From positions 744,001-808,000 of the forward strand of contig JANFAH010000009.1 of NCBI GenBank assembly GCA_024663395.1: a stretch of 64,000 bases of DNA, read 5' to 3'. Each line of letters opens with the position of its first letter. The first letter of the stretch is position 1. Below are positions 1 to 64,000 of this stretch, piece by piece. The translations under genes and the position numbers were made by a program. The DNA is from Pisolithus tinctorius (taxonomy: Eukaryota; Basidiomycota; Agaricomycetes; Boletales; Pisolithaceae). The notes beneath the pieces are model-generated. The model saw nothing but the letters and a program-made list of their open reading frames with translations, had not been told where the DNA came from and did not search any database.

Positions 1-41
1 GTTTGCGCTTTTTTTGTTACTTCTCGATGACTATACAGCTA

Positions 42-1618
42 CCATCCATTGCTTATTGTATTTGACCCTGCCAATGGCGCAAAGTGAGCGTTTTATGCCA
101 ATGACGTTGACAGCGTGCAACTTCTCATCTCCGTTTCTTTTTCACAGAATATGGGACCCAGAAGGGAAAGAATACATCGATATGCTGTATGCTAACTCGT
201 AAGCTATCTTTTTGCTACTGGCTCATTTCTCCCTGCTTACACGTGGCCATTTCTTGGTAAAGGGCTGTCAATAAAGTTTGTACAGCCTGCCCTTGTTCAT
301 ATGGACAAAAGACTGGTTCATAATTCCAATTATTTAGGGCGATTGTCACCCTAGATAGTTGCCGCACCGCTCGAGCAGGCCCGGAAACTCTGTCTGTCTT
401 CTCGGGCCTTTTACAACTCTATTTTCGGCAGCGTCTTTCCGGTGAACATTGTAGCCGAGACAAGTTAAGACGGCTGTCAAACTTTCCGGGGAGTCGGTGT
501 ATATGAAGGAAAGGTGTTTCCGAGGGAAGGGCGATGGCGTTGGGCGCCGAAGGCAGTTTCCATGGTGGAATTATTGGAGTTATCAGGTCTATACTTGTCG
601 CATTTACTTCGCCGGCGCTGGGCGCTGATCGCCGATTTAGCACTGGGTTTCCCACCGATGGCACACTAATCTGGATAGCCTTGAAGGTATCTCGATGGCG
701 TAGGTCCTACATTCCACAACATCAGCAGCGCCCGGACAGGCCGCTACGGTGTCGCAGAGGGTTTGGAGCGTGCACTGGAGCTCTATGGAGAAACAGCGCT
801 CTTGATGGAGCCTATCCAAGGCGTAACGCGGTGGGTTCCAATACTTGTTTTCTTTTTCGGTTTTTTCTGTCTGACACCCCGCGTTTCTAGTATCTTTGTT
901 CCACTCCCTGGCTGCCTAGCAGGAATTCGAAAGCTGTGTACCAAACATAATGTATCGTTGATGTGTGTCGAGTTCCGAGCGGTAAGATCGTTATTGTTGT
1001 TGCTTTTGGGGTCTTGTGAAGTTGGTCGATTGTCTCTGAAATCGAGATGGAATTCGCTCACCTAATTTACTCACTAAGTGTATCCCGTCTCCGCGGTACT
1101 CGCCGAGAGAGAGACTATGTACTGTATTGGTCCAGGTGAACATGGAAGTATCTACGGCGCGCAAGCTAACCTATACACCGCCATTCTTCCTACATGATGA
1201 TCTGACCCTCTTCCCCCCCAGCAACGTTCTTGATGTGCAGTGGCAATGACAACTCTCCGTGCCCTTGTTGGAGAGAATTTCGGCGAGGGCACTGGACGTC
1301 TTGGAGAATTTTTCGTTCGAAGATGAAGGCATTCAGACCACCGCTAGCGAAAGAGGTTCGCGGCAGGCGCCTGCTGAACGCAGCCATGATCAACGAGTAG
1401 AAAAGCCCTCTGGGAGGGATTGCTTGGCAGTTCTGCTTGCTGTTGAAGAGCCGTGGCGTGCTTGCGAAGCCGACGCGCATGAACATGTAAGTATTTGTCT
1501 TGCCATCGTCAAGCCACTACCATTTCACGAAGGTTGTGTCGGATCAGTATCCGCTTCACTCCACCTTTCGTATACGCAGAATGGGCCTCCAAAAGGCTGC
1601 GAAAGTGATCAGTAAGTG
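42..1618 (+). pseudogene. ornithine aminotransferase pseudogene (decayed)
   Basis: Pieces of ornithine-delta-aminotransferase, the PLP enzyme that makes glutamate semialdehyde in arginine breakdown, occur in correct order on this strand but in shifting frames. They run from an N-terminal YHPLLIVF piece at 42, through IWDPEGKEYID (148-198, behind a good intron at 84-147), QARKLCLSSRAFYN (about 378-420), FHGG..GVIR (about 558), LERALELYGE and MEPIQG (763-825), and LCTKHNVSLM (about 935), to PGEHGSIYG (about 1133), VRGRRLLNA (about 1358), SRGVLAKPTRMN (about 1447) and a C-terminal IRFTPPF piece (about 1548). At least two frameshifts and several in-frame stops separate them. The catalytic-region Asp-Glu pair reads Val-Glu, and no lysine motif is recognisable. 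The 5' end lies outside the window. This is a dead copy; a working paralogue elsewhere is likely but not visible. Confidence 0.85.
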
Positions 1619-2272
1619 TCTCGCATGTAACTTAAATGAGACGCAGTACTTCTGCGCAGCTCGATGATATTCCCGGTGAAGTTGAGAGCTAGAAGGGGTA
1701 CAGGGACACGACCACCAATTGCTTCTTCCTATGTATCTGAACGTTGACGATAGGTGGACACCATCCCACTGATATTTTCGCGTAGGCACTCTGCACTATG
1801 TTTTGTCCCACATCCACACGAAATCAAGTTTGTGTTGACCCGTTATCATTCCGAAAAGTAACCGAGTAGCAGACGAGAATAAGGCTTCGCCAGTTTCGTG
1901 TAAGTGTAGCTGGTGAAATCGTTCTAACGTTAAATTGGAGCAGACCTCCACCTAGTGTCGAGAGATGTCGACTTGTTTTATGTCGATTTGCGGGTGCGGA
2001 GAAATGCATGAGTGACGTACACGTAAGCCACTCGACAATCACTTGTAATTGTGAACACAAACTGCTCGGGAGCGCCACCAGTCACCACAGCCACCACTAT
2101 TCTAATCAGAGCTAGCGCTCTCTCTAGTACCATTCACCAACGAAGAGTGAACCGAATTTTTACAGTTTCTCAGACGAGAACTTTTACATAAATTATAGCG
2201 CAATGTCTTGACAGTCCTTTCTTTCCTTTTCAACAGCCCCGTACACTATCCTGCCTCGTGCATGTGAGGAAA
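1619..2272. other. intergenic, no gene seen
   Basis: This stretch lies between the aminotransferase relic and the transporter. No family resemblance was found in any frame. The pyrimidine-rich last 60 bases are probably transporter promoter and leader. Confidence 0.5.
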
Positions 2273-4107
2273 ATGACCGTCGATGAAAGTAGCCCCTTAC
2301 TAGAAAACTCGCGGACGAAGACGAAGACTCCTCTGCCTAAGACACAGCTGGGGCTTGTCTTGTTTGTCCTTCTCGCTGGACCTATGTCAGCGCAATATAT
2401 CTTCCCATTCATAAATCAGGTGAGTAACTTGAAATATGTGCAAGGTTACTGTAGAGCGCGGGGCTGATTGGACGACAAACCTGACGCGGCTTCCACACCT
2501 ACCAACAATGTAGCTAATAAGGGAGCTAGACGTTACGGGTGGAGATGATCGCAAGGTAGGATACTATGCTGGCGTTATTGTGAGTGCCGATTTCTTCCCT
2601 TTCCGTTGTTGCGTTCGGACCGTATTTGGGTCTCGGGAATGCAGTTTCATGAGATTTATACGGCTTTCGAACAACCCACCTGCAGGAATCCTTGTTTTAT
2701 GTCACCCAAGCGCTGACGATGTTGTACTGGAGTCGCTTATCCGACCACATCGGTCGCAAACCCGTCTTACTTGTTGGCCTGATGGGTCTGAGTGTGTCTA
2801 ATCTGTGTTTTGGACTATCCAGAACGTTCTGGACGCTCGTCGCAAGGTGAGGATTCCTGTAGTGCACTCAGCTTGAAACATAATGTAGATTTTGGCTGTA
2901 GTCGGTGCATTGCCGGAGCCTTGAACGCTAATGTCGGCGTGCTGAAAAGCGTCATAGGGGAAATAACCGACAACACCAATATGGCCCAGGCATTCGCGCT
3001 TATCCCTGTTGCTTTCACCGTTGGTGCCTTAATCGCGTACGCCAATAGTTTTCCACGCCCACTGGGGGCTAAAAGTCCGAACCTTGACAGTCCCCTGTAC
3101 GGCGGTAGTTTGGGGAGGCCGCATGACTATTGGCCGGAACTTTTTTCAGGATCATTCTGGGTGCAATACCCGTACTTCCTGCCTTGTGTCGTATCTGCGT
3201 CGTTTGCTGCATACTCCTTTTTTATAACCGCATTGTTTTTGGAGGAGGTGAGGGTGCAGCGCATACCACACTGAACAGCTAACCATCTCAGAATACAGTC
3301 ACTGCCGTTGAAGCGAAATGGGAAGAATTCACGGCCAGACATACCTTCAACAAATTCTCAGAATGACGCCCCGGGTGATAGAGATACTTCTCCTGTACCA
3401 ACTCTTACCCTACTCAAGACCTATTCGGTGATGCTACCTATCGCAAATTACGGTGTACTGGCTCTCGTCGACATTGGTTTATTTGCTCTTGTACCCTTGT
3501 TTTACTCAACTCCTGTCGAAATTGGGGGATTGGGCCTCTCACCGCTCGCTATTGGCGTGTGCATGATGGCATTTGGCATTGGAAATGGCTTGTTTCAAAT
3601 ATTATTCGTGGCTCGAGCAGTAGATCGTTTTGGTGAAAGAAGGGTGTTTTGTTCGGCCGTGCTTGCGTTTTTCCCTATACTTGTTGCGTTCCCGATGATG
3701 AGCTGGGTTATTCAAGCTCAAAAAGAAGTCACTCCGGCGATCTGGGCGCTCGTTCTTGTGCAACTACTCTCGTGGGCGGTGGTTGATACTGCTTATGGTA
3801 CGTGTACCCGCTACTCGATATCGGTGGGTTGATCTACTCAGGCCCCGATTGATAAGCTGTTCTCTTTGTGTTTGTCACGAGGGCTTCGCCAAACAAGCAT
3901 TCGCTGGGGACAGTGAATGGCATTAGCCAAACTACGACATCGACTGCAAGGGCAATAGGACCAGCGACATTCACATCACTGTTCGCGTTCTCAAAGGAGT
4001 ATAACTTGCTTGGAGGAAACCTGGTATACGCTGTGCTTCTGATCCTTCTATGTTCGTTAGTCTTCTTGTCGCGATGCCTTCCAGAGTTAGAAGACGACGA
4101 GCAGTAA
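2273..4107 (+). CDS. MFS transporter (ZIFL1/Zrt-like fungal family)
   Basis: Major facilitator superfamily permease, about 471 residues in seven exons: 2273-2419, 2514-2579, 2686-2846, 2902-3036, 3091-3247, 3299-3797, 3857-4107. All phases close. An N-terminal ETPLL-like stretch (DESSPLLEN) precedes TM1. The MFS signature between TM2 and TM3 is SDHIGRKPVLLVG in exon 3. Then follow RCIAGALNANVGV (TM4 region), a hydrophilic central loop in exon 6 and six further hydrophobic segments, ending LEDDEQ. The order matches fungal drug/metal facilitators of the ZIFL1 type, which export small molecules or metal chelates; the substrate cannot be read from sequence. The last acceptor is AAG. The gene looks intact and its codon use resembles its neighbours. 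The start ATG at 2273 is the first one that precedes the conserved N-terminus. Confidence 0.88.
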
Positions 4108-6249
4108 GGAAGGGGGTTCACAGTTGGTAGGCGATGCTATGCCCTCAATAGAAATAGCATGACACTTAACCACTACCATCCCAGGACACTTAGGATGATT
4201 TTGTCCTTGTATATTACCAGAACAAAACCTGCCGTCGATGGCAGGCGCCTTGGTTACCACACATTACAGATACAGAACATCAGAAAGAACAGTCTACACA
4301 GATGTGGTGCAATAATTCGCCATGCTCTAGGTGTCTTCCCCGCGGACAAGAAAAATGTTATACCAGCCCCTTACTACCGACTCCTCCTTCGGCCATCAGG
4401 CCATCGCTCCATTCCACCTTACTTATTTGAGGAATGCTCTCCAGCTGGCCGTACCTGCCTTTCCCACGGAGGCTTATTCCGCTCCTCTTTCCCCCGCTTT
4501 CCCCATCCTCATCAAACCCTTTGCCATCATGGGTACGCTTCTGGTGAGTCCAATGATGGATCTCTTCCAAATGTCCGCAAGGGATACACGAGGTTGATTT
4601 ATACAGAGGGCGAATCTGGCGTCGTTACACATTTCCGGGTACGGTTCCTCCAGCCTCCGTCAAATTTTTCCTCATTTGATTTCCCGCAAACTCTTCCTGG
4701 TTCTGGCCAAGAATGATGACACCACAATCAACGTGGTCCGCTGCTCGTCCTGCCAAATCAGTTAGAATCCTCTCACTCTGTCACCCTCGTTCCTTACCCG
4801 CACCTTACTAAGTTTACTCGCCTCCTGAGCCCACCCTGACATGTGCTGCCTTGTATATCGATTGTTTCAAAATCACTCCAGGGTTACACGGTATGAATTG
4901 TCATAAAGAGCCGTAGTACGGACGCCTAATCCCAAGGAGCAGGCTCGGCGTTACTCTCATAACGACACATGCCCATCCACGTAACCCCCCTCCCCTCCCC
5001 TCCCCTCCAGCTTACTGTGCACGGTGTACAAGGATCACCTGGCATCTCAACCACTTACCCACCACCGTGGGCCCACGCTTGGCTTTCTCATTCTAGTGGA
5101 CCTGAGTCTAATCAAGTCATATCCACAGTGTTGTAAATTCCACCTTTGGGCACTCCGAGTGGACGCGCTGCGTCTATTCGGTAGGTACATATATGTACGC
5201 GTGAGCTAGCTATTGGCAATTTCCGAGTTGAGGAAATTGCGTGCTTCGACTAGTACTCCTGAGATTACTACACTATGCGGCGCAGTCGCTAAGTTCGTCA
5301 GCGCGGGGTAAACTTACGTAGCCTTTGCACGGTGGCACACAGAACGCTGATCAACTCATATGTGCCCTGTTTTTTCGTATTCTCAGACCTTTAACGGAAG
5401 TGCTTGTATTGATCGCAAGAGATCTTTGAGTGTGATTGTGGAGCAGAAGCTGGGCCGAGCTGCGGCAACACTCAGCCGCATCGCTCTTATTATTTTGGAC
5501 TTAACGGCACAGCATGCAAGTTTTCCGGATTAACAGGAGTTAATTTGTGTGTTACCTTCAATACCATTAAATCGACTAAGCCAAGCTGGGTATCGAGCTG
5601 GATCGAGTTAGAGTCTCGATTCAGACGATACACTGGGACATCCAGTCAGTCTATGTACACATTTTTGGAACACGAATTGTCATATGTTTTGCACCACAAC
5701 AATGCATGTAAGTAAACTAAAACTGTCTGAAGTTCAACCGTCGAAATTGGTAAAGAATCGGTGAAGATACGTATTCAAGCGTGAAACACTGGTGCTGGGT
5801 GTGCCGCAGCGGAGACTGAACATTGGGACACTGGTAGCAGAGAACACACTCGCGGCATTTGAATACCGCCATCGGTATTTGAAAGTAATCTGCTGTGAGA
5901 CACCGTGACAAATGTGACTAATACCTATGACTTGTCCGATTTTCCGAGCGAGTGGTAAATGAAGCCATCAGATGCCACCACACTTCTCAAATTCGCATTT
6001 CACACGCATACCGGAGTATTACCTCGGATGGTACCTCAATAATAAGTTTGACAAAATCGACAACCTTCTCGATGACAACTGTGCTCGAGCACGCCTTACT
6101 TATGCGGTTGAACTTCGTACGGGAACCGATTATAATATCTTTGGAATGATAATGGCAGGTCACCGTGATCTCCCGTTAAAAGGACAGACTCATCGGAATT
6201 CAGATCAGACACATCGCACTCCCTTGTCTGACACACCACCAGCTAAGCC
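4108..6249. other. 2.1-kb gene-poor stretch
   Basis: No coding exon could be supported on either strand. Open frames at 4159-4716 and 5972-6547 lack domains and splice logic. A C-rich pentamer run sits at 4985-5009 and is listed separately. The final 150 bases probably hold the promoter of the aminodeoxychorismate synthase gene. Confidence 0.5.
4985..5009. repeat. CCCCT pentamer run, G-quadruplex motif on minus strand
   Basis: Four consecutive CCCCT units follow a run of Cs. Read on the minus strand this gives four or more G4 tracts separated by single adenines, the classic pattern of a stable intramolecular G-quadruplex. Confidence 0.7.
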
Positions 6250-8646
6250 ATGTCCCCAGTTGCAGAGAGGGTCCTCTTGGTGGACTCTTATGACTCCTTC
6301 ACATTCAAGTCGGCTTTCTCGTGCACGATCAGCAATACCAACTAATCTGTTTTCTTTTCTAGCCTTGCGGCTCTCTGTCGCAAAGCAGCACCAGATTGCT
6401 GCATTCACATCATCAAAAACGACCAGCTATCCTTCCAGGAGCTATTATCGTACACTGATTATTTCTCTGCAATCATCGTTGGCCCCGGTCCTGGCTCTCC
6501 TGAAAAGCCAGAAGACATCGGAGCCGCTAATCACCTTTGGGGAGTAGACGATTCACGCTTGGTGCCAACTTTCGGGGTCTGCCTTGGTCTCCAAAGTCTG
6601 GCTACTCAGTACGGCGGGAAAATAAAAAGATTACCTGTCGTTAAACACGGCCAGGTGTCCGTGGTGGAGCATACAGGCGGAGACATTTTCGAGGGAGTCG
6701 GTATTGTAAAGGCAGTGCGGTACCACTCTCTCCATGTCGAACTTAGCGGTAGCGAGGACCTGGAGGAACTCGCATGGAGTTTCGACGACGACGAGAAGAC
6801 GAAAATCACTATGGCTCTCAAGCACAGGAAGCGGCCTTTCTGGGCCGTGCAGTACCACCCTGAGTCGGTCCTTACCGAGGGCGGCGGATTTGAAGTGATG
6901 TCCAACTTCTGGTGTCTCGCGCGTTCTTGGAATACTGCTCGTAACCGTTCTCCCATACCTTGGGACAGCAAGGCATCCTCTGTTTTCGGTTCGCCGTGGC
7001 CTAACCTACGTCTGCCATCCATTTCGAAACACTCCACTGATTCGCGAACTGTACTCACGACTACGCTCCATCTCCCTGATTTGCAGGCGGTGACGATATG
7101 TGAGCTTCTCGACGTGACCAACGACAAGTCACCGTTCGTGATGCTGGAGTCAGCTGCTGGGCCTGGTCGTTATACTATCATCGGTTGCTTGCATGCATCG
7201 TCGCCTCACATTACTTACACCATTGGTGACGACTTCCTGCATTTGCAACAAGGGAAGTCCTGTTCGCGCGTCCCTTTGGAGTCTCAAGACGTATGGTCAT
7301 GGGTAGCGGACTTCATGAACCAAAGGAAAGCGTCTGGTGGCCTCCCGAACGTGCCCTTCTGGGGAGGTTTGGTTGGCTACCTATCATATGAAATTGGTGT
7401 TGAAGCCCTTTCGATACCCATAACGGCAACTGGGAAGCAACTTCGTCACCCTGACATGAACCTTGTTTTCGTGGACCGCAGCATCGTCCTTGACTTGGAA
7501 GATGGTACTATCTATCTTCAATCAATTTTGGAAGGCGACCAGAAATGGCTCATTGATACCACTGAGCTCCTCCGCTCCGCAGCTCAGGAGCACTCCACTC
7601 CTACTATTGTCGCTCCTTCCTCGCTGAATGCGCGGACGAGTTTTTCCCTACCCGATGGTAAGACTTACCAGAACCGTGTTTCCACTTGCCAGGAATACCT
7701 CTCTTCGGGCGACTCCTACGAGTTATGCCTCACAGCACGGACGAGGATTACCCTTCGTGACCTGCCCCTGGTACCATCCGAGACGGAATCACCATCATGG
7801 CAACGCTACAAGTTCCTGCGTGAGCTCAACCCCGCGCCTCACGCTGGTTATCTACGACTACATCCAACGACATTAGTCTCATCGTCCCCAGAACGATTTC
7901 TGTCCTATTCCCGCCCACCCGGAGCAACATTCCAGTTACGCCCAATCAAAGGAACCGTTCGCAAAGGGCCAGATGTCACCCGCACTGTAGCTGAGAAAGA
8001 ATTAAAGGGGAGCCCCAAGGAGGTTGCCGAAAATCTCATGATTGTCGACTTGATTCGCCATGACCTTCATGGTGTAGTTGGCGAGGAAGTTGATGTGAAG
8101 CAGTTCTGTGCTGTAGAAGAATACAGCACGGTATGGCAGCTCGTTAGCGTTATCGAAGGGAAGGCTGGCGACGAGGTGGACGCGCCAGACAGCCGTTGGG
8201 CAAACGGCGCACTTGGTTGGGAGTGTCTGAAACATAGTCTTCCTCCTGGTGGGTCCACATATCATCCTACTCATCAAAGCTGTCTGTTCTGACACGTATT
8301 GTTTGTAGGTAGCATGACTGGTGCACCAAAGAAACGTAGTGTCGAAATCCTTCGCACCCTCGAGGACGACGAGCGAAATGTTTACTCTGGTGTACTCGGT
8401 TACTGGTGTGTAAGCGGTGCAGGCGACTGGTCGGTTACCATCCGCAGTTGTTTCAAGTATGATGGACGCTATGGCTGCGAGCACGCCCCTGGGGCACCGC
8501 CTGACGATCATGACGAAGAATGGGTTATTGGCGCCGGTGGCGCCATCACAGCATTGTCGGAGCCCGAAAAAGAATGGGAAGAAATGCTCATCAAACTGCG
8601 AAGCGTTCTCCGTGTATTTGGGTACTCAGCTTCGCGGGAAAACTGA
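6250..8646 (+). CDS. ABZ1: aminodeoxychorismate synthase (PabA-PabB fusion)
   Basis: Bifunctional para-aminobenzoate synthase of the folate pathway, about 760 residues: exons 6250-6308, 6363-8248, 8309-8646. The N-terminal class I glutamine amidotransferase shows VGPGPGSPEKPED, the nucleophile in FGVCLGLQS (Cys about 93) and the His/Glu part of the triad in WAVQYHPES (about 184). It makes ammonia from glutamine. The C-terminal chorismate-binding half shows GGLVGYLSYE, SSPERFLSY, RPIKGTVRKG, LMIVDLIRHDLH and GSMTGAPKKRSVEI. The lysine in PIKGT (about 548) is the residue that separates PabB-type enzymes from anthranilate synthase (PIAGT), so 4-amino-4-deoxychorismate is the expected product. 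Intron 1 has a GTCGGC donor but a clean CTAAT branch site. Chorismate mutase at 22.6 kb uses the same substrate. Confidence 0.95.
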
Positions 8647-8659
8647 ATGGAGTTGCCTT

Positions 8660-8864
8660 GCAATGTATCCATATTTACATCTTCTCATTGTGAACTCAAC
8701 TTCGTCCGAACATAGAACCGGGGTGTTTGGAATGTATCCCCCATATGTATATTGCCTCTTCATGAATTCAACTTCATTCGAACATAGAATATGTAGTGTG
8801 TTTACAATGTATTCTCCATGCTTACAATGCCTGATCATGAATTCAACTTCATTCAAGTGTAAAA
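8660..8864 (+). repeat. three imperfect tandem repeats of about 70 bp in the 3' flank
   Basis: Copies begin near 8660, 8729 and 8804. Each opens with an AATGTAT-containing block and then has the core ATGAATTCAACTTCATTC with variants. They lie directly downstream of the aminodeoxychorismate synthase stop and are probably in its 3' UTR or terminator region. Confidence 0.75.
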
Positions 8865-9098
8865 CGCAGCGTCTACTTCTCTCTTTCTCGATTATATCGG
8901 TTGCGGTATTCTAAAAACATAAGGAAGGCGGTCTACACGGTGTGTAAGTACTTTTAGTACATACTTCTCTGCAGCTACACTGAACTATAGTGGACCACAA
9001 CTCCTTCCTTTTTCGGCTACCTAGTACCACGTGGCTATTACTTGATTAAGGCTGAACCCAGCGCGACGAGTTCCTTGACCACAGGTCAACAACCAAGC

Positions 9099-10320
9099 AT
9101 GGGTGCCGGACAGTCAACAAACGCACAAGTACCCGCGACTTACGCACTCCATGTTCTCCGGGTCACGCCTGGCTCACCAGCTTCCCAGACGTCGATTGAA
9201 CCCTTTTTTGATTTCATCGTCGGATTCAATGGCAAGGACTCTTTCTCGGGAGACACTGACTTAGATACCGCAGAACTAGAGCGAATCGTTGAGGAGCACG
9301 AGGACAAGGTGCTGGATCTCCTGGTTTGGAGCGGAAAGACACGTGAAACGAGAGGTGCGTCGCATGCGGGTGGTTACGGCCGCGCCCATCGACCTTTTTC
9401 ATCTGTTCTAAATGACAGTGGTTCCAATCGTGCCGTCGCGAGGCTGGGCACTCGAACAACAGGCGGCATTACCACCAGATGATTCGGGCGTACAACCACA
9501 GCCATCCCTCCTTGGGCTAAGCATGCGAATGTGCGAGTTTGAATCCGCCACGGACAATGTATGGCATGTGCTAGAAGTGTTGGAAGGAAGTCCAGCAGAA
9601 AGTGCTGGCCTTGTCCCCTATGGAGACTGGATAATTGGCTGGTCCGGTGGCGTCCTCACAGCGGAGAATGATTTCTACGACGTGGTCGAAGCCGTATGGC
9701 ATCTCGTAGCAGTCGATGAAGAATCTCACTGATCGTACCTTTTTTTCCAGCACATTGACAAACCTTTGCGGGTCTATGTTTATTCCTACGACTTTGAGTA
9801 TGTCACCTGTACAATCCAATGGCGTTTCTTGGCCTTACAGTCCCACAGTAATCTTAGGGAGGTGGTTCTTGTGCCCAATCGCCATTGGGGCGGCGAGGGA
9901 CTCCTTGGATGCGTTTTCGGGTTTGTGTTTAACCTTATTCCTTTTCTCGAGGAAGATCTCATCTCGGTTGTAATCATACTCCGTAGCTTTGGTTACCTTC
10001 ACCGTATTCCATCGGAACCTGCGACCCGTAATGAAGGGCGTAACCTCCCCGGCGTTCAGGAGGGGAGGAGTGGGTTCACTGACCATGAGGTCGTCGTTCC
10101 TGCGGACATTCCGCGGAGCCCACCAGCGAGAGCAACACGGTCCTCACTCGATCACCCTCAGCATCTTGTGGTGGCACATCCCCGTCCCACTCGGCCTCAC
10201 GGAACCACAGGCCAGGGCGCTGGCACGAGACGGTCGACAGTCACGCCAGGGTCATCTTCTGGAACACCTGTGGGCCGCTCTTCTGTCTCCTTGAATGGTG
10301 ATTCGTCACCTTCATCATGA
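9099..10320 (+). CDS. GRH1: GRASP55/65 Golgi reassembly stacking protein
   Basis: Peripheral Golgi/ER-exit-site protein with a tandem-PDZ GRASP domain, involved in early secretion and unconventional export. Exons: 9099-9354, 9419-9693, 9751-9797, 9858-9920, 9987-10320. The start MGAGQS keeps Gly2, the usual N-myristoylation position. PDZ1 covers residues about 16-85 (LHVLRVTPGSPAS, PFFDFIVGFNG, LVWSGKTRETR). PDZ2 covers about 110-205 (NVWHVLEVLEGSPAES, GDWIIGWSG, VLVPNRHWGGEGLLGC, YLHRIP). The Pro/Ser/Thr-rich tail ends at TGA 10318-10320. The same frame stays open from there to TAG 10632, and a phase-correct 51-base intron (10298-10348) would join it on, adding an acidic Ser-rich tail, so the true C-terminus may lie at 10632. 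The intron 4 donor GTTTGT is weak, but the joined protein matches the family. Confidence 0.9.
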
Positions 10321-11065
10321 TGTGTTTTCTGCTCCGAACTCAACGAAGATCTGATACGTCAAGGTAATGCCATACGCAGTTCAAACGCACATTCGCTGGA
10401 CCGTGGTATGGTCTCAACTATCACCGCTGCTGCCACTTATAACGGTATTGCTGCGAAGGGGCAACGTGACCTCGCCAAGACTGCGAGTCGCAGTGGTCGC
10501 AAATACGTGCAAACTGTTGATCATGGTAGTGGAGATGAAGACAGTTACGGCAGGGATGAGGACGAAGACGGCACGGCCAGTATTTCAGGGACAGAAGGAA
10601 CGGATTTTGGCAGTCTTACGAGCGTCGAGTAGCTGTTGGATTATACCCATTTCTTGCAAACATCGCATTCATCAATGACTTGGTTGGTCGGGTGGTTGAT
10701 CGCCGCCACCTCGTCTCACATGAACTTGCTCCACTCAGCTCTTTCCTTGCGTGACTCGTTGACTTCAGACATTGCTTTTGATGTCGCACGGGGTTTCTGC
10801 AGGCCACCGATGAATCTGCACAGTGCAAATAATGGTATTGTGCCACCATTTAGTTATGAGTTATCGAGGTAATACTTATGCGAGTGCAGATGAAAATGAA
10901 ACCGTTCCAATTAACCAACCATGCTCAAATCTGCTAGGGTACGGTCACCTCTATACGGAAGACTTTGTGTTACCTGATGACACTGATCTACGACGTTCAG
11001 GAAATGAAGCCGCCCTCACAGTCCTTCCCAGTAAATACCCACCTTCTAAAGGTGTGGTAATCCTC
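10321..11065. other. GRASP 3' region and unassigned sequence
   Basis: 10349-10632 is open in the GRASP frame and may be a last exon. Between 10633 and 11065 no gene is supported. Short minus-strand peptides near 10640-10790 (one with CDVCKKW) cannot be assembled into a model. Confidence 0.4.
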
Positions 11066-13455
11066 TCAATTATCAGTGGCCTCCGCTACTGTCCCAGAAC
11101 GAGGAATAAACTCCAGATTTTGCACAATTACGGGCCAAACTGGAGAACGCGGTAAATACTGGCACTAGGGCGGTCAAGTAAAAGAACGAGACATGACCCA
11201 CTTTCTTCAAATCCAGGGTGCCTCCCTTTCCGAATCTGTTGCCATACCATCTGCATCCCTTCTGATGCTCGAACCTCGGCCCAGTGTTCGAGGAAGTACT
11301 TGACCTGGACTTTCCTTATATCGGGGAAGGTAGCTGAGAATGGAGAAAACACTTCGTAAGGTATATTCTCCACGCTGAGCGACTTTTGGATGTACTGCGA
11401 AGAAGACAATCACATTTCTATGAGAGATACAGAGAAAAGGGTTGAACCTGAGACGCCCGCTCTTTTAGCTCAAGAAGGCCTAGTTCTATACATACGAGGC
11501 AATTAAGAAAACTTCGAAGTAGAGACTGCTGGCATGGAGGACGTACTATCGGCCAGACGATAAACAGCCTTGGCGGAACACGGCGCGGGCTGCGTAGGAT
11601 GGTTCTGTTGCCATCTCTTGATCCATTCGCGTCTGGTCGTTGGGTTTTCGACATGAACGGGCACCTTTTGGTTGTCCACAAGGCTGGATTGACTCTCGGA
11701 TGCTCCCTGAGCAGATGTGGTGGCTCCTCGCTTCTGTTGTAAGGGGAACGCGATAAAGGAAGATGAAAATGGTGCGAAGACAATGACGTCAGTGTATAGC
11801 TAAATGTACCAGATGAGATCCTATACATGTGTTCAGTAGACGCATCTTACATAGTAGAGCACGGCTTTGTACGTCGCATACGCGACGTCCTTTGTGACCA
11901 CACGTATCTTCTTTGGTCCCTGAACCTCGACCGTTTCGGGTCGGGTAGCAGGCTGAGCTTGCTCTGGCACACATTTAAGCGAAGCGTCTGTACTCTTCGG
12001 CGAAGAAGGGTGAGAGGCTTTGGCTTGGATGTTAGGATCTTCCTCTCCAGGGGCCGCGTCGCTGGATCTAATACTCCCGGAAGTGTTCGAGTCTGCAACT
12101 GACTCGAGGACACTTGGCACACGAGTGGAAGTGGGCGAGCCAGAGACGTATTCTGTCTCCGTCTCCGTCGAGCCATCAAAGCTAGGTTCTTCTGAGAAAT
12201 CGGTGACAAAATCCTCGTCCTCGTCATCCGAATCGTTGTATTGATACGAATAGGTGACATCGGATGCGATGTCCATGTCCTCTGTGTCTATCTGAGACTG
12301 CCGGAGGTCATCGTCTGCTGAGGCCTCCGAAAAACCAGACCTAAACACTGTGTGGGTTCAGTAAGGGCGAGATGCAGACGATGGATAGCTTTCGCACTGG
12401 ATTCGAAATAATCCGCACGCTCCAAGATCCTCCTGTTGGCGTATATCCTTCGGACCTCTTTTGATCTCCCTCTCCTAGGCAAGATAAACTCTACATCCGA
12501 GTATAGAGGATCGTCAAGTAATCCTCCCACTCGTTCCAGATAATCTTTTGGGACGAGCTGCACGGGGACTGAAGGGGACGGTACCGGTGCTTGAGGAGAC
12601 GATGTGATAGTGCACACGATTAAGAGGGCATCAGCTTCCTTCACACTGTGTGAATTGTAATAGATGTGATCTCGTTTTGCAAATTGTGCCCTATGAATGG
12701 AATAGTCTTGAGACCGACATATGAGCCCAGAGTAGCCTACCATCCCCAATTTGCCGTCTGTAACATTGCAGTGAGTTAGCGCGTTTTACGGTGAACTTGG
12801 GATCACCTGCCTTTGACGAAAAAGAGTGGTTTTGTGCTTCCTTTGCGTTAAAAAGTACGGTCTTCCCAACACTGGACATGAAAACGGGGACCCCCTGAGG
12901 ACCAATCACTAGGACCACAAAGACTACGACTGACTTTCGTAATTCGAAGGTGAATTTGTATACTCCTTCACGAACCCATCTTTTGGGAAAACGGGCATAA
13001 GCGAGGAAACCATCGATGGGAAGAGAAGGAACATACTTGCCGTCGAGTGCCTTATCTTTCTCTTCTGCGTTAGGCTAGGGAGACATCAATAGGACGCCCA
13101 CCATAGAACGAGGGAACCTGGGGGACGTACTTCGCAAGAAAGATACAAGCTTACAAACGCCCCGTTTTCTGTGCCGGAGTTTGCGTAGAAAAGGATCTAC
13201 TCGGATGCGAACCTATTTGGATCCGCTGATCTCGCAGGAATCCAGAGGCATACCTGCCACCTGCCGCCTCCAAACTTGCCTGACTTCGTTACCTTTGACT
13301 TGGACTCGCCTTTGCTGTTTTCGCGGTGTCAACGCCGTCTACATCCACGAAGCCAAGCCAGCATAGACGGACCTCGAATCGAATAGACTCTTGAGTCCCC
13401 GAAGGACCCACTCGAACGTAATCGAGGTACTCTCTTGCATGTCAATCTTCTCCAT
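11066..13455 (-). CDS. MATH-BTB domain protein
   Basis: About 547 residues in 14 exons: 13455-13373, 13314-13254, 13196-13131, 13074-13037, 12979-12935, 12871-12811, 12757-12741, 12690-12398, 12347-11851, 11799-11665, 11589-11547, 11485-11448, 11394-11202, 11139-11066. All phases close. The N-terminal MATH fold (residues about 5-160) shows ITFEWVLRGLKSLFDSS, VYKFTFELRNVGKTVLFN and SSKTANWGWAQFAKRD. A split BTB/POZ domain starts at LLDDPLYSDVEFILPRR (ANRRILERADYFESMF), is interrupted by an acidic low-complexity insert of about 130 residues, and resumes at ATYKAVLYYLYTDVIVF. A BACK-like tail has RLADKLGLLELKERA. MATH-BTB proteins are typically Cullin-3 substrate adaptors; its substrate is unknown. 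Intron 6 fits only with a GC donor, and exon 7 is just 17 bases. Confidence 0.87.
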
Positions 13456-14309
13456 GGGTGAAATCCGTTCAACTGCTGTAGTAGTGGGAGGAGGACACGA
13501 CTGGAATATATAGTCCCAGTGCCAGGATCACCTTGAGGGTGGTAAGATCAGGATGGTCGGGTTGTGGGTCACTGAGGGTGCCGCTGCATCATGCGTGAAG
13601 ACGTGTTGTTTGCATCGCCCCTGACCACATATGTGACTGATCAGACACAAATCCACAGCTGGCCGGCCAACAGCAACCAGCTTCGTTCCGAACATCCCGG
13701 TTTCTTCACTGTGGAACTACCGTGGATCAGTCTAGGCACACGCTACGCAAACTCCAAGCACTGTCTGAGAGACTACAAGTAGGCTGTGCGTGTGGTACAT
13801 CCAGCTTTCCGCAGCCCTGTATTGCAGTGCAGTCACTGCACAGACCATCGAAGGACTTGGTGGTTGGGATGGCCTGAGCCGTCAAAAGACCTCGTGGTAG
13901 ATACAAGTTACAGCGCCAGTTGTCCTGAGGGGTATTCTGTAGTCACGTGCTGCCTGCCCCCTCGTAAATATCCTGGTCCGCGCAGTCAGACACACCGAAG
14001 TGTTGTACTCGGACTCGCACGGACCTGCAGTCCTCCAGGACTGGTCCGGCCAGCAGCTCTCCTTCTACCCCTGACCCGTACCTGGGAAGCCCCCGACCGT
14101 CATTTGCACGTACTTCTGTTGCCATCAGGTCTGTTCCGGCTGCATCCTTGCTTGCAGTTAATGAAAATCGAGCGCTTATTGGAGAATAGTTGTGCCGGAG
14201 CATCTCTAACCACCAAAGTTCAAGAAACGCCGACGACCCTACTGCTCCTTTATTTCCTAAGCCCGCATTCCTGTGGTTCCGGCTTCACTCATCCCCGGCT
14301 CTCTGAGAA
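13456..14309. other. intergenic between divergent MATH-BTB and Rsp5-like genes
   Basis: No coding exon is supported. The open frames here are Pro/Arg-rich and match no family. It presumably carries both promoters. Confidence 0.45.
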
Positions 14310-17030
14310 ATGTCGTCCGAGGACACCAGCCATTTAGTTAGAATCACTGGTAATGGCGTGGTTCCGTTGCCTTAAATGTACGAACACCTCTGATGGTCGA
14401 CACACCCAGTTCTTGCTGCAAGTTCCCTTGTCAAGAGAGAAGTGTTCAGCCAGCCCGATCCTTTCGCAGTCGTGTCTGTTGACGTCAATCAGACGTACAC
14501 CACTAACACGATCAAACGTACGCTTATTCCTACGTGGAATCAGCATTTTGATATGTAAGATTCCTTGCTTCTCATCCCAGTTGCACCTATACCTTAACTT
14601 TTGGCCCCTTCTATTCACAGTACCATCAAACGGAGCTCCACTATCACCATCCAAGTCTTCGACCAACGCAGGTTCAAGAAGAGGGACCAAGGTTTTCTGG
14701 GACTAGTCCGGATTTCTGGAGACGAGGCCTTGGAATACTCCAGAAACACTCACGGTCAGTTTTGTCCTCGTCCTTTGTGCTGCCGTCTAACAGATTGTCC
14801 AGGTTTGATTAGCAAAGATTTGGCGGAAATAGAGTCTTCTTCTAGTGGTCCGCCGGTCTCTGGCAAGCTGCTCTTCTCTTTCTCACTCCCACGCACCGCT
14901 GGGGCACAACAACATAACATAGATCAAACAAACAGTTCTATTTCATCGCTACGTTTGTCCGAATCTTCGTCTTCGAATCTCCGCTCGCACAGAAGCTCGC
15001 CGTCCCTTCGAGTGGAATCATCACAGCCAAACCCCGCAACATCTATGTTAGGCACACTTCAGGGTCGTAGCTCATCGTTTTCCCCTCGGCCACAGTCTAG
15101 TAATTCCCCTTTGTCTCCACTGTCATCCACATCGCGCCTCGGCTCCCGGCAGCCATCGAATATCAATGACGTCCCACACTTGCAGGCAGTCTACGAAGAC
15201 GAGTACGGCCAGCTTCCACCTGGCTGGGAACGGCGCATCGATCTAAGCGGCAGGCCGTACTATGTAGATCATAACAGGCGTACCACTTCATGGAACCGTC
15301 CAGATCCACCGCAGCTACGGCAGCCTGCCGCAACTTCACTCCCTGCACCTCATCAGCCACAGACCTCGAGCAATTATGCAGATGTTCCTCTACCAGCAGG
15401 CTGGGAGGAGCGTCGCACCCCAGAAGGCCGACCGTACTTTGTAAATCATAACGCCAGATCGACGACGTGGAGCGACCCTCGAAGGGCTGCTACAACTACG
15501 GCTGCGACCTTACCGGAAGACAGGAATGCAAAGCTTGGGCCACTGCCCTCAGGTTGGGAAATGCGCCTTACCTCGACAAATCGGGTTTACTTTGTGGACC
15601 ACAACACTCGCACAACAACATGGGATGATCCTCGTGTGCCCACGGATCTTGACTCTAATGCTCCTCAGTACAAGCGTGATTACCGACGAAAATTGATCTA
15701 CTTCCGCAGTCAGCCCTCAATGCAAGTAAAGGACGGTAAATGCGAAATTAACGTCCGACGGAACATGATGTTGGAAGACAGCTACGCTTCCATCATGAGG
15801 TGTCGGCCTGATGATCTAAGAAAGAGGTTGGTCATCAGGTTTGAGGGTGAGGACGGATTGGATTACGGAGGCGTGTCCAGGTTCGTTGGTCTTCATTATT
15901 AGCTTTGTAGCCTGATCTGAGTCTCCCGTCGCGTTTAGAGAATGGTTCTTTTTAATTTCCCATGAAATCTTTGATCCGTCGTACGGTCTCTTCCAGTATT
16001 CGACACACGACAACTACACATTACAGATCAATTGGCTGTCTGGGATCAATCCAGACCACTTGAGCTACTTCACGTTCGTTGGCAGGATTATGGGGCTTAC
16101 CATATTCCATCGCCGTTTCCTGGATGCCTATTTCGTGCCAAGCTTCTACAAGGTGATCTTGGGCAAGAAGCCGTCACTTTCGGACCTTGAGGGAATTGAT
16201 GCAGAACTACACCGAAGCATGGTTTGGATCCTGTAAGTGCGGTCATCACGTCTATTGAGAGCGGCTCTAATCATGTGCACAAAAACTAGGAACAACGACA
16301 TTACCGACGTTCTCGAGATGACGTTCACGACGACAGAAGATCGCTTTGGCGAGATTCGAGAGGTTGAACTGAGGGCGAGAGGTGCTGACATCCACGTCAC
16401 GGAAGCTAACAAAAAGGAATACGTCGATGCCGTGGTGGAGTATCGCACGAGAACTCGGGTAAAAGCGCAGTTCGACGCATTCATGTCTGGATTCAAGGAG
16501 TTGATACCTGTGGACATGATTGATGTCTTCGATGAACGAGAACTGGAGTTCTTAATTGGTGGAGTACCGGAGATCGACACGTACGTAACGTAAGGCTATT
16601 TCAACTGACTGCCTTGCCTGACCGACGAGCGCAGTGACGACTGGATTTCGTATACGGACTACCGTGGCTACGAGAAGACGGACAAAGTCATCGGGTGGTT
16701 CTGGCAGGTAGTCCGTAGCTGGCCTGCCGAACGCAAATCGCGCTTGCTGCAGTTCGTAACAGGAACTTCGAGAGTGCCTGTAAACGGATTCAAGGATCTG
16801 CAAGGTTCAGACGGTCCACGAAGATTCACGATCGACAAGTCTGGTGATCCGTCTCAATTGCCCCGCAGTCACACATGCTTCAACAGAATCGAGCTCCCCC
16901 CTTACGAAGATTACGAAAGTCTGGAAAAGAAGCTCTTGTTTGCGATAGAGTGAGAAGGCTTGCTTAGTCTCCGGTTCATTCCCAGGCTGACACATTACGC
17001 AGGGAAACCGAAGGCTTTGGAGTAGAATGA
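14310..17030 (+). CDS. RSP5: C2-WW-HECT E3 ubiquitin ligase, Rsp5/NEDD4 type
   Basis: About 774 residues in eight exons: 14310-14349, 14410-14554, 14621-14754, 14803-15880, 15939-16232, 16290-16580, 16635-16949, 17003-17030. Domains in order: an N-terminal C2 domain ([40 protein letters not shown]); a Ser-rich linker; three WW domains near residues 243, 302 and 354, each LPxGWE...(Y/F)(V/F)(D/N)HN..T(T/S)W; and a HECT domain from about 420 ([27 protein letters not shown]). The catalytic cysteine is in [14 protein letters not shown] (about 742), and the end ETEGFGVE is typical. It attaches ubiquitin to PPxY-containing clients or to membrane cargo through arrestin adaptors. Intron 3 (14755-14802, 48 bases) is in frame, so retention would not break the protein. 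Confidence 0.95.
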
Positions 17031-17704
17031 ACCACCACCGCTATCCACTTTTTTTGTCACCTTCGAGGAATACCACTGCCTTGTACTATGCTCCTTTCTT
17101 CACGGATGTATCTATATCATCTATGCTCTCGTGCCATATACGTGACCTGCCTTTTGATGATGGACCGTGCGGTTCATTGACACACCATGTCGTTCCATCT
17201 AGGGTCATTTGATGCGCTCGTTTCGGAGACTAATCTTAATTTGAAGGTTGTTTCAGAAAATCTACAAGTGGTGGAGTGGTGGAGCCTACCGCCTGTAGCA
17301 AGTGGTATAGCGAGATGTACGTGCTGTGCAGGGCGTGCCGCCGGTGCCACAGATGTGCTCGTTACGGAATATAATCTCCCTTCGCAGACAATCAATACTG
17401 ACTTTTATCCCAAGTATTGAATGAAGCTGAAACTACGTGGTCGTACAGGTGGTCTCTGCGATCGACCCGAGCAAGTGCGTGCAGGCTTTCCAATTCATCT
17501 CCTCACTATAATCGTTTGTTTTTTGTAGTTCTGTATAATCTTCCGCATACGGATGACATATTGACGCCTTTACCAAGTTTCAAGTGGCTTCTTGGCAGAG
17601 CGATTATGGCACGTCCCATTCGAACTATCGCCTTTTGACGAATTGAGTGCATGGGGTATATACCCATGGGTGCTATGTTTGAAGTTCACATCCTTTATTT
17701 GGGC
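17031..17704. other. intergenic, no gene seen
   Basis: No recognisable coding exon. A 77-codon frame at 17187-17420 has no similarity I can name. Confidence 0.4.
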
Positions 17705-18245
17705 GTGCGCGTAGAAGACGGCTTTCAGTTGGTAAGCTTCTGCGCCGAGGAAACGTTGGGGGAGAACCTATGGACCGACAGACTCGCTACGTGCGCCTTT
17801 TTACAGACTCCATTCAGCGAGGGGAATGTGTTTCTCGATGACCCTGTGTTGCCAAAAGTGCTAGAGAGGCTCCTGCCACCTGCGTAAGCGATTTTTACAA
17901 CGTCATTGTTATTTGTCGTATAGGTAACCTGCTCATTGCGTAGCGGTGATGCTCAATTCAGAGCATACTACATGTTTGGAAATTCTTCGAACAGCCGTGA
18001 AGCGGATCTGCGAGGTGTACCAGGATTCAAGGAGACTGTCGTCTCTTGTGATCCACCCTGCCTTGTTATTGGTTGGCCATACTGCGGCTAGCTTAGCGCT
18101 CCTAGAACACGCGACATGGTCTTGGAGAAGAAGCAAGGAAGACAATTTCAACGTCGACGTGTTCAGGAGGTGGACTGTTAAGGGAGGGTCTCACATCATC
18201 CATAGAGGAAGCCGGACGTCTTATGGCACAATCGAAAGAGATGAA
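17705..18245 (+). pseudogene. AidB-like acyl-CoA dehydrogenase relic, internally deleted
   Basis: Two pieces of the fungal AidB-like acyl-CoA dehydrogenase family lie side by side. The N-terminal piece reads VRVEDGFQL, then after a good intron (GTAAGC at 17731 to TTTACAG) TPFSEGNVFLDDPVLPKVL and ERLLPPA. The C-terminal piece (17950-18243) has LLVGHTAASLALLEHATWSW and VDVFRRWTVKGG. The family is normally about 550-600 residues; here roughly 400 residues, including the flavin and catalytic core, are missing between the pieces. The expected start codon is GTG (17705) instead of ATG. It could not make an active dehydrogenase. The family assignment rests on remembered patterns at both ends, so confidence is moderate. 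Confidence 0.55.
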
Positions 18246-18347
18246 TAAGGCGATAACACATGGTGTAAAGTTGTAACTGTGATATACCTCCTGTCACCGA
18301 AGGAAGGAGATGTAGTCTCCCGACATTTTCCCCCCTAGGTAGTTGAA

Positions 18348-19171
18348 TCAGGCTGTGTTATATGGTACAATGTGACACCTGACATAGTACGGATTTGAAT
18401 GTCTGCGAGGATATCGAAGGAAAAACATACCCCAGCATGCCGCGGCCTCCCCAACCTTTCCTAGGAATGAGGTTGAGGTTTAACGTCTCTTCCTCACGGA
18501 GAACCTGCACCACCAGTTCTCGCTTCACACATCAGCCGTAAGTATAACGAAGTGCGGATGCATACGAAGGCAGAAAACCTACGTTTTCACTAACAGAGAC
18601 GAGTTCTGCGAGTCGCTGCAGCGAGGCCGCTGATGAAAAAGATGACCTTGTCAGGTGGCCAAACTTGACAATGAGATCTTCACGGTGAAGACCCTGTGTA
18701 GCGATGTCATCCAGATTACGACCCACGCTAGATAGGGAACGGCGTATCACGCACGGATTCAGCAGCAGGACTATCAGGAGCCACACCATCTACTCTGGCA
18801 AACGGCTTCGGTTTGTCCCCCTCGATGTTGCTGGGCAGTGAGGAAGCTTCTACCGACACGGACGTCGAAGGCACGAGAGCAGCCACCGAGGGATCAAATA
18901 CTTGTTCTAGCACCTTTCCAATTTCATTTGTGACATCCTTGAGGTCGTTTCTGAGCTCTATTATGCGGTGGCGTGCTCGCCGTATGGCGTAAATGTCCAG
19001 ATCCGCGCGAGGAAAGCCCTCGCGGTCGACTAAAGGCGTGGTCATGTCGGATGAATTTGCTTTGAGAACATCAGCCTGGGCATTTATTTCTGCTTCTATG
19101 GCATCTTTTTTAGCTATGAGTTGCCTTGCGCGTTCTCGAGGACTGTCTGGTGAAGGTAGCATAAGGCCCAT
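18348..19171 (-). CDS. NAS2: proteasome assembly chaperone Nas2/p27 (PSMD9)
   Basis: About 216 residues in four exons: 19171-18755, 18693-18583, 18522-18431, 18378-18348. The N-terminal helical domain (residues about 10-100) has ARQLIAKKDAIEAEINAQAD, LVDREGFPRADLDIYAIR and RHRIIELRNDLK, the Nas2_N signature. A PDZ domain follows (FARVDGVAPDSPAAESGL, VKFGHLTRSSF, LNLIPRKGWGGRGMLGCHI), ending VPYNTA. Nas2 binds the C-terminus of the Rpt5 ATPase and guides assembly of the 19S proteasome base. Length and domain order are typical, all splice phases agree, and the gene looks intact. It lies head to tail with THI4, whose stop is 121 bases upstream. Confidence 0.93.
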
Positions 19172-19292
19172 GTCTTGCGTTCACAGTAATTCTTGCAAAG
19201 ATAAGTTGCGGGAAATAGGGTCAATCATTCACGTGACTGTATCACCACAAGTACAAATACACGACTTATGTAAGCACACTTTAGTATCTTGT

Positions 19293-20417
<1,125 letters not shown>

Positions 20418-20480
20418 GGTTAACTAGTAAGCAGGTATGTGTGAATCTGCTCTCAGAGAAACTTGGAATCTCTCGAAGCC

Positions 20481-20488
20481 CTTAAATA
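20481..20488 (-). promoter_or_regulatory. TATA-like element upstream of THI4
   Basis: TATTTAAG on the minus strand, about 65 bases upstream of the THI4 start codon, is a plausible core promoter element for a highly expressed gene. Confidence 0.4.
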
Positions 20489-22652
20489 CCTCGGAAGATA
20501 TCCACACACGTCAACAATTTGTCATGGGATACGTCGATCGATCGGGCGTAAAGTCTGGCACCTCTATATGTTACCACGTTCGTGATTAACTGCTTCGCCG
20601 AAAAGTGATCATCCAGTCTCCGACATTGCACCATAGTGCGAAATTTAATACACTTCCCCTGCTTGAGTTCTCCACTATCGAATTGCTGACTGCCCTTGAC
20701 TTGCATGTCATGTGACTGAATATTTATTACTTCTGATTTTCTGTCATTTCTGTCATCTCCAGGGGGATAGGGGGAGACGAGCGGTACTGATTGCCACCTT
20801 CCGGTGGCGTCTCTTATCTGCTGATATGCAGATCTTTCTTCGAACTGGCCCTGACCATGGTTGGATGAACGATTACCATCGCATTCGCCAGCATTAGCAC
20901 AAGGCGTGGTCCTTATGCTACTTTCGCCGGACTATTCACCCTTACATCATACAAATACCTAGTACCTCACTCTGAAGAGCAGATGAGATCTTAGCTGGGA
21001 CGGTGTGACGAGTCGGCTGAATGGGTTGACCTGTTTTGGTATCGCTGAAGGAACAGGATATTAGGCTTCTCTGCAGTTACACACTAATATCGGCCGAAGA
21101 CTTTTCGAACGTGATCTCCCCATCAGCACCATCCGACACCTACGACACGTGGGGGACATTCTAACCGCATACGTCCGACACTTTGGGAGGACGGGATTCG
21201 TGCACGCCAATCTCCTTCGAATGGGAACAGGTGTCTCGCAGCCTGCGATTCTACGTCTTTAACCATTACACAATCATTTTGTCCCTGGACTTCCAGTGAA
21301 CTGCCGCTTGAGGTCGTTTAGCACTAGTCCGATTGCGGATAGACGCCCAAAAACTTGCGACTTACAGTAAATACTCACCACAAGGGTAGAGTCGGACAAG
21401 TAGTGAATACCAACGTAATCGGCAGCCCTGAATAGGGGGAACAACACCTCCGGCCACCCGTTAATGATCGTAGGTGGGTCGTCGTGCACACGGACTCAAG
21501 TTGGACCGTACACGGGCAACTCACCTCCGGCAGGATCGAGGGCCAGAGATCCACTTGTTGGGAAGTGACGGAAGCAGACACTGGACAGGTTCCTGGATCC
21601 CTGTTACTGCGCATGCACTGTACATCGTCACACATGCCGGATTCGACGTCTTCCTATGGGGTGGCCAAATTTTCTCACCGTGCTCAAGGTTTGCATTTCT
21701 GTGATGGGCCGGATAACAGCGGATAACGTGGTAGGATGTTCTCCCGTGGATTGAAGGAATCTAATTTCTGATAATGAATACGGTTCGGACCTTGCCCAAA
21801 CTGTTGCTCCAGTCCAGTCTAAGGTTGATGGGCGGCAAAATCGCCGTTAGGCGGGGCACGAACTGCAACCGACCGTTGGCCAATTCCTTGCTGCAGATCT
21901 CTGCGGGGTCAGCCCCCGCCCCCCTCCACTGCCGCAGAGCACTGAATGTTATGCGTCCAGTACAGCACTATCTAGAGTAGCCTTCAATGCTCGAGCAAAA
22001 TTACTACAGATAGAGCGCTACCGAAACGATGCTGTGCCGATAGCGATATCATTATTACAAGCATGCGGTATTAGGACACGCTCCGTCCATTGTTCCGAGC
22101 AGCTCTGCGGCGCAAGAATGGCGCATGAAAGTTGAATTATGCCCGCACACTATGCCAGTTAGTTTAGTACTAAATCCACCTGCTTCTAGGCGGCGGTGGC
22201 CATAAGTGGGGTAGATCTGGCACGAGATAACAATCGGTAAATACCACCTCCGGGATGTCACGTCGGGGCGCGCTGGCAACTTGACTGAATGGCTAATCAG
22301 TGGATCTGTCCCCCTTTCCAGGGCACCTGCATCAGACAACTTGAAACTGGGTGATGGGTGATATGGTACTGACCGGTGTGGCCGTTGACCGGCTGGTACA
22401 GAGAGATAGGAGTTGTTCGGTTGCCAGTGCCATCGCTGATATGATATTGTGCTTGACACCTGCCCGCTCTGTCTCCTCGCCTTACATGAGGAAAAGGGTC
22501 TAGGTTAGTATGTAAACACAGTGCCCTTTACCACAAGCCTGTGCTCCAACCTTGCTCCGGCAAGCTGTATTCGACCATAAAAACCCACCTAATACCACCA
22601 ACCCCACCGAATACTTTCCCTCTCTTCTGATAAATCGCACTACAACTAAAAG
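20489..22652. other. 2.2-kb gene-free stretch between THI4 and chorismate mutase
   Basis: No exon with a recognisable family was found on either strand. The longest open frame (minus, 22055-22459, 134 codons) has no domain and no intron logic. The region holds the divergent promoters of THI4 and chorismate mutase and is unusually long for this window. Confidence 0.45.
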
Positions 22653-23833
22653 ATGCTGTCTCAAAATTGCGTGCACGTAGGGGACCCTCTGTCCCTAGAA
22701 CGCATTCGATCAATCCTAATTCGCCTGGAAGATACCATCATCTTCGGACTAATAGAACGAGCGCAGTTTGCACACAATGCCAAGATGTACGTCAACGGTG
22801 GGATCCCTGAGCTTAAAGAAAAAGGCATCGAAGGCAGCTGGCTTGGATGGTTTTTGAGAGAGATCGAGACATTCCATGGTTCGCTATCTTTTCCCTTCCC
22901 TCGCCATCTCATGCCAATAAGCTGAAACGTAAAATCACTTTAAAAAAAACGCAGCCAAGGCCCGCAGATACACGAGGTACGTCCCCTATCCTCTCCCGAG
23001 ATTTTTCTTTTACATCCACGCTAATCTGCGTTTCTGCCGTGAAGTCTCGATGAATATCCATTCACATCTAACCTCCCAGAGCCTGTCCTTCCTCCTCTTG
23101 CGTTCCCAAAAATCTTGTACAAAAACAACGTCAACGTCAACCCTTCCATCCTCTCCTTCTATACCCGCTTCATCGTTCCTCGCATAACACAGCGAGCAAC
23201 CATTGCACTCTCTGCACTCAAGCGCTCCAATGGAATCGTCGGCGGAGACGAGTGCGAAGACGATGCCAACTATGGCAGTGCAGCAACTATAGATGTAGAA
23301 ATCTTGCAAGCTATCAGCAAGCGTGTGCATTATGGTGCGTACAGCACCATTTTTTGCTTTAAAAAGAATCCGTCAGCTAGGTCATTGTCTGATGGGTGTC
23401 TTGACTACAGGGAAATTCGTGGCAGAATCCAAATTTCGGGACCACCCCGCCGCGTTCGTCCCCCACATCCGTAGTCGCAACGCAGCAGAACTAGAAGAAC
23501 TGATCATGAGGCGAGACGTAGTACAGAAGCTACTCACGCGGCTCCGAAGGAAGGCCGCGACGTATGCTCAGGAATTTGGGCCTGACGGCGAGCCCATTGC
23601 TAACTCGCATTTGAATGGCAATGCAAAGGTGGACGTGGATGGCGTTGTTGAGCTGTACGAGAACTACATCATCCCTCTCACGATTGAGGTCGAGGTAGGG
23701 GCTCTTCCGGATACCTGATCGAGTGTCCGTGCGTGCTGATATGTCACCTGCTAAGGTCGACTATCTCCTTCAGAGATTGGACGGATTGAGTGAAGCGGAA
23801 GTGGAAGAGCTTATGGGGACCAAGCCAAATTGA
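22653..23833 (+). CDS. ARO7: chorismate mutase (AroQ, yeast Aro7 type)
   Basis: Converts chorismate to prephenate, the branch point to phenylalanine and tyrosine. About 299 residues: exons 22653-22878, 22955-22976, 23045-23334, 23411-23694, 23756-23833. Family landmarks: [20 protein letters not shown] near the N-terminus with the active-site Arg; an [20 protein letters not shown] stretch spanning the 22-base exon 2; [38 protein letters not shown]; and the end [15 protein letters not shown]. Length and the central regulatory-loop region resemble the eukaryotic, allosterically controlled AroQ enzymes (tryptophan activates and tyrosine inhibits in yeast). The intron 1 donor GTTCGC is atypical, but the phase fits. 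Confidence 0.95.
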
Positions 23834-24426
23834 GGTAAAGACGATCCCGCAGGCACAGCTCAATTGCTCCCTATCTGCTACTTACGATAATGTGTAATAC
23901 AGTACCGTACATATTCAACCCCGCCTGGGGTGCTGAGAGCTGATCCGGTTGTCACGAGCGTGTCATGAATTTAAGCGATTTTGATTTTAGATGTAAGCAA
24001 ACCCGGATCCATCCCATGATTCCCAAAACGAAGAAGGCAGGTTCGAGCCAAAAGAGGATGGGAAGGATGTGATAAGGGTGTTACAAGCGGCGTGTCGATA
24101 GATATGTAATAGAAAGGAGATGGGAAATGAATGATCCATACGTACTAGTAAGAATGCTGCAAGGTGGTATCACATTGACTGTGTTCGTTCTGCAGAAACA
24201 ACAACAAAAAGAGAGGCGAAAGTCAGGGGAGGGGCTAGTAGTGGGATAACAACAAAAGGGATACAAAAAACAATAGGTTGAACAAACAAGCGCGTCGGTC
24301 GGTAGGTGAAAGGGAGGATAACGCTAAATAAATGTAAGAGTATCAGGGGCACTTGGTTTTACAAACCGAGATCTGGGGGGGAAATCGATGAGTAAACCAC
24401 CCCCCCTTTTTGCGAGAGAGCAGCTA
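23834..24426. other. convergent intergenic region
   Basis: Shared 3' region of chorismate mutase (plus) and the septin-like gene (minus). It is A-rich and purine-rich on the plus strand, with no coding signal. Confidence 0.5.
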
Positions 24427-26772
24427 CTAACCTTCCAACAGACGCTTTGCCTGTTCAGGTCCAATGGCTCTTGTGGCACGTTTAGCCAAGAGTTTCTCAG
24501 TTCTGTACCTTTCGTACAACACTTCCCGAGTGTGAACTTTGAGTACCTGCATTGAACGAATGACGCGACCCAATAATAATATGCATCAGTTCCCAATTCC
24601 GTGAGAGCAACGCAAAAACAGAAACGTAATAAAAAGGCAAACCTTCATGTGCGTCAATAACATGGCAGTTCGCAGGGCGGCGAAGTCACAATGGTCAGGG
24701 TTGAGTACGTCAACGGTTCCCCATCGGAACTTCCTCTTGAATACACCCCTCAGATCTTCCGGCGGAGTCTGATTGTACACCGGTTTGCGGGTTATGGTAG
24801 CGGGGCTATCCGGGGGTCCCCCCGTCATTGACACTTCTGTCACAGGGGTCGAAGAACTATTAAGGTCTTCACGGGGAACGGATGAGTCAGGGGTCACCAT
24901 CAACGGGTGCAATTGTATTGTCCGCGGAGACTCCAGCGGCTCGGGCGCGATGAATGCGAACGGCAATAACGTTCCCAAGTCTGTTTTCGCCAGCGTCTGT
25001 GCTGAAAAGCGTACATTCGCGACGCTCAGCTCGTCCACTTCCTCGGGGAAATGTGGCTCTCGCTCATCTTGGGCAAGAGCAGAGAGGTCCCTGCGAGAGC
25101 GGGACCGGGACCGGGATGGAGCTTGTCTAGTCTTTACTCTTATGACTGGACGTGATGCTCGTCGATGACCGTCCTTGGGCTCCATCGCCTCGGTGTCAGG
25201 GGTCGCGTGGGAATCGCCGTTTAGATGTTGATCCGAAGGGGTGCTGCCGTTACCAGCTGGATCGTTTTCATTGGCAGCAGCTGGTATTTGTCGAGACGGC
25301 GAAGAATCTCCATCTTTCGCCGTCATGGGCGTAGAGAATATACCAAAGTCCAATTGCACTTCATGCAGACCCCTGCGGACGGCATCTTTAACGGCAGATA
25401 GGGCGCTATCGGTGAGGGAGTCTGCACGTGCAATTATGGGAAGCACATTAACACGTTCCGACAGGCGACGGATCACCCGAAGCTCGGCCGGTGACATGGT
25501 GAGTTCACCGGGAGTGCTTGAGTCCGGGAGGTGGTCCTCCGGTTCCAACGGGCGTACAGTTGAAGACGAAAGCCTCGTCTCTGAGTATGCCTTTCTTGGG
25601 AGCGACGACGACTTCGCGCGGTGCGCGTCGCTGGTCATGATAGAGGAGGGGTCGATCATGAAAATACACCTGACACGAGTAAGACACACCATTTTAATGA
25701 TCAATTTCAAAGGCGCGAAAACTCACAAGTGTATGTGCTGATCTCCTCTACTCTGCCGAACGACTTTACTTTCCTGTCATCATTAATTGACGTTAGCAAA
25801 AGCAAACCACGGACCATGTTACATCGGCAGGAAGAAAATAACGAACTTCGATCATAGTATCCGCATACTGTTGGTCAATATACCTGATAATACTCGTAAC
25901 CTGACGCTCCACACCCAACTCCTTGCCTTCGCTGAAGTCCAAGCCGGGGGTGTCAATGACAGTCAGAAGCACTCTCTCATATCGAGATTCGGATGTCTCG
26001 ATGCAGGCCGTGTTGATCGACTGGGTCTGTTTGAGCTCGCCCCGGAGAAAACGGTGCAACGATGCGCGTTGTTCTTCTGATGCGGCCGACGAAATGTCTG
26101 AGGTATCGAGGAGAAGACGGAGGAGCGAGGTTTTGCCAGTGCCTCGACCACCCACGACCTGAAACATTACATATATCAATCCAAACGCGTTCGTCTCAGC
26201 CACCCCAGCGTATCCAATTGATCGAGAACAAAAAGAAAGAGAGACTCGCTACTCACCATGAGATTAAAAGCGGGAGGGTTCCTATTTTTCCTATGCACAC
26301 GTCTCGCAACTACAGTCGGCGCATTCGTACTGGCGGGAGTACTGCTCCTCCAATGATCGAACGCAGGGTAGGCACTTTGGGGAGACATATACAACGAAGA
26401 TATAGACACCGCTCCATTGTGAACAGCAGCTGGATGATACAGCTGGTGACTATGTTGATTGTGACCTGGTTGTAACCAAAATGGTTTGTGGAAAAGAATC
26501 GGCGGGGCGCGGTCGAGCGAATGTAAGGAGCTTTTGACCGCACCTTGTTGTTGACGGTAATGCAGTAGCGACACCGATGATTCCATTTCCCCCTCCCCCT
26601 CCTCCTCCCTCTTTGCATTGGGCACTGGAGTTTCGCGCAGGACAGTTGCATCTACCAGGTTCTCCGGCCATGGAATGCCTTGGGCGTGCAGTTCGGGGAG
26701 AGAAGGGGACGACCTCAATGGCGGGGCCGACGTTGTGCTCGTGTCTTTGGGTCGCTTTCGAAAGGAAAACAT
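24427..26772 (-). CDS. septin-like GTPase A
   Basis: Divergent septin-family GTPase of about 673 residues: exons 26772-26257, 26158-25847, 25773-25727, 25669-24643, 24546-24427. A 170-residue Ser/Pro-rich head precedes the P-loop GGRGTGKTS (175-183). Switch II is DTPGLDF (241-247), the strand IHLCIFMIDP is typical of septins, and the G4-like motif is ARAD (372-375, AKAD in classic septins). The septin-unique element is RWGTVDVLNPDHCDF (607-621), followed by TREVLYERYRTEKLL, a normal septin end. A low-complexity insert of about 220 residues interrupts the domain. Septins form filaments at the cell cortex; whether this divergent one polymerises is unknown. A paralogue of the same layout starts 3.7 kb upstream. 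Confidence 0.85.
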
Positions 26773-27469
26773 GTGATGTTACAAAGCCCCGAAGAGCGAA
26801 AAAAAAAAGGAGCGAAAAGATAAATGAAACAAGCGAGAGAAAGAACGTATGGATAGGATATGTGCACTGATCGCGGCGGCCTGCTACTAACTCGGTAGCA
26901 GGGAAACTTTTGGAGGTAGACTGTGGAAAGTGAACAACCGTAGGAACAAAACGACAGAACTGAAGTCCCCCCGACGTCCCTGTCAAAAATTACATACCAT
27001 GGCAACGCCGGGCTTCTGGTGGTGGCATCTTCTGTCCGCTCTGCTCGCACGTATGTATTCACAATCTCTGAACATTCTTAACACATACATACAGATAGCG
27101 AGTAGTAAATTGGGTGGCTGGCTGAAGGGGGAGGGGGAAGCCAAAGCCGATGTGAGTTGCAACCAAAGAACGGAAGCGAGCGTGGTAAAATACAGTACAT
27201 CTGTCCAACGTGCAGGCGAAAGAGACAGGGAGACAAACAGAACTCATGCACAACCCAAAAAAAAAGAAGTGATGGATGATATCAAGAGACGATAGCAACA
27301 GCAGCCTTGCAAAGGGGCAAGCATAGAGCAAACGAGCCGGGCCAATTCTACAAGCCATACCCAGATGGCATTTGAAGGTGGAAAAAAAAATTGAGGGAGG
27401 GAGCGTGCCAGTTGGAAAAATGCGGATTTTTTGATACTGTAACATTGTGTAAATGCCGGTCGTTCGCCT
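26773..27469. other. promoter region of septin-like A
   Basis: Pyrimidine-rich on the minus strand with several T tracts (near 27258 and 27383), as in fungal promoters and leaders. No exon is supported. Confidence 0.5.
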
Positions 27470-30400
27470 TCAGGGTATGCTTTCAACGGCGTCGCCCACC
27501 CTTATTCTCTTTTGAGTTTGTTGGGGGACGTCAACCTCGTCAATCTTCCTCTTCAAATCGACATCCATGGGCTCGCCGCAGCCTCCGATCGTCTCCTCCA
27601 GCGGCGTTCCATTAGAAAAACGAGAATCACCGACAACCGTCGAGGACGGTGGCGAATGCGTGGGGGTGTGCAGCGCGCTCGAGGGTGTTGGGCCAACAGC
27701 CTGCATGATTTTTGATGATATCGATGCGCGTCGAGCACCCTTCTTATTTCCCCCGTTATGACCGGTGCTATGATTATAATCACACGGAAGCTGCCTCCGG
27801 GCGCAGCTCGAGCACGCTGGGTGTGCACCATCACACTTGGTCTTACGCGCTATATTATGTACATCGTCACACTCGTCAGCATGCGTCGAACTTGCATGAC
27901 GATCGAGGACAAGAACAGGGACTTACCCCTGCAGAAGTTGCATGCCACCACTTTCGGTCCGGCGCTAGTGGCCTGCCGACTGCTCCTCCCAGGCATGGTA
28001 GATGCACGTTTCCTCTGCGCAGCCTGCTGTTCCGAGGCTGGCCGGATGAGAGGCAATGGTTGGGCCGTCATCGCGGCGGCCGCTGTTGTAGGGGATCTGT
28101 CGGGGAGGGACAACGTGGCGATATGCGGCAATTCGTTGTCTTTGAAGAGGGAGCGTCCCTCTGATACGGACGAGCCTCCAGGTACGCTAGGTTTGGGGCG
28201 AACGATGGGAACGATTGCTGGCAGCAATTCACGCGGCTCCGAGGGCCCTGCAGCAGCATGGGGCTGTGCGAAACCATCGAGTATGGGACGCTTGTCAGCG
28301 TTGGAGCTCTTGCGGGACAGGGGCTGAGAAGAAGCCATCTCGGGGGGTGTCACCGAGGGATCATTTTCATCGACGGATCTGTCGTCGCCGCCGCTGATAT
28401 CGGATTCGGACTCGTCTTCCTTGCGACGGTGAGAATTCCGACGTTTGCTGTTTTGTGGCATGTAGTCGCACGAGTTAGATCGTTTGACACATTGACTACA
28501 CGCCGGTCGACCACCGTCGCATTTTAGTTTACGAGCTGTGTGGAATATGAATACGTCGTTGCATCAACCAATTTGCCACAATTCTTTGGCTACTCACAAC
28601 GACAAAAGTTGCATGCAACAGTAATCTTCTTCGTGCGCTGTTTGGAGGACCCTAAAGATAATGATGATGATGTGACGACGACGTTTTTATGTATGTAAAA
28701 GATTGTTGTCAAGCCGATGGTGGGAGAAACTTACTCGGGGCCACTTTGACGTTATTGTGGGAAGAATTTATGCCGTCAGACAAGGGTCTTGAAATTGGCA
28801 GGGGGCGCATATCTGTCCCTGGTGGGACACCGTCACGAGATATTGATAGGGATGTATGGCGGACAGCAGCCCCGCCATGGTTGGGTGGAGAGGTCTCGAT
28901 GCTCAATGCAGGTCGTAAGGGATGATTGAGGGGAAGCTGGGAACGCGGAACGATGTTTGATTGTGTGTGAAGGAGGTGATTGGGTGGGTGGTGCTGGGCG
29001 AGATATTCGGCTCTGAATTTTTCAAAAAGATATTCGCGGGTATACTTCTGCAGGGTCTTGAGAGGGGGTTGTTGTTGTTGTCAGGAAATCGGTTACGACG
29101 GGGAACAAATAAAACGGGGTACATACTTCCATGTGATGAAATATAGCACAGCGGAGGGACATGAAATCGCATTGGTTCGGATCTAGTACGTCCATAGATC
29201 CCCAGCGATAGCTCCTAATAAATTTTCCACGGACGAGTTTGGAGGGGGTAGGATAGTGTGGAGAGGGTGTGTATTGTTGAACGAGTTCGTGGCGAGGGGG
29301 GGACACCCTCGCGACGCCATCGCTGTGAGAATAGCATTCAGGGGAGATGAGAGCATAAGGCAAGCGTAGGTATGAGGGGGTTGTGGGAGAAGTAGGGGGG
29401 GACGGATGAGCGGGAGAAGATCTATTAGTCCGGGAGGGATAGCCATTTGGGATTTCACTTTTGACAGGGTGTCCAGACTCGGCCACGTCTTTACGGTGCT
29501 GATACTGCGGGTGCATGTCCATATCGAAGATTCCAAAACCGATGCCGGCTTCTGCGAGATCTCGGCGTATGGCGGTTTTGACGGCAAGGAGACGGTCGTT
29601 GGTCAACGTGTCCGCGCGTGCTATGACGGGGAGCACGTTGACTCTGGCAGACAGCCTCCTGATAGTGTTTATTTCCGCGGAGGGAAGGGTGGGACGACAC
29701 AAGAGGGGGTTTGTGGTGACGGGTGGTTCCAGGATGACGGGTTCGGAGTCGGTGTGTGAGAAGCTGTTTGTGCGAGCGCGGGAGAGAAGGGGGGCGGGAG
29801 GGCCTGGCACACAGGAGGGAGGGGGGATGATCACGTCGGGATCCAGAAAGTAGATGCACCTGTATTAACTGGAGTGAGAGGGACGACTGAATGAAGCGCG
29901 CCTTGGGGGAACGCACAAATGGATGTGATGGTCACCGGTCTGGGCCTTCCACTCCTGTGAGATAAAGAGGGGTATGTATATGAGCGGAGTGGACGAGGGG
30001 GGAGGGGCGGGACTGGCTTACGTCGTCGATGCCTTCGGCGAAGCGGGCGTCGACCTGTCTGAGGATGTCCTGGATAGTGCGCTCGACGGAGTGGTCGTCG
30101 GAGAAGTCGAGAGAGGGGGTGTCGATGAGAGTGAGTGCGAGCACCTGCGGGTTGCTGTTACTGGTACTGCTGGTGTTATTTCCGGGGTCGAAGTCGATGT
30201 TGACGTTGACGGAGCGGACGTGGGCGGTGTGTCCGCTGCATCCCTGGACGAACTTTGCGACGGAGACAAGCTGATCCTTTGTGGCTGTTGTGGAGATGTC
30301 GCTGGTGTCGAGGAGGAGACGGAGGAAGGATGTCTTTCCGGAGCGTTGGCCGGCGACCATCAGGGTGTATCCTCTGTAGGGATGAGATGCTCCGGGGCGC

Positions 30401-30519
30401 AGGCCGTTGGCGGCGGAGGGCGGGGGATGGGACGGGGGGTAGTGGGAGAGCATTCGGGCGACGGAGGAGAGGGACGACGAGCGTCTGCGATGGTCGTCGC
30501 CGGGGACGGCGAGCGGCAT
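27470..30519 (-). CDS. septin-like GTPase B fused to two Zn2Cys6 domains
   Basis: One continuous model of 874 residues: exons 30519-30022, 29954-29917, 29859-29127, 29047-28735, 28651-28598, 28535-27927, 27849-27470. The N-terminal half is a septin-like GTPase: P-loop AGQRSGKTS (56-64), DTPSLDF (133-139), IHLCIYFLDP, ARAD (259-262), septin-unique element RWGSMDVLDPNQCDF (397-411) and KYTREYLFEKFRAEYL. No stop follows. The frame runs on through a linker of about 100 residues into a Zn2Cys6 cluster (Cys 541, 544, 551, 558, 561, 568) and, about 175 residues later, a second one (744, 747, 754, 761, 764, 771). Both have exact CX2CX6CX6CX2CX6C spacing. Zn2Cys6 clusters bind DNA in fungal regulators. 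The only alternative start for a separate factor is an in-frame ATG at 28810, inside the open frame. A septin-transcription factor fusion is new to me. Confidence 0.75.
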
Positions 30520-30709
30520 GACAGTCCCGGCGAGGAGGAGAGGAGAGGAGAGAAGGGGTGCTGAGGTGAGGCAAGCGCGGGGAGGACCAGACCAGACCTG
30601 GCTGGCTGGCAGATAAACACCGATATTCCAGAAAATAATAACTAACAGAGGGCAACGAGAACGGAGCCGAGCGCCAGAAACCGAGCCAATCGGATGCGTG
30701 CATCACCCG

Positions 30710-30730
30710 TTATTATTATTATTATTATTT
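30710..30730. repeat. TTA trinucleotide microsatellite
   Basis: About six TTA repeats between the septin-like B start and the stop of the next gene. A CCAAT box lies at about 30686, oriented on the plus strand. Confidence 0.8.
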
Positions 30731-30782
30731 TATCTTAGCGATCGGGGTCCTGCCTCCGTGCGACAACATTCCCATATCCAGC

Positions 30783-32392
30783 TCACGGCGGGTCGTCCCT
30801 CGACTCGGCCCGAGACGACGACCCCGCGCTCAACTCGTACTGGCCAGTCATAATATTAGCCTCGCCGCCCTCCGAGGCCTTCTTTCCTTTTCCCTCCTTC
30901 TTCCGTGACCCCTTCGGCGCCTTCCCCGGCCCACGCCGCCGCGGGTGGTCCTGGTACTTGCACTCCAGCGACCGCGTAGCACAGTTCGAACAGCTCGGCT
31001 TGGTCCCATCACATCGCAGCTTGCGTCCTGCCCAGCCACTTCAGCGCAATCGGCAAAAATATTATCGAATAGCGTCTCTCACCTCTGCAGAAATCACACG
31101 CGACGTAGATCTTGCGCACCACCTTGGTCTTCTTGCCCTGCTCCTCTTCTGTCTCTCCCATCGACACCTCCGACTGTCGTTTCTTCCCCCGCCCTCTCGA
31201 TCTGGCGCTCGATGACGCAGCCCCAGCCTCCTCCCCAGGCCGTCCCCTCTCTTCCGGTCGGTCCCTATCTCTTCCTGTTGGCACACTGATCTCCCCGAGC
31301 TGCTCGGGGACACGTAGTCTTGGCAACGACGGAACATCATACTCTTGCGACCCCCTCGCTCCAATCTCTCCTAGTAGCTGGCTCACAGGTGGAAGAACCA
31401 CCTTGCGTGCTGATGCTGCAACGTCACCCCCACGCCCGGCAATCCACGCACTGCCCGAAGAAGTAGGAGCCCTGCTCCGTTCTTCTTCCCTAGGCATTGC
31501 CCCCCCGTAAGCCCTCCCATAGTGCGAGTCTGGATAGTGCGGCGGTGGTCGCATCGTATCCCCTTCTTCGTACACTGTGTTGTACCTTGTAAACCTTTTC
31601 CAATCCTTACACCGGTTTTTTTTGTCTCTCCCATGCTTACCTTGGTGAGATGACCCTGCCATCGACCTTCTGTTCTCCTCGTAAGTCCTCGAGAAATACC
31701 CAGATCTATAGAGATCTCCTCGTTCAGGTACGTCCAGATACCATTCAAATTAAACCAGCCTCGTACCGAGCCATCTCGTACCCCCGACTCCCTCCTGTCG
31801 TTAATTCATGCCGCTCTTCTCCCTCTACGCGTTGCTCCAGCCCGCGGTACGATTCTCTTCCCCCATGTGCTGGCCAGGGCGCCAGATGTGCCTCTCCCGG
31901 CGGCCTCCATCCTTGTACACCAGGCAGTGGGTAAGGCGGGGGAACGGGTGGGGGGATCGTATATGAATGCTGTGCTAGGTGGCCATACCCCATCTCACCT
32001 CTAGACAAATTTCTTGTCATCGCTACCTGGGGGACGACCGAAGATGCGCCAATATCTTCCCCAATCGCCTCTCGTGAGAACGACGTTGAATACGAGCCCG
32101 ACTCGTCGTCTTCTCCCGGTGTTCCAGAGTCCAGCGGTGACAATGCTCTGTCACCACTATTCTCATCGCTGGGAAAGATGGCCGGCGTCGTCAGTGACGC
32201 CATCGGATTGGGGGCAGGCGAATATGAGAAACGCTGCTGTTGTCGCTCAAATGCATGCGACGATGATGGTCCAACCTCGGAGGACGAGGATATCGATCTC
32301 TCTGGTGCCACCACTGTATCTCGCGGTTGCTCCAAAACATATCGATGCAGCTCTTCTGGAAGCGAGTATTTTCCTTGACCGGAATTAGCCAT
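30783..32392 (-). CDS. protein with C-terminal Zn2Cys6 cluster
   Basis: About 475 residues: exons 32392-31767, 31705-31641, 31574-31083, 31027-30783. The first intron donor was chosen by phase (GTACGA at 31766); the others are clear. Most of the protein is Ser/Pro/Gly-rich disordered sequence. A single Zn2Cys6 cluster lies near the C-terminus (Cys 390, 393, 400, 407, 410, 417; VACDFCRGRKLRCDG), followed by a basic Arg/Lys/Gly tail. Most fungal zinc-cluster factors carry the domain at the N-terminus and a middle homology region, both absent here. The cluster is split by an intron at the same codon and phase as both clusters of the neighbouring septin fusion. The target genes are unknown; it is presumably a nuclear DNA-binding protein. 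Confidence 0.8.
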
Positions 32393-33220
32393 TCAGGTGG
32401 GACTATGGCTAGATTATTGAAAACGGGACGATAATATGATGATTATGATGATGTGGTGATCCACTGGTCGGCGAGCAGTTACTATGGGTGGGTGTGTCGA
32501 TGTCTTCCTTCGCGCGGGGCATACAATAATGACGTGAATTCTGGTCGAGTTGTTGCATATACGTGCGCCTCGCTCGTGTGATGAAATGGCCGTCCTCTCT
32601 ACAAGGACACACTGGACGAGCTGGACGAGGCGGTCGTTGGGAATGATGGCTGTGAGCGAGGAAGACGACGTACGGGAAACGTGAAAATCCCGCTGGGATA
32701 GGTTTGACCATCCGCTATCCCATCGGCTTAAGCAAAAGATAAGTTCCGGGTCGACCGACACGACAAACAATGTGTACCGGTATGGGCTTGTCAATATACC
32801 GACTTTGATATCACCTGCGAGATATGGCACGCCGTGGTCGTGAATCTCGCGCGGCAAAAGGTCATGCATCATGCACAAACTGTTAACAATCCGAAAGCCC
32901 CGCCCCTCCCAGAAAATTTTGTGCTCGTCCCTTTTGAAATTGCAAGTTTGAAGTATGTCGTCCCCTTTTCGTCCCCTTTGGTGATATAATTTGCAGCCAC
33001 ACCCTTTCGCGGGTGCTGACCCAACAACACCTGCCAACGACTCTCTTGCAATCACGCCCGTAGTTACCAGCGCCGCTGGGGCCCTCCCCCATTATTATCT
33101 CGTCTCCTAAACCCCTTGGTTCCCCCCCTTGTCAGCAAGTGGAAGGCTTTGTCACTGCGTCCAAGCAAGAATTGATCCGGGGCCCATAGCAGCCCCAACC
33201 GCCAAGATCAGGATTGGTCA

Positions 33221-33230
33221 TATATAAAAA
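33221..33230 (+). promoter_or_regulatory. TATA box
   Basis: TATATAAAAA on the plus strand, 11 bases upstream of an ATG at 33241 that opens a 29-codon peptide. It is too close to that ATG for a normal leader. Confidence 0.4.
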
Positions 33231-33240
33231 GTGAGACATT

Positions 33241-33330
33241 ATGATCGACACGGTTGCAAAATCTGATTATTTTGACCCCTCGCGATTCGAACTTCCAAAT
33301 ATGTCTGGAAAGGTTCCTGTCCATCGGTAA
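33241..33330 (+). pseudogene. possible N-terminal relic of a short-chain dehydrogenase
   Basis: A 29-codon frame reads YFDPSRFELPNMSGKV and stops. Just downstream, in another frame, VIVVT follows. Together these recall the start of fungal short-chain dehydrogenases (a Phe-Asp-Pro head, then LSGKVxIVTGG). The glycine-rich NAD motif is not recoverable and nothing further matches. Weak evidence; it could be chance. Confidence 0.25.
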
Positions 33331-34040
33331 TAGTAGTCACGCCAAAGTCTAATTTGTTGACAGATCAAGTTAGAAAGTGGAGGCAGGTATGTACCATACC
33401 CCCACAGTGCGGCGAACTAACAGCATTGGCAAAAGCTACTGCGGCCAAACACATATCCATATCGAAAGAGGGAGATGGGCGGCCTAGGCTTAATTGGTGG
33501 CGGCGGGGACAATCGGAGATGGAGTTCACGCGCCAACTCATCCGTCCTACGATCCGTCCGAATTTCCAATTCGGAGGGCACGCTGCCATCGAATTTCCGC
33601 TGGCGTGACTGTACACTACATAGCAATGCATGGGCCCCTGACAGCTACCAATAATAATAGTGCCAAGTTTCTCCACGGGTGGAATCTGACCACGGTGTGG
33701 GTTAAATAAAAGTTCCATGGGTAATCAAACGTGAAATTTTCAAAAGTCAAATTGAGTGGAAGCTGCGCTCGGACTTTTTCTCTCTCAGAGCAAACCCAAA
33801 TTGTGGGCCTTCTAGACTGCTTGACTAATACTCTGCTTGCCATTTGACACTGACTCGCCGAAGAGGGGTACTACCATTTATGGATTCAGCTCAAGAACAG
33901 ACCAAGTCAGGGGCTGCTTAGCTAAGCAGTTTATTCCAAGACGCGGATTTTTCTTTTCGAGTCCTTTTTTCTGAGTTGGCACCCGGTGGTTCGTCCTGAC
34001 TCGAATTGTCGCTGCTCGTAGTCACAGAGAAGCGACAGCG

Positions 34041-36450
34041 ATGCTACAGTCGAGATTCACAGCTACTACGTCCAGAGCGTGTACACGCTCTCACCTCGCA
34101 AAATGTACATTGTCGCGGACGTTCCGTTCGTCCTGCACAACATGGGACGAGACCAAAAAACCTATCATGAACCGCCACAGCAGGACGATTACGCAGCCTA
34201 AAGACCAGGGAGCAGGACAGGTAAATCAGCGCATCCCGTTTTGCTCGAACAGCCGGAGATTGTGTATGTAGGTTTGTACTAAAACCTTCCTTAGGCCATG
34301 CTGTATGCTACGGAGGGTATTAAGAGTGACGATGACTTCCAAAGAGCTATGATTGGTGTTGGAAGCGTGTGGTAAGTAAGTTCCACGTGTCATTCAAATC
34401 GCTTGACGCGTAACGGGTGTGCGTGCCCAGGTACGAAGGCAATCCGTAAGCAACTCCGAGGGGGCGTACATACATACACCGAATAATCAAATTCGCACCC
34501 CCCACAGATGCAACCGCCACCTCCTAGAACTGGGCAAAGAAATCAAAGCCTCCATCTACCAAGCCGGAATGATCGGATACCAGTTCGGCACGGTCGGCGT
34601 GAGCGACGGTATGAGCAACGGGACGTCAGCGATGAATTATTCCCTCCAATCGCGCGATCTCATCGCCGACCAAGTGGAGACCGCTGCAGCGGGTCACTGG
34701 CTCGATGGTATGGTCGTCGTGCCAGGCTGTGATAAAAATATGCCAGGGGTTATCATGGCTCGTAAGTCGTTCCTGGTATAGAAGTAACCTACCTGTATAT
34801 CTCATCAAAAAGCCTCGCAGTTGGACGCCTGAACAGGCCGGGCCTGATGGTTTATGGAGGTACTATACGTCCAGGGTCTTGTGAAGGGCAACCACAATTG
34901 GATATTGTCTCCGCCTTCCAGTCTTATGGGAAATACATCCAGGACGGTAAGACTCCCGATGCAGAAGCATTTCGGTACAACACGGTGCGACACGCCTGTC
35001 CCGGGCCTGGCGCATGTGGCGGTGTGCGTGCTTTTAATCCAAGGAATCTCCGTGAAGACGCATATTGACAAATTAAATGGCTAGATGTACACTGCAAATA
35101 CGATGGCCAGTGCCATAGAAGCACTTGGGATGTCGCTCCCGGGCTCGTCATCTTTCCCCGCTGAATCACCGGAGAAAATCGAAGAATGCAAAACTGTCGG
35201 TGCTGCCATGCGGAACCTTGTCGAGAAAAACATTTTACCGAGAGATATCATGACTCGTTCTGCCTTCGAGAATGCGATGGTACGTCCGCGCGTGACCACC
35301 AGTTATTGTCACTTTAATAAATAATAATTTATCGCCGATTGACGCGCTGAAAATGACACAGGTCTTGGTCATGGCACTTGGAGGCTCGACAAATGCAGTA
35401 CTCCACTTGATTGCGATGGCACACTCGGTTGGTATCACCCTCACACTGGATGACTTCGCTCGTGTTTCGGAGGCAACGCCGTTCTTAGCAGACCTCAAGC
35501 CGAGCGGTAAATACGTTATGGAAGACGTATACAAACTTGGCGGCATTCCCAGTGAGTAGTTGAAACATGTGACATTTATGGGCGGACAAGGATGGCTTAT
35601 TTGACCCGCTTCAGAGGTCCTACATTACTTGATGAAGAATAACCGTATAGACGGGAACAACATGACCGTCACGGGCCTTCCGCTCGGAGAGAACCTTGAG
35701 CGCTGGGTACACAAGCACGGTGAACTTTCTCCAAACCAGGACGTTATTCGCCCGCTTGACAACCCAATCAAAACGTCTGGACATATCCGGTAAGTGCTGT
35801 GTTGATAGGGCTCATCCCCGTGGTTGATTGGTCGATAGAATTCTGCGCGGTAACCTGGCACCTGGGGGGGCTGTCGCGAAGATTACGGGAAAAGAAGGTC
35901 TTAACTTTACGGGAACGGCACGGGTCTTCAACTCGGAAGAAGAGTTCGTCCCTGCTGTGGAGTCCGGTTCCATCAAGAAGGGCGAGAAAACCGTGGTCGT
36001 CCTGCGGTATCTTGGCCCTAAAGGCGGGCCTGGAATGCGTGAGATGCTCAAACCAACCAGTCTCATTATGGGCGCTGGTTTAGGAAAAGATGTTGCCTGC
36101 TTGACTGATGGCCGGTTCAGCGGAGGGTGCGTGTTTGTTCTGCTCAAATTGGGGAGGTTATCTTCTTATACAGTTGACTGATTAATGCCGCTCGTAGATC
36201 GCATGGTTTCTGCATCGGACATGTTGTTCCCGAGGCTCAGGAGGGAGGAGCCATTGCTCTGGTAGAGGACGGCGACATTATATCTGTCGATGCCGTATCC
36301 AACACTATTGAGCTTCACATCACTCCGGAGGAGATGGAACGCCGTAGAAAAGCATGGAAAGCCCCTCCTTTGAAAGTTACCCAGGGTACCCTCATGAGAT
36401 ATGTGAAGACCGTGACGGATGCCAGCCACGGGTGTATCACCGATGCATAA
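34041..36450 (+). CDS. ILV3: dihydroxy-acid dehydratase
   Basis: Mitochondrial Fe-S enzyme, third step of branched-chain amino-acid synthesis. About 609 residues in ten exons: 34041-34220, 34295-34371, 34431-34445, 34508-34761, 34821-35023, 35085-35279, 35362-35551, 35615-35789, 35839-36126, 36198-36450. The N-terminus is rich in Arg/Ser/Thr with few acidic residues, as in a mitochondrial presequence. Cluster cysteines are visible in [22 protein letters not shown] and [11 protein letters not shown]. Other signatures: [48 protein letters not shown] and [20 protein letters not shown]. Exon 3 is only 15 bases. The C-terminus faces RIO1 convergently with 135 bases between stops. Confidence 0.96.
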
Positions 36451-36585
36451 GAAGCACGACCCGCACGCACCGGATACCTAAAAAAAGTGTGTACATATAC
36501 ATATTCATTTTTATGACAAGCGATACCACACCCTGCAATTGCGTGTACGAAATCGAAGCAGTACTGGGGGAGCGTCGCACGTTCA

Positions 36586-38728
36586 TTATCGTGAACGTTG
36601 TGTGATCTTGATCCTGCGTTTTTTCTCTGCTTTAGGTATTTTGTTCTTTCTCTTTTCTCTTGCCTCGGCTTTCACAGCTTTTTTGCGTTCCTGTGGTCGT
36701 TAAGTGTGAGTCATCCAGTACAAGTGCAGGGTTTTGAAAGAAACCATAAATACATACCTTCTTAGCTTCTCGGTCCTCGTGCCTGTGACCCCGTGGAACT
36801 TTACGTAGGTTATCCTTCTCAACTTCACCATCACCCTCGCGCTCGCCTTCGAGATCTTCCTCACCGGCCGTACTGGACCCATCACTATCATCATCACTCT
36901 CCATATCTGAAGAACGGTCGGACCGTTCTTCTTCATTTTGTTCGTCACGATCATCAAAATGTACGTGCTGATGCTGATGCCGATGAAGTCCACCATTTTC
37001 GGGTTTCCGCTGCTGAGAAGCTGCTGCAGGGTCCACCAGACCGATTGTGTCCCTGTAGATAAGCCCTTTGCCTTGTTTGAGAGCGTCAATATCGCGTTCC
37101 GGATCGTACACCTCATTGAGTGTCCGCGGGATGTATGAACGTAAGAACACATTCTCTTCATGATCTCGATGCGCAGCATCGTGTTCATCATCAACATCTT
37201 TGCCTGGCACTTTCGCACTATCATTTTCTTCGCCCGATGGCTGCTGTTCCTGTGGTTGCGGTGCTTGCTGTACCTCTGATATCCATTGCACGAGGATCTC
37301 GCGCTCGTCCAGTGGGCCGCTATCTCCACCGAACACTTCACGGGTGATGAAATCAAAACAGCGTCGAATGCCAAGACCCGTCACGCCGAACCGCCCGAAA
37401 TATTCTTCGACGTTTTTGATGTCCTTCCTGAGGAAATCATAAGCGGCAGGATGGTCGTGCTCGACGCTCTGGGAGACATCAATGATGTAAAGATGTGAGT
37501 CGTGATAGATAATGTTGTACTCCGACAGATCGGCATGAACGAGTTTGCACTGGTGGTACATGCGGCGCATGTTAAGAACCAGTTCTTGATACAAGGAAGG
37601 ATAATCAGAGGATGGTATCTTTGCGTCCTTCAGTCTGGGAGAGGCCCTGAAAAAGGATGAAAGATGTCAGAAAAACCTCAGAGGTCGGAACCGGTAGGGT
37701 TAATGATGCATACCACCCCTCTTTATCACCAAGGAATTTCATCACCAGGACGTTCTCCTTGACTTCGACGGGATCAGGACAATAGATGCCCGCAGCAACC
37801 AATCGTTTCAGGTTCCGCATCTCTTTTTCCGCCCACAGGCGCACCATCTTGCGAGGATTACGGCTGTAACCATGCCTGAATCTGTGCTCGCCTGTGACGT
37901 ATCGGTCCCGATCCTTGAAGACGAGGATGGATGTCTTGTATATTTTGAGTGCTAGATGTTTGTTGTCAGGGGTCAATGCATGATAAACGTTGGCCTGTGA
38001 ATGCAATCCATCAAGATCACTTGGAAAAATAGTGCGAAACGACAGAAGGGGGCCCACCTCTTTCCCTGTACTGACACATCCGTTGACTTCTTGAATCAAC
38101 CCACGACCAATCATCTTGAATAGAACCAGTCGTGTGCGAGGGTCCAACACGAGTTCCGAGGTAGCTCGATCAGATTTATCCTTCAAGTTGGCATACGAGC
38201 TCGGACCCTTCCTGTTGACACCTACGCCTAGGACGTACGGCTGGTCAATCTTGGCTATCCTAGAGGTGTACTTCAAGAGCGACGCCAACTGTCCCGTAGT
38301 TTTATCCTTTGCGTGGGCCGGGGCTGTCGCACCGGCGGCTCGCGGCTGATTCACCGCTGGGAGGGAAGCTACGGCCACATTTTGGTTGATGGATGAGTGA
38401 GTGCCCTGGGCATTGCCCGTACGAACAGCGACGTGCTGACGCAGGCGATTGTATTGTTTCGTAAAATCTAAAAACCTTGGTCAATGCACATCCACGATGC
38501 AAGAGACGGTCGGCGGTGCATGCCTCGCTCGGCGATCTCCCAGTCTTCGTCTTCTACCCTGTTGTCCTCGAAATCATCGTCGCTGAGTTCGTCGTCGACG
38601 TCTTCGTCTGTAGAGCTCGACCATTGGTCGGCATCGTCAACGTAGTGACCACCATTGCGAGTATTTTCTTGGTCGAGGGCGCCGTTGAATTGATCCCGTG
38701 TAAGACTGAGTGGGTTGTCGGTAGACAT
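36586..38728 (-). CDS. RIO1: atypical serine kinase RIO1
   Basis: Kinase/ATPase of late 40S ribosome maturation. About 629 residues: exons 38728-38524, 38467-38058, 37994-37714, 37646-36758, 36690-36586. Acidic N-terminus; RIO fold with [14 protein letters not shown] (nucleotide loop), [30 protein letters not shown], catalytic [14 protein letters not shown] and metal-binding [15 protein letters not shown] long acidic, His/Gln-containing tail ends in a basic [17 protein letters not shown] stretch typical of Rio1. The catalytic Asp in HADLSEYN and metal Asp in IIDVSQ are intact. Intron 1 fits phase and family sequence only with a GC donor (38523-38468, GCATGC...TTTAG). Confidence 0.95.
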
Positions 38729-38960
38729 GTATGAAGTTCAATAGACTCTGCTATCTAATCAAACAAGACTGGTGCCTGTCACAGAGTGAGACGAGACAAC
38801 CAGAAATACGAGTATTGATTGGCACTAGTTAGATGCAACATCGTGTTCTAGGCATGTTTCCGTGAATATTCTGACAAGCGTAGGGCACTGGGTTACGGGT
38901 CTCTTTTGCAATTACTCCCTCGACGCACTCACAGACTCTGTGTCACTCATCGGGTCGAAT

Positions 38961-39657
38961 ATGCAGGCTGTCCGCAAAAGAGTTCCCTTCGCATTCAAAT
39001 CAGAAGACGACCAGGACGATCAAGTAGTTCTGGATGAGCAGGGTAACTGACGTTTCCGGTTCCTGTTTGTCCATCATCGTAATCACCGCAATGCAGAGCA
39101 GGCTCAGCTTGTTGAAGAGATCAAGGTCCACAATGCTGCCTCCAACGAGCACAACCGAAAAGCCTTGCAAGTGATGTTAACCCTATCCGCTGTCCTGTAC
39201 GTGTTTTCTCGAAATGACAGCCAGTACATGTTGATTCAAGCCATCTTCTCCGTGCAGGCATCTCATATATTGGTTCTCTGACCGACGAAGCCCCTTATTC
39301 GCCATTTTCCCTCCATCGTCTCACGATCAGGCCTCAAACGCACCCGTCCCATTCTCTGGCATCCTTACCTACATCGCGATCCTCACCCATGTCAATCTTA
39401 GCCTCCTAGTTCATCCGCGCCACGTCGTCATCGCCGGATGGGCAGTCCGCCCTATCGGGTTCGCGGAAACATTCGCATGGTCTGCGATTTGTCCCATCGT
39501 GACCGTATACACGGGTAAAGCCTGGCAGACCACTGCATGGTGGTGCATCTCAGCGGTCATGACCTGCGTCATATACGTGGTCCATGGGTGGATCCAGAAG
39601 GCGGACAAAGAGGTGACCGAACTAGAGAATCTGCAGTATCGAGCTCCCGGCGCATGA
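38961..39657 (+). CDS. small multi-pass membrane protein, uncharacterised
   Basis: About 193 residues: exons 38961-39042, 39097-39196, 39258-39657. A short acidic head (RVPFAFKSEDDQDDQVVLDE) and a helical stretch (QLVEEIKVHNAASNEHNRKA) lead into four or five hydrophobic segments (around VMLTLSAVLHLIYWF, GILTYIAILTHVNLSLLV, WSAICPIVTVYTG, ISAVMTCVIYVVHG), ending in a short polar tail. This layout occurs in fungal proteins of unknown function; I cannot name a family. The start at 38961 is the only ATG before the conserved head. It is divergent from RIO1, with 232 bases between starts. Confidence 0.75.
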
Positions 39658-39892
39658 ACTAATGACTCCGTGGTCTTTGTTTGACAGATCAGATCCCTGA
39701 CAGCAGATGTATTTTAAAAACACTTTAGATCCAACACAGGTTCTGGTCATGTTTCGGTATGCGAAAGACAACGACGGGTATCAGGTACTAACGACTGGAC
39801 GGGACAAAAGAATGACAACACGATAACCTATACATGCACCTTGATGAAAGATTCAGAATCACTAGAAGTACACCTCCCATACAAGACCTAGT

Positions 39893-40362
39893 CGGCGGTG
39901 TTGACAAGTTGTTGGACGTAAACGGTGACCTCGGCATACGCGTTTGTCAAGTATCCTGGCAGTGTCATAGACGGTATGAATCGAGAGCTAATACACACTG
40001 TCGAACGCACTCACGGACTGGCTTAACACTCCTGACTATACTTTCGAGCGATGGCCCAGTAAAGTCCCCGGCGTTGATGGCGAGGACATCAGCTAATGGG
40101 GGCGTTACGCCAGCAGGTCAATGTTACTCAACAGGTGGGCACTTACGAGTTTGGACGACAAAGTTACTGGCTACAGTCCTGTGTGCTGGACCTGGGTGGA
40201 AGGAACAATTAGATTTGTAAATTGGACGGTAGTGGTTGCACGCCTACTTTGGGCTGCGCCATGAAAGACATAGACCGGAATTACACGCCCAAATCCGACG
40301 GGCGCACCGGTGATCAAGACGGGAATGACGGACATGACGGAGAGGAAGCAGACAAACCTCAT
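39893..40362 (-). CDS. putative small secreted protein, structure unresolved
   Basis: An ATG at 40362 (minus) opens a typical signal peptide (MRFVCFLSVMSVIPVLIT, then GAP), preceded 43 bases upstream by TATATAAG. Downstream a canonical intron (GTAAGT to CCCATTAG, about 40152-40096) precedes a frame with SNFVVQ...DVLAINAGDFTGPSLES, and a later frame has YAEVTVYVQQLVNTAD followed by a stop near 39893. I could not join the three parts in one frame, so this is either a gene with additional introns or a decayed one. No family assignment. Confidence 0.35.
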
Positions 40363-40404
40363 TCCGACGAGAAACCCTGATCAATACGCCATGAACGGAA
40401 CCCA

Positions 40405-40412
40405 CTTATATA
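40405..40412 (-). promoter_or_regulatory. TATA box for the putative secreted protein
   Basis: TATATAAG on the minus strand, 43 bases upstream of the ATG at 40362. Confidence 0.45.
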
Positions 40413-40767
40413 TGCCCGTCCTGCTTCAGCTCTTTGTGGGCCGCTCGGAGATAGTGCGGCTATAGCAGAGAGTGAAGACTGTGAATATTCGCTTCCATCT
40501 TGGTGCAGTGAAGTTAAAGAGGTTGCTCCATTATATCGGAGTTTTGAGCATACCTCTGACAGACTATGCCAACATTGTCACTGTAATCGTACTAAAGGTT
40601 GTTCCGGCACTCATGGCAGAAAGAAGGGACACCACCGTGACTGACACTCTGTGAAACCGGACTATTGGAAAATCAAGCTATCCTACTGGTTTACCAGCGA
40701 TACGCGAGCCTTTTTCATAACTAACCTTGCACACCAATCTGTCCAAGATCTAAAGAAATATTCAAAT

Positions 40768-41796
40768 ATGACCACTCATGATCAGCTTCACAGTAATCGA
40801 CTACGGTATGAAATGTTGGTCGAGCTCGTCAAGGGGGAAGTTAGCAAGATGTCAGTTTTACGCTCAGCTCCCCACACGAAGCAACTCCAGTTTTCCGTGG
40901 ATATCTGCTTGGTTGCTTTGGGTGTTCGGTGAGTCCGTCATTCTCATACATGTAAAAAGTTTCATTGGAATGTGAGTTCCAAAACTACAATGATGCCATG
41001 TGGTGCAGAACCGCGTACTTGGTCGATGCTCTTACTCCTCCAGATCCAGTGTCTGTTTTCATGTCTTTGCTACAGAGTCTCCGCTTAAAGGTACGCCCCC
41101 ACCCTTGACAGTCGATCAGTGTGTGTACTATTGCATTCGCCTACTAGAGCCAGCTTTTCGGGGACGTTTTCTTGTTGAGTGTTCCCATGCACATGCAGAC
41201 CTTTTTCGTCCGAAGAACGGTTCTGCTTGAGTACACACTGCTCAACTTCCCTTCGTTCGTCCTCTTGGATCAAAATTTGACGGTGGTAAGTGTCATCTAA
41301 TTGAAGTTGTCCCAGTTGCTTCGAGGCGCTTGATGATGCATGCTTTTGAAAGTCTCCGTCGGAGCCAGACGGTCTGAGAGATATTCTCTTGAACTGGAAC
41401 TGCGAGATACTGCGACATGGAGGACTGTCATACTCCTTGCCGGACGACTTAACGCAGGAGTCCCTTATTCCCCTCGCAGGAGTCCTCCTCGACTATCCAG
41501 TAGCCTACGTTCCCGTATCAGTACATCAAAGCACCTTTCTGGACGGAGAGCCCCTGGATGTCTATGAAGTCGCGTTCGATAATCCTTCCAGGGACTTTTC
41601 CTCGACACCTGTCACGTCTGAATTCGTCTTCATCAAATTTTCATGTCCACGAAGGGTCGAGGAAAGGGATTCCTCGCTCTCACCTTCGTGTCTGCTCTTA
41701 TTGCTGAAGCATAAATTCGGATTTCGGCTCGAGAATATTGGGGCGAGTGTGTCCATCAGGCATTACACAGAGAAACTCGACCGGGTCGCACTTTGA
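40768..41796 (+). CDS. C1orf74-like (DUF4504/UPF0739) protein
   Basis: About 274 residues: exons 40768-40928, 41009-41090, 41148-41285, 41353-41796. Phases close. Features: a first block FSVDICLVALGVRTAYLVDA, a second FVRRTVLLEYTLLNFPSFVL, and a third with SLPDDLTQESLIPLAGVLLD, YPVAYVPVS and FLDGEPLDVYEVAF. Length (human C1orf74 is about 270) and the order of these hydrophobic blocks suggest the UPF0739/DUF4504 family, whose function is unknown. The family call comes from memory and is tentative; that it is a real gene is better supported. The acceptor of the last intron could be AAG at 41352 or GAG at 41364. It ends 74 bases from the convergent PPWD1 stop. Confidence 0.65.
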
Positions 41797-41870
41797 AAGA
41801 GAGCGAGACAGATACGAGAACACGGCATTGGGATGTCAAGGGCAGCACATCATGTATGTACCGTTAAGAG

Positions 41871-44357
41871 CTAATCTACATCAATGTTAACAATCTTGAT
41901 ATCCTCCAATGGCTTGTCCATCTTGTTCACTTTAACGTTCTCAATTGCATGGACAACCTCCAGCCCTGAGAAGACCCGCCCAAAGATGGAGTGCTTCTTG
42001 TCAAGCCATGGTGTAGCGGTAGTCGTGATGAAAAACTGCGAACCGTTGGTATTTGGTCCTGCATTTGCCATGCTAACTGTGTACGGCCTACATACGAGTG
42101 AGGGATGCATATATACCACAACGTCGATAACACCCACCGATCATGTCGTAGGTCGTCGGAAAACTCATCCTCGAAGTCCCTTCCCCAGATTGACGTGCCG
42201 CCAGTTCCATCCCCCAATGGGTCGCCGGTTTGAATCATGAACTTGGCAATCACGCGGTGGAATATGACACCTTCGAAATAGCCACTCCTTGCATGCCCCA
42301 CAAAATTCTCCACCGCTTTTGGTGCTTGCTTTGGGAACAAGCGAATATGGATATCGCCAACGGTCGTGTGGATGACGGCAGAACTTGCGAGTGGAGAAGG
42401 CCCGCCTTTGTTTGTGATAGTTGCGGTAGCAATACTCTGCTCTTCTCTGGTTGGTTTCTCGTTGAAAACGTCACGGTCCGAAACTTTGCTATCCCTGGGT
42501 AATGAAAGAGGGGGGTCAGGATGATTGTCGCAGGGGGGATTCTTATCCGCCTACTCTGGTTCAGAACGAGTGAACAAGAAAAAGCGCTGCTTCTTGTACC
42601 CTGTGCAAAAAAGCGTCGGATCGCGTGCCTCCTTGTTCGCAAGGATAGGATTCGCGGAAGCAGCCATGGCCTAGAGATGTAACATGTTGATACTACGTCT
42701 TAGCAGAGTTGCTCGGGACCTACCAGTGTCGTGAAACCTTTCTTCGCAGGAGCACCTTGATACAAAGCGAGGTTCATAAACCGCACCGCTTCGTCTTTAC
42801 CCATCAATCGTACGACCTTGTTAGTTACGGTATTAACCACTATACAAGAGCATGAGAACAACGGTGTCAGAAAGACATAATACCGACCTTTTATGCCGGG
42901 TAGTGTCGGATAGATGACAAAAGCCCCACTCTCATCCCAGATAGCATTGCTCCACATGGCTGGTATGCGTCCATCTGCTTCAGGTAGTTCTAACTCGCGT
43001 TCCAAGGCAAGTCGTCTCCCGAACTCCATATCGTCTACTCTGTAGGCCGTCGTTCCAGCCTGTTGCATCTCTTGTATTGCAGTCAGAGACTCGTCATACT
43101 TGCGTGTCATTTTTCCGGTGATAAAGGAAAATATTCGGATGAAACGGTCAGGAAGGGAGAACGTAACGAATGAGGAAGAGTCAGGGGAAAGTGTAATGCA
43201 AGTCGGTACCGACTTCGTCTATTCCGAAGTGAGTCTGGTTCGGCCACTCAGCTAAGAATCAGCGAACCTTTTTGAACTCATACAGGTCTGTCGTGCTCTT
43301 GTACTTCCACATGCCTGGGACCTTTTTGGGTAGTTCGAAAGGTTCCGTCGGCTCCCAAAATTCGACAAACCCATTTTCATCGGCGGAAATGACTGTATCA
43401 AAGCGGTCGCTGTACTGCACACAACGCTTTTTAGTGAGGAATCACGACTGCACTTCGCGAGGGTCTCACAGCCATGAGATGCACGGGATATCGATGTAGT
43501 TTGTCAACGACCGCGAGAGGCTTTCCATCTCCTCTAGCGTCATATATTCGAATAGTCCCGCTGCCCTGGTCCGAGCTACGCCTGTAAGACTCACATTCTC
43601 GGGTGAATCAGACTGACCTACATTGCCAACAAACCCTGAGCTTGCCCTCGTTTGTGGACATAACAACATGCGACGGGCCTGTAGTCCAGGTTAAACATGT
43701 TGATCATGTCTGCATCCTTTCAGCTATGTATCACGAAGATTTGCCGCATGGCACACGTACCGAAGTTCATCACGTCAAACACTTTCGCTGAGCCATCCTC
43801 TGAGATGCTGGCAAACAATTGCCCATCCGCACTAGCGGAAACACCCACAATCGGTGAAGAATGAGCGCGGAAATGCTTCACAAACTCGATACCGGTGTCC
43901 TGTTTCTTCCACAATTTCAAGTGTCCGTCGACGGAGGTGGTGATCAAGAAGCCTGTCCTGGGGAAGCGTAAGCACGGTAGCATAAGCGACTGGCGACCAC
44001 CCCACCCACTTGGTCATGACGCAGAAGTTGAGCGCATCCCGGTGCATGAAACTCTTGTAGTACTGCTCGGCACTCGGGAGATGCTCCAAGTAGATTCTCT
44101 CGTGCGGCAGGACTATAAACACACGCGCTATATAGTAAAACGCCAATAACATATACGAAGTGCGTACCTTTGCGTTTCTTTTTCGTAGTTCCCGGCGCAC
44201 CAGCAGGCATAGGCATTGGGCCGACATCTTCATCACTTTCATCTTGGTTCACGTCGGCAGGCGGGGGTCCAATTTCGTCAGACATTCCGTTCTGTTCATC
44301 CTCGTCGCGTTCGCGTTTTCCGAGAACCGAACTGTCGTCCTGTGAAGCATCCGACAT
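41871..44357 (-). CDS. PPWD1: PPWD1-type WD40-cyclophilin peptidyl-prolyl isomerase
   Basis: Spliceosome-associated proline isomerase, about 657 residues in 11 exons: 44357-44168, 44112-44010, 43957-43761, 43709-43622, 43581-43470, 43414-43268, 43218-42888, 42839-42724, 42670-42555, 42494-42138, 42087-41871. The acidic head has PMPMPAG and a KKKRK nuclear signal. WD40 repeats follow: [64 protein letters not shown]. The C-terminal cyclophilin domain has [46 protein letters not shown]. Active-site Arg and Phe (FHRV, QFFIT) are present, so it should be catalytic. Human PPWD1 has nearly the same length and layout. It shares a 139-base promoter with Cwf21. Confidence 0.94.
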
Positions 44358-44496
44358 GGTCGATATAAGTCCTGGCCGTGGAGTTGGCTGCAACGGTGGC
44401 CTACAGCGAGTCACGTGATCCGGGAATTTCTTCGTGATTGGGTAAGCACACTGGTTTCGATTTCAGAGTCCGATCTGTGGTATTCCAACAGCAGCC
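44358..44496. promoter_or_regulatory. bidirectional promoter of PPWD1 and Cwf21
   Basis: Only 139 bases separate the two divergent start codons, so both transcripts must start here. The genes encode two spliceosome components. Confidence 0.65.
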
Positions 44497-45779
44497 ATGT
44501 ACAACGGAATTGGCCTCACCACTCCTCGCGGAAGGTGCGTAGCAAATAGGAAAACTGGGTCGTCTATTGGAAGCTGACAGGTTCTCGACAGCGGTACAAA
44601 CGGTTATGTTCAGCGCAACCTCTCTGCGCTGCGCGTGCACCAGACTCCGGCAGACAGAGCTGCGGCATGGGATATAGCTCCACCAAAACACAGAGAGCCG
44701 GATGCGGCCATCCTGGAACACGAGAGGAAACGTAAAGTGGAGGTAAAATGTCTGGAGCTGCAGCTCAAACTCGAAGATGATGGGTACGTACTTCCGTCAA
44801 CGTGACAAAACTTACTTATCCTCTATCTAGTTTGGACGAAGCGGAAATTTTAGTCCAGGTCCAAGAGTTGCGTGAAAAACTCAACGAAGATCTGGCTTCA
44901 CTTTCCACCACAGTTAAAAACTTGAAGCCTTCCGATACGCATGCTATTGCTGCTGCGAAGAGGACTGAACTTGACAAGATGGCACGCGCGCTCGGTACAA
45001 AAAGAGACTATGTAGAAGGAGACGCCTTCGACCGTGAAAAACAGGAAGAAAACAAGTTAAGGCGCTTAGCTGAGCGGGAGGAGCGGGAGAAGAAGCGAGA
45101 GGAAGATCGTGCCAGGATGCAAGAACAGCGTGAAAAATGGCAAGCCGAACAGAGGGAAAGGGAGAAGCGGAGGAGAAGAGAGGAAGATCGGATCAGGAGA
45201 GAACAGCACGAAAGAGAACAGGAACGGGAGCGTCAGAGGAGCCGAGAAAGAGATAATCGAGAGAGAGCCCGAGATGATAGGGGTTACAGGAGACGAGAGC
45301 GAGATGACAGGGGTTACCGGACAAGAGAGCGAGACGAAAGAGACCATCGGACGGGAGAGCGAGTTGAAGGAGATTATCGGGCAAGGGGGGGAGACGAAAG
45401 GGATTACCGCACAAGAGAAGGGGATCACCGGGCAAGGGAGCGAATGCCACCACCACGTCGTTACCGTCGGTCTCGCTCGGGGTCTCCTCGTCGGCGCTCA
45501 CCCGTATCCACGCCACCTCACCGGATTCATGAACGATCCGAGTCACCTGTGAGACGTTACCGTTCGCGGTCGCCTTCCGTACATCGTGGACGCGATCACT
45601 CAGATTCCCCGCCGCAAAGGACCCGCGACCGCTCATCAAGTAGCGATCGCGATGATGACGCTTGCGACGTCTCGAGGTCGCCTAGTATTCGCGGACGTCG
45701 TCGTGAACGCTCGGTGTCTGCGGGCTCTTCGATGTCTGTCAGTACAAGCCGCACCCGTTCGGGAAGCCGTAGTGACTGA
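44497..45779 (+). CDS. CWF21: pre-mRNA splicing factor Cwf21 with RS-like tail
   Basis: About 392 residues: exons 44497-44534, 44592-44783, 44831-45779. It begins [20 protein letters not shown], the invariant start of Cwf21/SRRM2 proteins, which contact the spliceosome core near Snu114 and Prp8. The cwf21 helix follows (RKRKVEVKCLELQLKLED, LDEAEILVQVQELREKL). The rest is a long charged helix rich in Arg/Glu/Lys, then six copies of a 10-residue repeat and a Ser/Arg domain (RSRSGSPRRRSP, RYRSRSPSVHRGR) ending SGSRSD. The long RS tail makes it more like metazoan SRRM2 than the short yeast Cwc21. Confidence 0.93.
45271..45440 (+). repeat. 30-bp coding tandem repeat, five copies plus a partial
   Basis: Copies start at 45271, 45301, 45331, 45361 and 45391, with a shortened one at 45421. 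Each encodes a variant of RDDRGYRTRE. The exact 30-base register keeps the Cwf21 frame. Confidence 0.85.
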
Positions 45780-46095
45780 ATTGTTCTGACCTCCGCCATT
45801 AGTTAATAGTTTTATGTGTTATTGCGATTATGTGCTGTACTGAGCTACTTCCTACTGTAGTACGTCTCCGATGTGAGAGCGTCAATGATACCGGCTGAGT
45901 CAATGTAAAGGCTCAGTTGAGGGACAATACCAAAGTACTACCATGACCTATCCCAGTCTACTGGGAGCCACGTTCAATTCCATCTACACACATGCAGGGG
46001 CAACTATCACCAGCAAAATCTATACCACAATCGTCCGTTCGTTCATAAAAATTAACCCGTCAAATCGACCACTAGTAGAACAAAATCCAATATAG
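45780..46095. other. convergent intergenic region
   Basis: 3' flanks of Cwf21 (plus) and the AN1 protein (minus). No coding signal seen. Confidence 0.5.
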
Positions 46096-47314
46096 CTACA
46101 TGACCATACACTCCCTGTCCGATGAACGTACTCCCTGCGCACGTTCTGCTTCCTCCGCGGCCAAGATAAGCTTCTCTTGCTCTGTCAGAAGCTAAAGCAG
46201 CGCGCAGTCAGCCCATCCACCGCGAAACCCGATACCGACAAGGTGAGGCAACATACCCCTTTCTTGGCACGTTCCATCATCGCCTTCCGCCTACTCTCTC
46301 TCTCCGCCTTGGCACGCCTAGTCATACAATACAGGGTGTGGATACATCAAGCAGCGGAAAAGATGGGCGGTGGTACAAATGACAGGAAATCCCATGTGGA
46401 TTTAACAGTAGTATTGTTATTAGTGGACATATGGTTAGCCGCACACGTTGGTGTTGACGTAGGCAAGGAGAGTTGTGATGATTGATTAGGCGTGGCAGGT
46501 ACAACAGAAGCGCTAAGGCGTTATGAGTGTTGACTTGGAAACCAAAAGGGGAAGTTAACTCACCGATCGGTCTTTGAGAGTGGATTTCTGAGCAATGGTG
46601 ACGCGTTACCGGAAGACGGGACAGGTACAGCACCGGAGCCTTGTGGAGTAGAGGTTGCCTTTGGAGGGGTCACCTTGTTCGACGAAGCGGGTGTAACAGT
46701 CATTCTCTTGAGTGCCGCAGAAAGAACGTTCTGATGGATGGTTGACGATGGATGGGTGGACAAGGCGGGTACACAGTCATGATCTTTCTGGAACCGATGT
46801 TGGGGGCAATAATGCTTGTGGCAGGTCTAAACGGGGGTGTATGAGGAGTTAGTTGCTCGAAAGATGCGAAGACAACATACGTCGCAGGCGATGGGTGCGA
46901 AAAGCACTTTGCCACACTTGCCCCTCGCGCAGATGGGCGTTGACTTGGGTCTCCGGGCTTTCCCAGTCATGACGCTACATTCATTATTGATATGCCTCTC
47001 CATGCGAATGTTTGGGTCCTCCCCTGGGGGTATAGCGACGGGGGTATTACAGAGCGGGCCTTCGGAAATCAGACATCATCCTGGGAAGGTTCAAACGTGC
47101 ACTTACAGTTAGGTGCAACACGATTGTGTATGCGGTCATCGTACTTTGGACACTTGTGGGCTGCGACGGCAAAGTGTTCTGCGCAGAAACTGGCCGAGCA
47201 AAGGTCACATTTGAATGGTAGGAAGTCAACCAGCAGGCAGGATGCTTCGGAACACTGGCGACCGATGGCCAGAAGTTGAGCGTCGCGTTCTGGATTGGTG
47301 TTGGTAGCAGACAT
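46096..47314 (-). CDS. double AN1-type zinc-finger protein (Cuz1/ZFAND2-like)
   Basis: About 265 residues: exons 47314-47107, 47059-46881, 46826-46564, 46317-46256, 46181-46096. The first AN1 finger is GRQCSEASCLLVDFLPFKCD, then CSASFCAEHFAVAAHKCP. A short link with CPLCNTPVAIPPGEDPN and HINNEC follows, then a second AN1 finger: CARGKCGKVLFAPIACDTCH, HYCPQHRFQKDHDC. The Ser/Thr-rich middle ends in a charged helix (RRAKAERESRRKAMMERAKK, EQEKLILAAEEAERAQ). Relatives (yeast Cuz1, human ZFAND2) bind Cdc48/p97 and the proteasome and protect against arsenite. The intron at 46318-46563 is 246 bases, four times the local norm, and contains a phase-compatible alternative last exon. Confidence 0.88.
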
Positions 47315-47519
47315 TGTGGTAGTCGCGGAGAATAAAGAGAACGAAGCGGGGACGCTCCTGTTATAAATGCTGGCCAAGGCTTGGACGCGCGTCCACCACT
47401 GTTAGGAGGACAGCATCCCCTGCCTTACATCATCAAAGAGCTTATGTAAGTGGACCTGGTTACTAATACGGCTTATTGGGTCTCCAAGCTTCACAGCTGA
47501 GGCAGCTAACTAAATACTT

Positions 47520-48743
47520 ATGATTACCGTCACGTTCGTAAGTGTTCGTCGGCACTAGCTCGTTCATCGTCGAACTGTCATTTCAGGTTAGGCATGGGGA
47601 GTCGACGGACAACTTGGTATGTCCGTCATCTATCAGCCATGTAGTGTGATATGGGCATCTCATGGCCGCGCAGCGCTCGGTGTGGGCTGGTTGGTCAGAC
47701 TCTCCACTGAGCAACCACGGTCAGTGGTCACAGCTGTCGAATCGGGTCATCGAAACTAACCTTTAATTATACTGTGCAGGAATGAACGTAAGTGCACCCG
47801 TCGATTGATCTTCAGTTGAGCCGAGCCGCACCTTAACACCGCTTACATATGTAGCAAGCCAAAGCGCTCGGAGAGTCATTCACCGATACCCGTCTGACCA
47901 CAATCTACACTTCCCCTCTGAAGCGAGCACACATGACAGCGACAGCTTTGCGTGACGCCCAACCTGAACCAAAGCCCATGATTATTATCTCCCCTCTCCT
48001 GAAAGAGCAACATTTTGGTGCTGCAGAGGGTAGTCCTTGGTTAATTCGACAGGATCCCAGTAGAACGCTAGAGGAACACTTTGCAGATGGCAGATACCCT
48101 GTGCTATACGAGCGGACTCAGAAGTTCCCAGGCGGGGAGAGTTTGGACGACCTCGCCGCGCGTGCAGATGAGGCTGTTCGTCAGCTCCTCCTTCACCACA
48201 TCTTGCAGGCTGCCAGAATTGGATCCCAAGACGATCACATAGCTCTAGTAAGCCATGGGCTCTGTATCAGTGAAATGGTAGCCGCCCTCGTCAAGCGAAA
48301 CCACGAAGGGACTCCAGATACAAGTTATCGCGGATTGAGGAACACAGCTTGGGCGCGGGTGACAGTACAGGTCAAGGTGAAGTTTGAACTTACGTGGATA
48401 GCAAAGTTTTCCAATCATTGTTTAGGGCGAACGCGCTGGAGAAGTGGTGTATATTGATGAAGATGACCCTCCCTTACTAGTCAAGGTCACGGATTTCAAC
48501 CGTCACGAGCACATCAGCTCCATAGTGCGTACAACCTCATGTGCTGAGATTGAAGTAACTTGAGTAACTCCAGCTCCGTTCTCACAGAAACGCCAGAAAG
48601 GGGGAATCGGCAGCTCAGCTTACGACCCAAAACAGCAAAAAATTCGCGACTTCTTCGGGGGAAAGGCAGTTAAAGATCCTGTCGAAGCTCTTGAGCGTAG
48701 TGAAAGCAATGCTGAGGATGAAGTCACGCTAGAGAGGAACTAA
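47520..48743 (+). CDS. histidine-phosphatase (phosphoglycerate-mutase-like) protein
   Basis: About 292 residues in seven exons: 47520-47537, 47587-47616, 47674-47719, 47780-47787, 47855-48376, 48426-48524, 48588-48743. The catalytic N-terminal motif is FVRHGEST, followed by WAGWSDSPLSNHGMNQAKAL, YTSPLKRAHMTA, FPGGESLDDLAARADEAV and the second catalytic histidine in ALVSHGLCISEMV. This is the branch-1 histidine phosphatase fold of TIGAR/GpmB-like enzymes; the C-terminal extension (NRHEHISS, IRDFFGGK) is typical of fungal members. The substrate is unknown. Four tiny exons (18, 30, 46 and 8 bases) encode the first part. The donor at the end of exon 5 may be 48370 or 48376; both keep the frame. 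Confidence 0.87.
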
Positions 48744-48907
48744 TTTTACCAACGAATGTACCCCTCGTGACTGGGTGCCGATACATCTCCAAGAATTTTC
48801 CGCAGTTCAGAACGTCGATTACAGCATTCAAAATATACCTCTATTCTGATGCCACTTAAGATGAAATCCCCCATCAGAAGTCATGGCCACCGACCTAGTG
48901 AATCTGT

Positions 48908-49220
48908 TCAATTTCCGTACGGCAGTAACTTCTTCAAGACAGACGATTGTGTATTGCTGGAGTATGCAGTCTCTCCAAGGTGATTTTTACGCCCAGGTCT
49001 TTTCGTGACATTCAAGTGAGCGTGTCCAGCATGAGCCTGATAACATATGCAGCAATCTGAAAAAGTCATAACTAACAGAGGTACTCACTCTCTTGAACTT
49101 CCCATTAGCGATGGCACGCCATCTTTTCTTCGCCCCGCTATGCGACTTGAGCTTTGGGAAATTTGCGACAGCTGTAGTCGAAAATGAACGCGCCGTTAAC
49201 AGTAGTTGCTGCAGGAACAT
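48908..49220 (-). CDS. mitochondrial ribosomal protein bL35m
   Basis: About 86 residues: exons 49220-49089 and 49036-48908. A short presequence-like head (LLLTARSFSTTAVAN) is followed by the bL35 core KLKSHSGAKKRWRAIANGKF and HAGHAHLNVTKRPGRKNHLG, ending VLKKLLPYGN. It is a component of the mitochondrial large ribosomal subunit. Length and motif order are as expected for a small fungal bL35m. Divergent from UFD2, 122 bases between starts. Confidence 0.93.
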
Positions 49221-49342
49221 CGCTGAAGAGTTCCCAACTACAAGTTTTCTGCTAACACAAGGCTAATTAGAGTTGTCACGTGATCACAGTTACATCTTGG
49301 CTGAATTATTCATTGCACTGCAAGTGCCCTGCGACCATCGCC

Positions 49343-52300
49343 ATGAACGACCCTCAGAGCGATGCCGATCGCGTAGGTGCAGATGGGCCAATGACTTGCT
49401 CATATTGCTAATTGATTTCTATGCACCTCAGATTCGTGCCAAACGCCTGGCGAAATTACAGGCCGGACGATCTCCTTCAGCATCGGCTGAAGCGTCCTCC
49501 TTGGCATCCACTTCAACTCAAGCGCCTTCCGTGACAGCTACGGAAGCTATTCCAGTCAAACAACCTAGACATCTTCTGACAACTTCCCTCCCTCCTGCAC
49601 CTCAGCAACTGGCACAGTTACCTTTAAAGAGGAAAGCACCGCCGTCTGCGGCAGACAAGGTCGATCTGGCGTCATGGGAGGACGAAAGTATCACGCAGAT
49701 ATTCAAGGTCACGCTGAACGTGAGTGTGATCTTTTTACTTGGAGAAATCGTTCTTTCTGAAAGATGGATAGCGCTCTACAGCAGAGCGAAGTAATTATGA
49801 TCTCGTGTGGCTCAAAAGCCTCGAATCTGAACTGCTCTCGGAAGGATACGGTACGCTGCAAGTGTTCTTTCCTGTTGAGATTTCCACTAACTGTGTGATT
49901 CCAGGTCAAGCGCCTCCTCTGCGCTTGTCAGGAGAAATCTTAGATCGCCTCCTCATTGCTCGTTTGGAATTGGATCCTCATGCGATGTCGTAAGTCAGTT
50001 CCATTTACTTTCATTAGATGTTAACCTGTTCCAGTGATGACTTAGACTACGTCCCTGTTCTCGCATCACTACCTGATCAAATGACTATATTCGAATACTT
50101 GGTCGGCTGTTGGAAGCGATTGAACAAGGCGAGAAACGAACTTTTGAGGAAGGTTGGTGCCACGTTTATAGCGCATAAAGTCAGCACATCTCATACAATC
50201 GTTTTCTAGAACCCAGTGAAGGAGATCCAGCAGGCATCCGTGCTGTTGGAAAAGATTCGCAATCTTGTTATTAGTTATGCTGGCTTGAATCTCCAGGATC
50301 CCGGGATGTTCCCTCAGCCACAAGGGTATGTTTAATAATTTACCCGTTGGCCTGGGTGTCACCCATGATTTACTATAGGCGAGATGTTGGACCATCCGAA
50401 TTGGTCAGGCCGCTGTTATCGCTATCCGCGTTCTCTTCCCCACTTGTGTCCACTTCGCCAGCGGATAATGCGCTAAACCCTACAGAAGTGGAACCTTTTC
50501 TGCAGGATTTAGCCCAACGGTTTGAACCTGACAACGAAATAGATAGTGTCCTTGGACCAGTGGCGCGCCAACTATTATTCCATGAGTCGTTAGTACGACC
50601 CGAAGGTATTGGAGGAGGCGATTCTTCCTGGCGCGCTATTGTCAGTGGTGTCGAGGCCCTTGTCAGTATAAAAAGTATAGCTGTGATGTTCACCCGACTT
50701 ACCGAATGGAATCCTCCGCACGCCACTGGTGCGTCGATCGAGATGCTGTCCATGATGGGTCCCTTGTGCCGTCTTGGAGTTTTCAGTAGAGAATGGGTAA
50801 GAGCTCCTATCGGGTCCGTAACTGGTTGCTCTGACTGAAGTTCATTAGTCCTACATTGCCGAAACGTATTTTTCTGAACCGAGCAAGCGATCCCGAAGTG
50901 ACATAGAGTCTTCCTACGCAAGTTTGAGGGGAACAGTGAAGAGCTTGCAGGTATATGAAGTGGCATGCAGCTTAGTCGCTAGCTAACTTTGAATAGTCTT
51001 CCCTCTTCTCGATATTCAATACCATTGTCAGGGCATCCCCGGAGGCTAGGGAAGCTGTCCTCGAATACTTTGCTACCGTTATCAGACTTAACGTCAAACG
51101 TGCGGGTATGCAGGTGCGCGGATGATCTCAGATTTCCTGCTGGTATAGTTCTCATGCCGCCCTAGGTCGAGCCTCATACAGTAGCGTCCGACAGTTTCAT
51201 GATAAACTTGCATAGTGTGTTGCTTCGTTTTGCAGAGCCGTTCATGGATGCTCGCTACTCGAAGGTTTGGCTTTCCCGTGAAGGAGTGATACTGCTGCTG
51301 AGACCGGCGTAGATGGACCGTATAGATTCACTTTATTTCGCAATCTCGGAAAGAATAGACGTGAAAGAGGAGACCAGAATAAAGGCCACGAGTGAGGAGG
51401 CCACTCGGTGGGCTGAAGACCATAGACAAGGAGGTTTCGTCAATGTTACCTTCTCTTTGTATTTGTACCTGATTTCCTCTACACAGCTGCTCCGCCAAAC
51501 TTCATCTCTGAAATCTTCTATCTTTGCAATGCCATGGCTCATTACGGGTACCTACGGACTGCCCAGACCTACGAGGACTTTGGCAAGCACCTAGACGACC
51601 TCCAACGTCACCACGACATGATTAATGGTGATAGGTCCTGGATGGGGGTGAGTAGGACCTAGGTCTTTATCGTGAATAATTTTGTAATGCCTGGGAGTGG
51701 AGTAGACACCGTTTCAAGCCAGGACAGAGCAAACCCTCAATCATTGCAAGGTACGATTGCTTGTCAATCGTTCATCTTCATGCACTCTGAAAGGCATGTC
51801 CAGTTAGAGATTGCAAAAATTCAAGCTCATCAACTTGCATTCCGAGTCCAATTGCTCGAGCCCGATTTAGTATTCCGATACATTGGCTTTACTAACTTCG
51901 TATCGACTTGGTTGATTCGAAAAGTTGATCCACGGGGATCACACCCTCAACCTATAGTAGAGTACGCTTGTCGTGCGATGCATACTTTTCATCCATTTAC
52001 CGATTCTCTAGGTTGCCTTTACCCCAGGAAATTCCCATGTCCTTCCGGGTACTTCCAGAGTACATACTTGAGGATGTGGTTGAGTATTTCCTTTTCGTAG
52101 CTCGGTACGTTGAAATGTGTTCTGGTGTGGATATGCGTTTGAAAATGCTTTGTAGTCACTCCCCAAATAGTTTGGATCTTTCAGGAAAGGAAGAACTAGT
52201 TATTTTTGCACTTACTTTCCTGACGTCAACGTGGTGTATCAAGAACCCATTTTTGAAGTCCAAGATTAATGAGGTTTGTTGTCGTCGTTCACACTGAGCG

Positions 52301-53806
52301 TATAGCTGACGTCTTCTTTCTTTAATTTTGTTTTAGGCTGTTTTCTATGGCGTGTTACCATACGCCCATGAACGCAATGGCATATTGAGCGGAGTGCTTA
52401 ACAGCCATCCCGTAGCTCTGAAGAATCTCATACCGGCTATGACCCACTTTTATATCGGTGTGTTCATACACACGTTATCTGTCTCCAGTTTGCCGATGAA
52501 CTCCTGCAGAAGTTGAACAGACTGGTGCCAGTTCACAGTTCTATGACAAATTTAGTGCGTGTTTGTTGGCCTCGGAATGAGCACTTTGACCTTATCTCAC
52601 CAACGTACTTAGATGCCAGGTCGGTGTCGGTGATTCCTCACGCTAACCATCGCTGATCCAGATCCAGGAGGAACATTGCTTACATACTAAAGGCGGTCTG
52701 GGACAATCCCGTTCACCGCGAGGCACTTAACACTGAAGCGAAGTAATTCCTGACATCTATAACTGCGGACAAGAGTATTGAGTGCTCGTTACAGGGACGT
52801 GGAGAAATTTGTTCGTTTTGTCAACCTCATGATCAACGACGTCACCTACCTTATGGACGAGTCACTAAGCGAATTGACCCAAATTCACAACCTCCAAGCA
52901 GAGATGGCTGATCAGGCGGCGTGGCAAGCTCGCCCCGCGCAATACCGACGTGAGAGAGAGAATACTCTACGAGGGCTAGAACGTCACGCATCTGGCTACA
53001 CGACCCTGGGCAAATCAACTGTAGGTTTGCTGAGGGACTTCACTGCGGAAACCAAGGCACCGTTCATGATGCCGGAGATTGTCGACCGACTGGCTGGAAT
53101 GCTAGACTACAATTTGGAGGCGTTGGTTGGACCGAAGTGTTCAGAGTTGAAAGTCAAGGAGCCAGAGAAGTATAATTTCAACCCGAGGCACCTTCTGAGT
53201 GACATTTTGCAAGTCTATTTGAATCTTGGCGACCAGGACGAATTTGCGCGTGCTGTAGCGAACGATGGTCGAACTTACAAACCGGAACTATTCGAGACGG
53301 CTATAGCTAAGGCGCGGAAGATAGCGCTGAAACCGGAATCGGAACTGGAACAGCTGCGTGCGTTTGCTGTCAAGGTTGCAGAGACTAAGGCGACTATCGA
53401 CCAGGAAGAAGATTTGGGAGAAATTCCAGAAGAATTCCTGGGTATGTTCTGTGCCACAAGACATTAATAAGACTGACCCTCGCTGATTGCAGACCCTTTG
53501 ATGTACACATTGATGCGGGATCCTGTAACCTTACCGTCGTCCCATGTGGTCATTGATCGAGCAACGATCAAGTCGCACCTTCTCTCTGACGCCAAGGATC
53601 CATTTAATCGATCGCCACTCAAATTTAGCGAAGTGCTTCCCAGTACGTTCTTTCCTGTTCTGCCCGTGACCTGGGCATTGACCGGTGCTTTAGACCTGGA
53701 GCTTAAAGCAAGAATTGACGCATTTGTTGTTGAACGGCGTAGTCAACATGCAGTTAGAAAACCTACGAGGGACTCTGGCAGCAACATAGACGCTGTTATG
53801 GAGTAA
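49343..53806 (+). CDS. UFD2: ubiquitin chain elongation factor E4 (Ufd2, U-box)
   Basis: About 1,092 residues in 22 exons; all phases close (first exon 49343-49372, last 53694-53806). The N-terminus has DRIRAKRLAKLQAG, then a Ser/Pro-rich link and the long helical Ufd2 core: SNYDLVWLKSLESELLSEG, NAMAHYGYLRTAQTYEDF, FTNFVSTWLIRKVDP, FYGVLPYAHERNGILSGVL, RDVEKFVRFVNLMINDVTYL. A C-terminal U-box follows (DPLMYTLMRDPVTLPSSHVV, DRATIKSHLLSDAKDPFNR). Ufd2 extends short ubiquitin chains on Cdc48 clients for the proteasome. The intron after 52558 uses a weak donor (GTGTTT) and is 103 bases long. The U-box is split by two introns. Confidence 0.95.
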
Positions 53807-53917
53807 TAGTTTGGTACCTCGACACCAGTTTTTACGCTGTACATTATATTTGTATCCATCCAAGCTAGACATTCACGGTAAGAAACGCGATGTGAGGCAT
53901 TTACAAGGCCACGTCTT

Positions 53918-54787
53918 CTATTTTTTCCTCTTTTTTGTCCCACGTGCAGCAGTGGAGGCCACCCGTGCTCTCCCAGCTGTACCCCCTCGCCCAGGTTTTG
54001 CGCCTCGACCACGGGTAGGTTTGGGTTGACCTGCAATCACGACAAGTGACGAAAACCATATGAATTTCATTTGTCTCGACCACGTACCGGAAGATATCTC
54101 CTCAGCGTCTTCCTCGTAGTCTGTCCCAGCATCTGTTCCCGTTAACACACTGTCCCTTGGAGTAAAGACCTCCTCATCGCCACTCTCTTCTTGTGTGAGT
54201 GCGCTGCTATCGCTGTCACCCCCAACTAGGCCAGCCATATCGACTTTATCTTTGTTCCGCCTGGGTGCTTTAGCCTTTCTCGTTCTGTGAGGCTGGCGCG
54301 GGGAAGGGGCTGGTGTAGAGGATGGTATGGATGCTGTAGCCCGGAGGCGGCGGGCTGCGACAAGCGAGTCAAGAGCCTCATCGGCCGGTAGCGAATACTC
54401 CTCCTTGAAATATGGGTGCATCGAGAGATTTTCTGAAGGCGACGGGGACCTAATAGCTTGTGAACTTGAGGGGGTTGATGTGTTCGCATAATAACCGTCG
54501 AATTCCTTGGTAGGGCGAGTCAATGAGGGCAGCAATAACAGACAAGAAAACATCACCCCCACCGCTGCTTCCAACGCGTCGAGGTCGTAGCACGATTTCA
54601 ACTTTTCCCATATACATTGGACGGGAACGACTCGACCGGTGTCGGTGTAGATGGAGTTGCGTATGGCTAGGACGTGGAAGTGCTTGTGTAGCCCGACCGG
54701 CCTCGCTCTCATGACCGAGCGAAAGAAAGATATTTCGCCTTCCACGCTGTCAAGCAGTTCCCTGGCGCTTTCAGGTTCCATCTGCAT
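53918..54787 (-). CDS. EAF7: NuA4 subunit Eaf7 (MRGBP/CT20 family)
   Basis: Exons 54787-54563, 54505-54088, 54030-53918, about 251 residues. The family core is SVEGEISFFRSVMRARPVGL, HKHFHVLAIRNSI, VVPVQCIWEKLKSCYDLDAL. Downstream it is Ser/Glu-rich with a basic RTRKAKAPRRNK block and an RG-rich tail (PTRGRGAKPGRGG...GTKKRKK). Eaf7 belongs to the NuA4 histone acetyltransferase complex, in the TINTIN submodule with Eaf3 and Eaf5. The 57-base intron 54506-54562 is in frame and free of stops, so a retained form adds 19 hydrophobic residues. The ATG at 54787 is directly followed by CAG and sits in a sequence like a 3' splice site (TTCATGCAG), so a short upstream first exon is possible. Confidence 0.88.
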   Translation of the reverse strand: MQMEPESARELLDSVEGEISFFRSVMRARPVGLHKHFHVLAIRNSIYTDTGRVVPVQCIWEKLKSCYDLDALEAAVGVMFSCLLLLPSLTRPTKEFDGYYANTSTPSSSQAIRSPSPSENLSMHPYFKEEYSLPADEALDSLVAARRLRATASIPSSTPAPSPRQPHRTRKAKAPRRNKDKVDMAGLVGGDSDSSALTQEESGDEEVFTPRDSVLTGTDAGTDYEEDAEEISSGTWSRQMKFIWFSSLVVIAGQPKPTRGRGAKPGRGGTAGRARVASTAARGTKKRKK

Positions 54788-55186
54788 GAAACGATGGTTA
54801 GAAGTTCAAGCTGGTTCATCATCTCAAGGTCACCACCAAACAATGCGGGATCCCAAGTATGGCATTACCCCTGAGTGACTATACGATATGGGCCAAGAGG
54901 ATCATACTATACGACAATAACAGCGTACATAGTTAAACAACAACAGCAATAAACTTGAGGCCGTCTAACTGGCAAGCGAGGGGGGTATGAAACTACTTAT
55001 AAACAAGGAGTGACTGATAAAAAGAGTGTTGATGAAAAACGAGTGGCAGTCCGACTAGTGACGAGTGGTTGGGTTATGATAATGAGAGTGACGACCAGAA
55101 TGCAACCAAAGTTCATAGGGCGAGGCATGGGCAATGTGCGGCGTTATGCGGTGCGGGTAACGGACGGAAGTGAAGTATAGGACACG
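54788..55186. other. intergenic, possible 5' exon of Eaf7
   Basis: Lies between the Eaf7 start and the stop of the next minus-strand gene. No exon is certain; a small first coding exon of Eaf7 may lie here. Confidence 0.35.
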
Positions 55187-57967
55187 TTATCTTCGCACGA
55201 AGATGGCAACGAGAGCAACAAACGGTATGTATGTGAACGCGGAGACAACTGCCATCACGCGGCATCGAAGGCGCCAGGACTTCGCGTCTGTTAAGGGTAA
55301 TTAGAATCCGCGCTAAGACCATTCTGGATATTAGATATACCGTGCTCTATCTGAGGATCATCAATAACGGTGACCGCCTTTTCCAAGCTAGCATCCCCAA
55401 CAGTCCTGGTTTTTGGGATGGGTATGCAGAACGCAGCAACCCACCACAGTGGGAATAAAATGAAGCCCATGAAGAATAGCCACGCCTGCGAAGGTGAACC
55501 AGGTTCATCATGCGTTGCAAACCGCAAGCTCCACTCCGTATCCTTAAGTTTCTTTGGTGGTCTTCTTGGATCCCGCATGTGAAATTTGGTTGACGTGGAG
55601 ACGGACGGCGCATGAGGCGAGACGAGGGCGCTTATAGGGATGGACGTCTGCGACATGGACTGACGACGATCGTGAGATTTTCTGTAGGGCGATGGTTGTT
55701 GACTTGGGTTTTGTGAACGAACGGATGCACCACGCGAAGGTGTGCGAGGAGGGGCACCACGCCCCGAGGTCGTATTACTCGGCCAAGCGAGTTGATGACC
55801 GTTGCTCACTGTCTGTTCCTGAATTGACGGCGGACGAGAGTGAGCAGGGGTAGCGAAAGGCGACACGGACGAAATCCTTGCGCGTTTACGATGGTACGAA
55901 GATGGGGCGTGCGACGAGTGAGAGATCCGTTGACCTTGGTTTCATATTTTAGTATTGGCTGATTGCGCTAATCTGACGTAAGCAAGAAAGAACTAGGTAC
56001 TTACTTCGGGTCTCCGAAGGGATGACAAAGGTAGCGCGCTGGCCCTCTTTCTTCAGCTCGGGAGGTGTGGTGTCGATGTCATCCGCCTTGCGCTTGCCTC
56101 TACTCTTGTCGCTGAGGTATTTGGGGGCTGGAGTCGGGGTTGAAGGAGCGTCATCGGCTGCTCGTGAGGTACCTTGTAAAATGGTTCGTGATGGCGTTTC
56201 CGCTGAATACACGTGAAGTAGCTGGCTTCTAGCTGGCGTTGTCGTTGCTGACGCAGAGCGACCCAAACTTGAGCTTGAAGGTTCGTGACTGGCGTTCGTT
56301 GTACGTCTCGGATCATGTCGGGGTTCGATTGCAGACAGGCTCCGCATAACCTGTGCCATCTTCAAATCACCCAGTCCACTGCGACGCCGAAGGCTGAGTC
56401 GGTAAAGAGAGGTAGAGGAACGTCTAATACGTGGAGCGATAACGCTGGGGTCTGTCGGACATAAATGCCGTTTAGCCCGAAGTCTCGCCAAAACGGCAAA
56501 AAAGTGAATACCTGGCAGAGCCACTGGCCCTTTCGGTAGTCCTGGAACGCGTGCTGGAGGAGGTGTAGAAGGAAAAAATGAAGATGATGGCGATATTGGC
56601 GCCCGATCAGGAAAGTCATGCATGCCGTGACCACGTGTCTGGCTAGACTGAGACTGGCTTTTGTTTTTAGCCGAGGACCCCGAAACACCTCCGGGACCGC
56701 CTCCTGTTGCTGGCCCTTCGCCCAAAGACAAGCGCAGAATTTCCCTGGAAACCTCTGCAGGCCAGGTCCGATCGCAGGAAGAGGTGATTCCGCTGACCGC
56801 TTGCTGAGCACTCCACTCAGCACTATACCGTCGCAAGTTTTGTGGTCTTCCAGGGACTGTCCTTGTTCGGCGTCTGTTTGACGGTTGCTGGACCTGGGTC
56901 TTACGTCGTTGTTCTTGTTCTTGTGTCCCAGTATCAAATACCTCTCTTATTCCCGGAAAACTCGCACGCTTTCCATGCGGACGAGTAAAAGTTGAGGGCA
57001 TGAGTGCGAATGGATCTTGACACGATCGCCCCGGGAGAGTGTTGGAAAATGCAGACTGAGTTGTGTTTGCAACCTTATTTCGAGCTGCAAGCGCAGCTGC
57101 CAACTCGGGATGATCAAGAGGGGGAAGAGGAGGAGGGGAACATGCAGGTTTCAATGTGGAAGTATTATCAGGAGGTGTTGGGTGCCCGAAAGTGCGAGGG
57201 GAATCAGAAGCTGACTGTGGAGACGAAGGTGTCGTGGAGTGCACGTGTGAGGAGAGAGGCAAACCAGCAATGTGATCAGTACGCCGACGCCTTCTAGATG
57301 ACAAGGTGTCCGCCGGAGATGAGTTCCTACTGGTTGATCGGCTGCAATGTGATTCCCTCGCGGAAGCTGCACTTCTCGAGGACGAAAGTGCCTCACACGA
57401 GGCAGTGGGGTTTGCCGCATTTAGAGCACCAGATGTAAACACACTGTTATCTGACGGGATCCCTCCCTCAACATGATCTTGGTTGAGTAAACGTCCTCTC
57501 CAAGACAGTGAACGAGTGGTTTTTCTATGTGAGCTTTGTGGTGTGCGGCTCCTGGCTTTGCGTGCGCTCTTCCTTCCAAAGGTTGACCATTCTCCACCTG
57601 GCGTGACCCTAGACGCATGCTCAACTCCCAATTGCTCGCTAGTGGTCTGCGTGTATGCAAGGCATGAACCATGCGTGTCACTTTCTGGAACTTGTTCTGA
57701 ATTGTAACGAGTGCGCCTGGGATGAGGCAGGCCTGCACCACTGTCCGCCGGGCGCCCCCCGGTAACTATCGGAGGTTGCGAAGAATCGCCCGAATCGATG
57801 TAAGAGTCTGGGTTTTGGAGGATCCTCTGTTCTAATTGCAGCTTGGTTATGGAGTCGCGGTCATAGGAAACAGTAGGATCCTCGGCAAGGACTGTTGCTG
57901 CGACCACGGGATGGTTGCTAGGTCGGAAGCGAAGACGCGACAACAGCGAAGAAACTTCCAAGGGCAT
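55187..57967 (-). CDS. large Ser/Arg/Pro-rich protein with two C-terminal membrane segments
   Basis: About 865 residues: exons 57967-56512, 56451-56005, 55934-55341, 55287-55187. Phases close, which shows that two neighbouring long frames are one gene. The first 650 residues are disordered, Ser/Thr/Pro/Arg-rich, with basic RSRTPQSSHRKTTRSLSWRG and RRRRRTD blocks. After a RDPRRPPKKLKDTEW patch come a tryptophan-rich membrane segment (AWLFFMGFILFPLWWVAAF) and, after a short loop, a second one (VVSAFTYIPFVALVAIFV) with Arg-Arg at the very end, an ER-retention-like position. The C-terminal part recalls a conserved basidiomycete membrane protein; I know no function. The 60-base intron 56452-56511 is in frame. 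Confidence 0.75.
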
Positions 57968-58341
57968 TCTGTTGCAGTTAGATTAAGTCAATTACGCACC
58001 TGTGTGCGTGAACTAACAACACTCACTTCACCATCAGTGGTGCATCCCAGAGTCTCAGATCTCAGGGGTCAAATGGCAAGTATCTCCTGAGGAGAAGGTA
58101 ATGCCCTAGAAACACGGAGGCGTCAGCGACCCAACACGGATGTACAGAAAGAGACTCCAAGTACAACCAACTCCCACCAGTCGCCTTGGCCACAAGCTCG
58201 TCGCTCGAAGAGCATCATATGGCACAGAGTTGATTAAATAACCCCTTTATATGGGGGTCCATGCCCCTCGATTACATAAGCAGTTCTTTTGCTCTCGGAA
58301 CGTTCTACGCAGCGTTGCACCTGCACACCGGATAGCCCACC
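57968..58341. other. divergent promoter region
   Basis: Separates the minus-strand membrane-protein gene from the plus-strand epsin. No exon is supported. Confidence 0.5.
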
Positions 58342-60370
58342 ATGGATCGTCTTGATTCCTTCGCGACCTCTCTCTCTAGCCTTTCGCTCTATGACATCAA
58401 GGCTATGTATAACCAGGTATGTGCTATTGACATGCTCAGCCTGCGTGACTCAGTTTGCTGAGACTCACTTCCAAGGCTAAAAATGCTGTACTGAATGTCA
58501 GCGAGATGGAAGCTAAAGTACGGGAGGCGACAAACGACGAGCCTTGGTGCGGATTTCCCTGTTCGTGACACAGTTGAGCTAAAGCTGAATTGTAATACTT
58601 GCAGGGGGGCAAGTTCCACATTAATGCAAGACATCGCACAAGGGTAAGGATCAACGATCTTATGCAAGCATGTACTCACCTGCACTCGCAGGACATTCAA
58701 CTTGTGAGTCAAATCTCGGCACTGTGACGGAAATAGGTAATATCTTACCTCGTACTAGCCAACATTTCAACGAAGTCATGCCTGCCATATATGCCCGATT
58801 CATGGAAAAAGAGGCGCGACAGTGGAGGCAGATTTACAAAGTTTGTCTCGCCATAAAAGTTTAACCTCACGGCAACTCAGCATTTCCTCAGGCCTTGCAA
58901 TTGCTTGAATATCTCGTAAAGCATGGCAGCGAACGCGTTGTCGACGATGCGCGTTCTCACATATCGACCTTGAAGATGCTTCGGAATTTTCACTACATCG
59001 ACGAGAAAGGAAAGGATCAGGGCCTGAATGGTACGTCCATTCTCAGATGGTCCACAACTTGACATTTCATCTTGGTCACAGTTCGTAACCGCGCACGCGA
59101 ACTGGTTGAATTGCTCTCCGACGTGGAAACTATCCGTACAGAGAGGCGCAAGGCAAAGACTAACCGCCACAAATACACTGGCACTGGCAATGACCCTATG
59201 AGCTTTACGTCTGGGGGAAGTCGCTATGGGGGCTTCGGGAATGATAGCTTTGTTGGAGGAACTGGCGGTTATTATGGTGATAGGATGAGCGGCAGAGATG
59301 GTGGGTCCAGTATGCAAAGCATTATACACTCGTGGCTCACTGTAGCTTCGCCAGATTTTGGTGGTTCTTCGGGAGGCAACTCAGGTTATACAGATAGCGC
59401 GGGCCGCAGAGACTTCGAGGAATACACAGCCGGTGATGACGAAACCGTTGTTCGCCGGTCCAATTCTTTGAACAATGGTCATAGTACTTCTCGTTCATCG
59501 GGCACTCCTGCGTCCCCACTGCGGACACAGGCAGCTTCGGCTCCGCGCAAGCAGAAGGAGCCGGAGGTTGATCTGTTAGGTGGATTTGACGAGGAGCCTA
59601 CTGGGCTTTCTGACCCCCGCGCTGCTTCCACTAATACCAACAAGGCATTACCCTCACTGGCTGCTAGCATCGACGGTGAGGCTACCTTATCTATGCCGTC
59701 GATCAAGCTGATGCTCTTCTTAGATGACGATTTTGCAGATTTCCAGGTCGCACCCACATCTCCCACGCATTCGTCTACTTCTTCCAAACCTACCCTTCTG
59801 GAGATGCTCGGTTCGAGTCCCCCACAACCGACTGCTGCGCCTCCTGTTGCCGCAGCCAAGTCCACGGTTACGCCTTCTACGTTTACAAATACCTCTTTCA
59901 ACGCATTTGCTACTGCCACCACGACAGCCGCAAAAGCTGTAAACACTCCAGTAGTCGCACCTGCTCCAAGCAACTTATGGGCAGCTTCACGGCCTCTTTC
60001 GCCAACGAGTCTCTCTCGCACTACTGCCAGGACATCGTCTGCCGGTAACAGAGCGTCAATGTCTCACACAATTTCTTCGGCACCTACTCCTTCGAAAGGG
60101 CTATCTGGTTTCGAAGACTTGTGGTCAATGTCTCTTGGTTCAACGTCTTCTGCGCCGGGTGGCAAACCATCGTCTAACGGGAAATCGATCAAGGACCTCG
60201 AGAAGGCGAAGGCTGAAGCTGGGATATGGGCGTCATCTCAGAAGCCTGTAACCGCACCGATAGGGATGGGAGGTAGTGCTTTGAGCAGTGGTTTTGGGAA
60301 CTTGGGCCCTGTGAAACCCGGAGGTGCATCTTCGGCTGCGGGAGGTGACGGTGATGATTTGCTACTCTAA
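58342..60370 (+). CDS. epsin, Ent3/epsinR type (ENTH domain)
   Basis: Clathrin adaptor accessory protein of trans-Golgi/endosome traffic. Exons 58342-58416, 58476-58546, 58605-58643, 58692-58703 (12 bases), 58759-58840, 58892-59030, then 59082-60370 with two likely in-frame introns (59301-59354, 59676-59723), giving about 534 residues. ENTH domain, residues about 15-155: VLNVSEMEAKVREATNDEPW, IYARFMEKEARQWRQIYK, ALQLLEYLVKHGSERVVDDA, LVELLSDVETIRTERRKAK. The tail is Gly/Ser/Thr/Pro-rich. It carries clathrin-type VDLLGGFDEEP and a C-terminal DDLLL, plus a DDDFADFQ motif of the kind that binds the gamma-ear of AP-1 and GGA. No UIM or NPF is seen, which favours Ent3/epsinR over Ent1/2. Confidence 0.92.
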
Positions 60371-60978
60371 GCGGACGACCCTGTAGAACCCGGTTCAGGA
60401 TCTGCTGTTGCTTATGGTAAGGATGGTACGAGCTTATACACCTTTCTTTTTCTGCTTGCTCTGAAATTGGTCGCTGGAGATTACCATTTACTATCGCAGA
60501 ATAATTTTGCGGATCTCGCCCTACACGTGTCGGTACCCGTTTTTCACTTGGTGGTGCTCTCAAATTGCTCCGCATGTAAGGCCGCGGTTGCAAGTATGCC
60601 ACCTAAAACATTTGGCTCGGACTCGTGCTTTAGGACCCTTGATCAGCTTGATCCCTGGAACACTGGTGCTCCGAGCTTCTATTACCCCCGAAACTGATTT
60701 CATACAGTCATTGTGTTCCGCTACATAATAGGGCCCGTACATTAACTGTAGGGTCCACGACAAGTTAAATGCTTGCCTTCCTTGTGAAATAGTACTTGTA
60801 GTGGTGATTAGGATTCCAATTTAGTATAGAGACGGGTGGCTACGTGTTATCAGCTTGGCCTCGAGATCACATACGGAGGTAATTAAGCTTTAAGCTTGTC
60901 ATCCCTGGGTTTTAGACCCTCCAGCTCACATTACGGTTGAAAAAAGCACCAGGAGATCACCTAGGGTGAACGCGATCG
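60371..60978. other. intergenic, no gene seen
   Basis: 3' flank of the epsin gene and promoter of the transferase gene. Short open frames (around 60467-60728) lack any domain. Confidence 0.5.
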
Positions 60979-62499
60979 ATGGTTGACGACGTCCTCCCTT
61001 CTCTGGTCCGGATGGGTCATGCGACACACTGCAAGAGGTGTATGATAGGATTGCCAGCGTCCCAGGTTGATACGGATCCCTTCAAGTGCGCACGCTTTTT
61101 GCATCGACTCCTAACTCAATGTAATCATTCGTGAATGCAATATAGAATGGCTCTAGTATTCTACTGCTTAGGTACATTGGATCTCACGGGACAGATTCCA
61201 GCCGATATCAAAGCCTCAGAGACGGAATCGTGGCGGGAGTGGATATGGGCGCAGCAAGCTCGTGAGTTTCCGTTTCCGTGTTTCAAGCCAGACTTCAGGT
61301 ATAACCTCCTAAGCCAGACGGTCCAGGTGGTACAGGCTTCCGTCCTGGGCCCTTCATGAGTGTCCATGCCGAACGTGTTCGTTGTCCTTATGATAAGATT
61401 ACAACATGGTCTGACGCAAATCCTCGAAAGGACGACACGTATTGCGAGTCATCCGAAAATGCACCCCAGATGATCATGACATATACTGCTTTGCTGTCCC
61501 TTGCAATTCTTAGGGATGATTTTTCCCGCCTAGATCGTTCTGGCTTGATCGCGTTTCTGAAGGCATGCCAGAACGAGGACGGAAGGTACGCTGATCTTGC
61601 TCATAGTCACTTCGACGTGAGTCATACCATTGCCCGTTCGCATAGTTTCTCCTCGGAGCCTTACGGGGGTGACGCTGACTTGAGGACGACGTATTGCGCT
61701 TTTGCCATCAGCAGCATGCTGAGCGACTGGTCGGGAGTGCACATTGATCGGGCTTTGGCCTTCGTCGCGTCATGCAGGGTAAATTACCTAGTACTGGCCG
61801 GCAGGGCACTGACGGGGACCTAAATGCAGACTTACGAAGGAGGGTATGGTCAAACCCCCTTTTCCGAGGCATCAGGAATGCATTCCTCCATTAGTTTCAC
61901 TGCTTATTTTCACTGAGGCTGCCCACAGGTGGACCTACATATTGCGCGTTAGCGTCGTTCTTCCTTGTGGGACAAGGCGAACAACTGTCAGAAAGTGACA
62001 AACTCCGTACCGTGCGGTGGCTGGTCGTGAACCAGGAGCCTTCTGGTGGTTTCCGAGGACGGACGTGCAAAGGCGCGGATGCCTGTTACAGCTTTTGGTG
62101 CGGAGCCTCGATAGCTGTAAGTTTCTAACCCATCCTTCAAGAGCGTTTGATTCAGAGTCGCTTGGCCTATTTTCTCCCTAGATTCTGGGAGCTAAGGAGT
62201 TGGTTTCTGAACTTTCCATCGTGTCCTACATAGCATCATGTCAGTTCAAGTTCGGGGGCATTGCTAAAGTACCAGGTGACCATCCAGGTAGGGTATTATC
62301 CTAACTTCAGACCAGACTTTTTTTACTGATCCTCGTAGATCCATATCATACGTATTTGTCGCTGGCTGCATCAGCTCAGTATCCGGTTCCAGAAGTCGTT
62401 GGTGCGGACACCTGGCTTCTCCCGGCCCTGGACCCACTTCTTAACGCGACTCGGGACACGGCTGAGTGGGCCAAGAGACACATCAGGGTCGAGAATTAG
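60979..62499 (+). CDS. CDC43: geranylgeranyltransferase type I beta subunit
   Basis: Catalytic beta subunit that, with the shared alpha subunit, attaches geranylgeranyl to CaaL proteins such as Cdc42 and Rho1. About 368 residues: exons 60979-61085, 61146-61261, 61336-61585, 61646-61778, 61830-61875, 61929-62116, 62182-62287, 62339-62499. Family motifs: YCLGTLDLTGQIP, TYTALLSLAIL, DADLRTTYCAFAISSML, TYEGGYGQTPF, GPTYCALASFFLVG, EPSGGFRGRTCKGADACYSF and DPYHTYLSLAA. The zinc ligands are the Asp and Cys of GADACYSFW and the His of PYHTYLS. The intron after exon 5 has no GT donor at the conserved junction (TCAG|GAATGC); the alternative is a 35-base intron from 61894 that adds six residues. Confidence 0.92.
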
Positions 62500-62775
62500 G
62501 TCTGCTTACGCAGGCCCAGTGAGAAGTATTTAGAATTTCACGAGAACACATAGGAAGATTGAGAACGGTTGCCTATACTTAGAAGGGAGTTCCAGGGACG
62601 AGTGTACTGCTGCCGGTGGCACACGCTGTTAGGTTGCTCGAGAGACGTCCTCGTTACATCCTGCAAATTCTCAACAATCGGTTATCCAATACCCTCAAAT
62701 GATGGGGGCGATATGATACGTCACTATGTACCTCTCTTCTACAACGGATTGGAATAGACGCCAGGGATGTCGCTC

Positions 62776-63937
62776 TCAGAACGGATATGCCCATATGGAC
62801 TTCGGTGTCGTGCTGACGGCGGTTGAAGGTCGATTGTGCCAATTGTGAATCATCTGTGATATGTCGTTGACTTCCTATATCACGAATTGTTTATAGAAAA
62901 GCAGGCGCAGACGAAAAGTATGACTTACCTTCGTGGCTACCAATGCAGGAGGTCCGGTGTTGGTGGCGCGGAGAATTGTTTCCGTTCTTTTTGCGAAAAG
63001 ACTGGTGAAAGCAGTCACCAGTTGCGAGCTTTTTGGGCCCTGCCAAAGGCTCTCCTTCCCTCGAGAAACCATCTCCCATAGGATATGGATATGCTCCAAA
63101 GAGCACATGTTGTGAAGGACCTTTCCGAAGCACTCGTGTACTCGGGCTTTGGAGAGCAGGTCAACTGCATAAAGTTCGGCCACGAAGCACGATATACGGA
63201 AGGTGTAGTCGTCTTCATCAGCCTTCATGGGATCGATCTGATAAGAATCGTACGACCAATGAGGGGTGTATCGAGAGACGGAGAGTCACAAGGATACTTA
63301 CGTTCGACCACGCGTACTCGAAGGATTCGATCGCTCCCTTCTTAAGATAGAAGCAGAAGCAGGAGGAATACCATGTACCACACGAGTCGTTGAGAGCGTC
63401 ATATACAGCACGTGCGAACGGGCCATATGTGTCGGGCGTTGCGCATTGCCAGGAGAACCTATGTGCGAGGGAACAAACATCGACAAAGCTCCATTTCCTA
63501 GCTTCGACCATGCGCATGGCATGCAGTTTCTGCTCTGCGTATATTCCTGTCGTCGTCCCTTGCCAGAAAGAACTGAGCCAGCTGGGCTTGTCTTGCAAGA
63601 CCAATGCCGGTGGCGGATGCGCTGGGGTGGAATAAAGGATCGTCTGGGAAGGAACGAATGGTGCCGCAAAGGGATTGAAGGTCGGTTGAGAAGTAGAAGA
63701 TATGACCTGAGTATCGGTGGTGGTGGGGTCATTGGTTTGTTGGTTTGGAGGTGATAGGATGAGCTTATACACCTCTACCCGTAGACGGTCCTCATCATTT
63801 ACCAAGGTTGCATTACTGCTAACTGGCGAGTCTGTAGAGGTAGAATGCCGTTCCACTCTGCCACGGTCGTTCGACGACTCGCGTACGCGCGAGTATTCCC
63901 CCTCGGAGGCGGAGAATGCAGGTGTCTCTGGCGTCAT
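62776..63937 (-). CDS. uncharacterised fungal protein (Ser/Thr-rich head, helical C-terminus)
   Basis: Starts at the ATG 63937 (ETPAFSASEGEYSRVRES) and ends at TGA 62776-62778. The first 120 residues are Ser/Thr/Pro-rich. A helical domain follows: SWLSSFWQGTTTGIYAEQKL, YGPFARAVYDAL, then SCFVAELYAVDLLSKARVHE, CFGKVLHNMCSLEHIHILWE, GKESLWQGPKSSQLVTAFTS. A last exon (62875 and below) encodes DISQMIHNWHN. The pattern recalls conserved fungal helical-repeat proteins, perhaps MIF4G-like, but I cannot name the family. Exon joins between about 63410 and 63230 are uncertain: a stretch with WYSSCFCFYL looks intronic, and two splice choices are possible. Confidence 0.65.
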
Positions 63938-64000
63938 GGGATACAAGGGGGAGTGGAGGGGATATAAATTAATTCAGAATTGCTGTCGAACGACGTGCGT

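Follow-up and report, generated by a model that had tools for sequence, protein, structure and literature searches.

A predicted Pisolithus tinctorius gene joining a divergent septin domain to two zinc clusters

Although fungal septins and zinc-cluster regulators have both been well studied, the joint record that we found for the two families is a single printed sentence. One of 66 zinc-cluster genes that Hou et al (2020; PMC7295025) list for Pleurotus ostreatus is PoZCP55, in which the Pfam Septin domain (PF00735) appears in three stretches and is followed by two C-terminal zinc clusters, which forms a clade of its own within the PoZCP set, and whose coding sequence is among GenBank entries MN652925-MN652990. 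The gene models of that set were corrected against mapped RNA-seq reads; the passages concerned do not name the PoZCP55 junction, and PoZCP55 is itself a gene model. In the open-licence literature we found neither another record of septin and zinc clusters in one protein nor a functional study of such a family. Septins matter for mushroom form: in Coprinopsis, Cc.Cdc3 has been described as essential if the stipe is to elongate properly (PMC4035324).

Here we describe a gene that fits the PoZCP55 pattern in the genome of Pisolithus tinctorius (92.5 Mb, 221 contigs). The window that we analyzed is a stretch of 64,000 nucleotides, C9:744001-808000. On its minus strand, from 30519 to 27470, seven exons of the septin B gene splice without a stop into 877 codons ending in TGA (Table 1), with introns of 57–83 nt that all have GT-AG sites. 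From N- to C-terminus, the predicted protein consists of a septin G domain of divergent type, a 99-residue linker that separates the septin end (residue 444) from the first cluster (residue 544), and two complete Zn2Cys6 clusters. It matches the PoZCP55-type description, in which a single gene encodes septin stretches and, C-terminal to them, two zinc clusters; the order, the number of clusters and the three-piece septin match are the same, a likeness taken from the published description. A first-pass annotation of this DNA knew of no such combination, which had in fact already been printed in one sentence on PoZCP55 (PMC7295025). Because the same layout is reported in the oyster mushroom, the combination is probably real, and the gene product is most likely a genuine, conserved septin–zinc-cluster protein.

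Table 1. Coordinates of the fusion gene and its neighbors, in positions of the window.
Feature	Coordinates	Strand	Description
Upstream gene	30783..32392	-	Single Zn2Cys6 cluster near C-terminus (CDFCRGRKLRCDGTKPSCSNC); 5' exons approximate
Exon 1	30022..30519	-	Start codon 30519; P-loop AGQRSGKT from 30354; DTPS at G3 position from 30123; Pfam Septin
Exon 2	29917..29954	-	EWKAQTGDHHIHL; both flanking introns equal those of septin A in position and phase
Exon 3	29127..29859	-	Remaining G domain; ARAD at G4 position from 29621; septin unique element RWGSMDVLDPNQCDF from 29207
Exon 4 (composite)	28735..29056	-	End of septin domain (to 28994) and open linker to donor 28734; in-frame ATG 28810 is residue 506
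Linker part ahead of ATG 28810	28811..28996	-	62 codons, which code for protein only in a true fusion; T fraction 0.204
Intron 4	28652..28734	-	GTAAGT...TTTAG, 83 nt, phase 1; retention would give a stop at 28709-28711 and a septin-only product
Exon 5	28598..28651	-	Basic stretch and start of zinc cluster 1 (CNFCR); first Cys codon 28613-28611
Exon 6	27927..28535	-	Remaining zinc cluster 1 (last Cys codon 28470-28468), spacer, start of cluster 2 (first Cys codon from 27942)
Exon 7	27470..27849	-	Remaining zinc cluster 2 (last Cys codon 27784-27782), C-terminal tail, TGA stop
Septin A	24427..26772	-	Divergent septin-like gene; own TAG stop; frame without zinc cluster

This gene model differs in one boundary from the first-pass annotation, which began exon 4 at 29047. 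The acceptor is better placed at CTCTCAAG/ACC, giving an exon start at 29056 that adds 9 nt and leaves the frame unchanged, because the neighboring septin-like gene, septin A, has the same boundary; the aligned sequences read HMK/VLKVHTRE in the fusion and HME/TLQKYTRE in septin A. The single fused protein first proposed is supported as an in-frame fusion, both by the sequence and by the published PoZCP55 architecture (PMC7295025), with a length of 877 rather than 874 residues. Likewise, the frame, the Pfam matches and the cysteine spacing agree with the original reading of an open linker that leads through a phase-1 donor into one Zn2Cys6 cluster and later a second.

Pfam assigns the N-terminal part to Septin (PF00735) in three stretches with an E-value of 1.6e-33 (116.6 bits against a cut-off of 26.2). 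Solved septins align piecewise within residues 54-444, of which residues 388-444, comprising the septin unique element and the C-terminal helix, align to solved Septin-1 (8dkt_A). The septin consensus motifs are GxxxxGK[ST] for G1, DTPG for G3 and AKAD for G4. The P-loop of the fusion fits the G1 pattern, with A as its first residue; its G3 and G4 motifs, in contrast, both depart from the consensus. In alignments to solved septins, the G domain, the unique element and the C-terminal helix are shared with the canonical fungal septins (Cdc3, Cdc10, Cdc11, Cdc12 and AspE), whereas ARAD replaces AKAD, DTPS replaces DTPG and the G domain carries long insertions, which also stand out against the solved septins. 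In the predicted protein, the position of the canonical C-terminal tail is occupied by zinc clusters of the DNA-binding type. The combination of ARAD and DTPS may mean that the nucleotide switch has been lost. Elsewhere in the genome, septins that score better occur at no fewer than four sets of loci, every set lying on two contigs; three of the four pairings were aligned, with identities of 98.5-99.6%.

In the C-terminal part, Pfam finds Zn_clus (PF00172) in two stretches with an E-value of 2e-19 (69.8 bits against a cut-off of 21), and a Pfam search of the whole protein up to an E-value of 1 returned nothing besides Septin and Zn_clus. Both clusters, at residues 544-571 and 747-774, read C-X2-C-X6-C-X6-C-X2-C-X6-C, a spacing that satisfies the published rule for Zn2Cys6 cluster proteins, C-X2-C-X6-C-X5-12-C-X2-C-X6-8-C (PMC7295025). 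Solved HAP1/GAL4 and PPR1 clusters match residues 537-585 and 745-781. The six-cysteine clusters are what the fusion has in common with GAL4-type regulators, the solved matches including HAP1/CYP1, GAL4 and PPR1; unlike in those regulators, the clusters sit C-terminally, number two and come without a Fungal_trans domain in the Pfam search.

An intron splits both fusion clusters at the same point, after CNFCR, in phase 1. The upstream zinc-cluster gene (32392-30783), which ends about 260 nt upstream of the fusion start, has an intron at the same point and in the same phase of its own cluster; the exon ahead of that cluster (31009-31749) had no Pfam match. Another cluster in the genome, present in three assembly copies, also appears to begin its exon at this point. 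The cluster-splitting intron looks like the trait of a subfamily and, since it also seems to occur at another genomic locus, does not by itself demonstrate local duplication.

A genome-wide protein search, which scores the best candidates, listed 42 matches: both copies of this locus, septin A, the remaining septins listed and single clusters with weak scores; among these, there were no further copies of the double-cluster part beyond the weak single-cluster matches. When the zinc-cluster part was searched against viral contigs and the genomes of prokaryotes, 13 and 23 pattern stretches, respectively, came up, none of them a relative, as expected since the gene is fungal. Separately, C6:1594595-1595053 (minus strand) holds two zinc-cluster matches about 260 nt apart on the same strand, either a two-cluster gene or two close genes; these clusters are absent among the relatives of the fusion that the protein search found among its best-scored candidates.

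Septin A starts 0.7 kb downstream of the fusion stop. Its product aligns with the septin part of the fusion at 41% identity over 254 columns and 49% over 61 columns, and three intron positions with their phases are common to the two genes when the introns are compared by eye. On these alignments, the predicted septin part is a paralogue of septin A. The last exon of septin A closes with TAG after the septin helix, while exon 4 of the fusion continues into the linker. The septin A G domain has long low-complexity insertions of its own, and better-scoring septins lie elsewhere in the genome.

The locus is present twice in the assembly, as a DNA search of the genome returned copies on C9 and C82 among the matches listed. 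Over 15,008 aligned columns, the C82 copy (197000-212000) differs from positions 20947-35954 of the window by no substitutions and seven one-base deletions, all of them in single-base runs, and three of these deletions would break septin exons. The C82 copy is the same haplotype at this locus with more errors, and it is silent on alleles or evolution. Exon 4 (29056-28735) is identical in the two copies, which may share reads. In another C9/C82 pair, 59 of 3,123 columns are mismatched; it seems that close to its end C82 joins the C9 haplotype.

Is the linker coding, and are there one or two genes? No in-frame stop interrupts the stretch between the septin C-terminus and the donor at 28734. The first stop in the unspliced frame comes only at 28709-28711, inside intron 4, just as the first-pass annotation had described an open frame past the septin C-terminus. 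Given that no septin-frame stop precedes this point, a septin-only mRNA must keep at least that part of intron 4. The condition that had been named as evidence against the fusion, a polyadenylation site between 28980 and 28810, needs revising, since such an mRNA would leave the septin frame without any stop. On the other side of the intron, exon 5 has no Met, and the unspliced frame of cluster 1 is open back only to about the donor and contains no ATG. The zinc-cluster part needs intron 4 removed, so the same splice would yield the fusion whenever a septin transcript extends across it.

In T content, the linker is closer to exons than to intergenic DNA. Its T fraction of 0.204 compares with 0.247-0.425 in intergenic windows (60 overlapping 186-nt windows from two flanking stretches) and with a median of 0.194 in 282 exon windows; its G fraction of 0.156 corresponds to the 5th percentile of the exon windows. 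The T-richest 12-mer has 5 T in the linker exon, 7 in intron 4 and 9-11 in three intergenic stretches. Poly(A)-like hexamers fail to separate these regions, with one CATAAA in the linker exon, one in intron 4 and 0, 1 and 0 in the three intergenic stretches. Of 3,000 dinucleotide shuffles, 14.6% leave the 87-codon tail without a stop; multiplied by the one-in-three coincidence of frame, this gives a joint value of about 5%. The openness of the linker is suggestive of a fusion without deciding the matter alone; once the published case is counted in, the observation exceeds chance. With two training sets, the linker frame outscores the other two forward frames in codon usage, but its score is within chance (P ~0.13) and low for true coding; when the score is trained on the fusion gene alone, another frame beats it. 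We judge it very probable that the septin and the zinc clusters are encoded as one fused gene, and we infer a single mRNA in P. tinctorius.

The same locus might give several products, namely the fusion, a zinc-cluster-only protein starting at ATG 28810 and a septin-only protein in which intron 4 is kept, with the separate products carrying most of the function. We consider this rather improbable. ATG 28810, rightly placed inside the open frame by the first-pass annotation, is the sole in-frame ATG of exon 4 and is in frame with both clusters, making a zinc-cluster-only product possible, and retention of intron 4 gives a clean stop (28709). In addition, passages of a long-read study of Agaricomycetes report co-transcribed tandem genes, enriched in tandem duplicates, that are also transcribed independently (PMC4503453). 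However, pyrimidines make up 56% of the 80 nt ahead of 28810, where the T fraction is 0.20, compared to 75% and 78% pyrimidine at the starts of septin B and septin A; the value at the start of the upstream zinc-cluster gene is 59%, so this is a weak argument. An out-of-frame ATG at 28878 also stands in the way, since it opens a 36-codon frame that overlaps 28810 and does so in the sequence ACCATGG, a strong start context. On a transcript starting just before 28878, this ATG would act as an upstream frame. Finally, PoZCP55 is reported as a single gene in the passages that describe it (PMC7295025).

To a similarly small extent, we can envisage that the fusion is made and its septin part is a passenger, a paralogue of septin A that has decayed, has neither a nucleotide nor a filament role and is attached to an ordinary zinc-cluster regulator. 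The off-consensus DTPS and ARAD and the long G-domain insertions relative to solved septins speak for this reading. In contrast, the septin fold is matched through its C-terminal helix, the frame is stop-free and the P-loop fits, and the architecture is reported in another fungus (PMC7295025). Moreover, ARAD stands at the G4 position of septin A too, and since it is shared it may be a family trait rather than a sign of decay.

Far less probable is that two separate genes only look merged, with relatives keeping a linker stop and a promoter and the P. ostreatus model being a merge error as well. There is a precedent in AspE of A. nidulans, a septin whose model, according to passages of that report, was once wrongly merged with its neighbor (PMC11238149); the adjoining septin A ends with its own stop, and the codon score of the linker is within chance. 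Together with the co-transcribed tandem genes described above, the AspE error keeps the rival explanations alive. Against two genes, intron 4 is reached in the septin frame without a stop and the two assembly copies agree fully over exon 4, so that two independent genes would need to overlap within one reading frame; the T content of the linker is exon-like; and mapped RNA-seq reads were used to check the PoZCP set, although the passages concerned do not name the PoZCP55 junction (PMC7295025). Least credible of all is an assembly error in the linker, a lost base that hides a frameshift and creates the joined frame: this type of data does err in such a way, as the one-base deletions of the C82 copy attest, but both copies agree across 29056-28735, possibly through shared reads, all seven exons are open in the C9 copy, and the same architecture is reported in P. 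ostreatus (PMC7295025).

The whole explanation that we favor, with some reserve, is a fused gene of the PoZCP55-type family whose product would work as a DNA-binding regulator. The mechanism itself is more tentative. The fusion would act as a regulator of this kind with a degenerate septin domain for assembly or tethering; its paired clusters could contact two half-sites in one chain, without a separate dimerisation domain, and its septin fold could allow the protein to assemble with itself, with septin A or with canonical septins, or could keep it outside the nucleus. Given that the G3 and G4 motifs are off consensus, we favor a structural, tethering or nucleotide-sensing role for the G domain over that of an active GTPase hydrolyzing GTP. 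It is unlikely, if worth stating, that this represents a mushroom family in which the septin G domain gates a DNA-binding regulator, through nucleotide-dependent assembly or septin-held retention until release. If such gating were true, the state of the cortex or septum would be read directly into transcription. The first-pass annotation had proposed that a cortical or nucleotide-switch module could be linked to direct DNA binding, an idea to be set beside the two off-consensus G-domain motifs. And if the fusion were general in mushrooms, it would provide a test case for a cytoskeletal GTPase fold controlling a transcription factor.

Two further observations concern other parts of the genome and window. 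A six-frame search of the genome, which can miss short exons, found one locus of the peroxidase family (PF00141), and this suggests a mushroom without class II ligninolytic peroxidases. P. ostreatus has several class II peroxidases, a contrast that fits two different species. In the window, an open frame at 6346-8289 on the plus strand carries glutamine amidotransferase, Anth_synt_I_N and chorismate-binding domains in one chain; its predicted product is of the aminodeoxychorismate or anthranilate synthase type.
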